Shown piece by piece: positions 1-64,000 of a stretch of 64,000 bases of DNA. The DNA lies in assembly GCA_030568195.1 (NCBI GenBank), contig JAJLTO010000004.1, positions 992,001 to 1,056,000 of the forward strand, written 5' to 3'. Both the position numbers and the translations under genes were made by a program. The notes beneath the pieces are model-generated. The model made no database searches. It was not told the DNA's origin and worked only from the letters and a program-made list of their open reading frames with translations. The stretch comes from Dipodascopsis uninucleata var. uninucleata (lineage: Eukaryota; Ascomycota; Lipomycetes; Lipomycetales; Lipomycetaceae). Within the stretch, counting starts at the first letter, position 1; the number at the start of each line of letters is the position of its first letter.

Positions 1-1
1 A

Positions 2-1534
2 GATACTACTGCTTCCTATATAGTTGAAGAGCCTACTGATGCGTCAACGAATGAGAACAGCATTGCTGATAGTATAGACTTGACAGAATTAAGGAGTAAT
101 ACTGATAATGATACACAAGGAGACAAGCTCGTTTTGGAGGTAAAGGTCGATGAATTGCATGAAGAATCGATAATTACTAGTGAACATGCTGAACGAGAAG
201 AATTTAGTCATTATCAAGTTGATGAAAGTGAGATCTATGTTAACTCTAATAATCAGAATGATGACGAAGCAAGCGTATTAGAGTACTATTCGGAGAACGA
301 TAGTGAGGGTTCTGCTAGTGCTGTTCATGGGGACAACGTAATAGTTGTTACTGAGATTGAAGAAGAGACCATCCAAGAAAATCCAATCATAATTAGTCAA
401 GGGAACTCACAGCTATCTGGTAACGTGAACATATCGAGATCTTCCGACACATATAATTCTCCAGATGAGAAGTCTTTAGAGGAAATAAATGAAAGAATTG
501 TCGCTAAAGAAGATAGTAAAGCAAGTAAAAATGTTCAAACTCAAGAGGAGAAGACTGGAGATCCAGCAGCTACTCATGAGATTCAGATTGTGACGATTGA
601 AGACAGTGATAACGGATCCAATGAAGGTAATACTGAGGCATGCAATATCAGATTAGACTTTCCAAAAGTTTGCGTTCTTCTAGAATATCTAGAAAACTAT
701 TTTGTGCTTGCGCCATCAGATAATATGTCGCGTTTCAAAATATACGAAGCCACAGACTTGCTTCGTAATTACGAAATACTTTCACGACCGCTCGAAGGCT
801 TATTTACTGTACTTCGGGAATATTTTGCAGATGCAATCAGACCTGAGTCTGAACTTATGTTAGACATACCCAAACTAAAGCTAAGTGTAAGCGAAGATAA
901 CATATATTCTCATGAAGTTACTGTCTATGATTTGGTCGACTTGTATTCTGGCTTGAGTATGAACGACCAACGAGATGTAAGCTCTGAAGCTCTCATAATT
1001 CGCTTACTGACTCGACCGCGATTCATTTCCCGATTTAATTACATATCGCATATTATTCAGCTGGGAAATGGATTGCATGATCTAGAAGCACATGTTAGTG
1101 ACAATACCGAGGAGAATGAAGTGACAGGTTCAGACGGTCCAAAGAACGAAGTAAACAATGTACAATCTGTGGAGAATATTGAGGAAGTGAACAAGTTAGC
1201 CGCAAAAGACGATGAGGGAGATGAAGAAGATCTTATTACCACTGAATATGATGATCTATATCAGAATGATATATTGGCCCCTGGAGATAATGCAAAAGAG
1301 ACAGAGACAGTGGTTAACGCTCAGGCTCATGAAACTCTTCGTGATGCTCTCGAGATCTCTACGCAAGGCCGCGATCCGCTACTGGAGGATCAAGGTTTGG
1401 TTATTGATGAGAACAATGAGCCTCAAGGCAGCATAGTATCAACCAAGCGTACGCTCGATTCTTTCGATAAAGAGAGGAACATCGATGGGCCTGAAAGCAA
1501 GCGCTCAAAATCTAATTTGAAGACCGAGGCATAG
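2..1534 (+). CDS. Unknown acidic protein, C-terminal part (5' truncated by window)
   Basis: The reading frame is open from the window edge to a TAG at 1532-1534, so the start lies outside and at least 510 residues are visible. The first half is rich in Asp, Glu, Ser and Asn and looks disordered. A more ordered segment follows (bases about 640-1080), with alternating hydrophobic positions and sequence such as FPKVCVLLEYLENYF and SEALIIRLLTRPRF, probably helical. After a second acidic stretch the tail is basic (KRTLDSF, then ESKRSKS), which could act as a nuclear localisation signal. I do not recognise the family. Coding status is well supported by length and composition; function is unknown. 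A nuclear role is inference from acidity plus the basic tail. Confidence 0.8.
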   Translation, partial: DTTASYIVEEPTDASTNENSIADSIDLTELRSNTDNDTQGDKLVLEVKVDELHEESIITSEHAEREEFSHYQVDESEIYVNSNNQNDDEASVLEYYSENDSEGSASAVHGDNVIVVTEIEEETIQENPIIISQGNSQLSGNVNISRSSDTYNSPDEKSLEEINERIVAKEDSKASKNVQTQEEKTGDPAATHEIQIVTIEDSDNGSNEGNTEACNIRLDFPKVCVLLEYLENYFVLAPSDNMSRFKIYEATDLLRNYEILSRPLEGLFTVLREYFADAIRPESELMLDIPKLKLSVSEDNIYSHEVTVYDLVDLYSGLSMNDQRDVSSEALIIRLLTRPRFISRFNYISHIIQLGNGLHDLEAHVSDNTEENEVTGSDGPKNEVNNVQSVENIEEVNKLAAKDDEGDEEDLITTEYDDLYQNDILAPGDNAKETETVVNAQAHETLRDALEISTQGRDPLLEDQGLVIDENNEPQGSIVSTKRTLDSFDKERNIDGPESKRSKSNLKTEA

Positions 1535-2602
1535 GATACATAGCTAAACTTAACTATCTCTCCTCTATTTCAAGCTCTATTTTACATTGCAGTACAACTA
1601 AGTATATCCAAAAAGCATACTCAAGTACTGATCTCTTATTCGAGTTACATAAGGTGACTGATCACCAATACAGGTAGTATATTTAAAAAAATTCTATACG
1701 ACTTAATAGTGGATTTTATGCGAGAATAATTTTTAATACCTCTCGTTTGTATTTTTATTTGTTCTACTAGGTATTTTCTATATTTTACTTTCACGTTTAA
1801 TATTTATTATGCCTGTTTTTCGTGTTTTATTTTGTTTGTTTGATTTCTTGTTTCTCGAGCGCTCGTGTGCTCATATATTGGATTTCTTATCAGAACTTTA
1901 TCGTAGTTTTATATCATTCTGATGTAGAATTGAGCAGATGGTTAGCACACTCCTGCAGACTGAATAAATATTTATATGTTCTTTTTAATACATTTCCTAT
2001 TAAAATGTCAGACTCCAAGATGTTGTTATACTTAAAATACTCTTATAATTATTTTACCTCGAGATTACAATCTATTGCAGATTTTGGTCATAGCTGTTTG
2101 TAAAATATCTATTACTTAAATTACATTCTCATCACGCCAAAATTTTGTGTTTTACGACCCCAGGTTAAATAGTAATAATAGTAATATTGCTGTCTATTCT
2201 GTGATGTCAAGGTTTATCTGATTTTTTGCTAGTTGTCGTTGTTGTTTATCGCCTCCCTAAGTGATTTTGGAAACCTTCTCTCATTTTAGAAGGCGTAGCC
2301 CGAAAGTGCTGCAACCACATTACGTCGCCGCATCACCACTAGATCATTAGCTTTTCTCACCCAATTTTTTAGAACATACATATTGGAGTTAAGTTTCTCT
2401 TAAATAGACAAACAAGTTCGGCCAGATTCTTCAATAATTTTCCATAGCTGATTGATTTGATCGGCAACTATTCTGGGAATATTTTTAAGAGATTCGGATT
2501 TCAGAGGGAGACGCGCACGACGTATCGTCAGGTTTATCCCTTTGTTTTCTGGTGAAAGACAGGTCCAAAAATAAAATAGCGAAATATAACAAGTGCTAGA
2601 GA
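1535..2602. other. Intergenic region, no gene seen
   Basis: This holds the 3' region of the left-edge gene and the promoter of the NIPA gene. It is AT-rich with many T runs. A 93-codon open frame at 1822-2103 has no recognisable content. Around 2260-2345 the sequence is slightly richer in G+C, but I find no tRNA signature. Confidence 0.6.
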
Positions 2603-4387
2603 ATGTCCGTGGAAGATAAATGGATTGGCCTAGGACTAGCCATAAGTAGTAGCCTTGCTATAGGTAAGTTGACCGCACTTGATATCTACATGTTGTTACA
2701 GTATTATTTGCAGATATCATGTCGTCAAGGAGACGGAATATAATGACTTTTGTGAATTATCCTTAGCTTCTATTAAATATTATGCTTCGAATTCAGAAAA
2801 AGAAGTCAGGACTAACAGAACTTTTATCACAGGAACAAGCTTTATCTTAACCAAGAAGGTTCGTCTATTTTTTAAGGATTAATTTATTCAAGTGAAGAAT
2901 GAATATTTAGTGTAGAATTGTGATCGTGTCGAAAGATTGTGAATCTTATGATAGATCAGATTGACGAGACCTGATTGCTATCGAAGTTCATATTTTAACA
3001 CGAACAGAAGGACTGACCATTATCTTAGGGTTTAATTGACGCGTCTGATAAGCATGGATTCGAAGGAAGTGGATATGAGTATCTAAAGAATCCTATTTGG
3101 TGGGGAGGTATGATTACAAGTAAGTATCATGCTTCCTGATCTATCTCTTCTACAAATACTGATCTTGTCACTTTTTTCTAGTGGTTATTGGCGAAGTTGC
3201 GAACTTTGCGGCCTACACCTTCGCCCCACCTATTCTTGTAACTCCATTGGGTGCCTTGAGTGTACTGATAGGGTGAGTAGTTATTGATTATGCAAGAAGT
3301 TTGGAGGCATCATCACAAGAGAGATTATTATTATTCGTTTGTTCCTGTTATAGCAGAAATATGTGCTAATTATTTTCTCCTTGGCATTAGAGCTGTTTTG
3401 GCAGCAATCTTTTTGAAAGAGGAGCTTGGAGTTCTAGGTAAAATGGGCTGTGCTATATGCTTAATAGGATCAGTTATTATTGTGCTTCATGCCCCACCAG
3501 ACAAGGAAATCGCTACTGTTGAAGAAATTTTACATTACGCTCTACAGCCTGGTTTTCTACTTTATAGTTCTTTCGTTGCAGTATTTGCTGCAGTAATGAT
3601 TTATAGAGTTGCTCCAAGATATGGAAAGAAATCGCCGTTGGTCTACCTCTCAATCTGCTCTACAGTCGGATCTGTATCTGTCATGGCCATCAAGGGCTTT
3701 GGAATTGCTGTGAAACTTACATTAAGTGGAAGCAACCAGTTTTTCAATCCATCAACTTATGTTTTTGCCATCGTTGTTGTTGTTTGCATTTTAACCCAAA
3801 TGAACTACTTCAACAAGGCTCTAGATCAGTTTGATACATCTATCGTCAATCCCATATATTATGTTACTTTCACAACATGTACTTTAGTAGCTTCTGCTAT
3901 TCTTTTCAAAGGATTCAACACTACCAGCTTGGTGAACACTTTGTCTCTCATCAGTGGGTTTTTGATTATATTTAGCGGGGTGTATTTACTGAATGTGTCA
4001 CGTCGCGATCCTAACGGACTTTCAATCAGCTATGAGCGCACTATGGATGGCATTCCAATGGAGAATGGTGTTGCTAGCATACAAGCACGCCGCAGCATTC
4101 AGCTCGCACGGAATAGTCTAGCGCTTCATCGGCGAAGCAACTCCTTAAGACAAGAAGCAAGATTGATTGGTGACTATGAAGAGCAAGGATTAGGACTGAC
4201 ACGACTGGATGAGGAAGGAAATGTTGATTCCGATAGCGAACCGAGTGAAACTGAACTAGATACGTACAATAACACAATCAAGAATAGTGGAAGTATTAAA
4301 AGTAGAAAGTCTAGTGAGAGCGCTTTTCAAGAATGGAGGCATTATGACAATCCTCACGCATCAAAAAACGGATTTAGGTCACCTTAA
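2603..4387 (+). CDS. NIPA-type magnesium transporter
   Basis: Five exons: 2603-2663, 2833-2858, 3029-3119, 3182-3272 and 3391-4387, together 421 codons. Joined exons read through the family signatures [35 protein letters not shown] and [12 protein letters not shown], then [20 protein letters not shown] and [17 protein letters not shown] proteins are membrane proteins of the drug/metabolite transporter superfamily with about nine helices that carry Mg2+ and other divalent ions; fungal members sit in the plasma membrane or endomembranes. The hydrophobic core ends near residue 305 and is followed by a hydrophilic, Ser- and Arg-rich cytoplasmic tail of about 115 residues. Phase is consistent at all four introns. 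The second donor is weak (GTTCGT) but gives the conserved TKKGLID. Convergent with the FIST-domain gene. Confidence 0.93.
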
Positions 4388-5081
4388 TATTTATATTCGA
4401 AATCATTTATACATACAGACATATTTACATATATGCACTTATATATCCACATAGTTAAAGAAATAACTCAATATTTTTTCGGTGCGCAAGATTTCTCTAT
4501 CATACTTTTAATTAAGTGTATAAAGTGTAAAATATGGTTTTTGCCATTTCATTGTATGTTGGTAGTGTACTAGCATAAAACTGAGATTCATATACTTCAA
4601 ATATATTGTTTCTTTTTGTCGTTTGAAATCTTTTATATTACTACTGGTTGTATTACAATATTTCATTATATCTTTTATTTGTATGCTTGCCTGGTAAGGC
4701 TTTGTTTATTTTTTTTATATCACCAGCATTGAATGGAGTGTTCTCTTGACCACCTATGTTTTCCTTTTCCTTTCATTATTACTTTATTTTGGATGTATTT
4801 AGTAGTTAAAAGGGATGTACTATTCTACCGTTGCTCAGGTTATTTTATTAATTGAGCGGAGTGCGATAAAGAATGGATGTTTGCACAACCATATTAAAGG
4901 ATTGAAAAGAGTGCTTTTAAGTAATCAAAATGGTTTCAGTGAACTATTTACATGCTTTTGTTACTAACATTTGTTACCAATCAAAATAGATATATACAGA
5001 TCTACATAATCTAAAATTACAAGATACAAGATACAAGGTATTGACTCTAAGACAAGCTCGCACCGAATATCTTCCATTGGC
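4388..5081. other. Convergent intergenic region
   Basis: This is the shared 3' space between the NIPA gene (plus strand) and the FIST-domain gene (minus strand). It is T-rich on the plus strand, with poly(A)-signal-like AT tracts. No coding or RNA feature is apparent. Confidence 0.6.
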
Positions 5082-6426
5082 CTATTCATTCTTGATAACT
5101 GCAATGCATGACTCTCCATATACGTCATACTTCTTATTATCAATGAAAAACCTATTTTCGCTGCCCGCTCCGAAGACACCATCCATTGTGGAAGCATCTT
5201 TATCTCCAATGGTCTCTGCTTCTTCGAGTAATTCAATTGGTGCCACGCATTCAAAGAATATAGTTTTATTATCTCCGGAGCCATTATCCAGCTCAGATTG
5301 CGTATCGTGTTTTGCAGAAACTAAAAATTGAATACGGGAGCCTTCATGGATGGTCGCTTCTGGATCTAAAACAAGCATGCCGGCCCGAGCACCCCAGCCA
5401 CCACCACCGGCGATTACTCTGTATCTTGACTTATCGTCCAAAACTGCATACACAGTTCTGCTCTTCTGATTGAATCCATCGTCAGTCTTTCCAAAAGGAG
5501 TCTTCATAGGTGGAGGAACTTCTAAGAAAAGAGATGCTGCGAGAGACGTTTCTAAGAACGATGATGCCGCTTTGCCGTTGATGGTTTTAATGATATTATC
5601 TTTAGCAGATGTAATATACATGTCTACATCAGCTCCCTCACCCAACTTCCATCCTTTGTTTTCCAGAACTTGTAAGAGTGACTCTGTCTCCTTTGCTCTC
5701 TCGATGGCAATGGTCATTGGCATTACCAAGTTCATTGTGTTATACAGCTGGACATCTTCTCCCGAAGATTTTCCGACCAAAATACCTTCGACTCCTGTCT
5801 CAAAAATGGTGTTCGCAGCCTGCAACTTTATACTATTTTCACCCCCATTGAACCCAAGAGACAAATAGAGACGAGAAAGAGACCAATTCTGGCCCCCCTT
5901 AGAGATATATCTACCTCTAGCTGTGTAATCTGTTGATATCTTGTTACTGTCAATAGCTCTTGATTCTTCCAGTGTCATACTCTTGTCCTTATCAAGAGCG
6001 ATGGGATTCGAGGTCCAAATATACGAAAGACCATCTCGTCTTGATCCAGGAGATGTAACATCTACAATGGCACCATAGATGGAGAAAGGATGGTCTACCA
6101 TGTAGTTGAATTAGTCAGTAATTGCTATATAGACCAATTCACTGTCACAATCACTTACTGTGCTCAGCCACCGCCGAATAAAGATCATTAGCATATTGGG
6201 GAGTTGCAACTAGTAGTAAGCTGGCCGGAGCAAAAGATTTTGGCTTTCTTATATATTTCGAATCCGATTTTGCTATTTCCTCTGCAATAGAGAAGGCTGA
6301 TTTAGATGACAGCAGAGATGGATTGACAATCGTTGCCATTTCATGTGCTCCACTTTGTACAGATAGAAATCGTCTAGCTGTCCGCAGCTGATACCTCAAA
6401 GAATACCTTAAGTGAACGAAAAGCAT
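5082..6426 (-). CDS. FIST-domain protein, probably mitochondrial
   Basis: Two exons, 6426-6159 and 6094-5082, give 426 residues; the intron has donor GTAAGT, branch ACTGACTAAT and acceptor TAG, and keeps phase. The N-terminus is rich in Arg, Leu and Ser (LRYSLRYQLRTARRF) with no acidic residues, which suggests a mitochondrial presequence. The body resembles fungal FIST (F-box and intracellular signal transduction) proteins, with features such as GGGGWGARAGMLVLDPEA and FFECVAPIELLEE. FIST domains are predicted small-ligand sensory domains; the fungal single-domain proteins have no established function that I know. The family call rests on recall of this glycine-rich motif and is moderate. An internal ATG lies about 29 codons in, so a cytosolic form is possible. 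Confidence 0.72.
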
Positions 6427-6847
6427 TTCTTCTTGATATTTGATATTATACTCAATTAGTGCTATGCCTACCCTTGCAACGCAGAAATCTATGCAGTGGT
6501 ACGCAGTAAGGCTTCTTGAAGATTTGTAAATTGTTGCTAAGGGAAAGTTTCAGGGGAAGTTCTCAAGTGTCAATGTGCAGCGTCATATATGCCACATATG
6601 GGAGACTACTGGTAGAGGGGCTGTGTTTACGCGAAACACCTTGGAAACTGCTGATGTCATTTTAAATTTGGCAGGTTTATACTAGAGTGTAAATTTCTCA
6701 AAATTAGATACATAGAGAGGCCAAGAAAATTATAGCATGTCTAAAAAAGATTATACTATACTCTGATTTCAGTTAATTTTTCATAGTTGATAGATGCTTT
6801 ATTCTTGCTACGTTTAATATAGGTATGATAGAAAGCGTGTAGACATC
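6427..6847. promoter_or_regulatory. Divergent promoter region, FIST gene / LSB5-like gene
   Basis: 421 bp separate the two divergent start codons. No TATA box or named factor site stands out on either side. A short stretch near 6473-6515 vaguely recalls a cDNA adapter but does not match one. Confidence 0.45.
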
Positions 6848-8137
6848 ATGAAGTACTTCAAACGAAACGATATCAAAGGTGAGTAAATTTCGATGGAGGG
6901 AAAGATATGATATGCAGCAGTGTAACTACCGGTATATCTGCATATTCATAATAATGCTAATATCTGGGAGCAAGATCCGCATGTCGCAGTTGTGGATGCA
7001 ATCACGCAGTTCTGTGACAAGAAGTACGATCCAAAGGGCAAACGAAGTTTTAGCCTAGGGATGAAACTAGGATCGAAGCCGGAAAAATCGAAAGAAAGCA
7101 ATGGTGATGAGGTGATATACTTGCCTACGATTGTAGATTGTGCTCAAGCTACGCCTGCGGCAGCACGCGAGGCAATCAGAGCTGTTAGAAAGCGAATAGA
7201 CCCAAAGCATGGATCCGGAAGTGTTACTCAGTACAACGCAATCATGGTTTTGCGAATTTTGATAGATACTGATTCTATCGCAGTTCAAGAGGCAATTGGA
7301 TCTGATGATAAATTAGCACCCATTCTCAAGACTGTTCTGAAAAACTCTAGAGATCCTTCCATTGTTGATTTTTTGCGCGATACGCTTGTTCGATGTGCTT
7401 CTACGAAAGGTGATGTCGAAGGCTTTTCCGCTTTACACAGTATATACTATAAATACTTAGCTAAGGGCAGATCTAAGAACTCAAGGAAGCAGCAGCTTAG
7501 CGAAATAAAAGTTAGAAGTCTGCAGGAGAGGATAGATGACATGGTACAAGAATGTAGAGAATCAGCTAATCTTCTAGAGCAGATTGTATCTACGACTCCT
7601 CCGGCATCGATTGCGGGAAGCACACTGGTTTTTGAGTTTTATCAACGATGCGATACGCTAGAGAAAGAAGTTACGAGATATCTAAACGATGATTCATCGC
7701 ACATTGATGAGCAACGGATGGTGAAGCTCATTGAATCCAATGATGCTCTCAAAGCTGCTCTGAATGCTCATAAATTGGCACTGGATAGAGCATCTGCGTT
7801 GACTAGTCCACCTCGTGAGTACTATGAGAGTGAATCTAAATTAATGACAGATGCACGGCATTCGCTGGAATACTATGGAGAAGGCTCAGGATCTTCTAGT
7901 CCCTCGATTACAAAAGAAGACTTATCCGTGATTCCATATATAGAAAATAACCACGAAACTGATGAAATCAGCTCATCTGATACCGGAGTGCCGTCGAGTT
8001 CGATTTTCATTTCGCGCGACATTGCTAATCCTTTTGAAGATGATGATCAAGAGTCATTATGGGACTCTCCAGTCGCACGCACACCAGTGAATGCGACCCT
8101 CCCGACTACACGAAGGCAGACAAGTGCTATAGTATAA
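6848..8137 (+). CDS. LSB5: LSB5-like VHS/GAT endocytic adaptor
   Basis: Exons 6848-6878 and 6990-8137 give 392 residues. Exon 1 encodes only the first ten residues, and donor GTGAGT restores the frame at VVDAITQFC. Residues about 10-145 form a helical VHS-like domain with PAAAREAIRAVRKRID and TQYNAIMVLRILIDTD, the place where Lsb5 proteins carry the conserved AARAL-RKK segment. Residues about 170-285 look like a GAT domain (three-helix, ubiquitin/Arf binding: IDDMVQECRESANLLEQI, ESNDALKAALNAHKLALDR). The tail is acidic and Ser-rich and ends with an NPFEDDDQE segment; NPF can bind EH domains. Yeast Lsb5 binds Las17, Sla1 and ubiquitin at cortical actin patches. Family call is good; strict orthology to LSB5 is inferred. 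Confidence 0.8.
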
Positions 8138-8546
8138 GTGTAATAATATCTAGTTTGGTTTATCTAGAGTATATTTTAAAAATTTATTCGTATAAATGGT
8201 ATTAAAGAGCTTTTCTTTATTTGTGTTATAGTATTTAGTGAGGGCCAACATAACAGTGGGATTACTACTGAACTGGTATACATTCGATATCAACGATTAT
8301 ATGAAGGATTATTACAATGGTATAAGATTTAAACTCTTGCGCTTTCATGAAACTATGTTTTATCAGTAACTTCTTCTAATTCTTTTCTAAATAAAATACA
8401 AATACAATATTTGCTAGAAAGTCAAAACCAACGAGCCAAACATTGTGCACAAAATTTCACAGATATATCATAAGCCTTAGGCTGGGAGACAAAACAAAAA
8501 ATACAAAATTGTAGCAAGTAGATATAAATATTTTATATAGATAGAA
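8138..8546. other. Convergent intergenic region
   Basis: 3' space between the LSB5-like gene and TRP3. AT-rich, with no coding or RNA feature seen. Confidence 0.6.
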
Positions 8547-10158
8547 TTATACTCCAATAAGCTCATGAATGAACTTAGTAGTATCATTGGCTCTCATTAA
8601 AGCTTCTCCTACTAAAAATCCTCTCACGCCTTCTGTAAGATACTTTTCAACGTCTGCCCGACTGGAAATGCCACTGAGTGCGCAAAGTATAGTTTCTTCT
8701 GGAACCATGGACACCAATGACGAAGTAGTTCCCAGATCTACATTAAACGAATGCAAGTCCCTATTATTAACTCCGATGACCTTTGAGCCTAACTGAATAG
8801 CTCTTGTCATTTCAGAAGCTGAGTTCACCTCAACCAATGGCTCCATTCCAATAGACTTCGAGTAAGAATATAGTCTCTTCAGAAGTTCGTCATCTAGCAT
8901 TTTCACAATAAGAAGAACAGTATCAGCACCATTTAAGCGCGCTTCCAAAATTTGATATTCATCAAAAATGAACTCCTTTCTAAGTACAGCTGGTCTGTTT
9001 GGCATGCTATCTATCACCAGGCGAGCACTTCTCATATCGTCTATTGTACCTTTAAACCAATGAGGTTCCGTCAGCACAGAAATGGCCGCAGCACCTGCCC
9101 TAGCATATAAACGTGCTTGAGCCGCGGCATTGGCAGTGATGTCAATTTCACCTTTAGAGGGAGAGGCACGTTTGATTTCAGCCAACAGAGCAGTAGTAGC
9201 CTGTAATAGACGAACCGAGAAATCAATCTGCTTAGGAGCAACATTCAAGTTATAAGTTGTCAACAAGTTGGATGGTGTGTAGGCAGCGATAATTTTCTGG
9301 GCTCTCACATCTTCCATTCGCCTCGCATAAATACGATCTAGAATGCTTGCTTTGTCTGATGATGTCGTTGCAGAGACACCAGACACTTGAGGCGTAATGG
9401 CAGCAGTGTCCCACGTGCCTCCTTTGATATTGAGAAAGTTTCGGATCATGAGATGGCCGTTCTCAGTAAGGATACTTTCGGGATGAAACTGAACACCCTC
9501 AATCGTGTATTCTTTGTGACGAACGCCCATAATAATACCATTCTCAGTTTTTGAACTAACTTCCAGGCACTCAGGAAGTGACTCGTGAGTGCCTGCGAGA
9601 GAATGATATCGCGTAACTGCAACTTGCTGAGGTATATCCTTAAAGATACCTTTACCATCGTGCGTAATCTGGGAAGTTTTTCCATGCATGATCTCACCAG
9701 CAGATATAACATTACCTCCAAAAACAGAAAAAATACATTGCCTATGCAAAATTCAGAGCTTTAATAGCTGGCTCTCATAAAACTAAAATGTTACACACTT
9801 GTGCTAATGAAAAGTAACTTACTCGCCCATACACACACCGAAGATAGGTATTTTACCTGAAAACTCACGAATACAGTCCAGAGAAATACCTGCGTCGGTC
9901 AATGGATGCCCAGGACCCGGGGAAATAACTAATTTACTTGGACTAAACTTGATAAGCTCGTCAATTGTGATCTGGTCATTTCTAAATACTTCAACATCTG
10001 CGCCTTCATTACATAGAAGTTCATAGACATTCCTTTAAACGCAAGTTAGTAATATGAAATTATAGTCAAAATTAAGTAGCTACAGTTACAGTCACATACC
10101 AAGTGAATGAGTCGTAATTATCGATTAAGACGACTTTTCCTGAACTTTTAAGTGCCAT
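8547..10158 (-). CDS. TRP3: Bifunctional anthranilate synthase component II / indole-3-glycerol-phosphate synthase
   Basis: Exons 10158-10100, 10032-9823 and 9741-8547 give 487 residues, close to S. cerevisiae Trp3 (484). Residues 1-195 are a class I glutamine amidotransferase: [40 protein letters not shown] with the nucleophile Cys, and a C-terminal VQFHPES. Residues about 220-487 are the IGPS TIM barrel: [59 protein letters not shown]. The protein supplies ammonia to the TRP2 subunit and makes indole-3-glycerol phosphate in tryptophan synthesis in the cytosol. No PRAI domain follows, as in budding yeast. Most amidotransferases have Gln or His where GEQ has Glu. A Gcn4-type site lies upstream. 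Confidence 0.96.
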
Positions 10159-10559
10159 CGAATCTATTATATTCTCAGACCGAAGTTGTATTCTGGCTTA
10201 ATTTTAGCAAGACTTTAACGATACGTTCTCAGATTCTTTAAATACATCCACAAGAACAGTACCTATCGAGCTCTATGAGAAGAGTCACAATTGAAAATGC
10301 GTGCTCAATGTCAATGTGGAGTACCAGACTAAACGTAGGAATTAAATAAATGCGTGGAATTTAAAATATTTTAAATTGAATAATAGTCATAGACATTATA
10401 ATTAACGTTAGGGTTTATATTATTAAGTAATATATAATGCATAATTTGCTAATACATGACTAATATTATAAATAATATGACAGAAGTATTGAACTCGACA
10501 TAATCACGATTTAATGCTTTATAGACTTACAGACATGTATGAAGTTTAGGTTACTACAT
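10159..10559. other. TRP3 promoter and ferric reductase 3' region
   Basis: 401 bp between two minus-strand genes. It contains the TRP3 promoter and the terminator region of the ferric reductase gene. AT-rich; the only site I can propose is the Gcn4-like element given separately. Confidence 0.5.
10282..10287 (-). promoter_or_regulatory. Gcn4-like site upstream of TRP3
   Basis: Read on the minus strand the bases are TGACTC, the core of the Gcn4/Cpc1 general amino acid control element, about 125 bp before the TRP3 start codon. TRP3 is a classic target of this control in fungi. A six-base match occurs often by chance in AT-rich DNA, so this is tentative. Confidence 0.4.
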
Positions 10560-12932
10560 CTAAGAGTACGCAGTTTCATAGTAATCTAGTCTAAGTCTGT
10601 TGGTAGTAAGACAGTCGACTACAGTTGATCTAGCTTGGTCGACAAGTCCAGACGGTCCGCAGGTAAACACAGCCAAAGAGGCACCATCTGGAGCATTCAT
10701 AACAGTTTGCCAGACAACTTTCTCTATCTCAGGTTTCTGATAATGAAAGATGATATTGTCAGCAGTGAGCGTAGCATTGCTTGCCTTGATATCGAGAGCA
10801 TTGCAGTGCTCCATACTGCGATTGCAATGATCGTCTCTCTCAAATATGTCATCGTCACCTCTGCAAGTAATATTATCACCAATATTAACAGCAATATCAC
10901 CGGATTGTAGATAATGATCGACATTATCCATAGAAGCAGTAATACAAGTAGAAATACTAGCTGCGTCGTTGTTTAAACAGCTTTCGTCAGTCAGGATACT
11001 TAGTCGCTCTGCTAGATATTTGGATATATATATATCTATATCAATAAACGGATAGCTCTTGATATCCTCTAATTGTTCCTGTATCCAATGTATCTGTTCA
11101 ATTGTTCTAACCACCCAATGTAGAGATATCTTCTTCTTTAGTCCTAATCTAGTGAGATGTAAAGCATAAGAAATAGATGCTGTAATTCCAGCACCACCAG
11201 AGAGTAAGAGAACCTGATCGTAGAGCTCTAGTGGATATGAACAACCGTATGGTCCTTCAATCCAAATGCGAGCTTGAGCCTTATTGTTATTGTCTACAAC
11301 ATATCTATACAACTTGGCAGTCATACCATTTTTCGATTTTGCTATAAATGTACAAGTGTTGTCGCGCGCTTCGACTACTGAAAAAGGATGTGACTGCCAA
11401 AAATTGAAGCGTAGTACATACAAGTATGCATATAATCCTGGTTTGCATGTGAAATTTGCTAGAGGTTTGACAAGTATATTTGTGACGCTCGCATTAGTCT
11501 TAAGAATTGCCTTCCGAGAAAGTGAGCCAAAAAGAATCCGTATCATGCGCATTGCAAAATCCGCTACCACTATAATTGCCACTATTATCATAAACTTGTG
11601 GCTGCTAAACTGCGAAACATGAACATAGACACATACTATAAAAATTATAGCTAAGATAAGATGAGCAAGATGAAATATCTCAAAGAACAGTCTGCGAAAT
11701 ACATATAGAGACTGCAAAATAATTATTCCGAAAACGATGAAAGCCTGAATATATGAAAGCAGATAGACATGTCAGAACTGATAACGGTAAGTAGAAAAGA
11801 GCATTTAATTTTACTCACAATCACACCGAAGAAATTGGGCTCCATGTATACCACCGTCTGAGTTAATTGAGAATAGCCACCTTGCATCAATAGATAGAAA
11901 GAAATAGCAAATGTGTGAATTAACGAATCGGCGAAACATATCTACATATCCTATCGGTTAGAAAATTATATATAACAATACAAATAGTTACGCTACAACT
12001 CACTCTTGCAGCAGACTTATGAAAGACTTTGATTGTCTCAAGATCCCACCCAGTTAGACGCGAGACAGTAGTATTCCTGCCCGCAAATTGTATAGTAGGA
12101 ATTATCATCGCGACTGCTATAACACCAGACCGCTTTGCTATAAATAAGCAACGCTGCGAAGTAATAGATATAACCCCATCTGATGAATGCACTATAGGAA
12201 GAGAAGCAAATATTGCGATAAAATTTAAAGTCATGTATATCGTACATACCATAGCTTCCCATCGCAAAGGCAAGATACCTAATGGGAATTTGTAAATCAT
12301 CAATGGCTCATAGTGTTGAGACTTAAACAAAGAAGGTGTAATTAATCTACGCTGGATCCAAACTTCAAAAAACGTAGGCAGTGATCTCTTCTTCAATGTA
12401 CGAATAGCGTTTCGTCTCCAAGCAAGTGCAATAGTTCCAAGAAATATCCAAAAGAATATCAACGCGACACTAGGCTCGAAAAATTTATATTCGTTAGTCA
12501 CTTATGTACTAGTGAATATACATACGACAAGGAGGATTCTAAGGATCATTACCTGATTCGTACTGCTACTGTAATCGTCCGCTGTTCATTGATATACACA
12601 TCCTTTGTAAGATCAAAAATTTCCTGAGATATCCTAACAGGACTAGACAATTGCTGCGACTTTAAGATTGATGTCTCGTTCACAGATGCTTCTAAAGCAG
12701 CGCCATAAATCTTTTCATATCCAGGCATTGACGCGCATGAGACTAGACCACAGGATTTTTTGACATAGTCCCAAGCACTTAGTTTTGCCGTGGCATCACA
12801 ATATGAGATGCAAAGTGCATATGATTGCACAAAGATACTGCTTTCGCAACACAACAGTAGATTTTGACCACAGCCGTCATAATTATAAGACTGCGTAAGG
12901 AATAAACAGGCTCCACGGCACGCTAGACTCAT
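10560..12932 (-). CDS. Ferric/cupric reductase, FRE family, three introns
   Basis: Exons 12932-12553, 12469-12004, 11941-11819 and 11744-10560 give 717 residues. The first acceptor is the one after the branch TGACTAAC; a nearer AG would break the frame. Residues 1-125 form a Cys-rich extracellular part. The membrane core holds two H-x13-H haem pairs, H277/H291 and H351/H365. The cytosolic half has the FAD motif HPFSVV, the nucleotide motif GGAGIT and the C-terminal CGPSGLVD. These proteins reduce extracellular Fe3+ or Cu2+ using NADPH before uptake. A long acidic, Asn- and Asp-rich insert splits the NADPH domain. I see no clean signal peptide at this start, so a short upstream exon may be missing. 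Substrate metal and location (plasma membrane or vacuole) cannot be told. Confidence 0.9.
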
Positions 12933-13773
12933 TCCAGGCTATCTGACCTATCAGCTAGCTACTATTCAATTTAAAATTCGCACAATATGAAATATGGCTA
13001 TGAGTAAAATAGTAATAATGAATCTGCTAATTGCTCATATATAAATAGACTTTTCTAACTCTCTTATATAATCATGCATGCATCAGATGCAGACAAATTG
13101 CTCTAGCTATTACAAAATGATAGTTATATTCGAGTGAGATTTACTTCGCGTTATAGCAATTACCAGATTTTCAGCGACTTCGATTAGACGAGTGTTATTA
13201 TGAGCAATAGATCAGTACTTGGTATACAAATATCTTTTCAAGGGATCAACTCCCATAGATATACTTTTTCAAGATTCAAATAATAGAATAACTTGAAACG
13301 ACGAACCCATATAGTATATACTAGAATTGCTGTCGTTTGAACCAGCATGTAGTACGAAACTGCCTCAATCAAAGCAATAAGTGCAGATGATGCTTGCTTG
13401 CAACAAAACTGCTTAGATAGGCACGATATTCTATCCTTCGATTAGATAAGCACTTATGAAATGAGAAACTAGGAGCACATCAAGAATAATTTCAATGTGC
13501 GGAAAGTTCTTTAGATTGCAGCTTATGTCATGGTAAGGCATTAGAAATGTTCATCTAAAGCAATACACAGATATGATGAGGGAAATGTATTTCTGAAAGC
13601 CGCACGTCATGCAGAAAAAAGGATACTGCAAATATTGATATAAGACCAGAGACCAGAGTACACATATTACAATTAAAGTACTGAACATAATACATCATAC
13701 TTAATAAGAGACTTTTTCCAGAGCTATATCAATACCGCCACAAGATGAAGTAAATGCAGCACTCATATCGCTT
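12933..13773. other. Upstream region of the ferric reductase gene
   Basis: 841 bp between the reductase start and the FAM32A stop. The ferric reductase promoter should lie here and may include a missed signal-peptide exon: a hydrophobic stretch is readable on the minus strand near 12965-13030 but it lacks an in-frame ATG. No iron-regulator site stands out. Confidence 0.45.
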
Positions 13774-14427
13774 TTATCCAGGGCCAATCTATATTTAATA
13801 AACCATGGTTAGAAAAAGTTCATAATCATCTAAAGCACTGGTTGATAAGGTGCAATAGAAAGATCCGATTGGCAACAGGTAGTTGTCTTAAAGAACTCAC
13901 CTTTGGCATGTCATTATGATCGGTCAGCCTTTCCAGGTACGTGTTGTACTCTTCGATCCTCTCACGATGGGACTTTGCAGCCTTCTTCTCGAGTAGCTTT
14001 TCGAGCTATATGTCAGTCATTTAAGTCCCGTCAGTTTTCTATTAAAGCTATTGCAATATAATGATGGCATTTCTTCCACTGTAAAAAGCACTATGAACAA
14101 AAATATGGTGCCTGAAATAGGTCACACAATACACTACTAGTACACTTATAACTATCCAGAATTACTCACCCGTCTACGCTTAATTTCGTCAAACCGTTTT
14201 TCTGCCTCAGTACGATCATCTTGGCGGTCATTCTTTGCTTTCAATCCATCATCTAGATGATCTACGCCTCTTGTACCTGGCGCGTCATTGATGGATTGTT
14301 TTGCATCCGCTGATTCATACACCGATTTTTCAACCTTGTGAACCTTCCTTTTTTTCTTTTTCTCAACCTTGCAGCCCTTTATTTTAAGACCACCCCCCGG
14401 AATGTGGACATAATCATCAGATCCCAT
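13774..14427 (-). CDS. FAM32A-like spliceosome-associated protein
   Basis: Exons 14427-14170, 14005-13901 and 13788-13774 give 125 residues; all joins are in phase 0. The last exon encodes only four residues (IGPG) and the stop. The N-terminus has the short GGGLKIKG element followed by a Lys-rich tract (KKKKRKVHKVEK). The conserved C-terminus reads EKKAAKSHRERIEEYN, then LERLTDHNDMPKIGPG, matching FAM32A family ends. In human cells FAM32A sits in the late spliceosome and stabilises exon docking for ligation. To my knowledge S. cerevisiae lacks it, so its presence fits an intron-rich yeast. Divergent from MAF1. Family call is strong; the splicing role here is inferred from the human protein. 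Confidence 0.87.
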
Positions 14428-14998
14428 GCTTGAAAGAACAATTATGATAGATATCTAATAACTGCAGTTGCATCTAAGAGCTATCAGATACACGTAAAGA
14501 AAGTTATTAAAATAAGACGAGATCCAGCTGCAAATGGCTTTAACTCTGATATATTGCCTGCAAGGCGACGGACGACGCACAACAGATCTATCACGCTGCT
14601 AACAAAGTTATGGAATATACATCGCGCAACCTAACTCATGCCATTTCTGGAATCTTATCGCATTTTGGTTAGAGAGACATTTGTTTACCCTAATCCACAG
14701 ACCTAACGAATCTAGCTTTGACCGGATATCCACCAGGCTCATCGCGAGTTTGTAACATCATCTCTGCTAGAATCTAGCAAATGGATGTGGCATTACCGAC
14801 AACACCGAAGACTGCTTCTAGGAACGAGTAATACGCAGCGGATACATGTTTCAACCATCAGAGAGGTCAGAGAGTAATCCGAAGATTCTGATCGTATAGG
14901 ATAGTTATATAGTGAGCTAGCAGTGCATACTTTGAACACAGTAATATCGACATAGCATATTGGTGCAAGTAGCAACGTCGCATAAGACGTAGATAAAG
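14428..14998. promoter_or_regulatory. Divergent promoter region, FAM32A / MAF1
   Basis: 571 bp between divergent start codons. No TATA box or named site is evident. A short open frame here on the minus strand carries nothing recognisable. Confidence 0.45.
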
Positions 14999-16189
14999 AT
15001 GAAAGTAAGTGATTATCGAAAATCGAGGTGTCTGGAAGGAGCCTATTGTAGTCTGGAAACAGGGAACATCCTGAGAGGTTGATTTAGTTGGGTAGATGAG
15101 AAATATGGTGGCCAAGCGAGAGCGGGACTGTGCCTTTTATTGTCACACTGTAGTGGCTTATTGCGGAGACGATATCGGTGAACAGGACCTCATCATTACA
15201 GAATGTAATATACACCTATGCACAATAGAAATTTGGCATGAAAGCTATAGGATTGAGCAGATATCTGATCTTAAATATTAGAATTATTACTAACAATTTG
15301 TTAACGGATGTATAGTTCGTCGAGTTACAAGATCTCGAGGTTATCAACTCCGCTTTGGAGTTTGACACACCGGACTATAAGATTGTAGGAGGCTGTGATT
15401 TATATACTACAAAGGCGGCAGGCGGTGATAAGAAGCTGTACAAGACGATTGATAAGCAGCTCCACTCAATGCACCAAGATAATATGATGCTATCCTCTTC
15501 GCTCAGTCCTCCTTCATATTCTCCTCCTAATGATGTACGAGGTATACTTTTAAGGTCATCTGACAATACCATTGATTCTTCAACATTTTCGCCCCCATCA
15601 TCTTCAATGGCTGGAGCGTCTTCAGTGGGATCATCTCCGTTTGGACCTCTTGATCAAGTTTCTTCTAGAAGAACATTTGCCTATTTAGTTGCAGTTCTGA
15701 ATGCCAGCCATCCAGACCATGATTTTTCGTCCCTCAGGCCAGTAGATTTTAAACGCGAGCGTAGTGCGAACCAAGTTATGAATGCTTTCAACAATACACT
15801 CTTCAGTGCAGGCATGCCCGTACCTCCTATGATTTGGGAAGTAATTGATAGTCAAATTGATCTCAAGGTGAGTCATGATTTCCATCTAAGAAGTCTTTTA
15901 GTCGTACTTATACTAATGAAATTATCAAATATTTACCTAGGACTGCGTCATATACAGTCATACGCCTTCACCAACTTTTCTAGCTGATCAACCTGGTACA
16001 ATATGGTCAATGATGTGGTTTTTTTTTAACAAAAAACGAAAGCGTGTCGCATATCTATTCTTAAAAGGAATTCGACACCCTTACAATATGAATGGTTCAA
16101 AGAAAAATGATACGGCGAGTATATCTGATGAAATGGTTGACTATGAGTCGGATGAAGAAGTCGTTGGTGATCTAGAACTGGACGAATAA
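14999..16189 (+). CDS. MAF1: MAF1, repressor of RNA polymerase III
   Basis: Exon 1 is just ATG AAA (14999-15004); exon 2 is 15316-15867 and exon 3 is 15941-16189, giving 268 residues. The joined start reads MKFVELQDLEVINSALEF, the conserved Maf1 N-terminus. Further signatures are YKIVGGCDLYTTKA, SSRRTFAYLVAVLNASHPD, DYDF-like DHDFSSLRP, and in exon 3 CVIYSHTPSPTFLADQPGT and IWSMMWFFFNKKRKRVAY. The tail is acidic (DYESDEEVVGDLELDE). Maf1 shuttles to the nucleus and binds Pol III to block tRNA and 5S transcription under stress or poor nutrients. The Ser/Pro-rich stretch near residues 55-100 is where phosphorylation-controlled regions lie in relatives. S. cerevisiae MAF1 also carries an intron right after its first codons. 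Confidence 0.95.
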
Positions 16190-16992
16190 GGCAATGATTA
16201 TTTCAGTCTATTAGTATTAGTTACAAAACCGATAGCTGATATTGTATAGTACTATTTATTTTCTGATAGATGTCAGTTTTTTTCTTTTTGATAAATGCCT
16301 CTATTTTACATGTTATGCTTTTATTTGGTATCATGAACTCTATATTATTAATGTATTAAGTATAATGGACGGGTGTACTGGCTTTGGGTTTTATGTTCTA
16401 GTTCTATAAGAATCAGGTATTTTGATGCTTTTAGCAGACCTACTTTTTCAGTATCTTGATACTCTCTCTTTTGTTTCTTTTTTCTATACAGAGTTACTGT
16501 TGGCGCTTGTATTCTTCAGATTAATCAGGATCTTTTATTATCTTTTATTATCATTTACTATCTATTTTCTTAGTTATTCTGAAAATCTCTGAAGACTAAT
16601 TTATACTACTGTTCTTTGGTTCCAAATGCTGGATTATCACAGCTACATCGTATAGTCCCAGTATTATACTAATTTTTTTTCTATGATGTCAACTCCTCAA
16701 TTATTTTATTTTTTGATAGTTATGCTTATTGTATGTGTTATGTTCAATGCTATTTCTAATGAAAGGTCTCGAGCAAACTACACTCATAAACATATGCTCG
16801 TGTATTTTCTAAGTAGATTAATTATTCTACCTTCCGTACTATATAACAAATAGAAATAGAAATTAATACGTAAAACACAAACCATAAACAGATAAATACA
16901 CCGGTATATCGAAAATACATAATTGAATGAGAAAATCCTTAGTAACACAAAATCAAAGACCCATCCCGATCGTAATTTCTATAAAGACGTAA
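16190..16992. other. Convergent intergenic region MAF1 / MCM2
   Basis: 803 bp of AT-rich, T-rich sequence with a directly repeated TCTTTTATTATC (around 16531-16555). It holds both 3' ends. No gene is seen. Confidence 0.6.
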
Positions 16993-19697
16993 TTATACAC
17001 GAGCTGAAGACGAAATTCCTCGACCGCTGGGGGGTAGCATGTATTTCATAAAACTCTTTTGCAGGCTCTTTTTGATACTTACTTTCTGAGCTCCAACAAA
17101 AGATGCGATTGCAACTCGAATCGCGCGGTCTATATCATAAGACGATACATATTCAGAGAGTCGCATCTTAGCAAAAGCTTCTGACAATCGCAATATGGAT
17201 TCCAGATGACGGACGGTGATTGGATAGCTACCAGTTGCAAGACTCTCACGTCTCATGTCCGCATATAGCTTTGCGATCTTGTCTTCGTCTATTTGTTGGA
17301 GCTTTGGTTTGACAGATTCCCTTGCATAGTTAATATACATGGCAAGTGTCTCCTGATCAATTGGTGATATCGAATCTTTTCTTGGTGATCTGCTAGATCC
17401 AGGTGCATCAGAAGAGAATACATCGCTGTGTTGGATACTCTTTGCTTCGAAAATTTCCCCGTCCAACTCCATGTTTTCGTTTCCAGTATCGGCATTGCCT
17501 GGATGAGATCTGTTATGAGATTCCACTACGAACTTTGCAAGTCTGCCGTCAGTCTCTGGATCAACTAAATCACGAACTACACATAATACATCAAAACGAG
17601 ACAGAATAGGCTCAGTGAGATTGACATTTTGAGCGAATGGAAGCGTAGAATTATATCGACCTCCATTTGGATTTGCAGCTGCAATAACCGCACATCTTGC
17701 CTGTAATGTAGTGACTATACCTGCCTTGGAAATGGAAATAGACTGCTGCTCCATAGCTTCATGAATAGAAGTTCGATCTTGGTCGTTCATCTTATCGAAC
17801 TCATCAATCAAGCACACGCCCTTATCTGCCAATACGAGAGCACCACCTTCAAGTGTCCATTCACTAGTTATAGGATCACGACGAACTGAGGCAGTCAAGC
17901 CAACTGCTGATGCACCTTGACCAGTCGCAAATACTGCTCTGTGTGCCGTCTTTTCAGAATATTTCAAAAATTGCGATTTCGCAGTACCAGGATCTCCAAG
18001 TAAGAGGATGTTAATGTCACCTCTGATGGAGTGCTTTCCGTTAATATCCTTAGGAACACCTCCAAAAAGTGAACATGCAATTGCAGTCTTAATGTCTTCA
18101 TGACCATAAATTGATGGCGCAATAGAGGCAATGATCTTTTCAATAATGTTTGGCTGACGTGCTAATTGGCGAAACATTCTTTCATCCTCCTCAGTAAAAG
18201 ATCTTCCTCGTCCACTATCCTCTCGTCTCCTTACAAGATTTGCTTCCAAAACAGTTGAGAAGACAGGAAAACCATTTTTAGCATTCAACTGACCGTCGTA
18301 AGTGTTCTTGTAGATTCCAATAACTTCAATTTCATCTCCTGGCTTGGCACTGTCAATGAGATCCCAAAGTAAGATGACTTCTCTGTGCCTAGGCAGTCGG
18401 CCTGCTGGGACTGTGCCTGGCGATTCTTGTAATGTGATCTTTTGGTAATTACGATAAACAGTCTTCTCAGTGTTTATCTCAAAGCCACTGCTTGCTTGAC
18501 AATTGTAACAATATGAAACTTTAATTTCAGTATCAGACTCTTGGAAAAAGGGGCCAAGTACAGTATTACATTTTCGGCAATTGAATTTGACGTATTTAAG
18601 CTGTGGAAATACTCCTGTTCTTCTCGTGACAACTCCAGACACCCTGACCAAAGTATTTAAATGAATCTCTCGGAGCTCTCGCAATGTGTAAGCAGTTGGC
18701 AAATCCGAGACGCGCACATGTATTTCTAAATGAATTCTCGAGTAATCTGGATAGTGAAGTTCCGTGACCTCCATTGCAACAACGTCAAAAATTTTTAAGA
18801 TCTCTGAAGGAGCATACTTCAAGAATCGTGCCAAAACACTCTTAGCTTCCATAAGATGTATATAGCTGATCTCTAGGCTCTCGCTGTTAACTTCACCAAG
18901 ATGCTTGATTCGGGCACCATAAACGGAGCGGCCATTCTCATCAATATATTCTAGTAAGAAATTCTTAAATTCTCTGGCGATAGTCCTATGTACTACAGGC
19001 TGTGAAACCCATTCAGCAATTGTAGATGCCTTTACGTCTGAAAGTGTGTTCAACTGCATTTCCTCCATCATGGGATCGTCGTCAGACATGTCAAGATCAT
19101 CATCATACGCATTTCTGCGTCTCCGATGTGTAGGAAGACCAAAATCAAGGTCCTCATCTAGAATATACCCTTGAATTAGCAATCATGACCCAATTTGATC
19201 AAGACTTTGAAAGGAAATTAACCTACCATCTAGAAAGGCATCTGGAACTCCACGTCTCTGCTGCATAACTCGATCACGACGATTAAGCATTTCATCAATT
19301 CTTCGCCTCTCTGCGATGTCAATATCTTCATAATCTTCGTCATCAATATCTCGAGCACCCAAATTGTAAGTGTTGTTTCTGTCTAAATTCTCGTAGTCTC
19401 TAAATATTAATTGGTGTTAGCAAAAGAATTTTCGCTTTAATAGATTGCCAAATACTCAGCTCCTTACTTTTCCAGATTGTCACCGAAAAGATCAATGCCA
19501 TCCTCCTCCTCCAACTGTTCGTCCAAATCATCTATGATATCGTCTTCCCCTAGCATTTCCTCCCCCTCCAAGTCGTCATTAAAAGGTACTGGCGGCGGTG
19601 ACGAAGGAGGTAGTGAAGATGGAGGTGCTGACGAAGGCACCGCTTCATTCTCTTCTTCACTGTCGTACTCTGGAGCCTGTCTTTTTCTGTTCGACAT
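16993..19697 (-). CDS. MCM2: MCM2, subunit of the replicative helicase
   Basis: Exons 19697-19468, 19399-19227 and 19169-16993 give 859 residues (S. cerevisiae Mcm2, 868). Residues 1-130 are an acidic disordered N-terminal extension of the kind that binds histones H3-H4 and is phosphorylated by DDK. A C4 zinc finger follows (CRKC, then CYNC, near residues 330-360). The AAA+ core has Walker A GDPGTAKSQ near residue 525, Walker B LIDEFDKMND, and the arginine finger SRFD near 658. The C-terminus holds a winged-helix-like part (PITVRHLESILRLSEAFAK). It acts in the nucleus in the Mcm2-7 double hexamer at origins. The promoter is shared with the Mlo2/UBR7 gene and is rich in ACGCG elements, as expected for G1/S control by MBF. 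Confidence 0.97.
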
Positions 19698-20086
19698 AAC
19701 GCTCTTAGCTTCGATAAATTTCTTTAATTTAGTTTTTTTATAGTCGTTAAAGTATCACGACAAGTATATCTGTTTAAGAAATGGAAGCAGTGAATTAATA
19801 ACCATAAATAGAACTGAGGAATGGGAGCTGTTCAAAAGGGATGGTTGATGAAGGAAAGTTCAATTAAATGCGCGTTTTGAGGTAGAACGCGACTACGTTC
19901 GCGTCGCGTTCTGACAAAATAGCCCAAACCCAACTGCACTGACTTATCGATTGTCGCGCCTTTCTTTAGATTCTACATCTTATGGGCTAACTTAAGCAAG
20001 AGTAGAGACGGCAAAAATATCGAAAAATTCAAGATCGAAATATATGGCATTCTGTTAGATATCAGAATTTTATAATTAAACTGAAA
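19698..20086. promoter_or_regulatory. Divergent promoter region MCM2 / UBR7-like
   Basis: 389 bp between the two start codons. The block 19868-19960 is locally rich in CpG and ACGCG-like elements, unlike the AT-rich surroundings (see the inverted repeat entry). This is the expected composition for MluI-cell-cycle-box control of MCM2. Confidence 0.6.
19884..19912. promoter_or_regulatory. Inverted pair of ACGCG (MCB/MBF-like) elements
   Basis: The bases AGAACGCGAC at 19884-19893 are repeated exactly in inverted orientation at 19903-19912 around a 9-base spacer. Each arm contains ACGCG, the core of the MluI cell cycle box bound by MBF (Mbp1-Swi6). Further CGCG cores occur at 19870-19874 and near 19953. 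They lie about 190-215 bp upstream of MCM2, a standard G1/S target in yeasts. Binding is inferred, not shown. Confidence 0.5.
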
Positions 20087-21946
20087 ATGTCGACAAGCGA
20101 ATCTGTGGGAAGCCCAGAATCAATTACTGCTCTAGACTATATAGAAAGTCAAAGACAACTGTAATACTCTCACAAGCAGATGTCCTGGATGTCAAACATC
20201 TGCCCTTTCGTGATCTTAATTGTTGCCATGGTATCTAACAGTTCTTACTTATAGGGAAAATGAGGCTCTTGATATACTACCTTACGATCCTACTCATTGC
20301 ACTTACTTTGATGGTCCGCTTCGGCAATCCGTATACGCTTGCTTAACGTGCATAGGTAAATCTAAAGATAAGCACCCCGCTGGAGTTTGCTATTCGTGCA
20401 GTATTCAATGCCATTCAGATCATGATCTTGTCGAATTGTTCAACAAACGAAATTTTGTCTGTGATTGTGGGACTTCTAGGCTTGCGTCATTTGGTGGCTG
20501 CAATTTGCGAAAAAATTTCAACGAGCTAGATATTGAGTCTAGTAGTAATAGATATGACCACAACTTCGAAGGTAGGTTCTGTTCTTGCGATACAAAATAT
20601 GATCCTGAAAACGAACGTGGAACAATGTATCAGTGCTTATTGGGTGATGCATGTAATGAGGATTGGTACCATGAAGAATGTATTCTTGGATTACCATTCG
20701 TTCTGCACCACATAAATACAGCAGTTCCTAATTCACCAAGTGGACATCCCACTGGAAAAGATCTATTAGACTTTAAGAAAGAGACTAGGATGCCCCCCTC
20801 TCCAAAGGGGCATCCAACAAAAGTTATAATTGATCAAAGCATTTTGAGCGAGGCTGATGAGGATGCTGAGGTTAATGACAAGGTTACTAAGAGACAACCT
20901 AAATCGCCAAAGGGCCACCCAACAGGTGTCAAGCTTTATCCTATATATGAAAAATCATTTGAAAAAGATAGTGGGAAGAGAACACCGTCATCACCAAAGG
21001 GTCATCCCACAGGTGTCAATCTCTTATCTGGATTCAATGATGATATAGGAGGATCTGCTTCTGATGAAGAAGGTGATGATGATTATAAACCTCCTGAGGG
21101 ATTTCCAGGTAGTGATACATTCGAAGCCTTCATTTGTTGGAAATGTGTTGCAAAACACAGGTCATTTTTTTCTCGATGGGCTGGATGGGAAGGTGTTGCT
21201 TTAGCACCGGTGATTCATAAAGATCAGGAGGACTTTTCTTCTGAATTGCTGAAAGATCTTAAGTCTAGCAATTCTGGTAAAGCACTGGCAAGCATCCTTA
21301 CTAAACGCAAATTTGAAGAACAGGAAGAGGAAGAGTATAGAAAAAGGCATTCTACAGATAACGACAATGGACTTTTTTCTCCGATATCAATTGAAACGGC
21401 CGATCGGAGCCTCTCGTCTGTGAATACATCTCCATTGGAAAGAACTACATCAAGTTGTAGCTCGGCATGTTCCATGCCGCCAGCAATATCCATCAGCGAA
21501 AACTTCTCGTTGTTTTTAGTGGAAGGATGGCGAGAGAAGATCTGTCACTGTAAAGGCTGTATGAAGATTTATGATCAATTCCCTATGCTTGATAAAGAAG
21601 AAATGGTATATGAGCCACCGAAAGATGACGATGAAAGTGAGTGTATAGCTTGTAACACAGTGTCACTACTATTAAATGAATACTAACTTATGCTTCTCAA
21701 TTGACAGCCTCTTCTCTTTTAGACGCTGGAACGAAAGCTCTCAATTCCATGCCACATCTTAGCACAATGGAAAGTATATATGCATATAATAAGATTAAGG
21801 AAAGGTTGTCAATGTTCCTGAAGCCTTTCGCTGACGAAGGGAAAATAGTCACGGAGCAGGATGTCAAAACCTTTTTTAGCACGGTGCACAAAAACTCTGC
21901 AGATATATCGCCATCAACATCAGCTACTTCTTCTAAGCCTGTATAA
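20087..21946 (+). CDS. Mlo2/UBR7-type UBR-box and PHD-finger protein with internal repeats
   Basis: Exons 20087-20160, 20255-21636 and 21708-21946 give 564 residues; the last intron has a perfect TACTAAC branch. A UBR box (residues about 38-110) has the Cys/His series HCTYF, YACLTC, VCYSCSIQCHSDHD, FVCDCG. A PHD-like finger starts near residue 130 (FCSCDTKYDPENERGTMYQC, DWYHEECILGL) and ends at DTFEAFICWKCVAKH near 312. Between these halves a long insert carries four copies of a SPKGHPTG-type motif (residues about 184-279). The C-terminal domain (GTKALNSMPHLSTMESI, MFLKPFADEGKIVTEQDV) is typical of the family. Human UBR7 is a histone H2B-linked E3 ligase and S. pombe Mlo2 affects chromosome segregation. 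Ligase activity here is inferred. Confidence 0.92.
20730..21017 (+). repeat. Four dispersed copies of a GHPTG motif inside the UBR7-like gene
   Basis: Copies start at about 20730 (SPSGHPTG), 20799 (SPKGHPTK), 20904 (SPKGHPTG) and 20991 (SPKGHPTG). The last two share PKSPKGHPTGV/SSPKGHPTGV and diverge at the DNA level. Spacing is 69, 105 and 87 bases, all multiples of three, and the spacers are acidic and unrelated to each other. The pattern is of short linear motifs under protein-level selection, not a recent DNA tandem array. Confidence 0.85.
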
Positions 21947-22541
21947 CATTTGGGCTTCTCAATGAATAATCAGAGTTTATTATACTTTTTTATGTCTTGG
22001 ACTTTACGACTTGCACACTGAACAAGTTCCTAATTATGTACGTTATATTCATGAATATATATTTCTTTGCGCGTCATATTTTTCATTTCTGTTGGCTGAT
22101 AGTGAATTTATTGTTTAGAAATGCTCAATGCTCTGAAAAATTAAATTTCAATCAACTGTGCTTCGAAATTTGGAGAATTTGTGATTATATAGAATTTGAT
22201 TTATTAGCTTTCTACTTGGAAGACTGATATTACTAATAAGGCTCAACCAGTAATAGCAAAGGTATTTGACTGACTCAGAAAATCAGATAAAAATGAACAT
22301 CAGCCGCAAGCCCTATTATTAAATAGTATGACATGAATTGGATGTGTTAAATTGATAATTATTTAGATCATTGGATCACATATTTCACGTGACTTAAAAT
22401 TGGTAATCATCTTGAAGTTTATTGGCTGTTAAAGATATTGGGCCAATGATATCCAATACATTTGTAAGACGCCCCAGCTAAGCCGCACGTATCATTCGAC
22501 TCACTCTGTATCCGTCTAATGATTCATCATGTGCTTTGGAC
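21947..22541. other. Intergenic region before the Cys-rich gene
   Basis: AT-rich; includes the 3' region of the UBR7-like gene and the upstream promoter of the Cys-rich gene. A 76-codon frame at 21997-22227 has composition of translated AT-rich DNA and no recognisable content. Confidence 0.5.
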
Positions 22542-22548
22542 TATAAAA
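22542..22548 (+). promoter_or_regulatory. TATA box of the Cys-rich protein gene
   Basis: TATAAAA lies 140 bp upstream of the start codon at 22688. A strong TATA box is usual for inducible, highly expressed stress genes in yeasts, which fits a metallothionein-like product. The long leader may include an unspotted 5' UTR intron. Confidence 0.5.
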
Positions 22549-22687
22549 CGAGACTTCAGTCCTCTACAGTTCTCTGTTTTCACACAGATCGTAATATCCA
22601 AAGATTGAATACAAAGATAATTTGTGTTAAAACTATTTACGAGCAAAGATATTATTTTATAATAAATATTAGTAAGACTATCACGAA

Positions 22688-22921
22688 ATGGTTTGCTGTG
22701 GAAAGACACAAGGTGTTTGCGTTTGTGCTCAAGAGGCTCGATGCTCCTGTGGAGCTCGCCCAGCAAAAGAATGCGTCTGTTCTAAGGCTCCTGTTGAGAA
22801 CCGTGTCGAAGGACCAACTTGTTCTTGCGGTAAGAGACGTGCTCATGAGTGTACATGCTCCAGATCCCGAGATGAGAATGGTCTTCGCGAAGGTGAGGTC
22901 GATTTCACTAACATGAAGTAA
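22688..22921 (+). CDS. Metallothionein-like Cys-rich small protein
   Basis: 77 residues, intronless, with 12 cysteines arranged as CC followed by five C-x-C pairs. The middle repeats: CSCGARPAKECVCSKA is followed about 20 residues later by CSCGKRRAHECTCSRS. The start MVCCGKTQGVCVCAQEA is characteristic of a conserved ascomycete Cys-rich family that I recall as a DUF-type domain related to metallothioneins. Metal binding through C-x-C pairs is likely but not proven. The C-terminal 20 residues are Cys-free and acidic. A TATA box lies 140 bp upstream. The stop codon overlaps the start of another open frame (TAATG), which I take to be 3' UTR. No transport or enzyme motif is present. Confidence 0.85.
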   Translation: MVCCGKTQGVCVCAQEARCSCGARPAKECVCSKAPVENRVEGPTCSCGKRRAHECTCSRSRDENGLREGEVDFTNMK

Positions 22922-23664
22922 TGAAGTCGATACTCAATTGTCGTAGGGTATTTACCGGACGACAGCCTTCTCTAAATAAAATGAAAACAAATGGAAACGA
23001 AAATGGAAACGAAAATGGAAACGAAAACGATACAATGAATGGTCGTATCAGATCGAATCATGGAACCGGATGGAAATATTTTTCAACGGGAGCACAAAAT
23101 CAACAATTAAATTGTTCAGTACCTTTGAAAGGTTTGCATTACCACGCTGACTGAAATTAACATTTCAATTGTATGCTATCGATATTATATTATACTAAGA
23201 ATTCAAGTCTTTGTTGGGTTATATAGGTGTTTTGCTTTTAAGTCTCCTAGTATATTTTGTTATTATGATTGTCACTTTTTAATGTAAGATAAAGTTGAAA
23301 TTCAGTTTTGGAACAAAGCATTTGAGCATACATTTTATTTTTTTGTTTTCACCTGCCATTTATTTTCATTGCCGGTATTATAAATCACTGGCAATTGCCT
23401 ATTCTAAATACTTGTTGTAGCAAAGACAGCTTCAGTAAATGAATGTAATTCTTCTGATCATTGAGGTTTAATAATCATAAAGCTATCAATAAGAAAACAA
23501 ATATATTGTTTTGATTAATTAAATTTATTCAGTAAGATGGGACCTCGTAATCGATTACAAAGGTAATACATAATCAAAATGAAATAGAGTATAGCATGAC
23601 AAATTGGCCGAAATTTTTAAAAGCATATGTTGGTAGTCGTCAGCAGGAGAGTTCTCTGTCTAAC
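22922..23664. other. 3' region between the Cys-rich gene and the SDR gene
   Basis: Convergent intergenic space. It begins with a 78-codon open frame (22921-23154), judged untranslated because it overlaps the upstream stop and resembles no known protein, and contains a 12-bp minisatellite. The remainder is AT-rich with no feature. Confidence 0.5.
22989..23024 (+). repeat. 12-bp minisatellite, three perfect copies
   Basis: Three identical tandem copies of AAATGGAAACGA, with partial copies at both edges. Perfect identity indicates a recent or unstable repeat. If translated it would encode Asn-Gly-Asn-Glu, but it probably lies in the 3' UTR of the Cys-rich gene. Confidence 0.85.
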
Positions 23665-24866
23665 TTACAACTTTCTGTGCATAATCAAAGCTGAAGCCTG
23701 GTGGCTTGGGAAGACCAAAGTATCCGCAATGACAGTATTCTCGCGACGAGAGACTAAAAATATTTAAACGTAACAATCAGTATTTTTTACTCGACATATA
23801 GATGCATAAAATCATTTCGTATAGTGTACATACCTGCAAAGACAATAACCTCAGCAATATCCTCAGCTACGAGAGGCTCAACTCCTTTGTAAACAGCCTC
23901 AGCTTTGTCTTTATCACCTCGGAATCGTACGACTGCATAAATAATACGTTATCATTAGAAATCTAGATAAAAAAGACGAAACTAATACTATATGAATATA
24001 AACATACCAGAAAACTCAGTCTCAACCTGACCAGGGTCAATCTCAATTACACGAATGCCTATTGTCCAATAATTAGTAAAGATCATCTAATCATAGTACC
24101 AGGCAAACCGAGATACGTACGCGTAGCAATCAACTCCTTACGAAGAGTCTCAGTGAATGATTTAACGGCAGCCTTGGTAGCACAGTAGATGGCACCGCCT
24201 GGATATGGCTCGCGGCCGGCAATACTGCCAATGTTAACGATGTCACCTTTACCCTTTGCCTTGAATAAAGGCATCAACTTCTGGGTAAGAGCAATCAAGC
24301 CGAAAACGTTCGTCTGGAACATAATGTCGATATCACTCTGAGCAATAGCACCAACCTGATCGACACCGTGGACCATACCACTGTGAAAAGTTATAGATAC
24401 ATTTAGCTTATGAACTAGTTTACACGACACTGCTGCGGAAAAGCTTTTACTTACGCATTGTTAACAAGAACATCGACATCCTTCACTTCCTCTGGAAGGC
24501 TGTCCACAAACTGGTCAATTTCAGAGAGCTTGCTGACGTCTAGAACAATTGGAAAGACCTTGGCCTTAGAATAAGTTTTCTCGAGTTCCTATACGCACAG
24601 ATGTTGCTAGCATTAGTACTTTTTATCTGTTATCGACTCACTGCATAGGTCTCACTACTCGCAGCCGGCTCTTAGCAAATACACTAACTAACCTCCTTGA
24701 TAGCAATTAAGCTGGCCTCGCGCCTAGCAGTAAGAATTAACTTGACGTCACCATTGGCAGCGTTGGCGAACTCGAAAGCGGTGGCTCGGCCAATGCCAGA
24801 AGATGCACCAGTGATAAGAATGGTCTTTCCAGCAAGTCTGGAAGCGGCTGCAGATCCGAAAGACAT
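23665..24866 (-). CDS. YMR226C: NADP-dependent short-chain dehydrogenase (YMR226C-type serine dehydrogenase)
   Basis: Six exons: 24866-24693, 24588-24455, 24380-24121, 24058-24008, 23932-23834 and 23753-23665, giving 268 residues (S. cerevisiae Ymr226c, 267). The Rossmann motif is [19 protein letters not shown], followed by [24 protein letters not shown], the catalytic Ser in [11 protein letters not shown] and the Tyr-Lys pair in [13 protein letters not shown]. The C-terminus ([31 protein letters not shown]) matches this subgroup, which oxidises L-serine, L-allo-threonine and other 3-hydroxy acids with NADP+ in the cytosol. The start is set at [14 protein letters not shown]; the frame stays open further upstream, but that region is not conserved-looking. 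Five introns in a gene that is intronless in S. cerevisiae. Confidence 0.94.
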
Positions 24867-25680
24867 ATTTCTTATAGAATTAAAGCACAAAAATGTGTTA
24901 TGATTTTTATATGGAGTTCTGTATGAGAAATTTGGATAATTGATTGCAAGATTAGTAAATCTCTGCGTATAGTTTCTATGAAAACGAGAATAGAAGAAAA
25001 CTGAAGAAATTGTTGAGATAAACCCATTATCGCTAATAGCATTGGGATTTGACAACTTTAGTCGTTGACGACAAATGCCCGATTTCGCGCCATGAGACCA
25101 TATATAGGTCGCTTTGTTCATGGATTTTAGTAATGAACTACCACTATTAATCTTCATTATTCTGTCTATAATTTGCTCTAGTTTTCAATTAATACATTGG
25201 GCTATTATATGAGCTTGAATGATAATTTATTTTGATAGTCTTTAGGCATGTATCTTTAATGTTTAGTGTCCCGTTTGTCTTAAACCCTTATAACTAAAAA
25301 ATTTGGAGTTTATACATAGTGTGACAGCTCAATTCAGCGCTTGATCTTGTACACTAGTTCTTTCTTTTTACAATAGTAGGCTCAGTAAAACTATTATCGA
25401 CGATTACTTGTAGTCCTGCTATAAGATTTTGTTTGAACTGTTACTTTTCAACGTCATACTCTCAATATTGTGTCCACCATATCGGTAAAGCAGGAAGTTG
25501 TCAAGGGTTTATATGACATTTTATGCCATAAAGAAACGCAGCGGATCCTTATTTTTGATAGTTAGACAAGTTAGTACCTTTCTACAGCTGTCGAGCATGC
25601 ATATGCAGCCCATATAGGAATATAGAGCGAATAAATCAGAACTTGTATATATCCCAGTACGAGAATAATATAAGACGATT
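24867..25680. promoter_or_regulatory. Divergent promoter region SDR / APL3
   Basis: 814 bp between divergent starts. Minus-strand sequence just upstream of the SDR start stays open for about 97 codons but contains no domain; I treat it as 5' leader. No factor site is clear. Confidence 0.4.
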
Positions 25681-28085
25681 ATGTCGTCTATGAGGGGTAA
25701 GTATAACTGGCATTGCAGTTCACTGTGATGATAGCTTTAGCAGAGACGTTTTGGAATGAACTGCTACAGAGTAAAATCGGTGAAAATATAATTAAAATTG
25801 AATTGACAAGTAATTGAAAACAAGCTTCTAATATTAAATTATAGGACTGGTTCAGTTTATAGCTGATATCAGAAATGCTCGAGCGCGTGAGTTGGAGGAG
25901 AGACGAATCAATAAGGAGCTCGCAAATATACGGTAAGTTTGCAATAACGAAGGCTCGCCAAGGAGGCGGTGCCAATTCGCAATAATGTTTATAAGCAAAG
26001 ATTGCTAGTAGAAAGTCTTGTACAGAATCTGATGTGATATTAATTTAGACAAAAGTTTAAAGGTATGAATAATGGTCGAATGAGCTGGTTTTCTTTCGTG
26101 TAGGATCCGTACTGAACATAAGACGTTTAATATATTATAATAGATTCAAATCTGAATGGATATCAGAAAAAGAAATATGTTTGCAAAGTAAGTAGATTTG
26201 CATAGTCTCAGAATATGTTAGATCACATGTCTATCTGATGTGTCTGACCCTTTTGATAGATATTGTATATTTATATCCTCGGATGGAATATCGATTTTGG
26301 GCATCTAGAAGCCCTAAATTTAATTGCTTCAACCAAATATTCAGAAAAACAAATAGGATATCTAGCGATTAGTTTATTGTTGAATGAAAATCATGATATG
26401 ATTAATTTGGTGGTGAATAGTATTCGCAAGGACCTCAACGATCATAACGAGCTTTTTAACTGCTTGGCGTTACATGCGATCGCTAATGTTGGAGGAAGAG
26501 AAATGGCAGAGTCTCTAAACAAAGATGTGCACGGATTACTTATTTCGGCGTAAGGAATTTCCAAGCGTTTATGTATCACTTATATCTTTGCAATTAATTA
26601 AGAATACTAACGAATAATCCTTGTTTAATGTTATATTTTAGTGTCTCGAAACCGTTTGTTAAGAAGAAGGCTGCTCTTACCTTACTGAGATTGTACAGAA
26701 AATATCCAAATGTTATACACATTGAATGGGCTGAGAGAATAGTACAGCTACTCAACGATAAAGACATTGGAGTTGTAACGTCTGTTTCTTCATTGATTCT
26801 TGCACTTGCCCAAGACGATCCAGATCGTTATAAGTCTTGCTACGGCAGAGCTGTCGAAAGACTAAAAGCTATGAACATTGGCAACTTGATACCTTCTGAC
26901 TATATGTACTATAGAGTCCCGAATCCGTGGCTTCAGGTTAAGTTAATGAAGATTCTTCAGCATTATCCGCCACCAGACAATGTAGACATTAGCCAGAGTC
27001 TGATAGTTGTTCTCGAATACATCTTGGATAATTATGAGATGTCTAAGAACGTACAGCAGAATAATGCACAAAATGCAGTATTGTTTGAGGCTATCAATCT
27101 TGCAATTCATATTGGTATTCCTGAGATTGGGATGACTATTGTGGAAAAGCTTGGCGTTTTTATTTCGTCTAGGGAAACCAATTTACGTTATCTTGGATTG
27201 GACGCTATGGCACATCTTGCTGCTAGATTGGAAGATGTTAGTATTCTACAACAGCATCAGAATACTATACTCAATTCTTTGAAGGATAGAGATATATCCG
27301 TCCGAAGAAAGGGTTTGGATTTGATTTACAGTATGTGCTCGACTGCAAATGCAGATGTCATAGTAGTGGAGCTTCTAAAGTATCTGGAGACCGCAGATTT
27401 TGCTATCAGAGAAGATATGGTAATAAAAGTTGCGATCCTAACCGAAAAGTATGCTTCTGATTTTAAATGGTATATTGATACTATATTAAAACTTGTTTCG
27501 ATCGCGGGAGACTATGTTAGTGACGAGGTTTGGCAGCGTGCTGTCCAAATTGTTGTTAACAACGAGGATCTTCAGCCTTATGCTGCACATACATTGTTGC
27601 AGTATCTAAAAGGTCCAACATACTATGAAGCTATGGTAAAAATTGGAGGCTACGTATTAGGGGAGTTTGGACATCTGATTGCTGATACTAAGGGTTGTTC
27701 TCCCATTGAACAATTCATGGCGTTACAGAGTAAATTTATGTCATGCTCTGCGTTTACAAAAGCCCTATTATTGTCCACATATATCAAATTTGTCAATTTG
27801 TTTCCTGAAATTAAACCACAACTTATGCGTGTATTCCTTCTATATAGTCGTTCTCTGGACGCAGAACTTCAACAAAGAGCTTGCGAATATATGGCGATAG
27901 CTAATCTGCCTTCAGATGATTTGTTACGTACGATATGTGATGAGATGCCTCCTTTCCCGGAGAGGAAATCTATTTTACTTACAAGAGTGATGGAGAAACA
28001 AAATTTATCTGAAGATAGACGAACTTGGTTTATTGGAGGTAAAACTGCTAAACAGGACAATGATGCATTGATAGAAGGATTTTAG
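25681..28085 (+). CDS. APL3: AP-2 complex alpha-adaptin lacking hinge and ear
   Basis: Six exons: 25681-25696, 25845-25932, 26049-26062, 26144-26187, 26260-26549 and 26642-28085, giving 631 residues. Joined small exons read MSSMRGLVQFIADIRN, RINKELANIRQKFK and LNGYQKKKYVCKILYIYI, the alpha-adaptin start that contacts PIP2. The helical-repeat trunk follows (GWNIDFGHLEALNLIAS, SKPFVKKKAALTLLRLYRK, YRVPNPWLQVKLMKILQ, DRDISVRRKGLDLIYSMC) and ends at ICDEMPPFPERKS, the normal trunk end. Alpha subunits usually continue through a hinge and an appendage to 880-1025 residues; here a TAG follows 36 residues later, and only 116 bp separate it from the next convergent gene. AP-2 recruits cargo at the plasma membrane; without an ear, accessory-protein binding should be lost. 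Confidence 0.93.
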
Positions 28086-28201
28086 GACCTGTAATAGATA
28101 GGGTAAAATATTTGTAAGTGGACTCGTACTACTACAAAAATTTCTATAAATATATATAATATGAATAGATTATGGCTCATTTCAACAATACTTGACTGCA
28201 A

Positions 28202-29087
28202 TTAATTAATCGGTTTCCTAAGAGGACGAGATCCAAAAATCGTACTTCCGACTCGAATATTAGTGGACCCTTGCTTGATAGCATCTTCAAAATCTTCGCT
28301 CATACCCATACTCAGCTCTAGATCTGAAATCGAGAGGGCAGACTCTATTAACTTCTTTGTTTCGACCAAAAGCTTGAAATCTTCATTTTCAATATGTGCT
28401 GAAGCCTTAGATCTAGCAATCGCACCGATTGTCATCAAGCCTTTGAATACTAAATTGGTGCAATTCTGGATAATGTGACGTGCAATAACCTCCACCTCTA
28501 TTGGTGGAACACCACTCTTATTTTCCTCACCACTAGTGTTTACCTGAATAAAAACATTGAGCTTCGACATCTCTCCATTTCTAGAGTCGTTCAACTTATT
28601 GGCTCGCTTAATAGAATCTACAGTCTCAACAGCGTAGAGATTTGGTATTTCAGCAAGAGCAGCACATTTATTTGATTGTAGTGTTCCAATAAAATGCCAT
28701 TCAATGTCCTTCGGAAGAATAGCCGCTTTTTCTATTAATTCCTGTGCATAATTTTCGCCGAAGTGTCGATGTCCATGATTATAAAGTGCTAAAATATCTT
28801 CTGCAGGTTTCAGCTTTGATACAGCTACTAAACGAATCTTGGGGACCATTATTAGGCTTACAATTAACAGGCTATAAACTATGTTACTGAAATTTTCTAC
28901 TTACATTTGAGCGACCATCCGCAACGTTTCTTAATCTATCTTTAACAGACTCAAAGTTCTCGATCAATTCGTGGGAACGATCTGGAGATACTGTTAAAGA
29001 TGTCATAGTACGAACTTCACTTGCGATGTCTGAAATTTGTAAAATTCCTATTCTTGCAATTCTAGGACGAGATAAAAGACGATACAT
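28202..29087 (-). CDS. YBL036C: Pyridoxal-phosphate homeostasis protein (YBL036C/YggS/PROSC)
   Basis: Exons 29087-28905 and 28837-28202 give 272 residues; both joins are in phase 0 and yield RSNIRLVAVSKLKPAED. The Lys in AVSK is the PLP-binding residue. Other signatures are HFGENYAQELIEKA, IEWHFIGTLQSNKCAAL, FIQVNTSGEENKSG, LSMGMSEDFEDAIKQGSTNIRVGSTIFG. This fold type III barrel buffers free PLP and has no known enzymatic turnover. The upstream 27 residues (MYRLLSRPRIARIGI) are Arg-rich with no acidic residue and could target mitochondria; a second Met at 29006 would give a 245-residue cytosolic form, so dual targeting is possible. Convergent with APL3 at 116 bp. Confidence 0.95.
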
Positions 29088-31710
29088 AAAAAAGTATTCT
29101 CTTTTATTTAGTGACTTAAATTAGAAGAGGCCATTAATAGTTAGTAAAAAGGACCCTCTTTAATATTAAGCGAGTATGTGACTAAATTCCCGTAAACAAA
29201 TTCAATAGAAGTATTAATAAATCAGAAAGGCTTTTCTCGAATATTTAGATATAATCATAAGGTATCATGATTAGCATGGAAAGCGAATATATTCATCATT
29301 CTGCTCAAAACAATTATATTCTACGTGATTAAGTCACAATACTTGTCTCAAACTACTTTTGTACTTACAAACTACCGACGTTTATCTAATAATATAAACA
29401 TATGTTAGCAGTTGTCGATTACATCGATTTTTCTTCCCTCAATTTTCTCTCTTCTACGATTTCGAAGAACATTGCACACGGAAGATAGTGAGAAACCACT
29501 TTTGTATTTATCAAATATATAAAATTAAAATCGAGAATATCATACCAGACTTTCAATTCGTTCGATTTTCTGAATAGCAGATCAAATCAACAATGAATAA
29601 AAGACAATGATTACGTTTCCAAACCCCTAATGAAGTCCAGACACAGTGATACTACTATTTATTAATCGATGCAGTTAAGGAACAAAAACTATAGAAATTT
29701 CTCAAAACGCCTAAAATACGTTAAATTTGTTAGATCAGTTAAAATCATACATCAAAGTGCATTCCAAAGCTTTAAATACTATTCAATTCAAGATGATTAA
29801 GAGATCAGAGGTCCGTTTGAGTTTGGCTAATGGAGTCGAATCATCAAAGATTATTATGACTGGGGCGACAAACGATCATCATCTAGACTTGAATTGACAG
29901 CCTATATTCATAAAGAAGATGGTAGTCTTCGATATATGCTTACCGTAAATGAAAGAAACAAATATTCACCGTTTACTATGACCAAACCTATTAACTACAA
30001 AAAATTTTGTGCAAGAAAAAAAAATTAGCTAAAGAAAAAATTTGCAAAATATAGCCCCCCATGATGACTAATATAATTGTTCTTGTGACACATTTCAGGA
30101 AATTATTAGTAATAGTGGCACTTTCGAGATTCGGGAATCTCTAGACTAGACTTTGGGCATAATATGCAGCGAAAATCATGGTTCCTAGTTCCTCACAAGA
30201 ATGAACCATGAAATAGGATAATGGCGATTTTCAGAAAAAGCTACGTTAGGTAATTCGACGGCTATTTACATTCACATTGTTAATGTTCTATAAAAGCACG
30301 ACAGAGCTCGAATTTTAGCACCATCGCACAGAAACATCGTCGTGTATTGTTTTCCAGACTAGCTTTCCAGACTCGAAAAGTAATGCTCCATTAGTCATCT
30401 CAATTCAACTCGTAGAGTACACATGATCCACAACTCAATATTCTTTATCTGTGATCTATAGTATTCTAAGGTATTTCACAATATTTAACCGACTGCTAGA
30501 GTTCAGCTACCGATCAGCTCAGTTCTCATTTCGAGTTCAAAGGAGGAGCTACGTATAGCTCATCTCGCACGTCATCGCTTATTTTGTAATCAAAAACTTG
30601 CGTCTAAGTTTGCTGAAGAATACCAGTCAGTTGGTAAAAACTCCCACAGATCATATCATATTGATATGCTTATTTGGACTGATCGATACCATATACACAT
30701 CTGACGTCATCTAATCTTTCATCCAGGAAATGGCATTATGTCTTGCCTCAAATCCTCATACTAAGCGGCTCTTCAGTTTCGTAGAACTCTCTACATTCCT
30801 AAAAAAAACAACTAGTCTGGCGCAGTTCTCTTTGCCTGTATTAACCCTGGTATTCCTTACAAAACGGGAGCGATAAAACTTGTCCTGCATATCTCTGAGA
30901 AAATTCCTTGTGGTTAGGGCTAGTTCCGCTTCTACCATTAGTGCGGCTTATAATGTTCAACCACTGAACCGCCACACGTTGTCGTAAAGAATCTGACGAT
31001 TAGGATAGAGGAATGGAAATGTATATAATCCATGGGATTGAAATAGAGCTCATAACGATAGCTAGATAAGCGGGAGGTTTTTTTTACGGAGACGGACAGA
31101 GCTCTATACTACATTATTCGAACCGACGGTCAACGTTCAAAAACGAGTTAATATACCAATAGTTGAAATTGTAATAGTTAGGTATCTCCTTTTCTAACAT
31201 AGGTGGTATATAACTTTCACAGAACATATATATTTATAGCAAGCACATACTATTCTTATATGCTTATATTGTTTATCGTTTTTGGCAGAAATATTTTCAC
31301 AATTCGGAGTATATTTAGGTTCTGAAGCTAGTGTAACTGTGGTGGCTTATATCCTTGTATGCAAGTGTAAGCAGCTTTACGTATTTTGGAAAGATATAGA
31401 GCTATTGCATATATCGAAATAATAGATCTTGACACACATATAAACTTATATCTAATCCCTATCTATACGTATACATCCATCTATCTGTCTATTGAAAATA
31501 TAGGCAACTCTAGATGGTACAGTATTTAGTTGATAGAGAGTCTTTACAGTTAGACAAGTAAGCGGTACACAAAGATAAGTAGTGAAGTAAGAGGCGTATC
31601 ACTTGCAAACAGTTTACGATAACACTACTACGAATATTGTTGCACTCTTATTCGCTACGTGAGATCGCGAGCTATTTCTGGTGTCCAAAAGATTTTATAC
31701 AAAAGCAGGA
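29088..31710. other. Long divergent intergenic region, 2.6 kb
   Basis: Far longer than the usual 0.3-0.8 kb spacing here. It holds promoters for YBL036C and VNX1, and probably a long VNX1 leader. I looked for tRNAs, snRNAs and exons. A 60-codon minus frame at 30756-30938 and short AT repeats are all I found. A tRNA-like A-box near 30945-30960 has no matching B-box. Whether it hides a non-coding RNA cannot be seen from sequence alone. Confidence 0.5.
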
Positions 31711-34700
31711 ATGGATCACTCGTCGAGAAGAACGAGCAGAGCCTTCTCAACTGAAGATGCTGAGCAGGAGGTCGAATTAGATCGAGACAACACTGGCCTG
31801 AGTGGTAGTCATCGCCCAAGTTCTACGAGACGTAGATCACGTCAACGAAATTATGAACGGCCCCCTTTGGCAGAGGTTCATTTTATAGACGACCCATCTT
31901 TGGGTGCTACAAGTACTCCGTTAGCAGAGTCACATATTCATGTTCATCACCATAACGGTGTAAGTCGAGGCGGAAGCTCTACAGATGTACATGAGAATGA
32001 AATATCAGTAGAAGATATTGCAACAAATCAGGATGAGGATGATGAAGTCGAGGGAAATGACTCTGGTGATACTCTACATAATACCGACCACGACGAAGAG
32101 TTTGTGGACTCTGACGATACAGCGTCTATAGAGTCGTTCACTCTACGAGAGCGACAGGATGCCATTAATGAAACGCATCCTTTTGGTATTCGTATCTGGA
32201 AGCCTGCTCTTTACAAAAAATCCCGTTCGGTTCAGCGGATTGCTGAGGGTGATATTCACTCAGCCCCTGGAAAGAAAGTGTCTTGGATTGTCTGGGTGGG
32301 AAACTACACCTGGTCTATATTATTTGGTTTCCCACTATGGCTTATTATCATGACTGCAGCTTCTTTCTCTTTAGGTCTATTCTTCTGGAGTCCATCAGCT
32401 GTTGAGTATGGCCGTGCATTCTATGGACTAGCTAACTATCTCTTGTTTCCTTTTGGAAAATTTGTACAGCTTGATCAAGATGAGCAATATGCCCTTGAAG
32501 ATGAAGGAGAGGGACATAGTTTGGGAGAATATGAAGAATGGAGAACCGGAACCGATCGTGGCAGACTTTTTTTCGGACCGTCTTCTCGTCGCAATAGAGT
32601 TGTTGTGTCAACTAAACATACGAATTCTTCAGGCGTGCTTGAGGCCATTAGCGAAACTGACGGTCTGTTGGATCGTTCAGGAAATCCCAATGATGATTCT
32701 ATTAGTGTCAACATTGGTCCTGATAGCCTTCCTGAAGGTTCCAGTTCTTCTACTGATGCCTCAGCATCTTCTTTGGAGAATGGTATTCCATTTCCTAACA
32801 AGCGCAGATTGTTTGGCAGAGGTCAATGGAACTTGGGCCGTGTCATTTTCTATCTCTGGTTTTATCTCGTTATTTTTCCTGCAATGTTCTTTGTTTCTGC
32901 AGTTGCCTGGTTTATTGTATTTTCAATACCAATGGCTAGAGTCAACGTCCACCTATGTTCTCACCTCCGTCGCCATCCTCTGGCATTGTCGTATCACAAA
33001 GATGGTCCTTTGACTCGAAATATGCAGGAATCTTCAAAGAACAGTACGGTTCTGCTATGTACATATAGAGCATTTGGTTGGAACTATTACAAATATACTG
33101 TAGATGGCACCAATGTGTTCCTGATGAACTTAATGTTTATTGTTGTGTTCACGATCTTTGATCAATATCTGATTAGCAAAGTACTAGGCCCTAATGCTTT
33201 TTTTGCGAAGCCTGGTGCTATTTTCTTTTTAGCCCTGTGCTCCGTTATTCCCTTGGCTTATTTTATTGGACAGGCTGTCGCTTCTATTTCTGCACAGTCG
33301 TCTATGGGAATGGGTGCTGCTATCAATGCATTTTTCTCGACTATTGTTGAAGTCTTTTTGTATTGTGTTGCACTTATGGAAGGTAAAGGTAGACTTGTGG
33401 AGGGTAGTGTTGTTGGTAGTATATTGGCTGGAGTTCTCGTGATGCCAGGTATTTCTATGTGTTCTGGAGCTATTAAGAGAAAGACACAGAGGTATAATCC
33501 TAAATCTGCTGGTGTCAATTCTACTATGCTTCTCTTTGCTATTATCGGTGCATTTGCACCTACTTTATTCTATCAGATTTATGGATCGGTATGTTATTTT
33601 TTGTCTATTTGACTATTTCACTATCTGATGTTTGTTGGCGTTTACTAATGTTTGTGAATCCTTCACATTTAAAGTACCAACTTTTCTGTGTTCCTTGTAA
33701 AGCAGGATCAGCCGTGGACCCAATATTTGAGGGAACTTGTCGCAAATGTCAATTTTATTTGAGTCCATTGACGAATGACGATTTCTATCGGTCTGCTGTT
33801 CGTCCATTCAGCTATATTTGCGCAATCCTACTCTTTGTTTCGTACGTCATCGGTTTATGGTTTACTCTTCGTACTCATGCCGCCATGATCTGGCAAGCCT
33901 CCGGAGTACCTGCATCAGCGCCAGTGGGCCCTTCTACAGGTCAAGCTGAGGGTACCAATACTGCATCACAGTCAATCGCGGTAAATGAACCTCTATATGA
34001 AGATTATGGAAGCTCACAGAGTAATATTAATGTTTATTCTTTTAAATTTAAGTTACCAGTTATAGGTAGTCAACAACGCCCTGAAGAGCAAGCTCTTCCT
34101 CTGATCGATCTGCAGACAAGCAATGATACCGGTGCAATTATTGATACGACCGTTAATCCCAGAGCCGGACAATTTGTAACATCCTCACAGAACGCAACTA
34201 AGATATCTAGCGATAAACGAAGCACGACCTCTCAGAGCAGTGATAAGGCAAATAGTACAGGAGCAAATTTTGCGGCACAGTCACCCTCTACAAATGGCAC
34301 TGCTTCTAGACGAAGTCTTCGGAGTCTCCTACGTTCACGACAGAATAGTACCAAATCAAAAATTTCCGATGTTGGTATAACTGTTTCTAATGAAGTCAAT
34401 AATAGTGCAGTTGTGGGTGGAGATGACAACGAGGTTCAGCAAGATGCTACTACTGCCCAGGGCGATGGTGGTCATGACGCGCCAAACTGGAGTAGATTCA
34501 AGAGTTATATTATCTTGCTAGGTGCTACTATTCTTTATGCGGTCATAGCCGAGATTTTAGTAGACACGGTGGATACAGTATTGGATAATGTGTCAATTGA
34601 TGAGAAGTTTCTTGGAATTACTTTGTTTGCGCTTGTTCCTAATACCACTGAGTTTCTGAATGCTATTTCTTTTGCTATGAATGGTAATATTGCTCTGAGT

Positions 34701-35102
34701 ATGGAAATTGGTTCTGCTTATGTTCTACAGGTTTGCTTGCTCCAAATACCAGCTTTGGTTTTTTTCTCTGTTTGGAGTGTAGTAAACCACGATAATCTTA
34801 GAGATTACACTTTCAGGTAAGTCAAATTTAATTTTCTTTTGAAATAGTATATTAACACATGTTTTAGTCTCGTATTCCCGCGCTGGGATTTAGTGGTTGT
34901 TGTTCTTTGTGTCTTCTTACTCTCTTACATTTATGCTGAAGGCAGAAGTAACTATTTCAAAGGGTCAATTTTACTTCTCAGTTATTTTGTGGTAATGGCT
35001 GGTTTTTGGTTTAGTGGAACAACTGGCGAAGCACAGCTTTCTTCTATTCCAAGCAATGGCTCGCCCGTTATGGAAATTCCTGGATATCAGTTATTTGTAT
35101 GA
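31711..35102 (+). CDS. VNX1: VNX1-type vacuolar cation/H+ exchanger
   Basis: Exons 31711-33588, 33675-34816 and 34868-35102 give 1084 residues. The start is the first ATG (MDHSSRRTSRAF). Residues 1-165 are polar and acidic. The family signatures are GKKVSWIVWVGNYTWSILFG and FPLWLIIMTAASFSLGLFFW, then the first exchanger repeat AINAFFSTIVEVFLYCVALM and the second LVPNTTEFLNAISFAMNG and IALSMEIGSAYVLQV, both with the acidic residue expected in CaCA alpha-repeats. A pair of Cys motifs (CVPC and CRKC, about residues 630-655) sits between the halves. In S. cerevisiae Vnx1 (908 residues) exchanges Na+ or K+ for H+ at the vacuole. Extra length here is in the N-tail and the Ser/Thr-rich loop. Confidence 0.93.
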
Positions 35103-36152
35103 AGATTAGTAGCTTAGCAGCATAGTCTTTCAGACTTCTAAAATAGCCTTTTCTTCTTTCTGTCCGTGAATTCTTTAAAAAGATAATGTTTATATATATA
35201 TCTATCTATGTGTGTATCTTGTATGTATGCATGCTAACTTACGCACCTATGTATTTTGTGTGTATGTTGTGTATAATCTACTCTAAGCAAATTAGCATGT
35301 ACTTTTCATCAATATTTTATCATTTGATTTTTGGCGAAGATTCTATTGATTGTAGAATCGTTTTATGTATTCAGTTACTACCTCTTTGATTCCATTCATT
35401 ACCGGAGTCGGTAAATTGGAGTTCAAGGGAAATTGAGACATGCATGCTTGCATATATCTATCCGTGAAGCTTTGTGTTTCATTGTTTAATTAACTGCTAT
35501 TCTTAGTACTATCACCATTACTTCATTCTTTTACTAATCTTTATTTCACGTTTATTTTATCCATTTATATACGGTAACTTATCTAGTTTCTATGTTATTT
35601 AATATTACTACTCACCATGAGTAAAACCGACGCGAGAGGCTTATCATTTATAACTTTTATTCATATCATTAGAAAGAAGTAACTTCTGTATAGCTAGTGA
35701 CGATTCTATGCATTAGAGTTGACCTTGAATAAGAACAATATATTTAATATGGATATCAGAAATATATACTATCATAAAATATCCAGGATTTAAATGACTA
35801 TTAGATATTCGGAATCACAGATTCTATAAAAGTCTTCCTGATACAAGAAATATTAAATAGCGTGAAACGGAATTGACAATAGTACCAGTACCACCACACA
35901 ACAGACGCCTAAAACCCTTAAATAAAATTAAACTAATAACATAACGTGAATAAATATCACCATAATACAAAGATATATTAGACATGGAAGACACTTTTCA
36001 TATATTCTAACAAGTGTACATCTGAAGAGTAATATTAATAATAATTACTAATCTACGACTATTCGCAATGAGAGAGCGTCGGCAGCTTATACTTTTTGCT
36101 TGAGATGTGAAAAGTTGCTACCGTTTCATTGTATAGTAAAAAGTATTTACTA
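35103..36152. other. Convergent intergenic region VNX1 / bHLH
   Basis: 1.05 kb with a TA/TG-rich low-complexity stretch at about 35188-35245 (alternating TATA, CTAT and GTAT units). Contains both 3' ends. A minus-strand frame at 36059-36316 overlaps the bHLH gene in another frame and is a shadow. Confidence 0.55.
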
Positions 36153-37553
36153 CTAATGAAATACACCGCTCTCCTTTTCAAGTTGCTCAATAAGCTCACT
36201 AAGAGCCATTTTCTTCTCATTAAGCTCTCGTAGATAGTCAGCGACGTGCTGTAAAACTGTGCTCTTGCTGAATCCACCAGCACGTAATATAGGCACAAGA
36301 TGAGATAGCTCCTCAAAGCCTTGCTTAATAATATCTCGCCGCTTCTTTTCGGATGTTATATGATTTCTACGCCTTTGAGCATCAGTCAAGGTCTCTCTCT
36401 CTACAGAAGTCGATCCACGTCTAGCCCGCTTAGATTGTATCAACGTAGTCAACTTATCGTCATCTTCAGGTATATTATACTTCACCGACTGTGATCCTGT
36501 CGACATCGGATTAGGAGAAGTAGGACCATCATTTGAAGAGAGTGACGATGAAGATCGTTTTCTCTGTCGATCTCGATATTTGTTAGTCACTGCTGGCTTG
36601 TTATATTCAAAGGTTGACGGTGATTGTATGCTCGAAGGCGAGTGTGATGATACTGGTACTGAATGTTCTTTTTGAGAATTACTTTCGTGTAGGCTCGTAT
36701 GAAAGTTACCGTTGGTTAACGACCCGTCATTGCCATTTTGGCTAGAATGAGGAGAACCAGCTCTCGCACTCCATGGAGATCCATCCTGACTCATTTTACG
36801 TAAAATCTCACTGGCCGTGATTTGTTGGCCATCATTGTCTATGTGATCAGTCTTCAAATAGTCAGATTTGAAGCCATTACTAGAAAATCTAGGGTCCGAT
36901 CCCCATGCCAAGCCCTGTTTCCTATGGGCCTCCCGCAGCAAAACAGCCCTATCTTCGACCGTTATATTTTCACTTTTTATAGAATTAGGAGTAAGTAGAG
37001 TTGGTGTTTCTGCTGATGGTGAAAACAATGGCAGTTGTAGGAACTGTTCGCCATTCGTCGTATAGTGTTGCGACGCAGTCGAACTTTGTACACCTGCTTG
37101 AGATGAGGAATAGTCATTTTGCAGGTTAGGTAAAGTATCAGGTAATATTGGGTCAAAGATGAATTCTGAATCGAGAGCAAGACGATCTAGAAAGTCGGAG
37201 TACGCTAAGGATTCTTTATCATTCAGAAGTGCGTTGCCGCTACTAATTGTAGGCTCTGGAATTGGCAACGGAGGCGCGTCAGCTAACGAATCAAAAAACT
37301 CATTCTCTTGATGTTCACCTCGGTTTTCATGCATGTTCTCGACCGCAGATTTTTTGTTACCACTATTACCGTCAATGTCGTTGATGTTGATGCTACTATT
37401 ATTGCTCTTCAAGTACCCGATTTCTGATGAGCCCCCCACTCCGGTAAGACGCTCTGTCGAATATCCTGATCCCGGAAGAGAGGGTGTTCTAGCGTTGCGA
37501 TGATACATATATTTTGATTGAATGGAAACTGGCGGCAGACTGGTTGAAGTCAT
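36153..37553 (-). CDS. INO4-like bHLH transcription factor
   Basis: Intronless, 466 residues. Residues 1-375 are Ser-, Asn- and Pro-rich and disordered. The C-terminal basic helix-loop-helix reads TDAQRRRNHITSEKKRRD, with the His, Glu and Arg of E-box readers, then IIKQGFEELSHLVPILRAGG and STVLQHVADYLRELNEKKM, followed by a short leucine-rich coiled coil (LSELIEQLEKE). The arrangement is closest to fungal Ino4-type factors, which pair with Ino2 or another bHLH to activate phospholipid genes through inositol-sensitive elements. S. cerevisiae Ino4 is much shorter (151 residues); longer forms with the bHLH at the C-terminus occur in other fungi. The bHLH call is certain; the target set is inferred. 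Confidence 0.87.
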   Translation of the reverse strand: MTSTSLPPVSIQSKYMYHRNARTPSLPGSGYSTERLTGVGGSSEIGYLKSNNSSININDIDGNSGNKKSAVENMHENRGEHQENEFFDSLADAPPLPIPEPTISSGNALLNDKESLAYSDFLDRLALDSEFIFDPILPDTLPNLQNDYSSSQAGVQSSTASQHYTTNGEQFLQLPLFSPSAETPTLLTPNSIKSENITVEDRAVLLREAHRKQGLAWGSDPRFSSNGFKSDYLKTDHIDNDGQQITASEILRKMSQDGSPWSARAGSPHSSQNGNDGSLTNGNFHTSLHESNSQKEHSVPVSSHSPSSIQSPSTFEYNKPAVTNKYRDRQRKRSSSSLSSNDGPTSPNPMSTGSQSVKYNIPEDDDKLTTLIQSKRARRGSTSVERETLTDAQRRRNHITSEKKRRDIIKQGFEELSHLVPILRAGGFSKSTVLQHVADYLRELNEKKMALSELIEQLEKESGVFH

Positions 37554-38407
37554 CGCGACAATTCCGTTTCAATACTAATGGTATTATTCATAGCTCCTAT
37601 GGCCAATCTTCTACCGTCAACCCGATACTCAGCCAAGTTGACCTGCAAGTGTCACCTTAAATAAACTGAGAATTACTGTATATCAGACTATTGATTATTT
37701 TAATCACCTTCCTGTTTGATACTTTGATTCCTCTAATATCTATCGGATGTGAATTTGTTGTTATAATTGCCCTGGTTCACGAAAAGATTCTAGCAGAGTA
37801 TAAGTGATGATCATATGGAGTGGTTTCAATTACAAAATCGACGCGGCTTTGTCACAAGACAAATGCATTGCCACAACACATGCCTTTCGAAGGTTTGTGG
37901 CTAGTGTATTTTGTGGCTGTATTCTCCGCATCCATGTCCTGGTGCCGAGAATCTCTTTACTTTACATTGGAAACCTGATGGACGAATTATGGCGAAACAA
38001 TGCTGTAGCAACTCATAAGTCTATGACATAGTTTAATGTGCTGGAAACTATTCTTAATGATAGACAGTAGTGAGAGATACAAAGCTAGATGGTACGAATA
38101 AAATCTAGGCATGGAATCTGAACATGAGCATTTTAGCGAGAATACGAATAAGGACCAAGTAAGACGGAAAAGTATATAAAATCCAATGTCTTACTGACCA
38201 ACAGGAATGATATATATAAATACCTCGCTGCATTTAATTCATGCTTTTGCCTGCTGATCGCTATCTATAACAAAAAATGAATCAAAGACAGTCGGCGACA
38301 GCTCATCTCTACGAATGGCATATTAAAATTCTATTTAAACCATTCATTTCTATTCCTGTACCACCAATTCCCTATATACTATCTAATTCCCTATAGCATC
38401 ATTCAGC
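37554..38407. other. Intergenic region, bHLH promoter
   Basis: 854 bp between the bHLH start and the F-box gene stop, both on the minus strand. A 75-codon plus-strand frame (37804-38031) has no recognisable content. A spliced leader for the bHLH mRNA is possible but not shown. Confidence 0.5.
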
Positions 38408-40230
38408 TTAAATCATTCTATTACTACTACTGTCATTCTGATTTACAATCGATGGAACAGTGGCAGCTTCCCACACTGCAGTGCTAACAGCTTTAGTAAT
38501 ACCAGTCTCAGGGTCTATTTCAGTTCTCGGTTCACGATCATACGAAAGCACTCTTGAAAAGTAAAATGGTTTTTCATGCTGAAGCGAAAATTCCTATGGC
38601 ATTAGACATTGATTAGAAACGTATGATTTGAAGTAAATATTGCCTGAACTTACGTGCTGATCTGCAGTAAATCTATTGAAGCTCCAGAAGCCGATCCAGT
38701 TGAGTCTGTTGTGTCGTCCACGTCCTGAGGATTTGATCTGATTAAATGTTAATAGCGACATTTTAAAATGCGAAATACATTTATATAAATAAATGACTTT
38801 ACCTCAAGTTCCTGCAAGAACAGGTATTTATTCACCGGTGCCTGAGATTCTATACGCAGACGGCCATCCATTGACATTCTCCAGTTCCCTTTGAACATGT
38901 TGCGTCTCATAAGGTGTCGGTGAAACTCAGGTACAACTTCTATAGGCTCTCTCGTGGTGAGCATGATCAAGCAGGTTCCATCCTCAAAAAATCGTACTTT
39001 ACCATATAGATTGTTCAAACATTAGTGAGAAACATTTTAGTTATAATTACAAAACGATGACTTACTGTAGCGATAATATGTTACAATGTGAATAGGGACA
39101 TACCACGAATCGGATACACCTGATCGCTGGTAGTTACATGTACTAATATAAATCCCGTTATACTGGATTCTTGGTCTCTCTAAGAACATTCGTCGCCAGT
39201 CATGATTCCATAGCTGGATCGCTTCATTTTCGTCTATCGGTATTTCATAATTCATTCTAGTATATTCTTTCATGCAAAGGCTACGCCATAATACTGAATC
39301 GCTGTACGCTAGATACGCGAGTTTTTTACAAGCATATGTAGTTTTTGTAAATGTTGATAAGTCCATCACAGCAAGTGCTCGTAAAATAACATTGAGTATT
39401 TCGTTTGGAAGAAGCATTAGAGGAGACGGCAACTCTTCATCTTCAGGCTCCATATTTTCATCTGCAAATTCGGATAATATATCCCTTGAGCAGTTATTAT
39501 TACTCGGAATTGATGATGATTTCGGTAAGGTCTTGCTTGTTGGGCCGGAAGTGGCCTTCTTGAATGAGCTTATAGGAAAATGAGTATTTTTGTATATCTT
39601 ATCAACCGTGTCGTCCAACCTAAATGCTTGACGGTAAAACCTTAGAGCATCAGATAAGTTTCCTACTTGTTCCCTTTCCACCGCCATTTCATATATCTTT
39701 AATGCTCTCTCCGATTTATTCATGTTGACGTCGAGTTGATCTGGGGTCATTCTCATATCTTCTCTATAAGCGCCTTCCTTCACTAGCTTTTCACTTCTAT
39801 CATGAAATGAAGAAGTATTCTTTTTACTATCGGGATTCGCCTCGTATTCACCATCCGGGTCCGAATGTTTGTCTAGTAAGTTCATTTGCGCTAGGGCATC
39901 TGGTAGGGAGTCCTCGATATCATATCCAGCCTCTTCCTCGTCTTTCTCGTTCTCTACATCCTCTTCAATGGGCTCTGAACCTTTTAAAGGCTTTTTCTGA
40001 TGCGATGGCCAGAAAGGTACCGTATTCTGATGATTAGACAGTTCCTGAGTCACTTCATTTTCCTGAAGAAGATGTTCATCAGTGGCAATGTTGTTGCTCT
40101 TCAAATCGGCTGTATGAGCTTCAGTTTGCGATTGGCTATCAATAGATTTGCTCTTTTTCTGCTTTTCTAGTACTTCACGCTGCCATTCTGAGCGAAATCG
40201 TTCTAGTTCAAGCTCACTATTAGAACCCAT
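38408..40230 (-). CDS. HRT3: HRT3/FBXO9-type F-box protein
   Basis: Exons 40230-39066, 38996-38803, 38737-38654 and 38593-38408 give 542 residues. After an acidic N-terminal half, residues about 175-225 form a TPR-like helical pair (ALKIYEMAVEREQVGNLSDA, LRFYRQAFRLDDTVDKIYK). An F-box follows near residue 275 (PLMLLPNEILNVILRALAVM, DSVLWRSLCMKEY). The conserved beta-rich part spans the splice joins: WRRMFLERPRIQYNGIYIST, YYRYIRFFEDGTCLIMLTT, KSSGRGRHNRLNWIGFWSFN. These are substrate adaptors of SCF ubiquitin ligases; human FBXO9 targets Tel2 and Tti1, and yeast Hrt3 binds Cdc4-type SCF partners. Targets here are unknown. Divergent from RPT6, another ubiquitin-system gene, which is probably coincidence. 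Confidence 0.92.
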
Positions 40231-40700
40231 GAGAAAATCTGGTTCAACAAATTAACTGTATTGAATAAGACGAAGTTTTGAGTATGCAACTAGTCTCTAT
40301 CGAATGGTCGACTAAAGCAGCTTATCCTTTGATGTTCCCAAATTATGCCGTAGATATAAAGTTACCTATGCACTTTTGAATATGCTAAAGTTACTAGCCT
40401 TCACCAAAAATGACCAATTCCAAATAATTTATATGATATATAGAGGTTATGTCGAGTAACTCGACTCGTATTTCAGGTACAACGAATATATCTAGGCTCA
40501 TATAATCAACCTGTTGCAGGGTTACTCGGATTATCTCATATCAAAATTAAATAGAAATTATCAATTAATTACCCGGCCTCAATATTCACTTGATGTCCAG
40601 TGAGTCTTCATAGTCGTGTTATTCATCAGGACTAGTGACAAGAGATCCAAGTAAGAGTTCTTCTATACGCGGACCTAATTTATTATTACGGTACAATACA
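40231..40700. promoter_or_regulatory. Divergent promoter region HRT3 / RPT6
   Basis: 470 bp between start codons. A TCGAGTAACTCGA palindrome lies at about 40452-40464. I found no proteasome-associated control element (GGTGGCAAA), so Rpn4-type control is not visible. Confidence 0.45.
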
Positions 40701-42087
40701 ATGACGGTCACAATAGCCAGAGATAGTGGCATTAAGCCTGTAAGCCTTCATGATAGATTTACTTTAATCTATGATATTTGATTTGATGAAGCTGACTCTT
40801 GACATTACATATGATGCCACAGTACTATACACAGAAGATCGAAGAAACTGAACTTCAGATCAACGAGAAAACGCAGAATTTGCGACGACTTGAAGCTCAG
40901 AGAAATGCTTTAAATGCTAAAGGTATTTTATTGAAAGGCTTAATTCTGGATGTTTGATATTCTTGTTGATTGAAGGGATATTTCGTTATAAGGCGAAGAC
41001 TGCAGAGTGATACTAACATTTCGAAACAACAGTACGTCTTCTTCGAGAAGAGCTGCAGCTTATGCAAGAACCCGGATCTTATGTTGGTGAAGTTGTTAAG
41101 GCAATGGGAAAAACTAAGGTCCTTGTTAAAGTGCATCCAGAGGGCAAATATGTAGTTGATATCGCTCCAGATATTGATATCAAGAAGATCACACCAAGTT
41201 TAAGAGTTTGTCTTCGATCTGACACTTATCAGTTGCATCAAATTTTACCAAACAAAGTAGATCCTCTGGTTTCTCTCATGATGGTAGAGAAAGTTCCTGA
41301 TAGTACATATGAGATGGTTGGTGGACTGGATAAGCAAATCAAGGAAATCAAGGAGGTAATTGAATTACCCGTTAAGCATCCAGAGCTGTTTGAATCGCTT
41401 GGTATTGCTCAACCAAAGGGTGTTTTACTTTATGGGCCACCCGGTACTGGTAAAACTCTTCTCGCAAGAGCTGTTGCTCATCACACTGAATGTAAGTTTA
41501 TCAGAGTCAGCGGTTCGGAACTAGTTCAAAAGTATATTGGTGAGGGTAGTCGGATGGTGAGAGAACTTTTCGTCATGGCGCGAGAGCATGCTCCAAGTAT
41601 TATATTTATGGATGAGATCGATTCTATTGGTTCTAGCAGAGTAGAAGGGAGCAGTGGAGGTGATTCTGAAGTTCAACGAACTATGTTAGAACTTCTTAAT
41701 CAATTGGATGGTTTCGAGTCTACGAAGAACATTAAAGTCATTATGGCTACCAATCGATTAGATATTTTGGATCCTGCACTCTTACGACCAGGTCGTATTG
41801 ACAGAAAGATTGAATTTCCACCGCCTACATTGGAAGCTCGTACAGATATTCTCCGCATTCATTCAAGGTCAATGAACCTGACTAGAGGGATAAACTTGCG
41901 CAAGATGGCTGAAAAGATGAATGGCTGCTCTGGTGCGGAAGTGAAGGGTGTTTGCACGGAAGCTGGGATGTATGCTTTACGTGAAAGAAGAATCCACGTC
42001 ACACAGGAAGATTTCGAGCTAGCAGTTGCTAAAGTTTTGTCACGTAATGATGAAGGACAAATCTCACTTCGCAAGCTCTTCAAGTAA
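40701..42087 (+). CDS. RPT6: RPT6, 26S proteasome regulatory ATPase
   Basis: Exons 40701-40739, 40823-40922 and 41033-42087 give 397 residues (S. cerevisiae Rpt6, 405). The start reads [19 protein letters not shown], then a coiled coil ([20 protein letters not shown]). The OB domain has [10 protein letters not shown] and [20 protein letters not shown]. The AAA+ core has Walker A GPPGTGKT near residue 185, Walker [10 protein letters not shown] and the arginine-finger region [15 protein letters not shown]. The C-terminus LRKLFK carries the hydrophobic-x-Phe/Tyr-type end that sits near the 20S alpha ring. It unfolds ubiquitinated substrates in the 19S base. CTG codons in PELFES and MNLTRG coincide with near-invariant leucines, which shows CUG is read as Leu. 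Confidence 0.97.
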
Positions 42088-42347
42088 CGAAATTTTGTAT
42101 TTCATTTTTTATCCTATAGGACACATTGTGTTCTCTGCTATCAGAAGTTTGACTGCTGCATCATGAATGAATGTAAGAAAATCTCTTTATTTCGAGAGAT
42201 TTCATCTGCTCTTCTGAGTCGAGAAAGTAACCGTCATAGCTACATTGTCATTATTAATAAACAGTCATTTTTAACAATTCCAGACTACTTATAAAAGTTA
42301 GATCTCAGAGTCGTATAGCATCATTAAATGTATTGGTACGGGTAAAA
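42088..42347. other. Convergent 3' space RPT6 / BTS1
   Basis: 260 bp with no gene. AT-rich, with both 3' ends. Confidence 0.55.
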
Positions 42348-43635
42348 TCAAGCTGGTTGCTTTAATCTCTGAACGATTACTTCCATTAGAGGATTCTTGG
42401 GTACTTGACGTAGTTCGTCGCTTAGTCGGTTCTCATAGGCTGAAAGGACTTCTTGCGTGTAATCGAAGCTTTTAGTTACATCTTTCATGTATGAAACTGC
42501 GTATTTCTTAAGACTGTCATCCTTGGAGTGTTGTTTCAAAATATTTAGTATCTGCTTATTTGAATCATTCCTGATGCTATGGATTATGGGAAATGAGAAT
42601 TTTCCTTCTGTAAGATCCTCACAAAAGCCTTTATTCGTAGAATACTAGAATGAAACGGACATTAGCCGTACTCTATGCGATCTACTGGTCGTTAAAGATA
42701 CGCACCTTCTCTGATTGTAAATTCAAATAGTCATCTTGGATCTGATATATGATTCCCACGAGATTTGCAAGAGGTATAAAATTGCTAGATACCATATGTA
42801 AGTCCTAAGGTAATTATCAAGCGCCCCTCTCACTTTAGAACTATCTTACATGTTACTTTCTGATTCAGCCATCATTAGCCGAACTGCTAATCTAAACAAA
42901 CCACCGGTTTCTAAACAGAACACACGTCAGATAACTACTATTTGTAATTTAATGGCGCCACTTAACATATTTTACTTACTATGTTTAACCATTTCTGTAT
43001 ATTCATCTTCAGATGGACAGATCAAAGTGTCTCTCCAATACAGATCAAGACCTTGACCCCTATGAAGATTTATCATTTCCTCTAACATCATTTCGTCATT
43101 AGTGTCGCCTCATATATTTCAATTAATAATAGCTACTGCGTATAATAATACCTGTATAAATTTTGCTAACTTCAGGATTATCCAACTTTAAGAGCTCTTG
43201 CAACGCAAGGAAGTAGACATAGTTCGATGAATTAATGGTCTGAGCAACACCATATATACTGTGAGCTACAGGAAGTCCTCTTCGTAGCTCTGCAGAGTCT
43301 TCGACATCGTCTACTCTAAAAATGCAAGCTCCGTTAGTATATGAGCTTTATGGAATTAAAACGGTGACGCTCACAGTAGAGATGCCGTGTGTAGCATAGC
43401 AATTGCACGACTGATTATATGAAGTGCGTCATCAGGAACCTTTAACCAGTAATTGAAAGCTTCGAGGCAAAGAGTCCGTATATTTTTTCCCGGCTGTGCT
43501 TCCAAATAGTTAAAAGGACCAAGAACAATCTATTGTATTGAACGGGAGATATATTAATATTCTTGTAAAAGCAAGTTGATTATAGAAGATTTAACCTACT
43601 GATTCATTCTCGCTAGACCATTCTGTCCCTGGCAT
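42348..43635 (-). CDS. BTS1: Geranylgeranyl diphosphate synthase
   Basis: Seven exons: 43635-43600, 43529-43375, 43315-43152, 43081-42980, 42910-42850, 42784-42706 and 42644-42348, giving 297 residues. Joined exons read [20 protein letters not shown], then the first Asp-rich motif in [20 protein letters not shown] (D66, D67, D70), [52 protein letters not shown], the second Asp motif [11 protein letters not shown] (D190, D191) and [20 protein letters not shown]. It condenses FPP with IPP to GGPP for prenylation of Rab/Rho proteins. The least secure join is the acceptor at 42785, chosen because it restores [10 protein letters not shown]. The protein is shorter than S. cerevisiae Bts1 (335) at both ends. 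Confidence 0.9.
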
Positions 43636-43923
43636 TTCGGCTTCTCTCGTTCTGAACAGATAGATGTTTGCTTATATACCAATTGTATATATATATACAG
43701 GTAAGTATCTTCTGATTGAAACTTAGATATAGATAGAGAGGGGAAAGAATTTGTGATAATGTTTTATAATGTATGTTGCAAATTAGTTAAATCAATAGAA
43801 AATCTACGAGTCCGGTTGTGCATTAATTTTTATATAAGAGCATAGTTCTATTTTACAGAAAATCTCTATTATATACAACATTCATATCAAACAATGACCC
43901 ATAACGCCAACAAAATAAACAGG
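43636..43923. other. Intergenic region, BTS1 promoter
   Basis: 288 bp between tandem minus-strand genes. An alternating TA tract lies at about 43685-43697. Nothing else is seen. Confidence 0.5.
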
Positions 43924-45302
43924 TCAAAACACAATTTCAGCATGCAAATAATCTACACCCCACATTGCTTGTCTATGTGTTTTTTTGAATAATTTAAATG
44001 CCTCGTCTTCAGACACCAATCTGATTAAATAGCGCGTCTCTCGTGCCCTTCTATTATTGAAGGTCAGTATACAAATATAATACATAGATTTTGTCGATAT
44101 ATCCAGACTTACGATGGAATTTTCATAACCGTATCTTCCACTGTTCCGAACAAGTCATATATTCCAGAAAACTGAGAATATATGAATTCCCTTGTTAGCT
44201 TATGGGTAAAAGTGTTCAACAATACGCATCGCCCGTAGGCATTGGAATAGAGTTGCATTAGCTTGTTGTCGAACACAAGAGACTTTTCGTCGGATCTTAA
44301 TTGCCTAAATACAGGAGTAAATCCAAATAATCGGCTTCTGGAAGCTGTTTCAATATAAAGTTGAGCAGCTATATGGGAATTAAACCGGAGGTAGTACCCA
44401 ACTTTCCTGTTAAGATAAGGATCCCTGTTTTCACGGACTAAAGACGAATATGTTAGCATTAAAAGAACTATGTAAAAGTTTACTACGTACATTCAAATTC
44501 TGGCAAATGCCTTAAAAATCCCCCTTGATTATTATTCTGAGTGGCGAGCGTGGATAGAAAAAGCCGTTCAAAATCATGATGCCGAAGAGAAGGCATCATA
44601 GTTGGTAAAAATATTACTGCCGATTCCCCAGTTCTTGCATCTGGATGTAAGTGTCAGAAAACTCGAAAAATTCGACATATTCCTTCAATACTTACCTAAA
44701 TTAGTAAGTAAGGAGCTTCGACCGGGATGGTGAACAAAACCGTCGTTAACCAATTGCTCAGATTTCTGTAGTTCTTGCACGGTAGGAGAAGGACTTTGAT
44801 ATGTCCACTCCATTAGTGACGAGGGCTCGTATCCAGAAAACTCACGCTTCACATCCTTCGGAAATAACAAATCAAAGAGCTGTAATTGATCGTTCTCTAT
44901 TTTATTATTTCTAGTGATGGCTGCCGATCCGTTGAGTTCATTCCTCTGATGGCTTTGCTTACCGTCAGTTCGATTTACTAAAGGAACGACAATATGTGTC
45001 ATAGGATTTCGCGATAATTCTACCCTCCTAGATTTGGGTTTTATTGAGAAGACATCATTGATACTATTTTCATGATGTTTATCTTGACTATTATCCTTAT
45101 TTGAGAGCTTTACGGTGCTTTTATCCCCCTCTGATTTTTTTGTTTGATTCGAATGTCGTCCGAATGCACCTAAAGATGTAACATTGCGATATTGTGAAGT
45201 GTACCTACTATTACCGCATAGCCATATCAATTGAATATTACGTATTTGAATACGACAGCATGCCTGTAATCCGCTGGAGCACTCCGTCACTAGTAGCATC
45301 AC
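43924..45302 (-). CDS. Unknown protein, probably mitochondrial, with a possible RRM-like C-terminal domain
   Basis: Exons 45302-44696, 44640-44491, 44437-44113 and 44050-43924 give 402 residues; phases agree at all three introns and the third exon follows a GCTAAC branch. The first 60 residues lack a run of acidic residues and contain spaced Arg (RIQIRNIQLIW, SRYTSQYRNVTSLGAFGRH), suggesting a mitochondrial presequence. Residues 60-120 are polar. The middle reads EFSGYEPSSLMEWTYQSPSP and AVIFLPTMMPSLRHHDFERL. The C-terminal part (LQLYSN-like KLMQLYSNAYGRCVLLNT, FIYSQFSGIYDLFG, RYLIRLVSEDEAFKLFKKTH) has a beta-alpha-beta-beta-alpha order compatible with an RRM fold. I do not recognise an ortholog. 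A role in mitochondrial gene expression is a guess from these two features. Confidence 0.75.
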
Positions 45303-45617
45303 TCGCTGTCAATCTCTCACTACTTTTGCTTGTGCAAAACTCTTCTTGTCAGCCTATATGGCGAAGATTTGCCTATGCTAGTCCTATTCTACTCCCGCGT
45401 ATATACATATGTATCACGTGACTATGTTGGAATAAATTTTCTAGTAATGCCGTTGTTGCGGAAAGCTCCCAATAGCCCCTGAAAATGTGATGCGCTCGCT
45501 TTGAACTAATTTTTTTTGTTTCCTAGTAGCCTATATAGAATAGTAGCACTATGCGACTACAAAAAGCATGAAAAGATGTACAGAGGTTACGTTATAAAAA
45601 TAAGCTAGGAATATCAA
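45303..45617. promoter_or_regulatory. Divergent promoter region, unknown mitochondrial gene / RRN7
   Basis: 315 bp between start codons. The only element I note is a CACGTG at 45415-45420, a core E-box of the kind bound by Cbf1 or Ino2/Ino4-type bHLH proteins. Its use is not shown. Confidence 0.45.
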
Positions 45618-47904
45618 ATGAGCAGTCAAAATAGAATTGAGTGGATTAAGGGCCCGGTCTGTGGTGTGGGCAATTGTAGATCGCAACTTTGGCGAAAAAT
45701 TGATGGTCTTCAATATTGTCAAAATGGACACCAGCAGGAGGTAAACTTGACTTAACATAAAATCACTTGTCAGAATCTTGGATTTTAGTTATTTCATATT
45801 AACATGCTCATAATTTATAGGGATTGGTAGAAACTGGCGAAGATGAAGATGATTTTACGATGTCACAAGGTCGAGCAATTAGAGTGAAGACAGTAGCTCC
45901 ACGAGACAAGAGCAAAGAATCACCCAGTAGGTAGCTAAGAAGATTATTTCAATTGGATTGGATTTATATTAACTTCTGAATTTACATGCTTATTTTAGTA
46001 TTTTATGGCCAGAAGGGATTCCGTGTCTTCTTACAATGCTATCAACTCCATTTACGAAATCAAGTCTCGTATTTAATACGTCACAAAGGTGCACCTCCAG
46101 AGCTAGAAGTAAGTGATTATTGCTAATTTGTTTCTAATTTACAGCTGTCTAATCTGAACTAGGACGTAGTAAAAGGGCTTTGGATACTATATATAGAAGC
46201 TAGGGGTCTCAATAATGTGAATATGCAGATGACTGGTCACGAGAGTGATTCCGAAGAGGAGGATTTAGAAAGTACGAGTTCGTCGACAGTTTCAAGTTCG
46301 AGATGGAGAACTCCTCCTAGCATCATGATTCAAGACGATGATGAATTAGAAATCATGAGCCAAGACTCGAGCGATGATGAGTACGAAAATATGCTAAGCA
46401 GTTCTGATAGCGACCGACAAGACGACCATGATATTGATAGTCGAAACGCTCAGAAGAATATGGAGAAGCTTTCCTTGAATGATCTGCCGGACATGACAAA
46501 AACAAGATCCCCTTTTATTCAAATAAGGCCAGCTGAGAGTGTAGTCTTATGCTATTTAGCTTGTCGGATTCTTAAGCTTCCTATCTTCTTATGCGATATA
46601 TATCGGTACGTATAGCAAGCATTCCTTTTTAATTGCGATGGTCTCGAATACTGACTCTTTCAGTGATATCCGTAATATGAAATTTCCCTATATGAAGGCC
46701 ATAGATGCCATACCATACTCTATTAGGTCGCATTTGAGTCTTAAATATTATGAAGTTTTCAGACCTAGGGTATGTGTTTTAAGAAGTTTTTGGTCCTGAT
46801 TGTATAACTGATTTTCTCTTAGAATTATCCAGTTCCTGGTGTCTTCCACAAATTTACGAATTATATGGCAGGGATGCTATATAATAAACGTGGATTACTG
46901 GTAAATCCACCTGTATATTCACTTCTATCATATAGATTTGTTTACGATCTTTTCCTTCCTGGTGAGTGAGAACCTGTAGTATAACAATTCTTTTCTCCAA
47001 ATTGACAAGCTAACTCTAGCGTAGTGGAAATTTACCAAGCTGCGACTCGCTTGTCTAATTTATTAGAAATAGATTTTACATTTGAGTCTTTGAGACAAAA
47101 TTTAAGGTCTTCGTACAATCCAGAAGTTAAGATCCTGGCACTTATAGTTGTGGCTACCAAACTATGTTATGGTTTGGATGGTATAATTAGAATACCTACA
47201 AATTCTTCAGACGCCGCTGCCCAACAAATAGACTGGCAACTCTGGAAATCAAAACTTTACGATATATGGATCAAAGAAGATTGGCATCACACAGACCAAG
47301 GAACATTTCAGCAATCACTGCTCGGTGATGTCACAGAACGAGGCAGATTATCATATGTCCAAGCGGAGTTTGAATATCCAACAGATGACGTGGCATTTTG
47401 GAGTAATGAGCAGATTGATAGGTTTTTAGAATTTTATAAAAACACATGGATTCTTGATGAGACAAATGACAATGATAAAGCATTTCTTCGTAAGTTGATC
47501 TGAATTGTATATTTTAATTATCAGATACAAATATGATAGTTCTAACTTTTTATTCAGCTCCTCGAGAGTTCTTGAACATGTTTCCTCTTAATTCTGGTTC
47601 AAAAAATGGAGAAAATAGCCACATATCAAGTGAAAGCTTGCGTGAAACACTGATACTTATTCAATCACGGACAAGATCTATATTTCATAAATCTACCAGC
47701 TTGCAAAATCCAAGACCAGGTCAGCATTATTCGATGTTTGGTATCAATCGAGATGCGCCTTCAGATGAAGCCGCAAGCAAGTACACAGATATTATGAAAG
47801 TGTTCTTGGTAGCCTCATCTAAAGTTGCAGGGTGTAGCATAACACAGCTACTTCAAGCGATATGGTTCATAGAATCCAAATGTTCACTGGCCATAAAGCA
47901 ATAG
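45618..47904 (+). CDS. RRN7: RRN7/TAF1B-type RNA polymerase I core factor subunit
   Basis: Eight exons: 45618-45740, 45821-45926, 45999-46108, 46163-46605, 46664-46769, 46823-46961, 47025-47489 and 47558-47904, giving 612 residues. The N-terminal zinc ribbon has CGVGNCRSQLW and YCQNGHQQEG (C-x4-C and C-x2-H), followed by the family's ETGEDEDDFTMSQGR. The next part (FYGQKGFRVFLQCYQLHL, DVVKGLWILYIEARGL) starts the TFIIB-like cyclin fold, interrupted by a long acidic Ser-rich insert, and resumes at PAESVVLCYLACRILKLPI. Rrn7 is the TFIIB-like subunit of the core factor that recruits Pol I to rDNA promoters in the nucleolus. With seven introns it is the most split gene in the window. The eighth exon is less conserved-looking. 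Confidence 0.93.
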
Positions 47905-48018
47905 GTTACTTGAATTGTATACCAACATAACGAATTTTCAGAATAGATCTAGAGCTTATACTATAGGCGTTCACCTAGGTTGCTCTAAACATATATACTT
48001 GGTGAATCTTTAACATAT

Positions 48019-49739
48019 CTATTCATTAGCTCTATTTCTAGATATTAATGGCTCCAAATCAGAATATGGAGAGTATGACGGTGGAAGTGCAATAGAGTCT
48101 ATGTGGCTGCCTTGACTGCACGGTCTAATAATTGTTCCATATTCTCTGTTAGCCTTATCTGAAAAAAGAATGGGCCCATTCCGGCTTCTAGCATTGACAG
48201 TCTCTGTAAGATCTAGAGATGCAGTCTTCCAAGCTGGAACGTGTGCTTCCCAGATCATCTCAATCTCTTCTAGGGTTCGAAGTCTAGTTTCAGGAAACAT
48301 GAAATATACATGAAGAGACATACATACACATAGTGCAGCAAATATAATATATGTACGCCACTGAATATACTTCATAAGAGGTGGGACGCAGAAGGCTAAG
48401 ACAAAATTAAAGAACCAGTTGAATGCCGAGCAAAGACCATTGGCGGTAGCACGCTGCTTCATTGGAAATATTTCAGCCACATATATCCAAACTGCGGGCC
48501 CCCAAGTTGGAGCAAAAGAGGCCACAAATAAGTAGTTGAACGCGATAATAGCTCTGGCCGCACTTGAATTTTCAACGTACCAGTGTATGTTGTCATTGCC
48601 ATTGAGCTCTGGCACATAGTGACCATAGATGCCCATGACTATGCCGACAAGAAAGAGCCAAAGTGCCATGAGCGAAGATCCTGTAATCAAAAGTGGTCTC
48701 CGACCTAAAGAATCTATGAATATCAAGGCAGGAATAGTCATTATGACATTAACTATATATTGAACGGAGGATGAGATTAGTCCTGCATTACCGCTGTATC
48801 CAGCCATAGCAAATGTATACACCACATAATACATCATGACATTTATTCCAGTCATTTGCTGCCAAATTTGTGCGGAAACACCAACAAATGTACGAAGCCT
48901 GGAACCTGGCTCGAACAGATCAAATACGGATACATCTTTCGAGAGCTTGTCGATATCTACGGCTTCTCTTATTTCGTCCACTTCAGACGCAACGTCTGGA
49001 TGAGTTTTGTCTCCATTACCTTGAACATTGCTTATTATCATGATAGCTTCTTCCCATCTGTCTTTAGAAGCTAGCCATCTAGGAGATTCTGGGAAAAATG
49101 AAAGCGCCGTAAGTAGGAATGCACCAGGAACTACTTGTAGTGCCCAAGCGAGCCGGAAGCTGGTGGGTCCGGAAATGAAGGAGCATCCATAACTGATGAA
49201 GAACATAACCATGATTCCCCAAGTTACAGCCCATTGAAACATGCCCACAAGGCGTCCACGAATCTGCTTGGGGCTTATTTCAGCAATATACACGGGCACC
49301 TGAGATGAGCATATTCCAATGGCAATGCCAGATATGAATCTGCCGATGATCAGCTGTGTCATGTTTTGCACGGTGGCCTGGATGATTGATCCTATGAGCC
49401 AAGTTACTGCTCCACACTGCACTGAGTTCTTTCTATATGATTTCCATTCGGATTAGTCAAGTCTCACCAACAGTGCCGTGCGGTTAAAAAATAGATCTGC
49501 AGATCACTTTACCTTCCGATGCGGTCAGAAACGTAGCCAGAGAAGAGCGATCCAACGAGAGATCCGCCAGCCATGGCGGCCGTGATGCCACCCTGCTGGA
49601 CATCAGTAGGATAGCCAAAGAACGCTCTGTAGTCTGGATTATCCACAAATGCAGAAACAGACGAGACATCAAAGCCAAAGAGAGTACCACCTATCGTGGC
49701 AACTGCTGCGAGAGCATAGGGACTGTATGCTTTTCTCAT
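48019..49739 (-). CDS. MFS sugar transporter with C-terminal PY motif
   Basis: Exons 49739-49513 and 49432-48019 give 546 residues; the join restores DRIGRKNSVQCGA. Twelve membrane helices are readable. Signatures of the sugar porter family are TLFGFDVSSVSAF, GYVSDRIGRK, PVYIAEISPKQIRGR, FPESPRWLASKDRWEEA, QIWQQMTGINVMMYY, YVAEIFPMKQRA and FPETRLRTLEE. The cytosolic C-tail of about 70 residues has PPSY (minus-strand codons 48084-48073). It resembles fungal hexose/monosaccharide transporters; the sugar and direction cannot be told. Substrate residues such as the helix 7 QQ-TG-N are intact, so it is likely an active transporter, not a sensor; the tail is too short for a Snf3/Rgt2 sensor. Confidence 0.93.
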
Positions 49740-51791
49740 ATTGGGAGGACTAGTAGCATGCGCAGATTAGTCTTGCCTAGTAAGCGGAGGACAAGCTAAG
49801 GGTGGAAGAATATATACGGTGACTTGTATGTTTCTTAGACGCGCGAGACCAGGGTTGCTTATTAAGATATATAGAGGCCAAGCAATGACACGAGATCAGA
49901 AGTAATATCTAATTCAGGTTGTGTGGAGCAACATCAACTTACAGCCGAGATGATTCGTAGGCGAATGTCTCGTTAAATAGGCGGAGCTGCAGGACATGAT
50001 CTAAGATTGTGGTGTGCCTGAGCGACCATCCCGGCATACGTAAAAATGACTTGGTTTACCTCTCGGATCCTGCCCGTTTTGTAGAAAACATGAACGAACA
50101 TCGAAGAGAGACTACGAATCAGGTAGCGATAGACAGGCGCCAGCGTCCATAGTGACTCCCCGAACGCGCTGTCAACTGCTCGTCTCTGGTCTACACAAGT
50201 ACCCGGACGCCTCTCGCCATTTACGCTCACTGACGCAAGGCTGCATCATCGTGCATGTATATTGAACTCTGTTGCATTACCAAACCCTGAAGCTGCCGGA
50301 CGGGCGCGCCACGCTTGCGCCAGCAGCGGGAGAGGCGAGCTAGTCGAAGGAGTGGTGAGACGCGAGGGACGATCGCATGCAGCGAGTTGTGCTGTGCTAG
50401 GAGCCCCTTTCGGTGTGCTGGGCGCTGCAGAGCGGAAGCCGCCCAGATGAGAAAGCCTGGAGGCAGTGCGCGCGTCTGTGCCTCTCCGCCTCCGTCGCAC
50501 GCAGGCAGCCTGCGCTGTAACAGGAACTGAAGTCGTCTCGCAGTCTGAAACCGCCTGCAGTGACAGGGCTAGGGTCATATAAAGCTCTGGGGGGCAGACG
50601 AGGGTCTCTAGCAGCGGAGACGCCAAGGCGAGCCGTAGAAGAGCGGCCAAAGAGGCAGCACTAATCGCTGCGAGATGCGGGAGCGCTGGGTTTGACGAGA
50701 ACGCGAGCAGCTGTAGGAGCCCGTGGCTAGCTTGAATTTGGCACTGCTTATGCGAAGGGAAAGTAAGTCTGGTGCTGCAGGCGAGCCAAGGTGGTGTGAA
50801 TTTGGCTGCACACACTCGTACTATTCTACCGTAGTCTGGCATCACAATTTAGGTTCTCCTCTGGCCGCTACGATCGAACGTACACTTCATATTTTAAACT
50901 ACATCTGGACAAAATCACTCTAGCGATACATGCATTGAAACATAGGTGTGTGCAGGTACGCATAGAATAAATATAGACAGATAGATATGTGGACAATTGT
51001 CGATAGGAGCGTGAATATAAATAGATTTAGTCGTGCATATTAATAGGTATAAATTTCCCTACAACTAATACTGTTAAGAGTGCTTAGTGGCGAGCGTAAA
51101 ATGTACGCCTTTTACAAAATTGCGTTAGTTTGAGCACACATACTCTTCACACACCTCCTCCCTGCCCCCATTACTTCACTGGCTCAAAACGAAAAAAAAT
51201 TTCCTGCTGTCTACGCGGTACTGTTATCTTAGTAGACTTGTATTCTCTCTGAATCCGCGAACGTCAAGACCAACGTCGTCCATAAAGTGGTTTGCTTGAA
51301 CTAAAAAAGTTAAAGGTAAGCTATCGTTCCGCTTAGACTAGATCACGCTCCAACGTGCAGCCTTCCAACAATGCAGCACCAAATAGTGAGCACCACGCTC
51401 GCACATCTCGCTCAACATTGCCAGCTCTACCGCTACTCACTGGACAGCATACCCTCTCTCTTGAGATATCCGCGTCAGAGCTTGCCAATTGCATAAAATA
51501 AAATAGAATTCTCCTCTGTACACGTGTGCTGCTCTGGAAAAGGATATTGACGATCTTCAATAATCTCTCATACTGCAAATTTAGATTTTGTTTGCTAGCT
51601 CGTCAACCGATTGAGCTGCGCCAAAATATCTCACAACGTGCATCTTGCTCTTACTAATTTTCTTACAGGTTTCAGCTCACGACCGGTCTCTATTTTGGCG
51701 GCTTGTGTTCGAACGCGCTGTTTATATCGTATCGGCTATCGTTGTCCTAGCCTTCATTTCGATCGTCTCTATATAGCCCTGGCTCTCCAAC
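49740..51791. other. Divergent 2.05-kb intergenic region with GC-rich island
   Basis: It separates the sugar transporter from the first glycosyltransferase-like gene. The middle is strongly GC-rich (next entry); the flanks return to AT-rich sequence with the GT gene's probable leader at about 51550-51791. A TACTAAT-type branch and CAG at about 51652-51668 suggest a 5' UTR intron there. Confidence 0.55.
49960..50800. other. GC-rich island in AT-rich DNA
   Basis: By hand count 50281-50520 is about 67 percent G+C (161 of 240), against under 40 percent in most of the window, and CpG is frequent. Several frames on both strands are open, the longest being 199 codons on the minus strand (50246-50845); that is expected when stops are rare and the products look like random Ala/Ser/Arg-rich sequence. 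The edges grade over one to two hundred bases. It could be a structured non-coding RNA, a CpG-rich promoter or DNA of foreign origin; I cannot decide. Confidence 0.7.
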
Positions 51792-53720
51792 ATGGCGTTC
51801 CGACTGTCATGTATGAACCTCCTGAAAGCAGCGCTGGTGCTAGTGGTCTTGATCGTCCTTTTCACTCCTCCCGATGTCCACAGTGCTCTCAAAAGCAGAA
51901 TTGGCATGGACAACTCTGCCGACTATGCGCCTGACTCGCCGATCGACATTAACAGCCTGTTTAACGACGGAAGGAAGCTCGATCTCCCACCCCAACAGTC
52001 TTCCACTTACAAATCTACACAACCAGCTGTCGAGGCTCCTCCTAATCCTGCTGACTCTGGTATTGTTCCTGAAAGCAAACCCGCAGGCTCAGTATCTGAC
52101 TCCACCAAGCAGGAAGATATTAAGCCAGAGCTCAAGCAGCCTGTTGGGGCCTCCAAACAGCCGGCTGCAGATCTCACTGAACCTGCTGCGGATCCTATCC
52201 AACCCGAGCCAGTGAAGCAACAGTCAGGACCAATACAAACAGCAGTAGAGTCTGTTGGGCCTGCCTCAGGTCCCGCTAAGCCTGCGGCGGATCCTGCTAA
52301 GCCTACGGCAGAGTCTGCTAAGCCTGCGACAGATCCTGTTAAACCCGCTGAGCAGGTTTCAGACTTTGTTCAGCCTTCTAAACAGAATGAGGTTTCTTCA
52401 ACTGAGGTGAATGGAAATGCGTTTGCTGGAATTCCAGAACCTCCACAACAGGGTGCAGTAAAAGAAGAAACTGCCCCTGCTGTTGTGAATGTTGCTTCTC
52501 CGGAGCCTATTGTAAATGCAAAAGTTCAGGAGCAGTCTACAGGTACTGTTACTCCTATGGTTAACGACGTTCCTCAACAGCGTGGACATAAGAAAATTTT
52601 CCTAGTCAACTCACCAAGATATCACTTCGAAATTGTATTGCCTTTTCTGAACGTATTTTCGAATCTAAAGGATGTCGATGTAACACTCTTCGCTAAACCT
52701 GTCGGTTACAGCCGATTTGGAGTCAGACCATGGCTAGATTTATATGCAAATCCATTGGGCTTGAACTTGATGCATATTGACAACATTACAAATTTTCTGG
52801 GCGAAGAGCAAGCAGCTCCTGATTTAATTTTCTTGACGTCATGTCCTGAAGATGTTCTTGAGATATACCAAAGTTTGGATGTTTTCTTAGCTCGTGGTTC
52901 TAAGGTTATGTGTTTAGTTCATGAAGCTCAGAAATGGAATTTGAACGAGCCAGATAACAACAAGAGTCCCTACAAACCACAAATTAGTTATATGACGAAT
53001 TGGATTAAGAAGGGTCAGTGGGAACTTGCTACACTGTCAAATCATGTGCAAAATTATGTGTCAAAGAACTTTGCTACATACTTCCGAACCGGTAGCGAGG
53101 TAACTTACAATCCTCCAATTCTTTACCCAGTTTTCCGTCTTCCCGACAGTAAGATCAATTTGGATCAAGTTAACCCTTTTGTCGCGATTGTTGGAAAGCT
53201 CGAGCCGTGGAGACGTGACTACAATAGTATTTTCAGACAATATGCCATGTTTGATCCTGCAGTTGATCTCCATTTAGTAGGATACGGTGTGGAGCTGGAA
53301 GCACCGGAGTCCATTAAGCATAGACTGTCCTATCTTCTAGGAGCTGACTTTCCTCAATATTTTGAAGAGATATCGAAGGCTGTTGCTGTTATTCCTTCTT
53401 TTGCCTCAAAAGATTATTTGCGATCACAGGCATCGAGTTCAATTGCTACTGCTGTTATTGTTACTACTCCTCCACTCCTGACACGCGAAATGCTAGGGGC
53501 CTATTCATACATTCCTGAGGAGGCCGCATGGATCCAGGAGGATGGAGAGACCGAGGTAGAAGCCTTCTCTCGTGTTTCTAAACTTGGTGCAGATGCTTGG
53601 ACGGCGAAGAAGAAAATTTTAGCCAAAGCACGCGATGACCTTATGATGAAGAATTTGAAACAATTCGAAATAGAACTTGTGGAACTAGAAAAGGCCAAGA
53701 AGATTGCTTCAAAGAGATAA
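51792..53720 (+). CDS. Putative type II membrane glycosyltransferase (GT1-like), copy 1
   Basis: Intronless, 642 residues. A short cytosolic tail is followed by a signal anchor (LLKAALVLVVLIVLF, residues about 10-26), then a Pro-, Ala- and Lys-rich stalk (to about residue 260) containing a 7-residue repeat. The globular part has KKIFLVNSPRYHFEIVLPFL, DLIFLTSCPEDVLEIY, SKVMCLVHEAQKWNL, FVAIVGKLEPWRRDYNSIF, LHLVGYG and SIATAVIVTTPPLLT, in the order expected of a GT-B fold with two Rossmann-like halves. Topology suggests a Golgi enzyme. The family resembles fungal glycosyltransferase-like proteins of no known function; donor and acceptor are unknown. A diverged copy lies 1.5 kb downstream on the same strand. 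A classical E-x7-E is not obvious. Confidence 0.8.
   Translation: MAFRLSCMNLLKAALVLVVLIVLFTPPDVHSALKSRIGMDNSADYAPDSPIDINSLFNDGRKLDLPPQQSSTYKSTQPAVEAPPNPADSGIVPESKPAGSVSDSTKQEDIKPELKQPVGASKQPAADLTEPAADPIQPEPVKQQSGPIQTAVESVGPASGPAKPAADPAKPTAESAKPATDPVKPAEQVSDFVQPSKQNEVSSTEVNGNAFAGIPEPPQQGAVKEETAPAVVNVASPEPIVNAKVQEQSTGTVTPMVNDVPQQRGHKKIFLVNSPRYHFEIVLPFLNVFSNLKDVDVTLFAKPVGYSRFGVRPWLDLYANPLGLNLMHIDNITNFLGEEQAAPDLIFLTSCPEDVLEIYQSLDVFLARGSKVMCLVHEAQKWNLNEPDNNKSPYKPQISYMTNWIKKGQWELATLSNHVQNYVSKNFATYFRTGSEVTYNPPILYPVFRLPDSKINLDQVNPFVAIVGKLEPWRRDYNSIFRQYAMFDPAVDLHLVGYGVELEAPESIKHRLSYLLGADFPQYFEEISKAVAVIPSFASKDYLRSQASSSIATAVIVTTPPLLTREMLGAYSYIPEEAAWIQEDGETEVEAFSRVSKLGADAWTAKKKILAKARDDLMMKNLKQFEIELVELEKAKKIASKR
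52275..52337 (+). repeat. 21-bp tandem repeat in the stalk of copy 1
   Basis: Three units of GCTAAGCCTGCGGCGGATCCT with a few substitutions, in frame, encode Ala-Lys-Pro-Ala/Thr-Ala/Thr-Asp/Glu-Pro/Ser. A degenerate fourth unit follows. Such repeats commonly vary in number in surface and Golgi stalks. Confidence 0.85.
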
Positions 53721-55189
53721 ATGATACATAGATTTTATTCGTTCTGTATATAGATATGGTTGGCCTTGAAATTAACTCTAGCTATTGTGGATCTTCTCTA
53801 TAGAAGAAATTCGGATTTGCATGCTACTTTACTCTTTCATACCGAAATTAATTCTTTGGGCATTGTTGTGATTCTTGTCAAACTCAATAAGTTTTCCTTT
53901 TATGTATGTTGTACTTGTTTCTTTAATATTGTATCTATATTTCTATTGTTATCTGCCATGTCTAGTTTTCGTTTTAAACGGCGTTACACTCGCAAATTTG
54001 ACTACGCATGTTTAGGATTACCTATATAATGGACTTAATAATTAATAATTGATACGCGGATGGATTACTTTATGTGATTAATGTAGAATGCTCCCACGTG
54101 GAAGTAGCAAAAAGAGTAGATTCCATGAACTGCGCGAATTTCTGGCTTATAAATTTTCGTCCAGAAATCCTTTTAGCTACCAGCATAAGTTGGAATAATC
54201 ATGTACTTGATTCTATATTTCGATATGAAACTAGTATGTTGCTGATCTTCTAAAAAGTGAAAAACTGGTTTGGTGCTGTTTCAAACTTCTCTTAAATAGT
54301 GCCTTAGTCCATAAATAGTAAGGTGTAAATTGCTAAACAGCTGTCAAAATGCAGGGTTCGCAATATGAGATCTTATGGAAGGTGGACAAGCACTTCACAG
54401 ATGATGTAATTCTACGGTCTATAAATATGATATCTGCAAATGATTAACGCATTATATCTCACTGTCATAAATAATTATTGGCAATCTTTTTATTATTAGT
54501 CCAAAGACGACATTACTAAGGATTCCAAAAAGTCGTTGGGAGGTTGTTACCCGAAATTGAAATTTTGACGTAGAAACAATATTTAATAAATATAATACAA
54601 GAATTTCGCACATGTAAGCAAATTCGGGTTATTGAAGTTGGTCCGTCCGTTAATTCTAGTTTTAACCAAGGAAATGAATCGGAGATTTCCTTAAGTAACC
54701 TGATCCAAAATACCACATGTAGCGTCTGACGTTAGCAAATTGAAAAGAAAACAATTAAAGTAGATCCGTCAGTTAAAATTTAACTCGACAATACAAATCT
54801 GTAGCTCGCAGTGGATTTCTCTTTTAAAGCCATGATATCCGAATAACTAATTTTTCATGACCATCACCACGAAATCTTTCAAAACTACCGATACATCAGA
54901 TATAAAATAGGTAAAAGACGAGACATTAAAGAAATCTAGGGTAAATATAAAGTAAGACGGCAACAATTAAGCTAAGTGCTTTAGTTTCTGAAGCTTGCTG
55001 CAGTCTTGGTTCGGTGCTTTACCTTTTCTCTCTAGATACCTATTAATTCTACATTTCATTTTGTTTATACTGCTATAATAGCACTATTTATCGGGTTTCA
55101 AAAGTAGAGAATTAGATATTAAATTTATATCAAAGTCTTATGAACAAGAGGATTTGGTGATCATCCTCTATCTCACGAGACAGGCAAAG
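53721..55189. other. Intergenic region between the tandem glycosyltransferase-like genes
   Basis: 1.47 kb of AT-rich DNA. The only candidate gene is a tiny spliced frame at 54349-54568 (separate entry). A 89-codon frame at 53760-54029 in the 3' UTR of copy 1 begins without a supported ATG and carries no recognisable content. Confidence 0.5.
54349..54568 (+). CDS. Candidate small spliced gene, very tentative
   Basis: An ATG opens 19 codons (MQGSQYEILWKVDKHFTDD) that run into a GTAATT donor at 54406; after 94 bases an acceptor TTATTATTAG leads, in phase, to 22 more codons and a stop, giving 41 residues, hydrophilic and Lys/Asp-rich. The first exon does not look like random AT-rich translation. 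No clear branch site and no known family; it may be chance. Confidence 0.2.
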
Positions 55190-56928
55190 ATGGCTACCAG
55201 AAGTGCCCGATATTACGCCTTCATTGGAGGGCTATCCTGCTTTTCCCTACTAATGATAACCTTGATAACAATACAAATTTCTAGTTTTCATGAAGTTGCG
55301 GCAAGATCACAGTCACCCGCTGACGATGTTGTTGTCAAAGCATTGAACTTAAAGGACTTCGTTGATAACATTAAGACGGAGATTTCAGGATATAAACAGT
55401 TTTATTTCCAGCAATTGCCAATTGAGCATGAGCCTGTTAATCCAGAAGGATCTGAGGAGCTAGCATATGAGCTAGAAAAAGGTTACTATGCCAATGACGA
55501 AGATGATGATGCTGTCTATGACATTGACGATGAAGGCCCAACCGAATATGAAAAGTATAAATTCTCCGAGGACGCTAACTTCTCAGAAACACGCGCCATC
55601 AACGTTGATATAGTTTGCACCAGTGCTGCTGATTTCGACATTGTACTCTCATTAGCAGGTTCTTTGCTGCTCCCTCCATCGTCCATGCAAGAACGGTTTA
55701 TCGACCTAGATCTCTTTGAGGGTGAAATCCCTATCCAGGATGGTATCAATCGTAGAGTCAACTTGACAATAGTTAATGCGTCTCCTGAAACTTCAAAAGA
55801 AAACGATTTTAGTTATGGCAACTACGATAGGATGATCGATCTTGTCCTAAGAGAGGTAAAGATGCTCTGTATAGCAATTTGTTTAATTAAGAAATTCAAC
55901 TAACCTTGATATCACTCCAGATCAAACATTTACCTATTAATATTATACGCTCCGAGTCATATTCGCGATCAGTATCATCGCCGAAGCTTATATTCCTTGC
56001 ATCTTGTCTTGATGACTCGATTTCTCTAGGGGAGTCTATTCGACACGCTCTTGCGAACGGAGCTAAAGTAAAATGTATCGTTCGAGATCCTGCTGCTTGG
56101 GATATCACTGAATTTGGCACAATTGCTCAATCGGCCGGCCAGGACGTTAGAAAAGCCATTGAGTTGGCCCGACCACACATCGAAGATGGTAACTGGAATT
56201 TCATATCAACAACAAAAAATTCAATTGATTATATTCGAGTTTTGTTTCCCGTGATATTTGGCGTTTCATCATCCATCGACATCGTTGAATATCATCATTT
56301 CATACCTTTGATCCCACGGACTACTCTTCAAAAATCAGCGATCAAGAAAAAATTTACCGGCAGTACATCTGCACTTATCGGAGCAGATTTCGTCCGCCCT
56401 CTGTCTTACAAACAGAAGCTCTACAAAAAAGCAATTGAGATGTACGGAGACGATAGACGACCTAGTATGACTCTTCATATTCTTGATTTCCTAGGTGGTG
56501 CAGGAAAGTACGAACAGTACGAATTACCTGCAACAGTTCCTTTTGGATCAATTATTATCGAGCACAACCTCCCATTCCACACGTTCGTTAAGCATGCATC
56601 AGAGGCAGATATTCTTATTCCCTCTGTTACCATACCACAATCTTATTTCGACCGTCGTATGATTATTCGTCAGATTGATCTTTCTGTCATGTTTTCTCTT
56701 TCTCTTGGACGTCCGTTGCTCATGAAGCGCAGCCTTTATGAGTCTTATTTTGTTTCGCGAATTCCAATTGAGATAGTCATCTTTAGCGACGACCACGACG
56801 GTTTCTACCACGCCCGCACCGGAGAAACTGAAGTTGCGCTCAGAAATGCGGCGGAATGGTCTGAAATTGCCTATGAACAGAATTGGCTTTTTATTTCTAC
56901 TCTACTCGACAAAATCTCTCGGTCATAA
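55190..56928 (+). CDS. Putative type II membrane glycosyltransferase, diverged copy 2
   Basis: Exons 55190-55855 and 55921-56928 give 557 residues; the intron has a CTAAC branch. The N-terminus has a signal anchor (YYAFIGGLSCFSLLMITLI). The stalk is acidic with no repeat. The globular part parallels copy 1: VDIVCTSAADFDIVLSLAG, PKLIFLASCLDDSISLGESI, AKVKCIVRDPAAWDI, HIEDGNWNFISTTKNSIDYI, TSALIGADFVRP, MTLHILDFLGGAG, LMKRSLYESYF. Identity is low, perhaps a fifth to a quarter by eye, so the duplication is old or the copies evolve fast. Catalysis is not assured. Location is probably the Golgi lumen. No recognised ortholog. Confidence 0.75.
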
Positions 56929-59900
56929 AAGTACATTGTTCATTTTGTTGTCTGTTCTCTGTATATGTCGTTTGTTTGACGTGAAGTCACTCATTTCCTG
57001 TCATTCAACGATCCTACTGTAAATTTCTGTTTGATTTCTAATCTAGTTTATTATAATTATCGAAAGAACATAATATCTACTATATTATTTTGTTATTCTT
57101 GTTCATATATCAAGTGCCATATAGTCTTCTGCAAGTTGGTAGAGATACGCGAAAGTCGTTGTCCTAATAATCATAATTTTAGAACGCGGGCAATAGTATA
57201 TACGTCACCGAACATTACCCGTACCCTGATCGCCAGTCTGCAATACACCTAGCCCTAAATATGCCGAAAAGTGTGTAACGGCAGACGCACACGGCGAAGA
57301 ATGCATCGTGGATTGCTAAATTCGAGACCACGTCCTTCCAACGGTGACAATTTGATAAATTCTAACTCTTGTGATAGGTCAGAGATACTTCATATGGAAG
57401 ACTATGTAAAATAGCAGCCTACGATAAGATGGTCTATAACGAGGATCAATCTATATAATGCTATGGGATTGCACTAGACTAGTAATAAGAAGAGGTACAC
57501 AGGAAAAACAAAAAATGTGAAGTCAAATATGACCGAAGATCTAGAACCGACATCCATCTACGACTCGTAATGATGAAAGACTTGTCTGATTAAGTGCGAG
57601 GCATTCAAAACGCGCCGCCATCCCGAGGGGCTTATCAGATTCTAAAAAATCAATGAAGCATAAGATCTAGTTAGTCAGGGTAAGTTGGTAACAAATGAGT
57701 CACAAATCTACTTCTTGCTACAGCTGGTACACAGTCAGCCCACGCAATTGGGCCTACGTTGATACTAACGAAGGTACTTTTGCCTGGTACGAGAATAAAA
57801 TGCCTTTCCAATGTAGCAAGATCTAATCATAGATCTTCAAGATAGAGTGCATTATAAGGCTGCTCAGTCTCACTTAATGCAGAGCCTGTAGTACTGTGGG
57901 CGAAATACATGCAGGAGTGCAAAGAGATACAGTAGTTGGTTCTCGCTTGATCCGAATCAGCAAATGGATACTCCGCTGCGAGCTGTTGAGACAATAAACA
58001 AAATATCCGAGAATTATACATAGACATTTCCGAATACGAGATTGTTCTATTACGTATTGCTGGGTTATTAGCGCTTCGGAATAATACGTAGGTAAAAGTC
58101 TAGTCGAATATAATCACGGCATATAATATTTGTCCCTAACAGGATTATGTATTTATTTATATGGCTTATATGCATAACTTCGTGAATTATGACATCTCGT
58201 GCTTTTTGATAGGACAGATGGTTCCTGAATTTTTCAAGGAAATCATAATAAATGCAGTCATTCCAATAGGACTACTGAGACCTGTTGGAAAATGCAGAGC
58301 GTGAGGCCATGTTCAAGCAACCGATTGGAAATCAATTTGTATTCAATGGACTAAACGAGCCTGAGAGGGAAAAAAGAGACAGTCGAGATTCTCAGTCGGT
58401 CGCGTACCGTTATAGAAAGTGGCTGTTAGTGAAGGCAAATATTAATAATAACAGTCTCTAGACTCATTTCGCCCACTTATCAGCCCTATGATTTATAAAA
58501 GCTAGAGGCATGTAAAATATACCTATACATTAGTTTGTACAGGGGCATCAGATACCACGCTGGCAGATAGATAGATAGCTAGATAGCTAAGTAGATGGTA
58601 TTCCATGCATTTCTCAATGTCATATGTGTCTAGTCAATCTACGAGACTTAATTCTGCGGTTTCAGTGGTTATTACGGACGAAATCATAGCAGTGGACAGA
58701 CGTAGTCGACAGCTGGTAATTTGCTCAACCAGATACAATGTTTATTATGTTGCCACGTCTCGATAAATTAGAAGTATGACAATCCGTAGTGGCGTGCAAC
58801 TAGCAGTGCCTGTGCTTTTCTTGTCGTGACAGAAGCGTCACTGTAGCTAGCGAATTTACTATGCTGCATGCTATACCAGTATTTGTGAGCTTGCCACCGT
58901 CTATACAGTACAATTGTGCAAAGCTCATTATTTTCTTTGCCAATCTACACAGAATTGATTGATGTCTATTAGAGTGGTGCTCGGACTGCCCGATCCTCGG
59001 GACGTAGTATTCACGAGCTTGATGACTGCATTCTCGTTTTCTACATCACCGTATCATGCCATACACAAGCTTTGCGGTCATATGTCCACAGATCACGATA
59101 CTATAGACACACCACACGCTTCAAAGGAAGCACTGCCGTCGTCCTATATTTTGTGCGGTTCGATTAAAAGCATCATACTCTCAGTCGTTTTGCTACAGTA
59201 GAACTATTGCCACCAGGATCAATACGGTAGCTACTCCTAATTATATTCAGAGGCGTTGCCGCTGAGAGACTAGAACCATATCACCTAACCGTTTCCTCTC
59301 GCACGGTAGTTATAGGCTTGGTGCTACATAATGGATGTCAGTATTTGAATTTGCTCTATAACCTTAATTGAGTACATTTTTTCTTGTAGTACAGTGTTTG
59401 TACTTAGCCGATAACGACACTATCGGGCTTATCGTTGATGTTAGGTTACAGCGACCTTCAGTCACAGGGCCTAGAAAGCACGTTAGAGAGGACGAAGACT
59501 AAATATTAGAAATATTTAGACCATTTAGAGTAATTTTCAGATACATATACAAGGAATCTTCAAACAGCTCTTAGGCCCATATAGTTTCCTTAGCAGGAAT
59601 GGCCTACCTATTAGATTTTTTCCTTTTGCCATCATTTTTACTATAAACTGCTAGGCTAAATCTGGACGACGTCCTGGCCAGACCATTTGTATTAGCAAGC
59701 ATCAATAATACAGAGTAATATCAGACAAAACCATAGCAAGCCATCTTATACAGGAGATATGACTAAACTAATACTACTCACAAACTTTCTGCACGTGCGA
59801 AGATCTGATAGGGTGAATTTCGGAAAGCAGTGTGATCGAATACAGGTCGCTAGATAGAGAGGCACATATATGTTTCGCTTGTAACAAAGTACCTGCAATA

Positions 59901-60087
59901 AGCTAGTATATGGCACCCCGATCGGAAAGCAAGAGTAGCTGAGCGTATACTTTTTGCGCGTAGTTTCTTTTTCTATATAGATAAAATCACAGGATAATCA
60001 GTATTCTATCAAACCTAGAAGTTTACACGGACGAGTTTTTGGGCTAAGCAAAAGTTATCCTGCACTGCTTATCCAAGTGTTTTTCTT
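56929..60087. other. Long intergenic region, about 3.2 kb
   Basis: The longest gene-free stretch. It contains an AGAT microsatellite (58564-58597) and short frames (for example 57827-58027 minus and 58959-59201 plus) with no recognisable content. Sequence complexity is ordinary, not repetitive, and composition is near background. It may be the upstream regulatory region of the highly expressed reductase gene, or hold an unrecognised RNA or lineage-specific gene. Confidence 0.5.
58564..58597. repeat. AGAT-type microsatellite
   Basis: Imperfect run of AGAT/AGCT units (agatagatagatagctagat and onward). Non-coding. Confidence 0.8.
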
Positions 60088-60165
60088 TAGGCTGCTTTCC
60101 ATCCTCTTTTAAAACTCTTCCTTCTCTTCCTTTTTCTTTCTCTTTTTTATTTACACATCCATTCT
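60088..60165 (+). promoter_or_regulatory. Pyrimidine-rich leader or promoter of the codon-biased reductase
   Basis: A strongly C/T-rich plus strand (ccttctcttcctttttcttt and similar) ends about 75 bp before the start codon at 60242. CT-rich tracts just upstream of transcription starts are typical of highly expressed yeast genes, in line with the codon bias of the gene. Confidence 0.5.
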
Positions 60166-60241
60166 TTTCATTTATTTGAATCGGCAGCTTTGCTCCAGAT
60201 ATTCTTTAGTTCTAAAGAAAAACTCGACAGCAAACGCAACT

Positions 60242-61699
60242 ATGGCCACTCCTCTCACAGGTCGTCCATTTTCACGACTTTTCGTGCCAACTTACAATGC
60301 TATCATTGGCTTCTTTTTCCTCGTCGCCACCGCTTCTTACTTCTACAAGCTTCACTTTTTGAAGCCCAAGTCGTCTGAGAAGCGACCTCTTCTTGGTGGT
60401 CAGGCTGTTAAGCCTGCTACCGGTTTCCTCTTGGGTTACAGAAAGGTCCGCTCCGTCTTGTTATACCAGCCACCTGGAAGATACCTCGAGCCTGTTGGAA
60501 CTATGTTTGTTGTCCTTGGATACATTGCTTTGAACGTTTTCTACACCTTCTACAATCACCCATGGGAAACTTCTGCTGTTCTCGAGAACAGATTCGGTCT
60601 TGTTTGCGTTGCTAACTTGCCTATTATGTTCTTGCTCGGTTCTAAGACTGGTCTTCTTGTTCAGTGGACTGGTTGGTCTCATGAGGGCTACAACATTCTT
60701 CACCGTCACGCTGGCCGTGTTGTCTGCTTGACTGCTCTTGGACACGTTATCACTAACGCTTACCGTAGACCATTGAGAGAGCAGTTGATGAGTGGCCCAA
60801 GAATTGGTGTTGGTGGTGGTCTTTCCATCCTTGCTTTCATTATTATCTTGGTTACTTCTTTCGCTCCAGCACGAAACAAAATGTACGAGGTTTTCTTGTA
60901 CGCTCATGTTTGGTTCTTGGTTGGTGGTATTATTGTTCTTTTCTTCCACTACCCACGTGTTAGACCATATTGCACTGCTGCATCCGTTATCTTCCTCTGG
61001 GATCGTATCAACCGATTCAAGAATGCTCATCACGTTGTCGCTACTGCTACTCTCTTGTCTGGCAACACTGTCAAGCTTTCTCTTAATGTCAATTCTACTT
61101 TCCGTGAGATCCACTGGAAGACCGGCCAGTACGTTTATGTTACTATTAACAAGCTTGCTGCTTTCCAGGCTCATCCTTTCACCATTGCTTCTCCACCAAA
61201 CCCAAATACTTTGGATCTTATCATTCGTGCCAGAAAGGGTTTCTCCAAGACTCTCTTCATGTCCGAGTCTCTCGAGCACGAAGTTACCTTCCATGGACCA
61301 TACGGTTCTCCACCACAGTATGATGGATGCTCCCGTGTTATTCTCCTTGCTGGAGGTGCTGGTATCTCTTATACCTATCCTGAGGCTGTTGAGCTTGCCA
61401 AGAAGCATTCTGGTATGGATATTGATTTCTTGTGGGTTGTGCCACAGCGTGATTTCTCTTCCTGGGTTGATCTTGATGAGAAGTACAATGTTGACTTCAA
61501 GCTCTGGGTTACTTCCGAGCAGGGACGTCCTAACATTGATCAGTACATCAAGGATTCCGTCAAAGCTGCTCAGGGTCAGAAGGTCGCTGTTGGTACTTGT
61601 GGTCCAGCTCCTCTTGTTCTTGCCGCTCGTAACGCTTGCTCTTCTCTCCTCTGGAATGGTGTCGATGTTGAGTTCTACTCTGAGAACTTCGGTTGGTAA
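60242..61699 (+). CDS. NOX/ferric reductase-like protein (AIM14/FRE family), highly codon-biased
   Basis: Intronless, 485 residues. The start is MATPLTGRPFSRLF; upstream in-frame codons lack an ATG. Seven or so helices hold two H-x13-H haem pairs, in NILHRHAGRVVCLTALGHVI and LYAHVWFLVGGIIVLFFHYP. The cytosolic half has the FAD motif HPFTIASP, the nucleotide motif GGAGIS and a CGPAPLV end. There is no long extracellular N-domain, so it is closer to AIM14/YNO1 than to metal-uptake FREs. In S. cerevisiae Yno1 is an ER NADPH oxidase that makes superoxide. Codons are heavily skewed to GTT, GCT, CTT/TTG, AAC, AAG and GGT, far more than in any neighbour, which predicts very high expression. Substrate is open: oxygen, iron or another acceptor. 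Confidence 0.9.
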   Translation: MATPLTGRPFSRLFVPTYNAIIGFFFLVATASYFYKLHFLKPKSSEKRPLLGGQAVKPATGFLLGYRKVRSVLLYQPPGRYLEPVGTMFVVLGYIALNVFYTFYNHPWETSAVLENRFGLVCVANLPIMFLLGSKTGLLVQWTGWSHEGYNILHRHAGRVVCLTALGHVITNAYRRPLREQLMSGPRIGVGGGLSILAFIIILVTSFAPARNKMYEVFLYAHVWFLVGGIIVLFFHYPRVRPYCTAASVIFLWDRINRFKNAHHVVATATLLSGNTVKLSLNVNSTFREIHWKTGQYVYVTINKLAAFQAHPFTIASPPNPNTLDLIIRARKGFSKTLFMSESLEHEVTFHGPYGSPPQYDGCSRVILLAGGAGISYTYPEAVELAKKHSGMDIDFLWVVPQRDFSSWVDLDEKYNVDFKLWVTSEQGRPNIDQYIKDSVKAAQGQKVAVGTCGPAPLVLAARNACSSLLWNGVDVEFYSENFGW

Positions 61700-64000
61700 G
61701 CGGTGTACTCAGTCATTTGTTTCGTTTTTATGAGATTCCTTTTATGAGGTACGAATTTATGAAAGGTCTGTTTTTATAAATTACGAATCCCTAAATTGTG
61801 ATATGAGTACAATCTTGTTTCTACTAGTCGTCTTCTTACATCTTCACTGAATTTCATCCTGGATAGAGGATTTGTTATGATAGAACATAAAATTTTGTCG
61901 GAAGTATTTTATTCAATTTATTCTTAGAGGCTATTCAATTTTTTTGGGATTCTTTACGCGTTCCGGAGGGGGTTTATTTTGATTTGAAACCTGTTTTCTT
62001 TTAATATTCGACATTTTTCATATCAGGATAGCATCGAAGGGGTTTTATATTTTATGTCTAAATAGAAGAAAAAATAAACGAAGTAATTCTTTTATTTTTT
62101 GAAAAATGGAGAAAAAAATTAAAACTAGAGATAATTACTTGTCATTAGACGGTTTGATTGATAGAATGTCTAGTTGAGTCAAATAGTTATTATGGCTGTA
62201 ATATTTCTACGCTAAGTTCGATCTATTCTCAAGGTTTCTATTCACCCTTATAATTTAATATGATGTTGGTAATATATTTTGAAACTTCTTTTTTTTTCTA
62301 TTGGAAAAAAGTGAAATGGTATTGAATAAGGTGAAATGTGTGAATAGTATGATTACTTTAGCAATGATGACATCGAAGCAATATCAGATCAAAGTGCCCA
62401 ACGAATATTTACTTGTAGATTAGTGTTCGCGAATTCTTTCTTAGTAGGTAGAATAAAAATTTATTTGTAAGTCTTTTGCGTGAATGGTAATATTTTAATA
62501 GGTAATATTGTAGTTTGATGGTTTTAGAGGTGACTAGAAGGTTCACACGAGTAAATTTTGAGGACTCAAGAGATCTTGGTTACAGGAAGTGTACTTGAAG
62601 GACTGTCTGATGGGTAGATAGAAGATTTAATGTTATCATAAGATGCTTGTGAATGTGTGTGTCCATTGATGATATCCGGTTTGTGTTATTTTTGCTCGAT
62701 CAGTAATGATCAATAGATTATCGCGATAATGTCATATACTGTATGAGAGAGACATGCTCAGCGTAAACTAGCTGTGTGTAAAAATAACTTTCAGGAACGA
62801 TGCCTTTTCTCAGAGTTACCACATACAGCTAAATTTTGTGGGTTATTTTGTTCTTGCATATTATTTGTTTATATTAGCAAAAATGGCGTTTTCTATACGA
62901 ACACGAACCTAAAAGAACTTAGAAGTCATTTTCCTCATCTCTTCGAAGCTAAAACTTACCCTGATTTTTTGAATCACAAAACTGATAAGATCTGATCACA
63001 GAAATGGATTGGGGTTAATATTACGATGTCGGATCAATCCGAGAAATTCATCTCTACTATCTAGTGTACGAGCCATTTAACAAGGCATGATAGACAACTA
63101 CAATTACCCAAATCTCACCATAATATATAGATATAACTATATGATGTGTTTAAATGAATCTGGTTGAAGCAGTTTTCAAGTTTTACATTTTCTATTGACT
63201 AGATGCTAAAGAGAACTAACTATGGGATTAGCTATTTAGTTACTATGATTTTGTTCGATAACTTGAAAAGTACGAGATTGAGCAGTAGCTTCCACTTACT
63301 CTCCATTGATTACGGCATACACCGGCTTACATAGACTTTTGTGTAGATGTCCATAATGTACGCATGTATTGAATAGAAGTGACTTTGCCTCGCTTAGCGA
63401 AATAACCTGCAATAAATGTAAAACTAAATAGATATTGAGATCGCAGGTGACTCCATACATAGTTAGTTTACATGGACTATTTGCTGAAATAGTTTTCTGT
63501 TGTACTGGTTGAGCATAATATCTGTAAGCGACAAGTAGATTTGACATGCGATTCCTGTCTATACGAGGGTTAACTGAGAAACATATGTAGGGCTCAAAAA
63601 TTGCCATTTAGTTACCCGGACCATAATTTAAGAGAGGGGAATGTAAAATTTTCAGAAGGCTTTTTCTTCTTTTTTACTTAATGTCAATAAACCATAGACA
63701 CCTAGAGTCACGGATTGGTGTCTGAGTTAAACCTCCAAAGCGCCTTTCATGCCGTCTATGATGGATCTGCGTGCTCACGGTTGTCTAAGAGTAAATGGAA
63801 ATACCGGGGTTGAAAGACCAACGGGTTTCTGTTCTATTTGTCCATTAGTATGTACTGCAGCTTGATCTTTACGATATGCGGAACTTGGTTTTGGGACGTA
63901 CATTCAAATTAACAGCATATTTAATAAGTATAAGTTTGTAAATATAATAGATTTTATATTACATGAAATGAATTAGTTCTATGTACATAAAGGTAATCTC
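61700..64000. other. Right-edge region with no supported gene
   Basis: It starts with the T-rich 3' UTR of the reductase gene. Frames at 62774-62995 (plus) and 63296-63607 (minus, 103 codons) carry no recognisable domain and lack clear splice partners. The right edge may hold the regulatory region of the next gene. Confidence 0.5.

Follow-up and report, generated by a model that had tools for sequence, protein, structure and literature searches.

The window, a stretch of 64,000 nucleotides from the ascomycete Dipodascopsis uninucleata var. uninucleata (contig JAJLTO010000004.1), contains a predicted AP-2 alpha-adaptin gene that is followed, across an AT-rich gap, by a convergent ORF (Table 1). 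In the splice model, the exons of the alpha gene lie at 25681-25696, 25845-25932, 26049-26062, 26144-26187, 26260-26549 and 26642-28085, separated by predicted introns of 72-148 bases. All exon borders are GT...AG, and when joined the exons create a single open frame of 631 residues. The predicted protein consists of the trunk and a short tail and is without an ear domain, which bears out the initial annotation of an alpha-adaptin that stops at the trunk.

Table 1. Features at the alpha-adaptin locus (window positions)
Feature	Position	Strand	Evidence
AP-2 alpha-adaptin gene (APL3-type), 6 predicted exons, 631 aa, without ear	25681..28085	+	splice model, translation, PDB and Pfam matches
Last exon of alpha gene, about three quarters of coding sequence, ends with short tail	26642..28085	+	ORF list, splice model
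Codons for the 37 residues past MPPFPERKS, plus stop codon; contains RTWFIGGK	27972..28085	+	
Convergent intergenic gap, 116 bp, 27.6% GC	28086..28201	.	
Adjoining ORF, 232 aa, PLPBP/YggS-type by reading (no family search); bounds the alpha gene	28202..28900	-	

The same annotation had described a tail of about 30 residues; a short tail followed by a stop is indeed present, whereas the count after MPPFPERKS is 37. Within this tail lies RTWFIGGK, which we take to be a piece conserved at the hinge start of fungal alpha-adaptins, and if it is so conserved, then the alpha protein would stop just past it. Also upheld was the claim that the stop of the opposite-strand neighbour, 116 bp away, leaves too little space for a hinge and appendage, the minus-strand ORF ending at 28202. 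The sequence GTAAGT is found at 28114, shortly 3' of the alpha stop codon. No Rfam match was found in the window.

Several other ORFs in the window are of interest in their own right. A 200-aa ORF at 50246-50848 (minus strand) coincides with a patch of 60% GC in a window of 39% GC, and may be an oddity of composition rather than a gene. The ORF at 60113-61699 (plus strand) reads as ferric-reductase-like, and most of its length is overlapped by an open frame of 415 aa running the other way (60461-61708, minus). The adjoining, related-looking ORFs at 51777-53720 and 55082-56928 (both plus strand), with similar segments such as PDLIFLTSC and PKLIFLASC, are perhaps a tandem pair. At 8547-9752 (minus strand) is a tryptophan gene frame, GATase-IGPS by reading, that ends after IGPS without PRAI within that frame; in many filamentous fungi, PRAI is fused to GATase-IGPS.

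The alpha protein matched 40 distinct PDB sequences at E ≤ 0.001, the top eight of which are all AP-2 alpha chains (E about 1e-198, 662-664 bits) that cover the query from residue 3 or 4 to residue 604 or 605. The trunk scored 664 bits against AP-2 alpha, in comparison with 262 against AP-1 gamma, 206 against AP-4 epsilon, and 148 against AP-3 delta, placing the gene as an AP-2 alpha orthologue of a predicted truncated form. In the alignment with chain 4uqi_A, presumably the mouse alpha chain, 316 of 602 aligned residues are identical (52.5%), and the final full block of 100 columns, with 54 of 98 residues identical, is close to this average; thus, there is no decay toward the end of the trunk. 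The alignment to PDB AP-2 alpha chains also has MRGL and KKKYVCK unchanged, two segments that we take to hold the PtdIns(4,5)P2 ligands of mammalian alpha. The N-terminal basic stretch is kept, and with it a putative PtdIns(4,5)P2-binding basic surface near the N-terminus of alpha is retained.

Pfam detected Adaptin_N in the alpha protein, with a Cnd1 match below the cut-off, and neither of the ear domains (the PF02883 sandwich and the PF02296 platform); as a yardstick for detection, the mammalian ear scores 158.7 bits with PF02296 and 89.2 bits with PF02883. A search of the alpha protein for clathrin-box patterns found none, and no relatives of the protein were found in prokaryote genome contigs or viral contigs. 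The CTG codons of the gene fall on leucine at six of eight aligned positions, and on these grounds a CTG-reassigned yeast was disfavoured.

A detached alpha ear, for which the initial annotation had proposed a genome-wide search, was not found in the assembly (16.2 Mb, 25 contigs) either by the PF02296 profile (run at E ≤ 0.001 only) or by a search with the mammalian ear protein (E ≤ 10). The PF02883 profile, which covers the alpha, gamma and GGA ears, has one match in the whole assembly at E ≤ 10 (83.8 bits), and this single match sits in an 891-residue frame read as AP-1 gamma, indicating that an adaptin ear is detectable in this genome. The control genomes were prokaryotes, so that the PF02296, PF09066 and mammalian-ear searches were run without a known-positive genome; sub-threshold PF02883 matches occurred in 3 of the 14 controls. 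Closer to the gene, the mammalian ear reached only noise level, both in tblastn on the window and collected loci (best E 0.24, in L004, a different gene) and in phmmer on the 1420 window ORFs of at least 25 aa (best E 0.43).

The remaining AP-2 subunits can be accounted for. The gene for mu2 (L026) scores 350 bits with AP-2 mu versus 272 with AP-1 mu, and that for sigma2 (L033) scores 156 bits with AP-2 sigma versus 115 with AP-1 sigma. Two beta genes, L003 and L025, are allotted to AP-2 and AP-1, respectively, by reading only. The Pfam scan covered the AP-2-read gene of the two, in which it identified Adaptin_N and no appendage domain, and the beta appendage profile PF09066 has no match in the whole assembly at E ≤ 10. 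Past the Adaptin_N match, the AP-2-read beta continues for 225 residues as a long, low-complexity tail. The sole clathrin-box pattern match in this tail, LMYFD, was judged to be a chance occurrence; the same pattern search found LLDID in the tail of the AP-1-read beta. Thus, as predicted from the genome, all four AP-2 subunits are encoded, with neither large subunit possessing a recognisable appendage. The suggestion that an ear-less alpha would be a change parallel to the truncation of beta is supported by the missing beta appendage.

The wider inventory of adaptin-related domains gives a context for these missing appendages, with names for AP-1 gamma, the AP-1 and AP-2 betas, AP-3, sigma1, sigma3, delta-COP, mu1, mu3, Hse1 and Lsb5 assigned by reading only. 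There are 21 Adaptin_N matches in the assembly, several of which are exon pieces of one gene; the two read as alpha (L006 and L012) both belong to the window gene. By reading, the other strong matches belong to one gamma and two beta genes, to the beta and delta subunits of AP-3, and to the beta and gamma subunits of COPI; three weak places could be tied to no AP or COPI subunit (L017, armadillo-like by reading, at 40 bits; L020 at 25; and one on contig C6 at 18). Three of the eight Clat_adaptor_s matches are exon pieces of sigma2 on contig C17 (L033, L037 and L038); L032 and L034 were read as sigma1, L031 as sigma3, and L035 as part of delta-COP, with L036 left out of these readings. By Pfam, both appendage domains are retained in gamma-COP and an ear is still present in the gamma gene, and it follows that appendages have not been lost in general.

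The reading that we favour is that functional AP-2 alpha in this organism probably consists of the trunk and a short tail, making the complex a natural 'AP2 core'. A close parallel is the AP2 core engineered from mammalian subunits (the trunks of alpha and beta2, with mu2 and sigma2; PDB 2vgl), as described in the available text of PMC9054013, in which alpha ends at approximately the same place. In the PDB alignments, residue 604 of the query aligns to residue 620 of 4uqi_A, 2vgl_A and other chains. The mammalian core was cut by hand, whereas the form described here would be a natural gene product, known from sequence, and its AP-2-read beta differs from that core in having the long, low-complexity tail. 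With regard to full-length alpha-adaptin with its appendage (PDB 6owt_A, 939 aa), the trunk is homologous (662 bits), but the D. uninucleata protein is without the ear and has at most a short tail as hinge. The alpha ear is widely present elsewhere, and from this wide presence we infer an ancestor that possessed an ear, which was later lost.

Among fungi, loss of the beta appendage is attributed to all higher fungi in the available text of Martzoukou et al. 2017 (PMC5338921), and the beta of Aspergillus nidulans AP-2 is described there as being without both appendage domains, as is the case here. The change described in Aspergillus is in beta, however, whereas here the alpha ear is missing too. 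The known beta loss lends some weight to the possibility that an ear-less alpha is simply ordinary for this fungal lineage and familiar to specialists. In those parts of the literature that were surveyed, however, the beta loss is named and the alpha loss is not, and no report of an ear-less alpha was recognised, making this alternative rather unlikely.

Less likely still is that an ear comes from a distant exon missing from the annotation, from trans-splicing, or from a separate protein that has diverged too far for detection. The GTAAGT could serve such an arrangement, and six-frame searches can overlook an ear that has diverged strongly or is divided into small pieces; moreover, Plasmodium KIC5 is described as an alpha-type ear without detectable Adaptin_N in the available portion of PMC10718435. 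However, the GTAAGT is located past the stop codon, the introns predicted in the alpha gene are all short, and the opposite-strand ORF begins to intrude just 116 bp away, in a genome that has no PF02296 match and one PF02883 match. Overall, a hidden ear is improbable. An assembly error, in which ear-coding DNA went missing or was joined wrongly around 28085, is more improbable again: a single assembly is available, which leaves room for such an error, but the frame continues well beyond MPPFPERKS before its stop, the gap is followed by an open convergent ORF, contig C4 is 1.5 Mb, no orphan ear is found elsewhere in the assembly, and a VHS-GAT protein, L043, seems to miss its ear too. It is barely credible that the working alpha lies elsewhere and that the window gene is either a second copy or one in decay: nothing was found in favour of this, the window gene is the only one of the Adaptin_N matches to read as alpha, its frame is open, and its conservation is even. 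Such a reading would require another alpha gene in DNA that is missing from the assembly.

If AP-2 is indeed a natural core, alpha-sigma2 and beta-mu2 would still assemble, and the core would still bind PtdIns(4,5)P2 and YxxPhi or dileucine cargo. The engineered mammalian core, for instance, binds PtdIns(4,5)P2 membranes and the FCHO linker, according to the text available from PMC9054013. Helpers and coat proteins would be gathered by contacts other than those of the alpha ear, and candidates for such substitute contacts are AP180 NPF motifs with EH proteins, and a Syp1/FCHo linker with the core. For budding yeast, the available portion of PMC11451990 describes Yap180s that reach Ede1 through EH-NPF contacts, with no direct AP-2-Ede1 contact documented. 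In the D. uninucleata genome, the AP180 piece (434 aa) has four NPF motifs and no DP[FW], FxDxF or WxxF/W. A muHD protein of the Syp1/FCHo type is also present, and its 777 examined residues have one DPF and neither FxDxF nor FGPxL; in PMC9054013, FGPxL belongs to the stretch of FCHO1 that binds the alpha appendage. Such counts would fit a core-only AP-2 whose partners meet elsewhere, although the single DPF speaks against it, and they weigh lightly, since the fungal partners may never have relied heavily on the alpha ear.

A second ear may be missing from the same genome. GGA was sought through its GAT domain, as a gauge of search sensitivity, and four matches were found. One of these, L043 (790-1917, minus strand; G000, contig C2, about 894500-896000), is a VHS-GAT protein, with a VHS exon nearby, that ends at a clathrin-box pattern (LLDLEDLL); the pattern search returned LIDFD and LLDLE. 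Against the PDB, the GAT part (query 13-143) scored 40 bits with GGA1, and GGA1 or GGA3 account for seven of ten matches, the other three being weak and unrelated. The VHS piece, however, scored 34.5 bits with TOM1 versus 24.1 with GGA3, which counts against a GGA reading. No gamma ear was found in L043 by Pfam, and none is readable in the 1370 bases downstream. Judged from these domains, L043 is perhaps a GGA-type protein that has lost its ear. According to the text available from PMC3473312, fungal GGAs share the domain composition of their mammalian counterparts, a rule from which L043 would depart if it is a GGA. The same source describes GGA-branch VHS-GAT proteins that lack a GAE ear in plants, Euglenozoa and Amoebozoa, and these resemble the ear-less L043. 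Another GAT-domain gene, L045, lies in the window itself at 6926-8137 (plus strand), about 17 kb from alpha, and is by reading some kind of VHS-GAT-like adaptor, distinct from the Lsb5-like L046.

Taken together with the core-only AP-2, L043 permits a broader and more tentative reading, in which the post-Golgi clathrin adaptors drop ear recruitment: AP-2 would be core-only, the GGA ear would be lost, AP-1 gamma would bear the sole PF02883-type ear, the appendages of COPI would be kept, and endocytic helpers would be recruited through NPF-EH and FCHo-core contacts. This joint loss is possible but somewhat doubtful, the odds being lowered by the VHS piece of L043, which is 10 bits nearer to TOM1 than to GGA3.

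The alpha ear binds many endocytic helpers and is treated as a hub in the available portions of PMC3591783 and PMC10718435, and in yeasts the role of AP-2 is apparently moderate, as stated in the text at hand of PMC5338921. With a natural core-only AP-2, what the complex does for cargo and membrane could be told apart from its role as a hub without the need for engineering. Joint loss of the alpha and GGA-type ears would, in addition, make co-loss of ear motifs from partner proteins testable across relatives and, if the joint reading is true, the alpha ear hub would be dispensable in nature.
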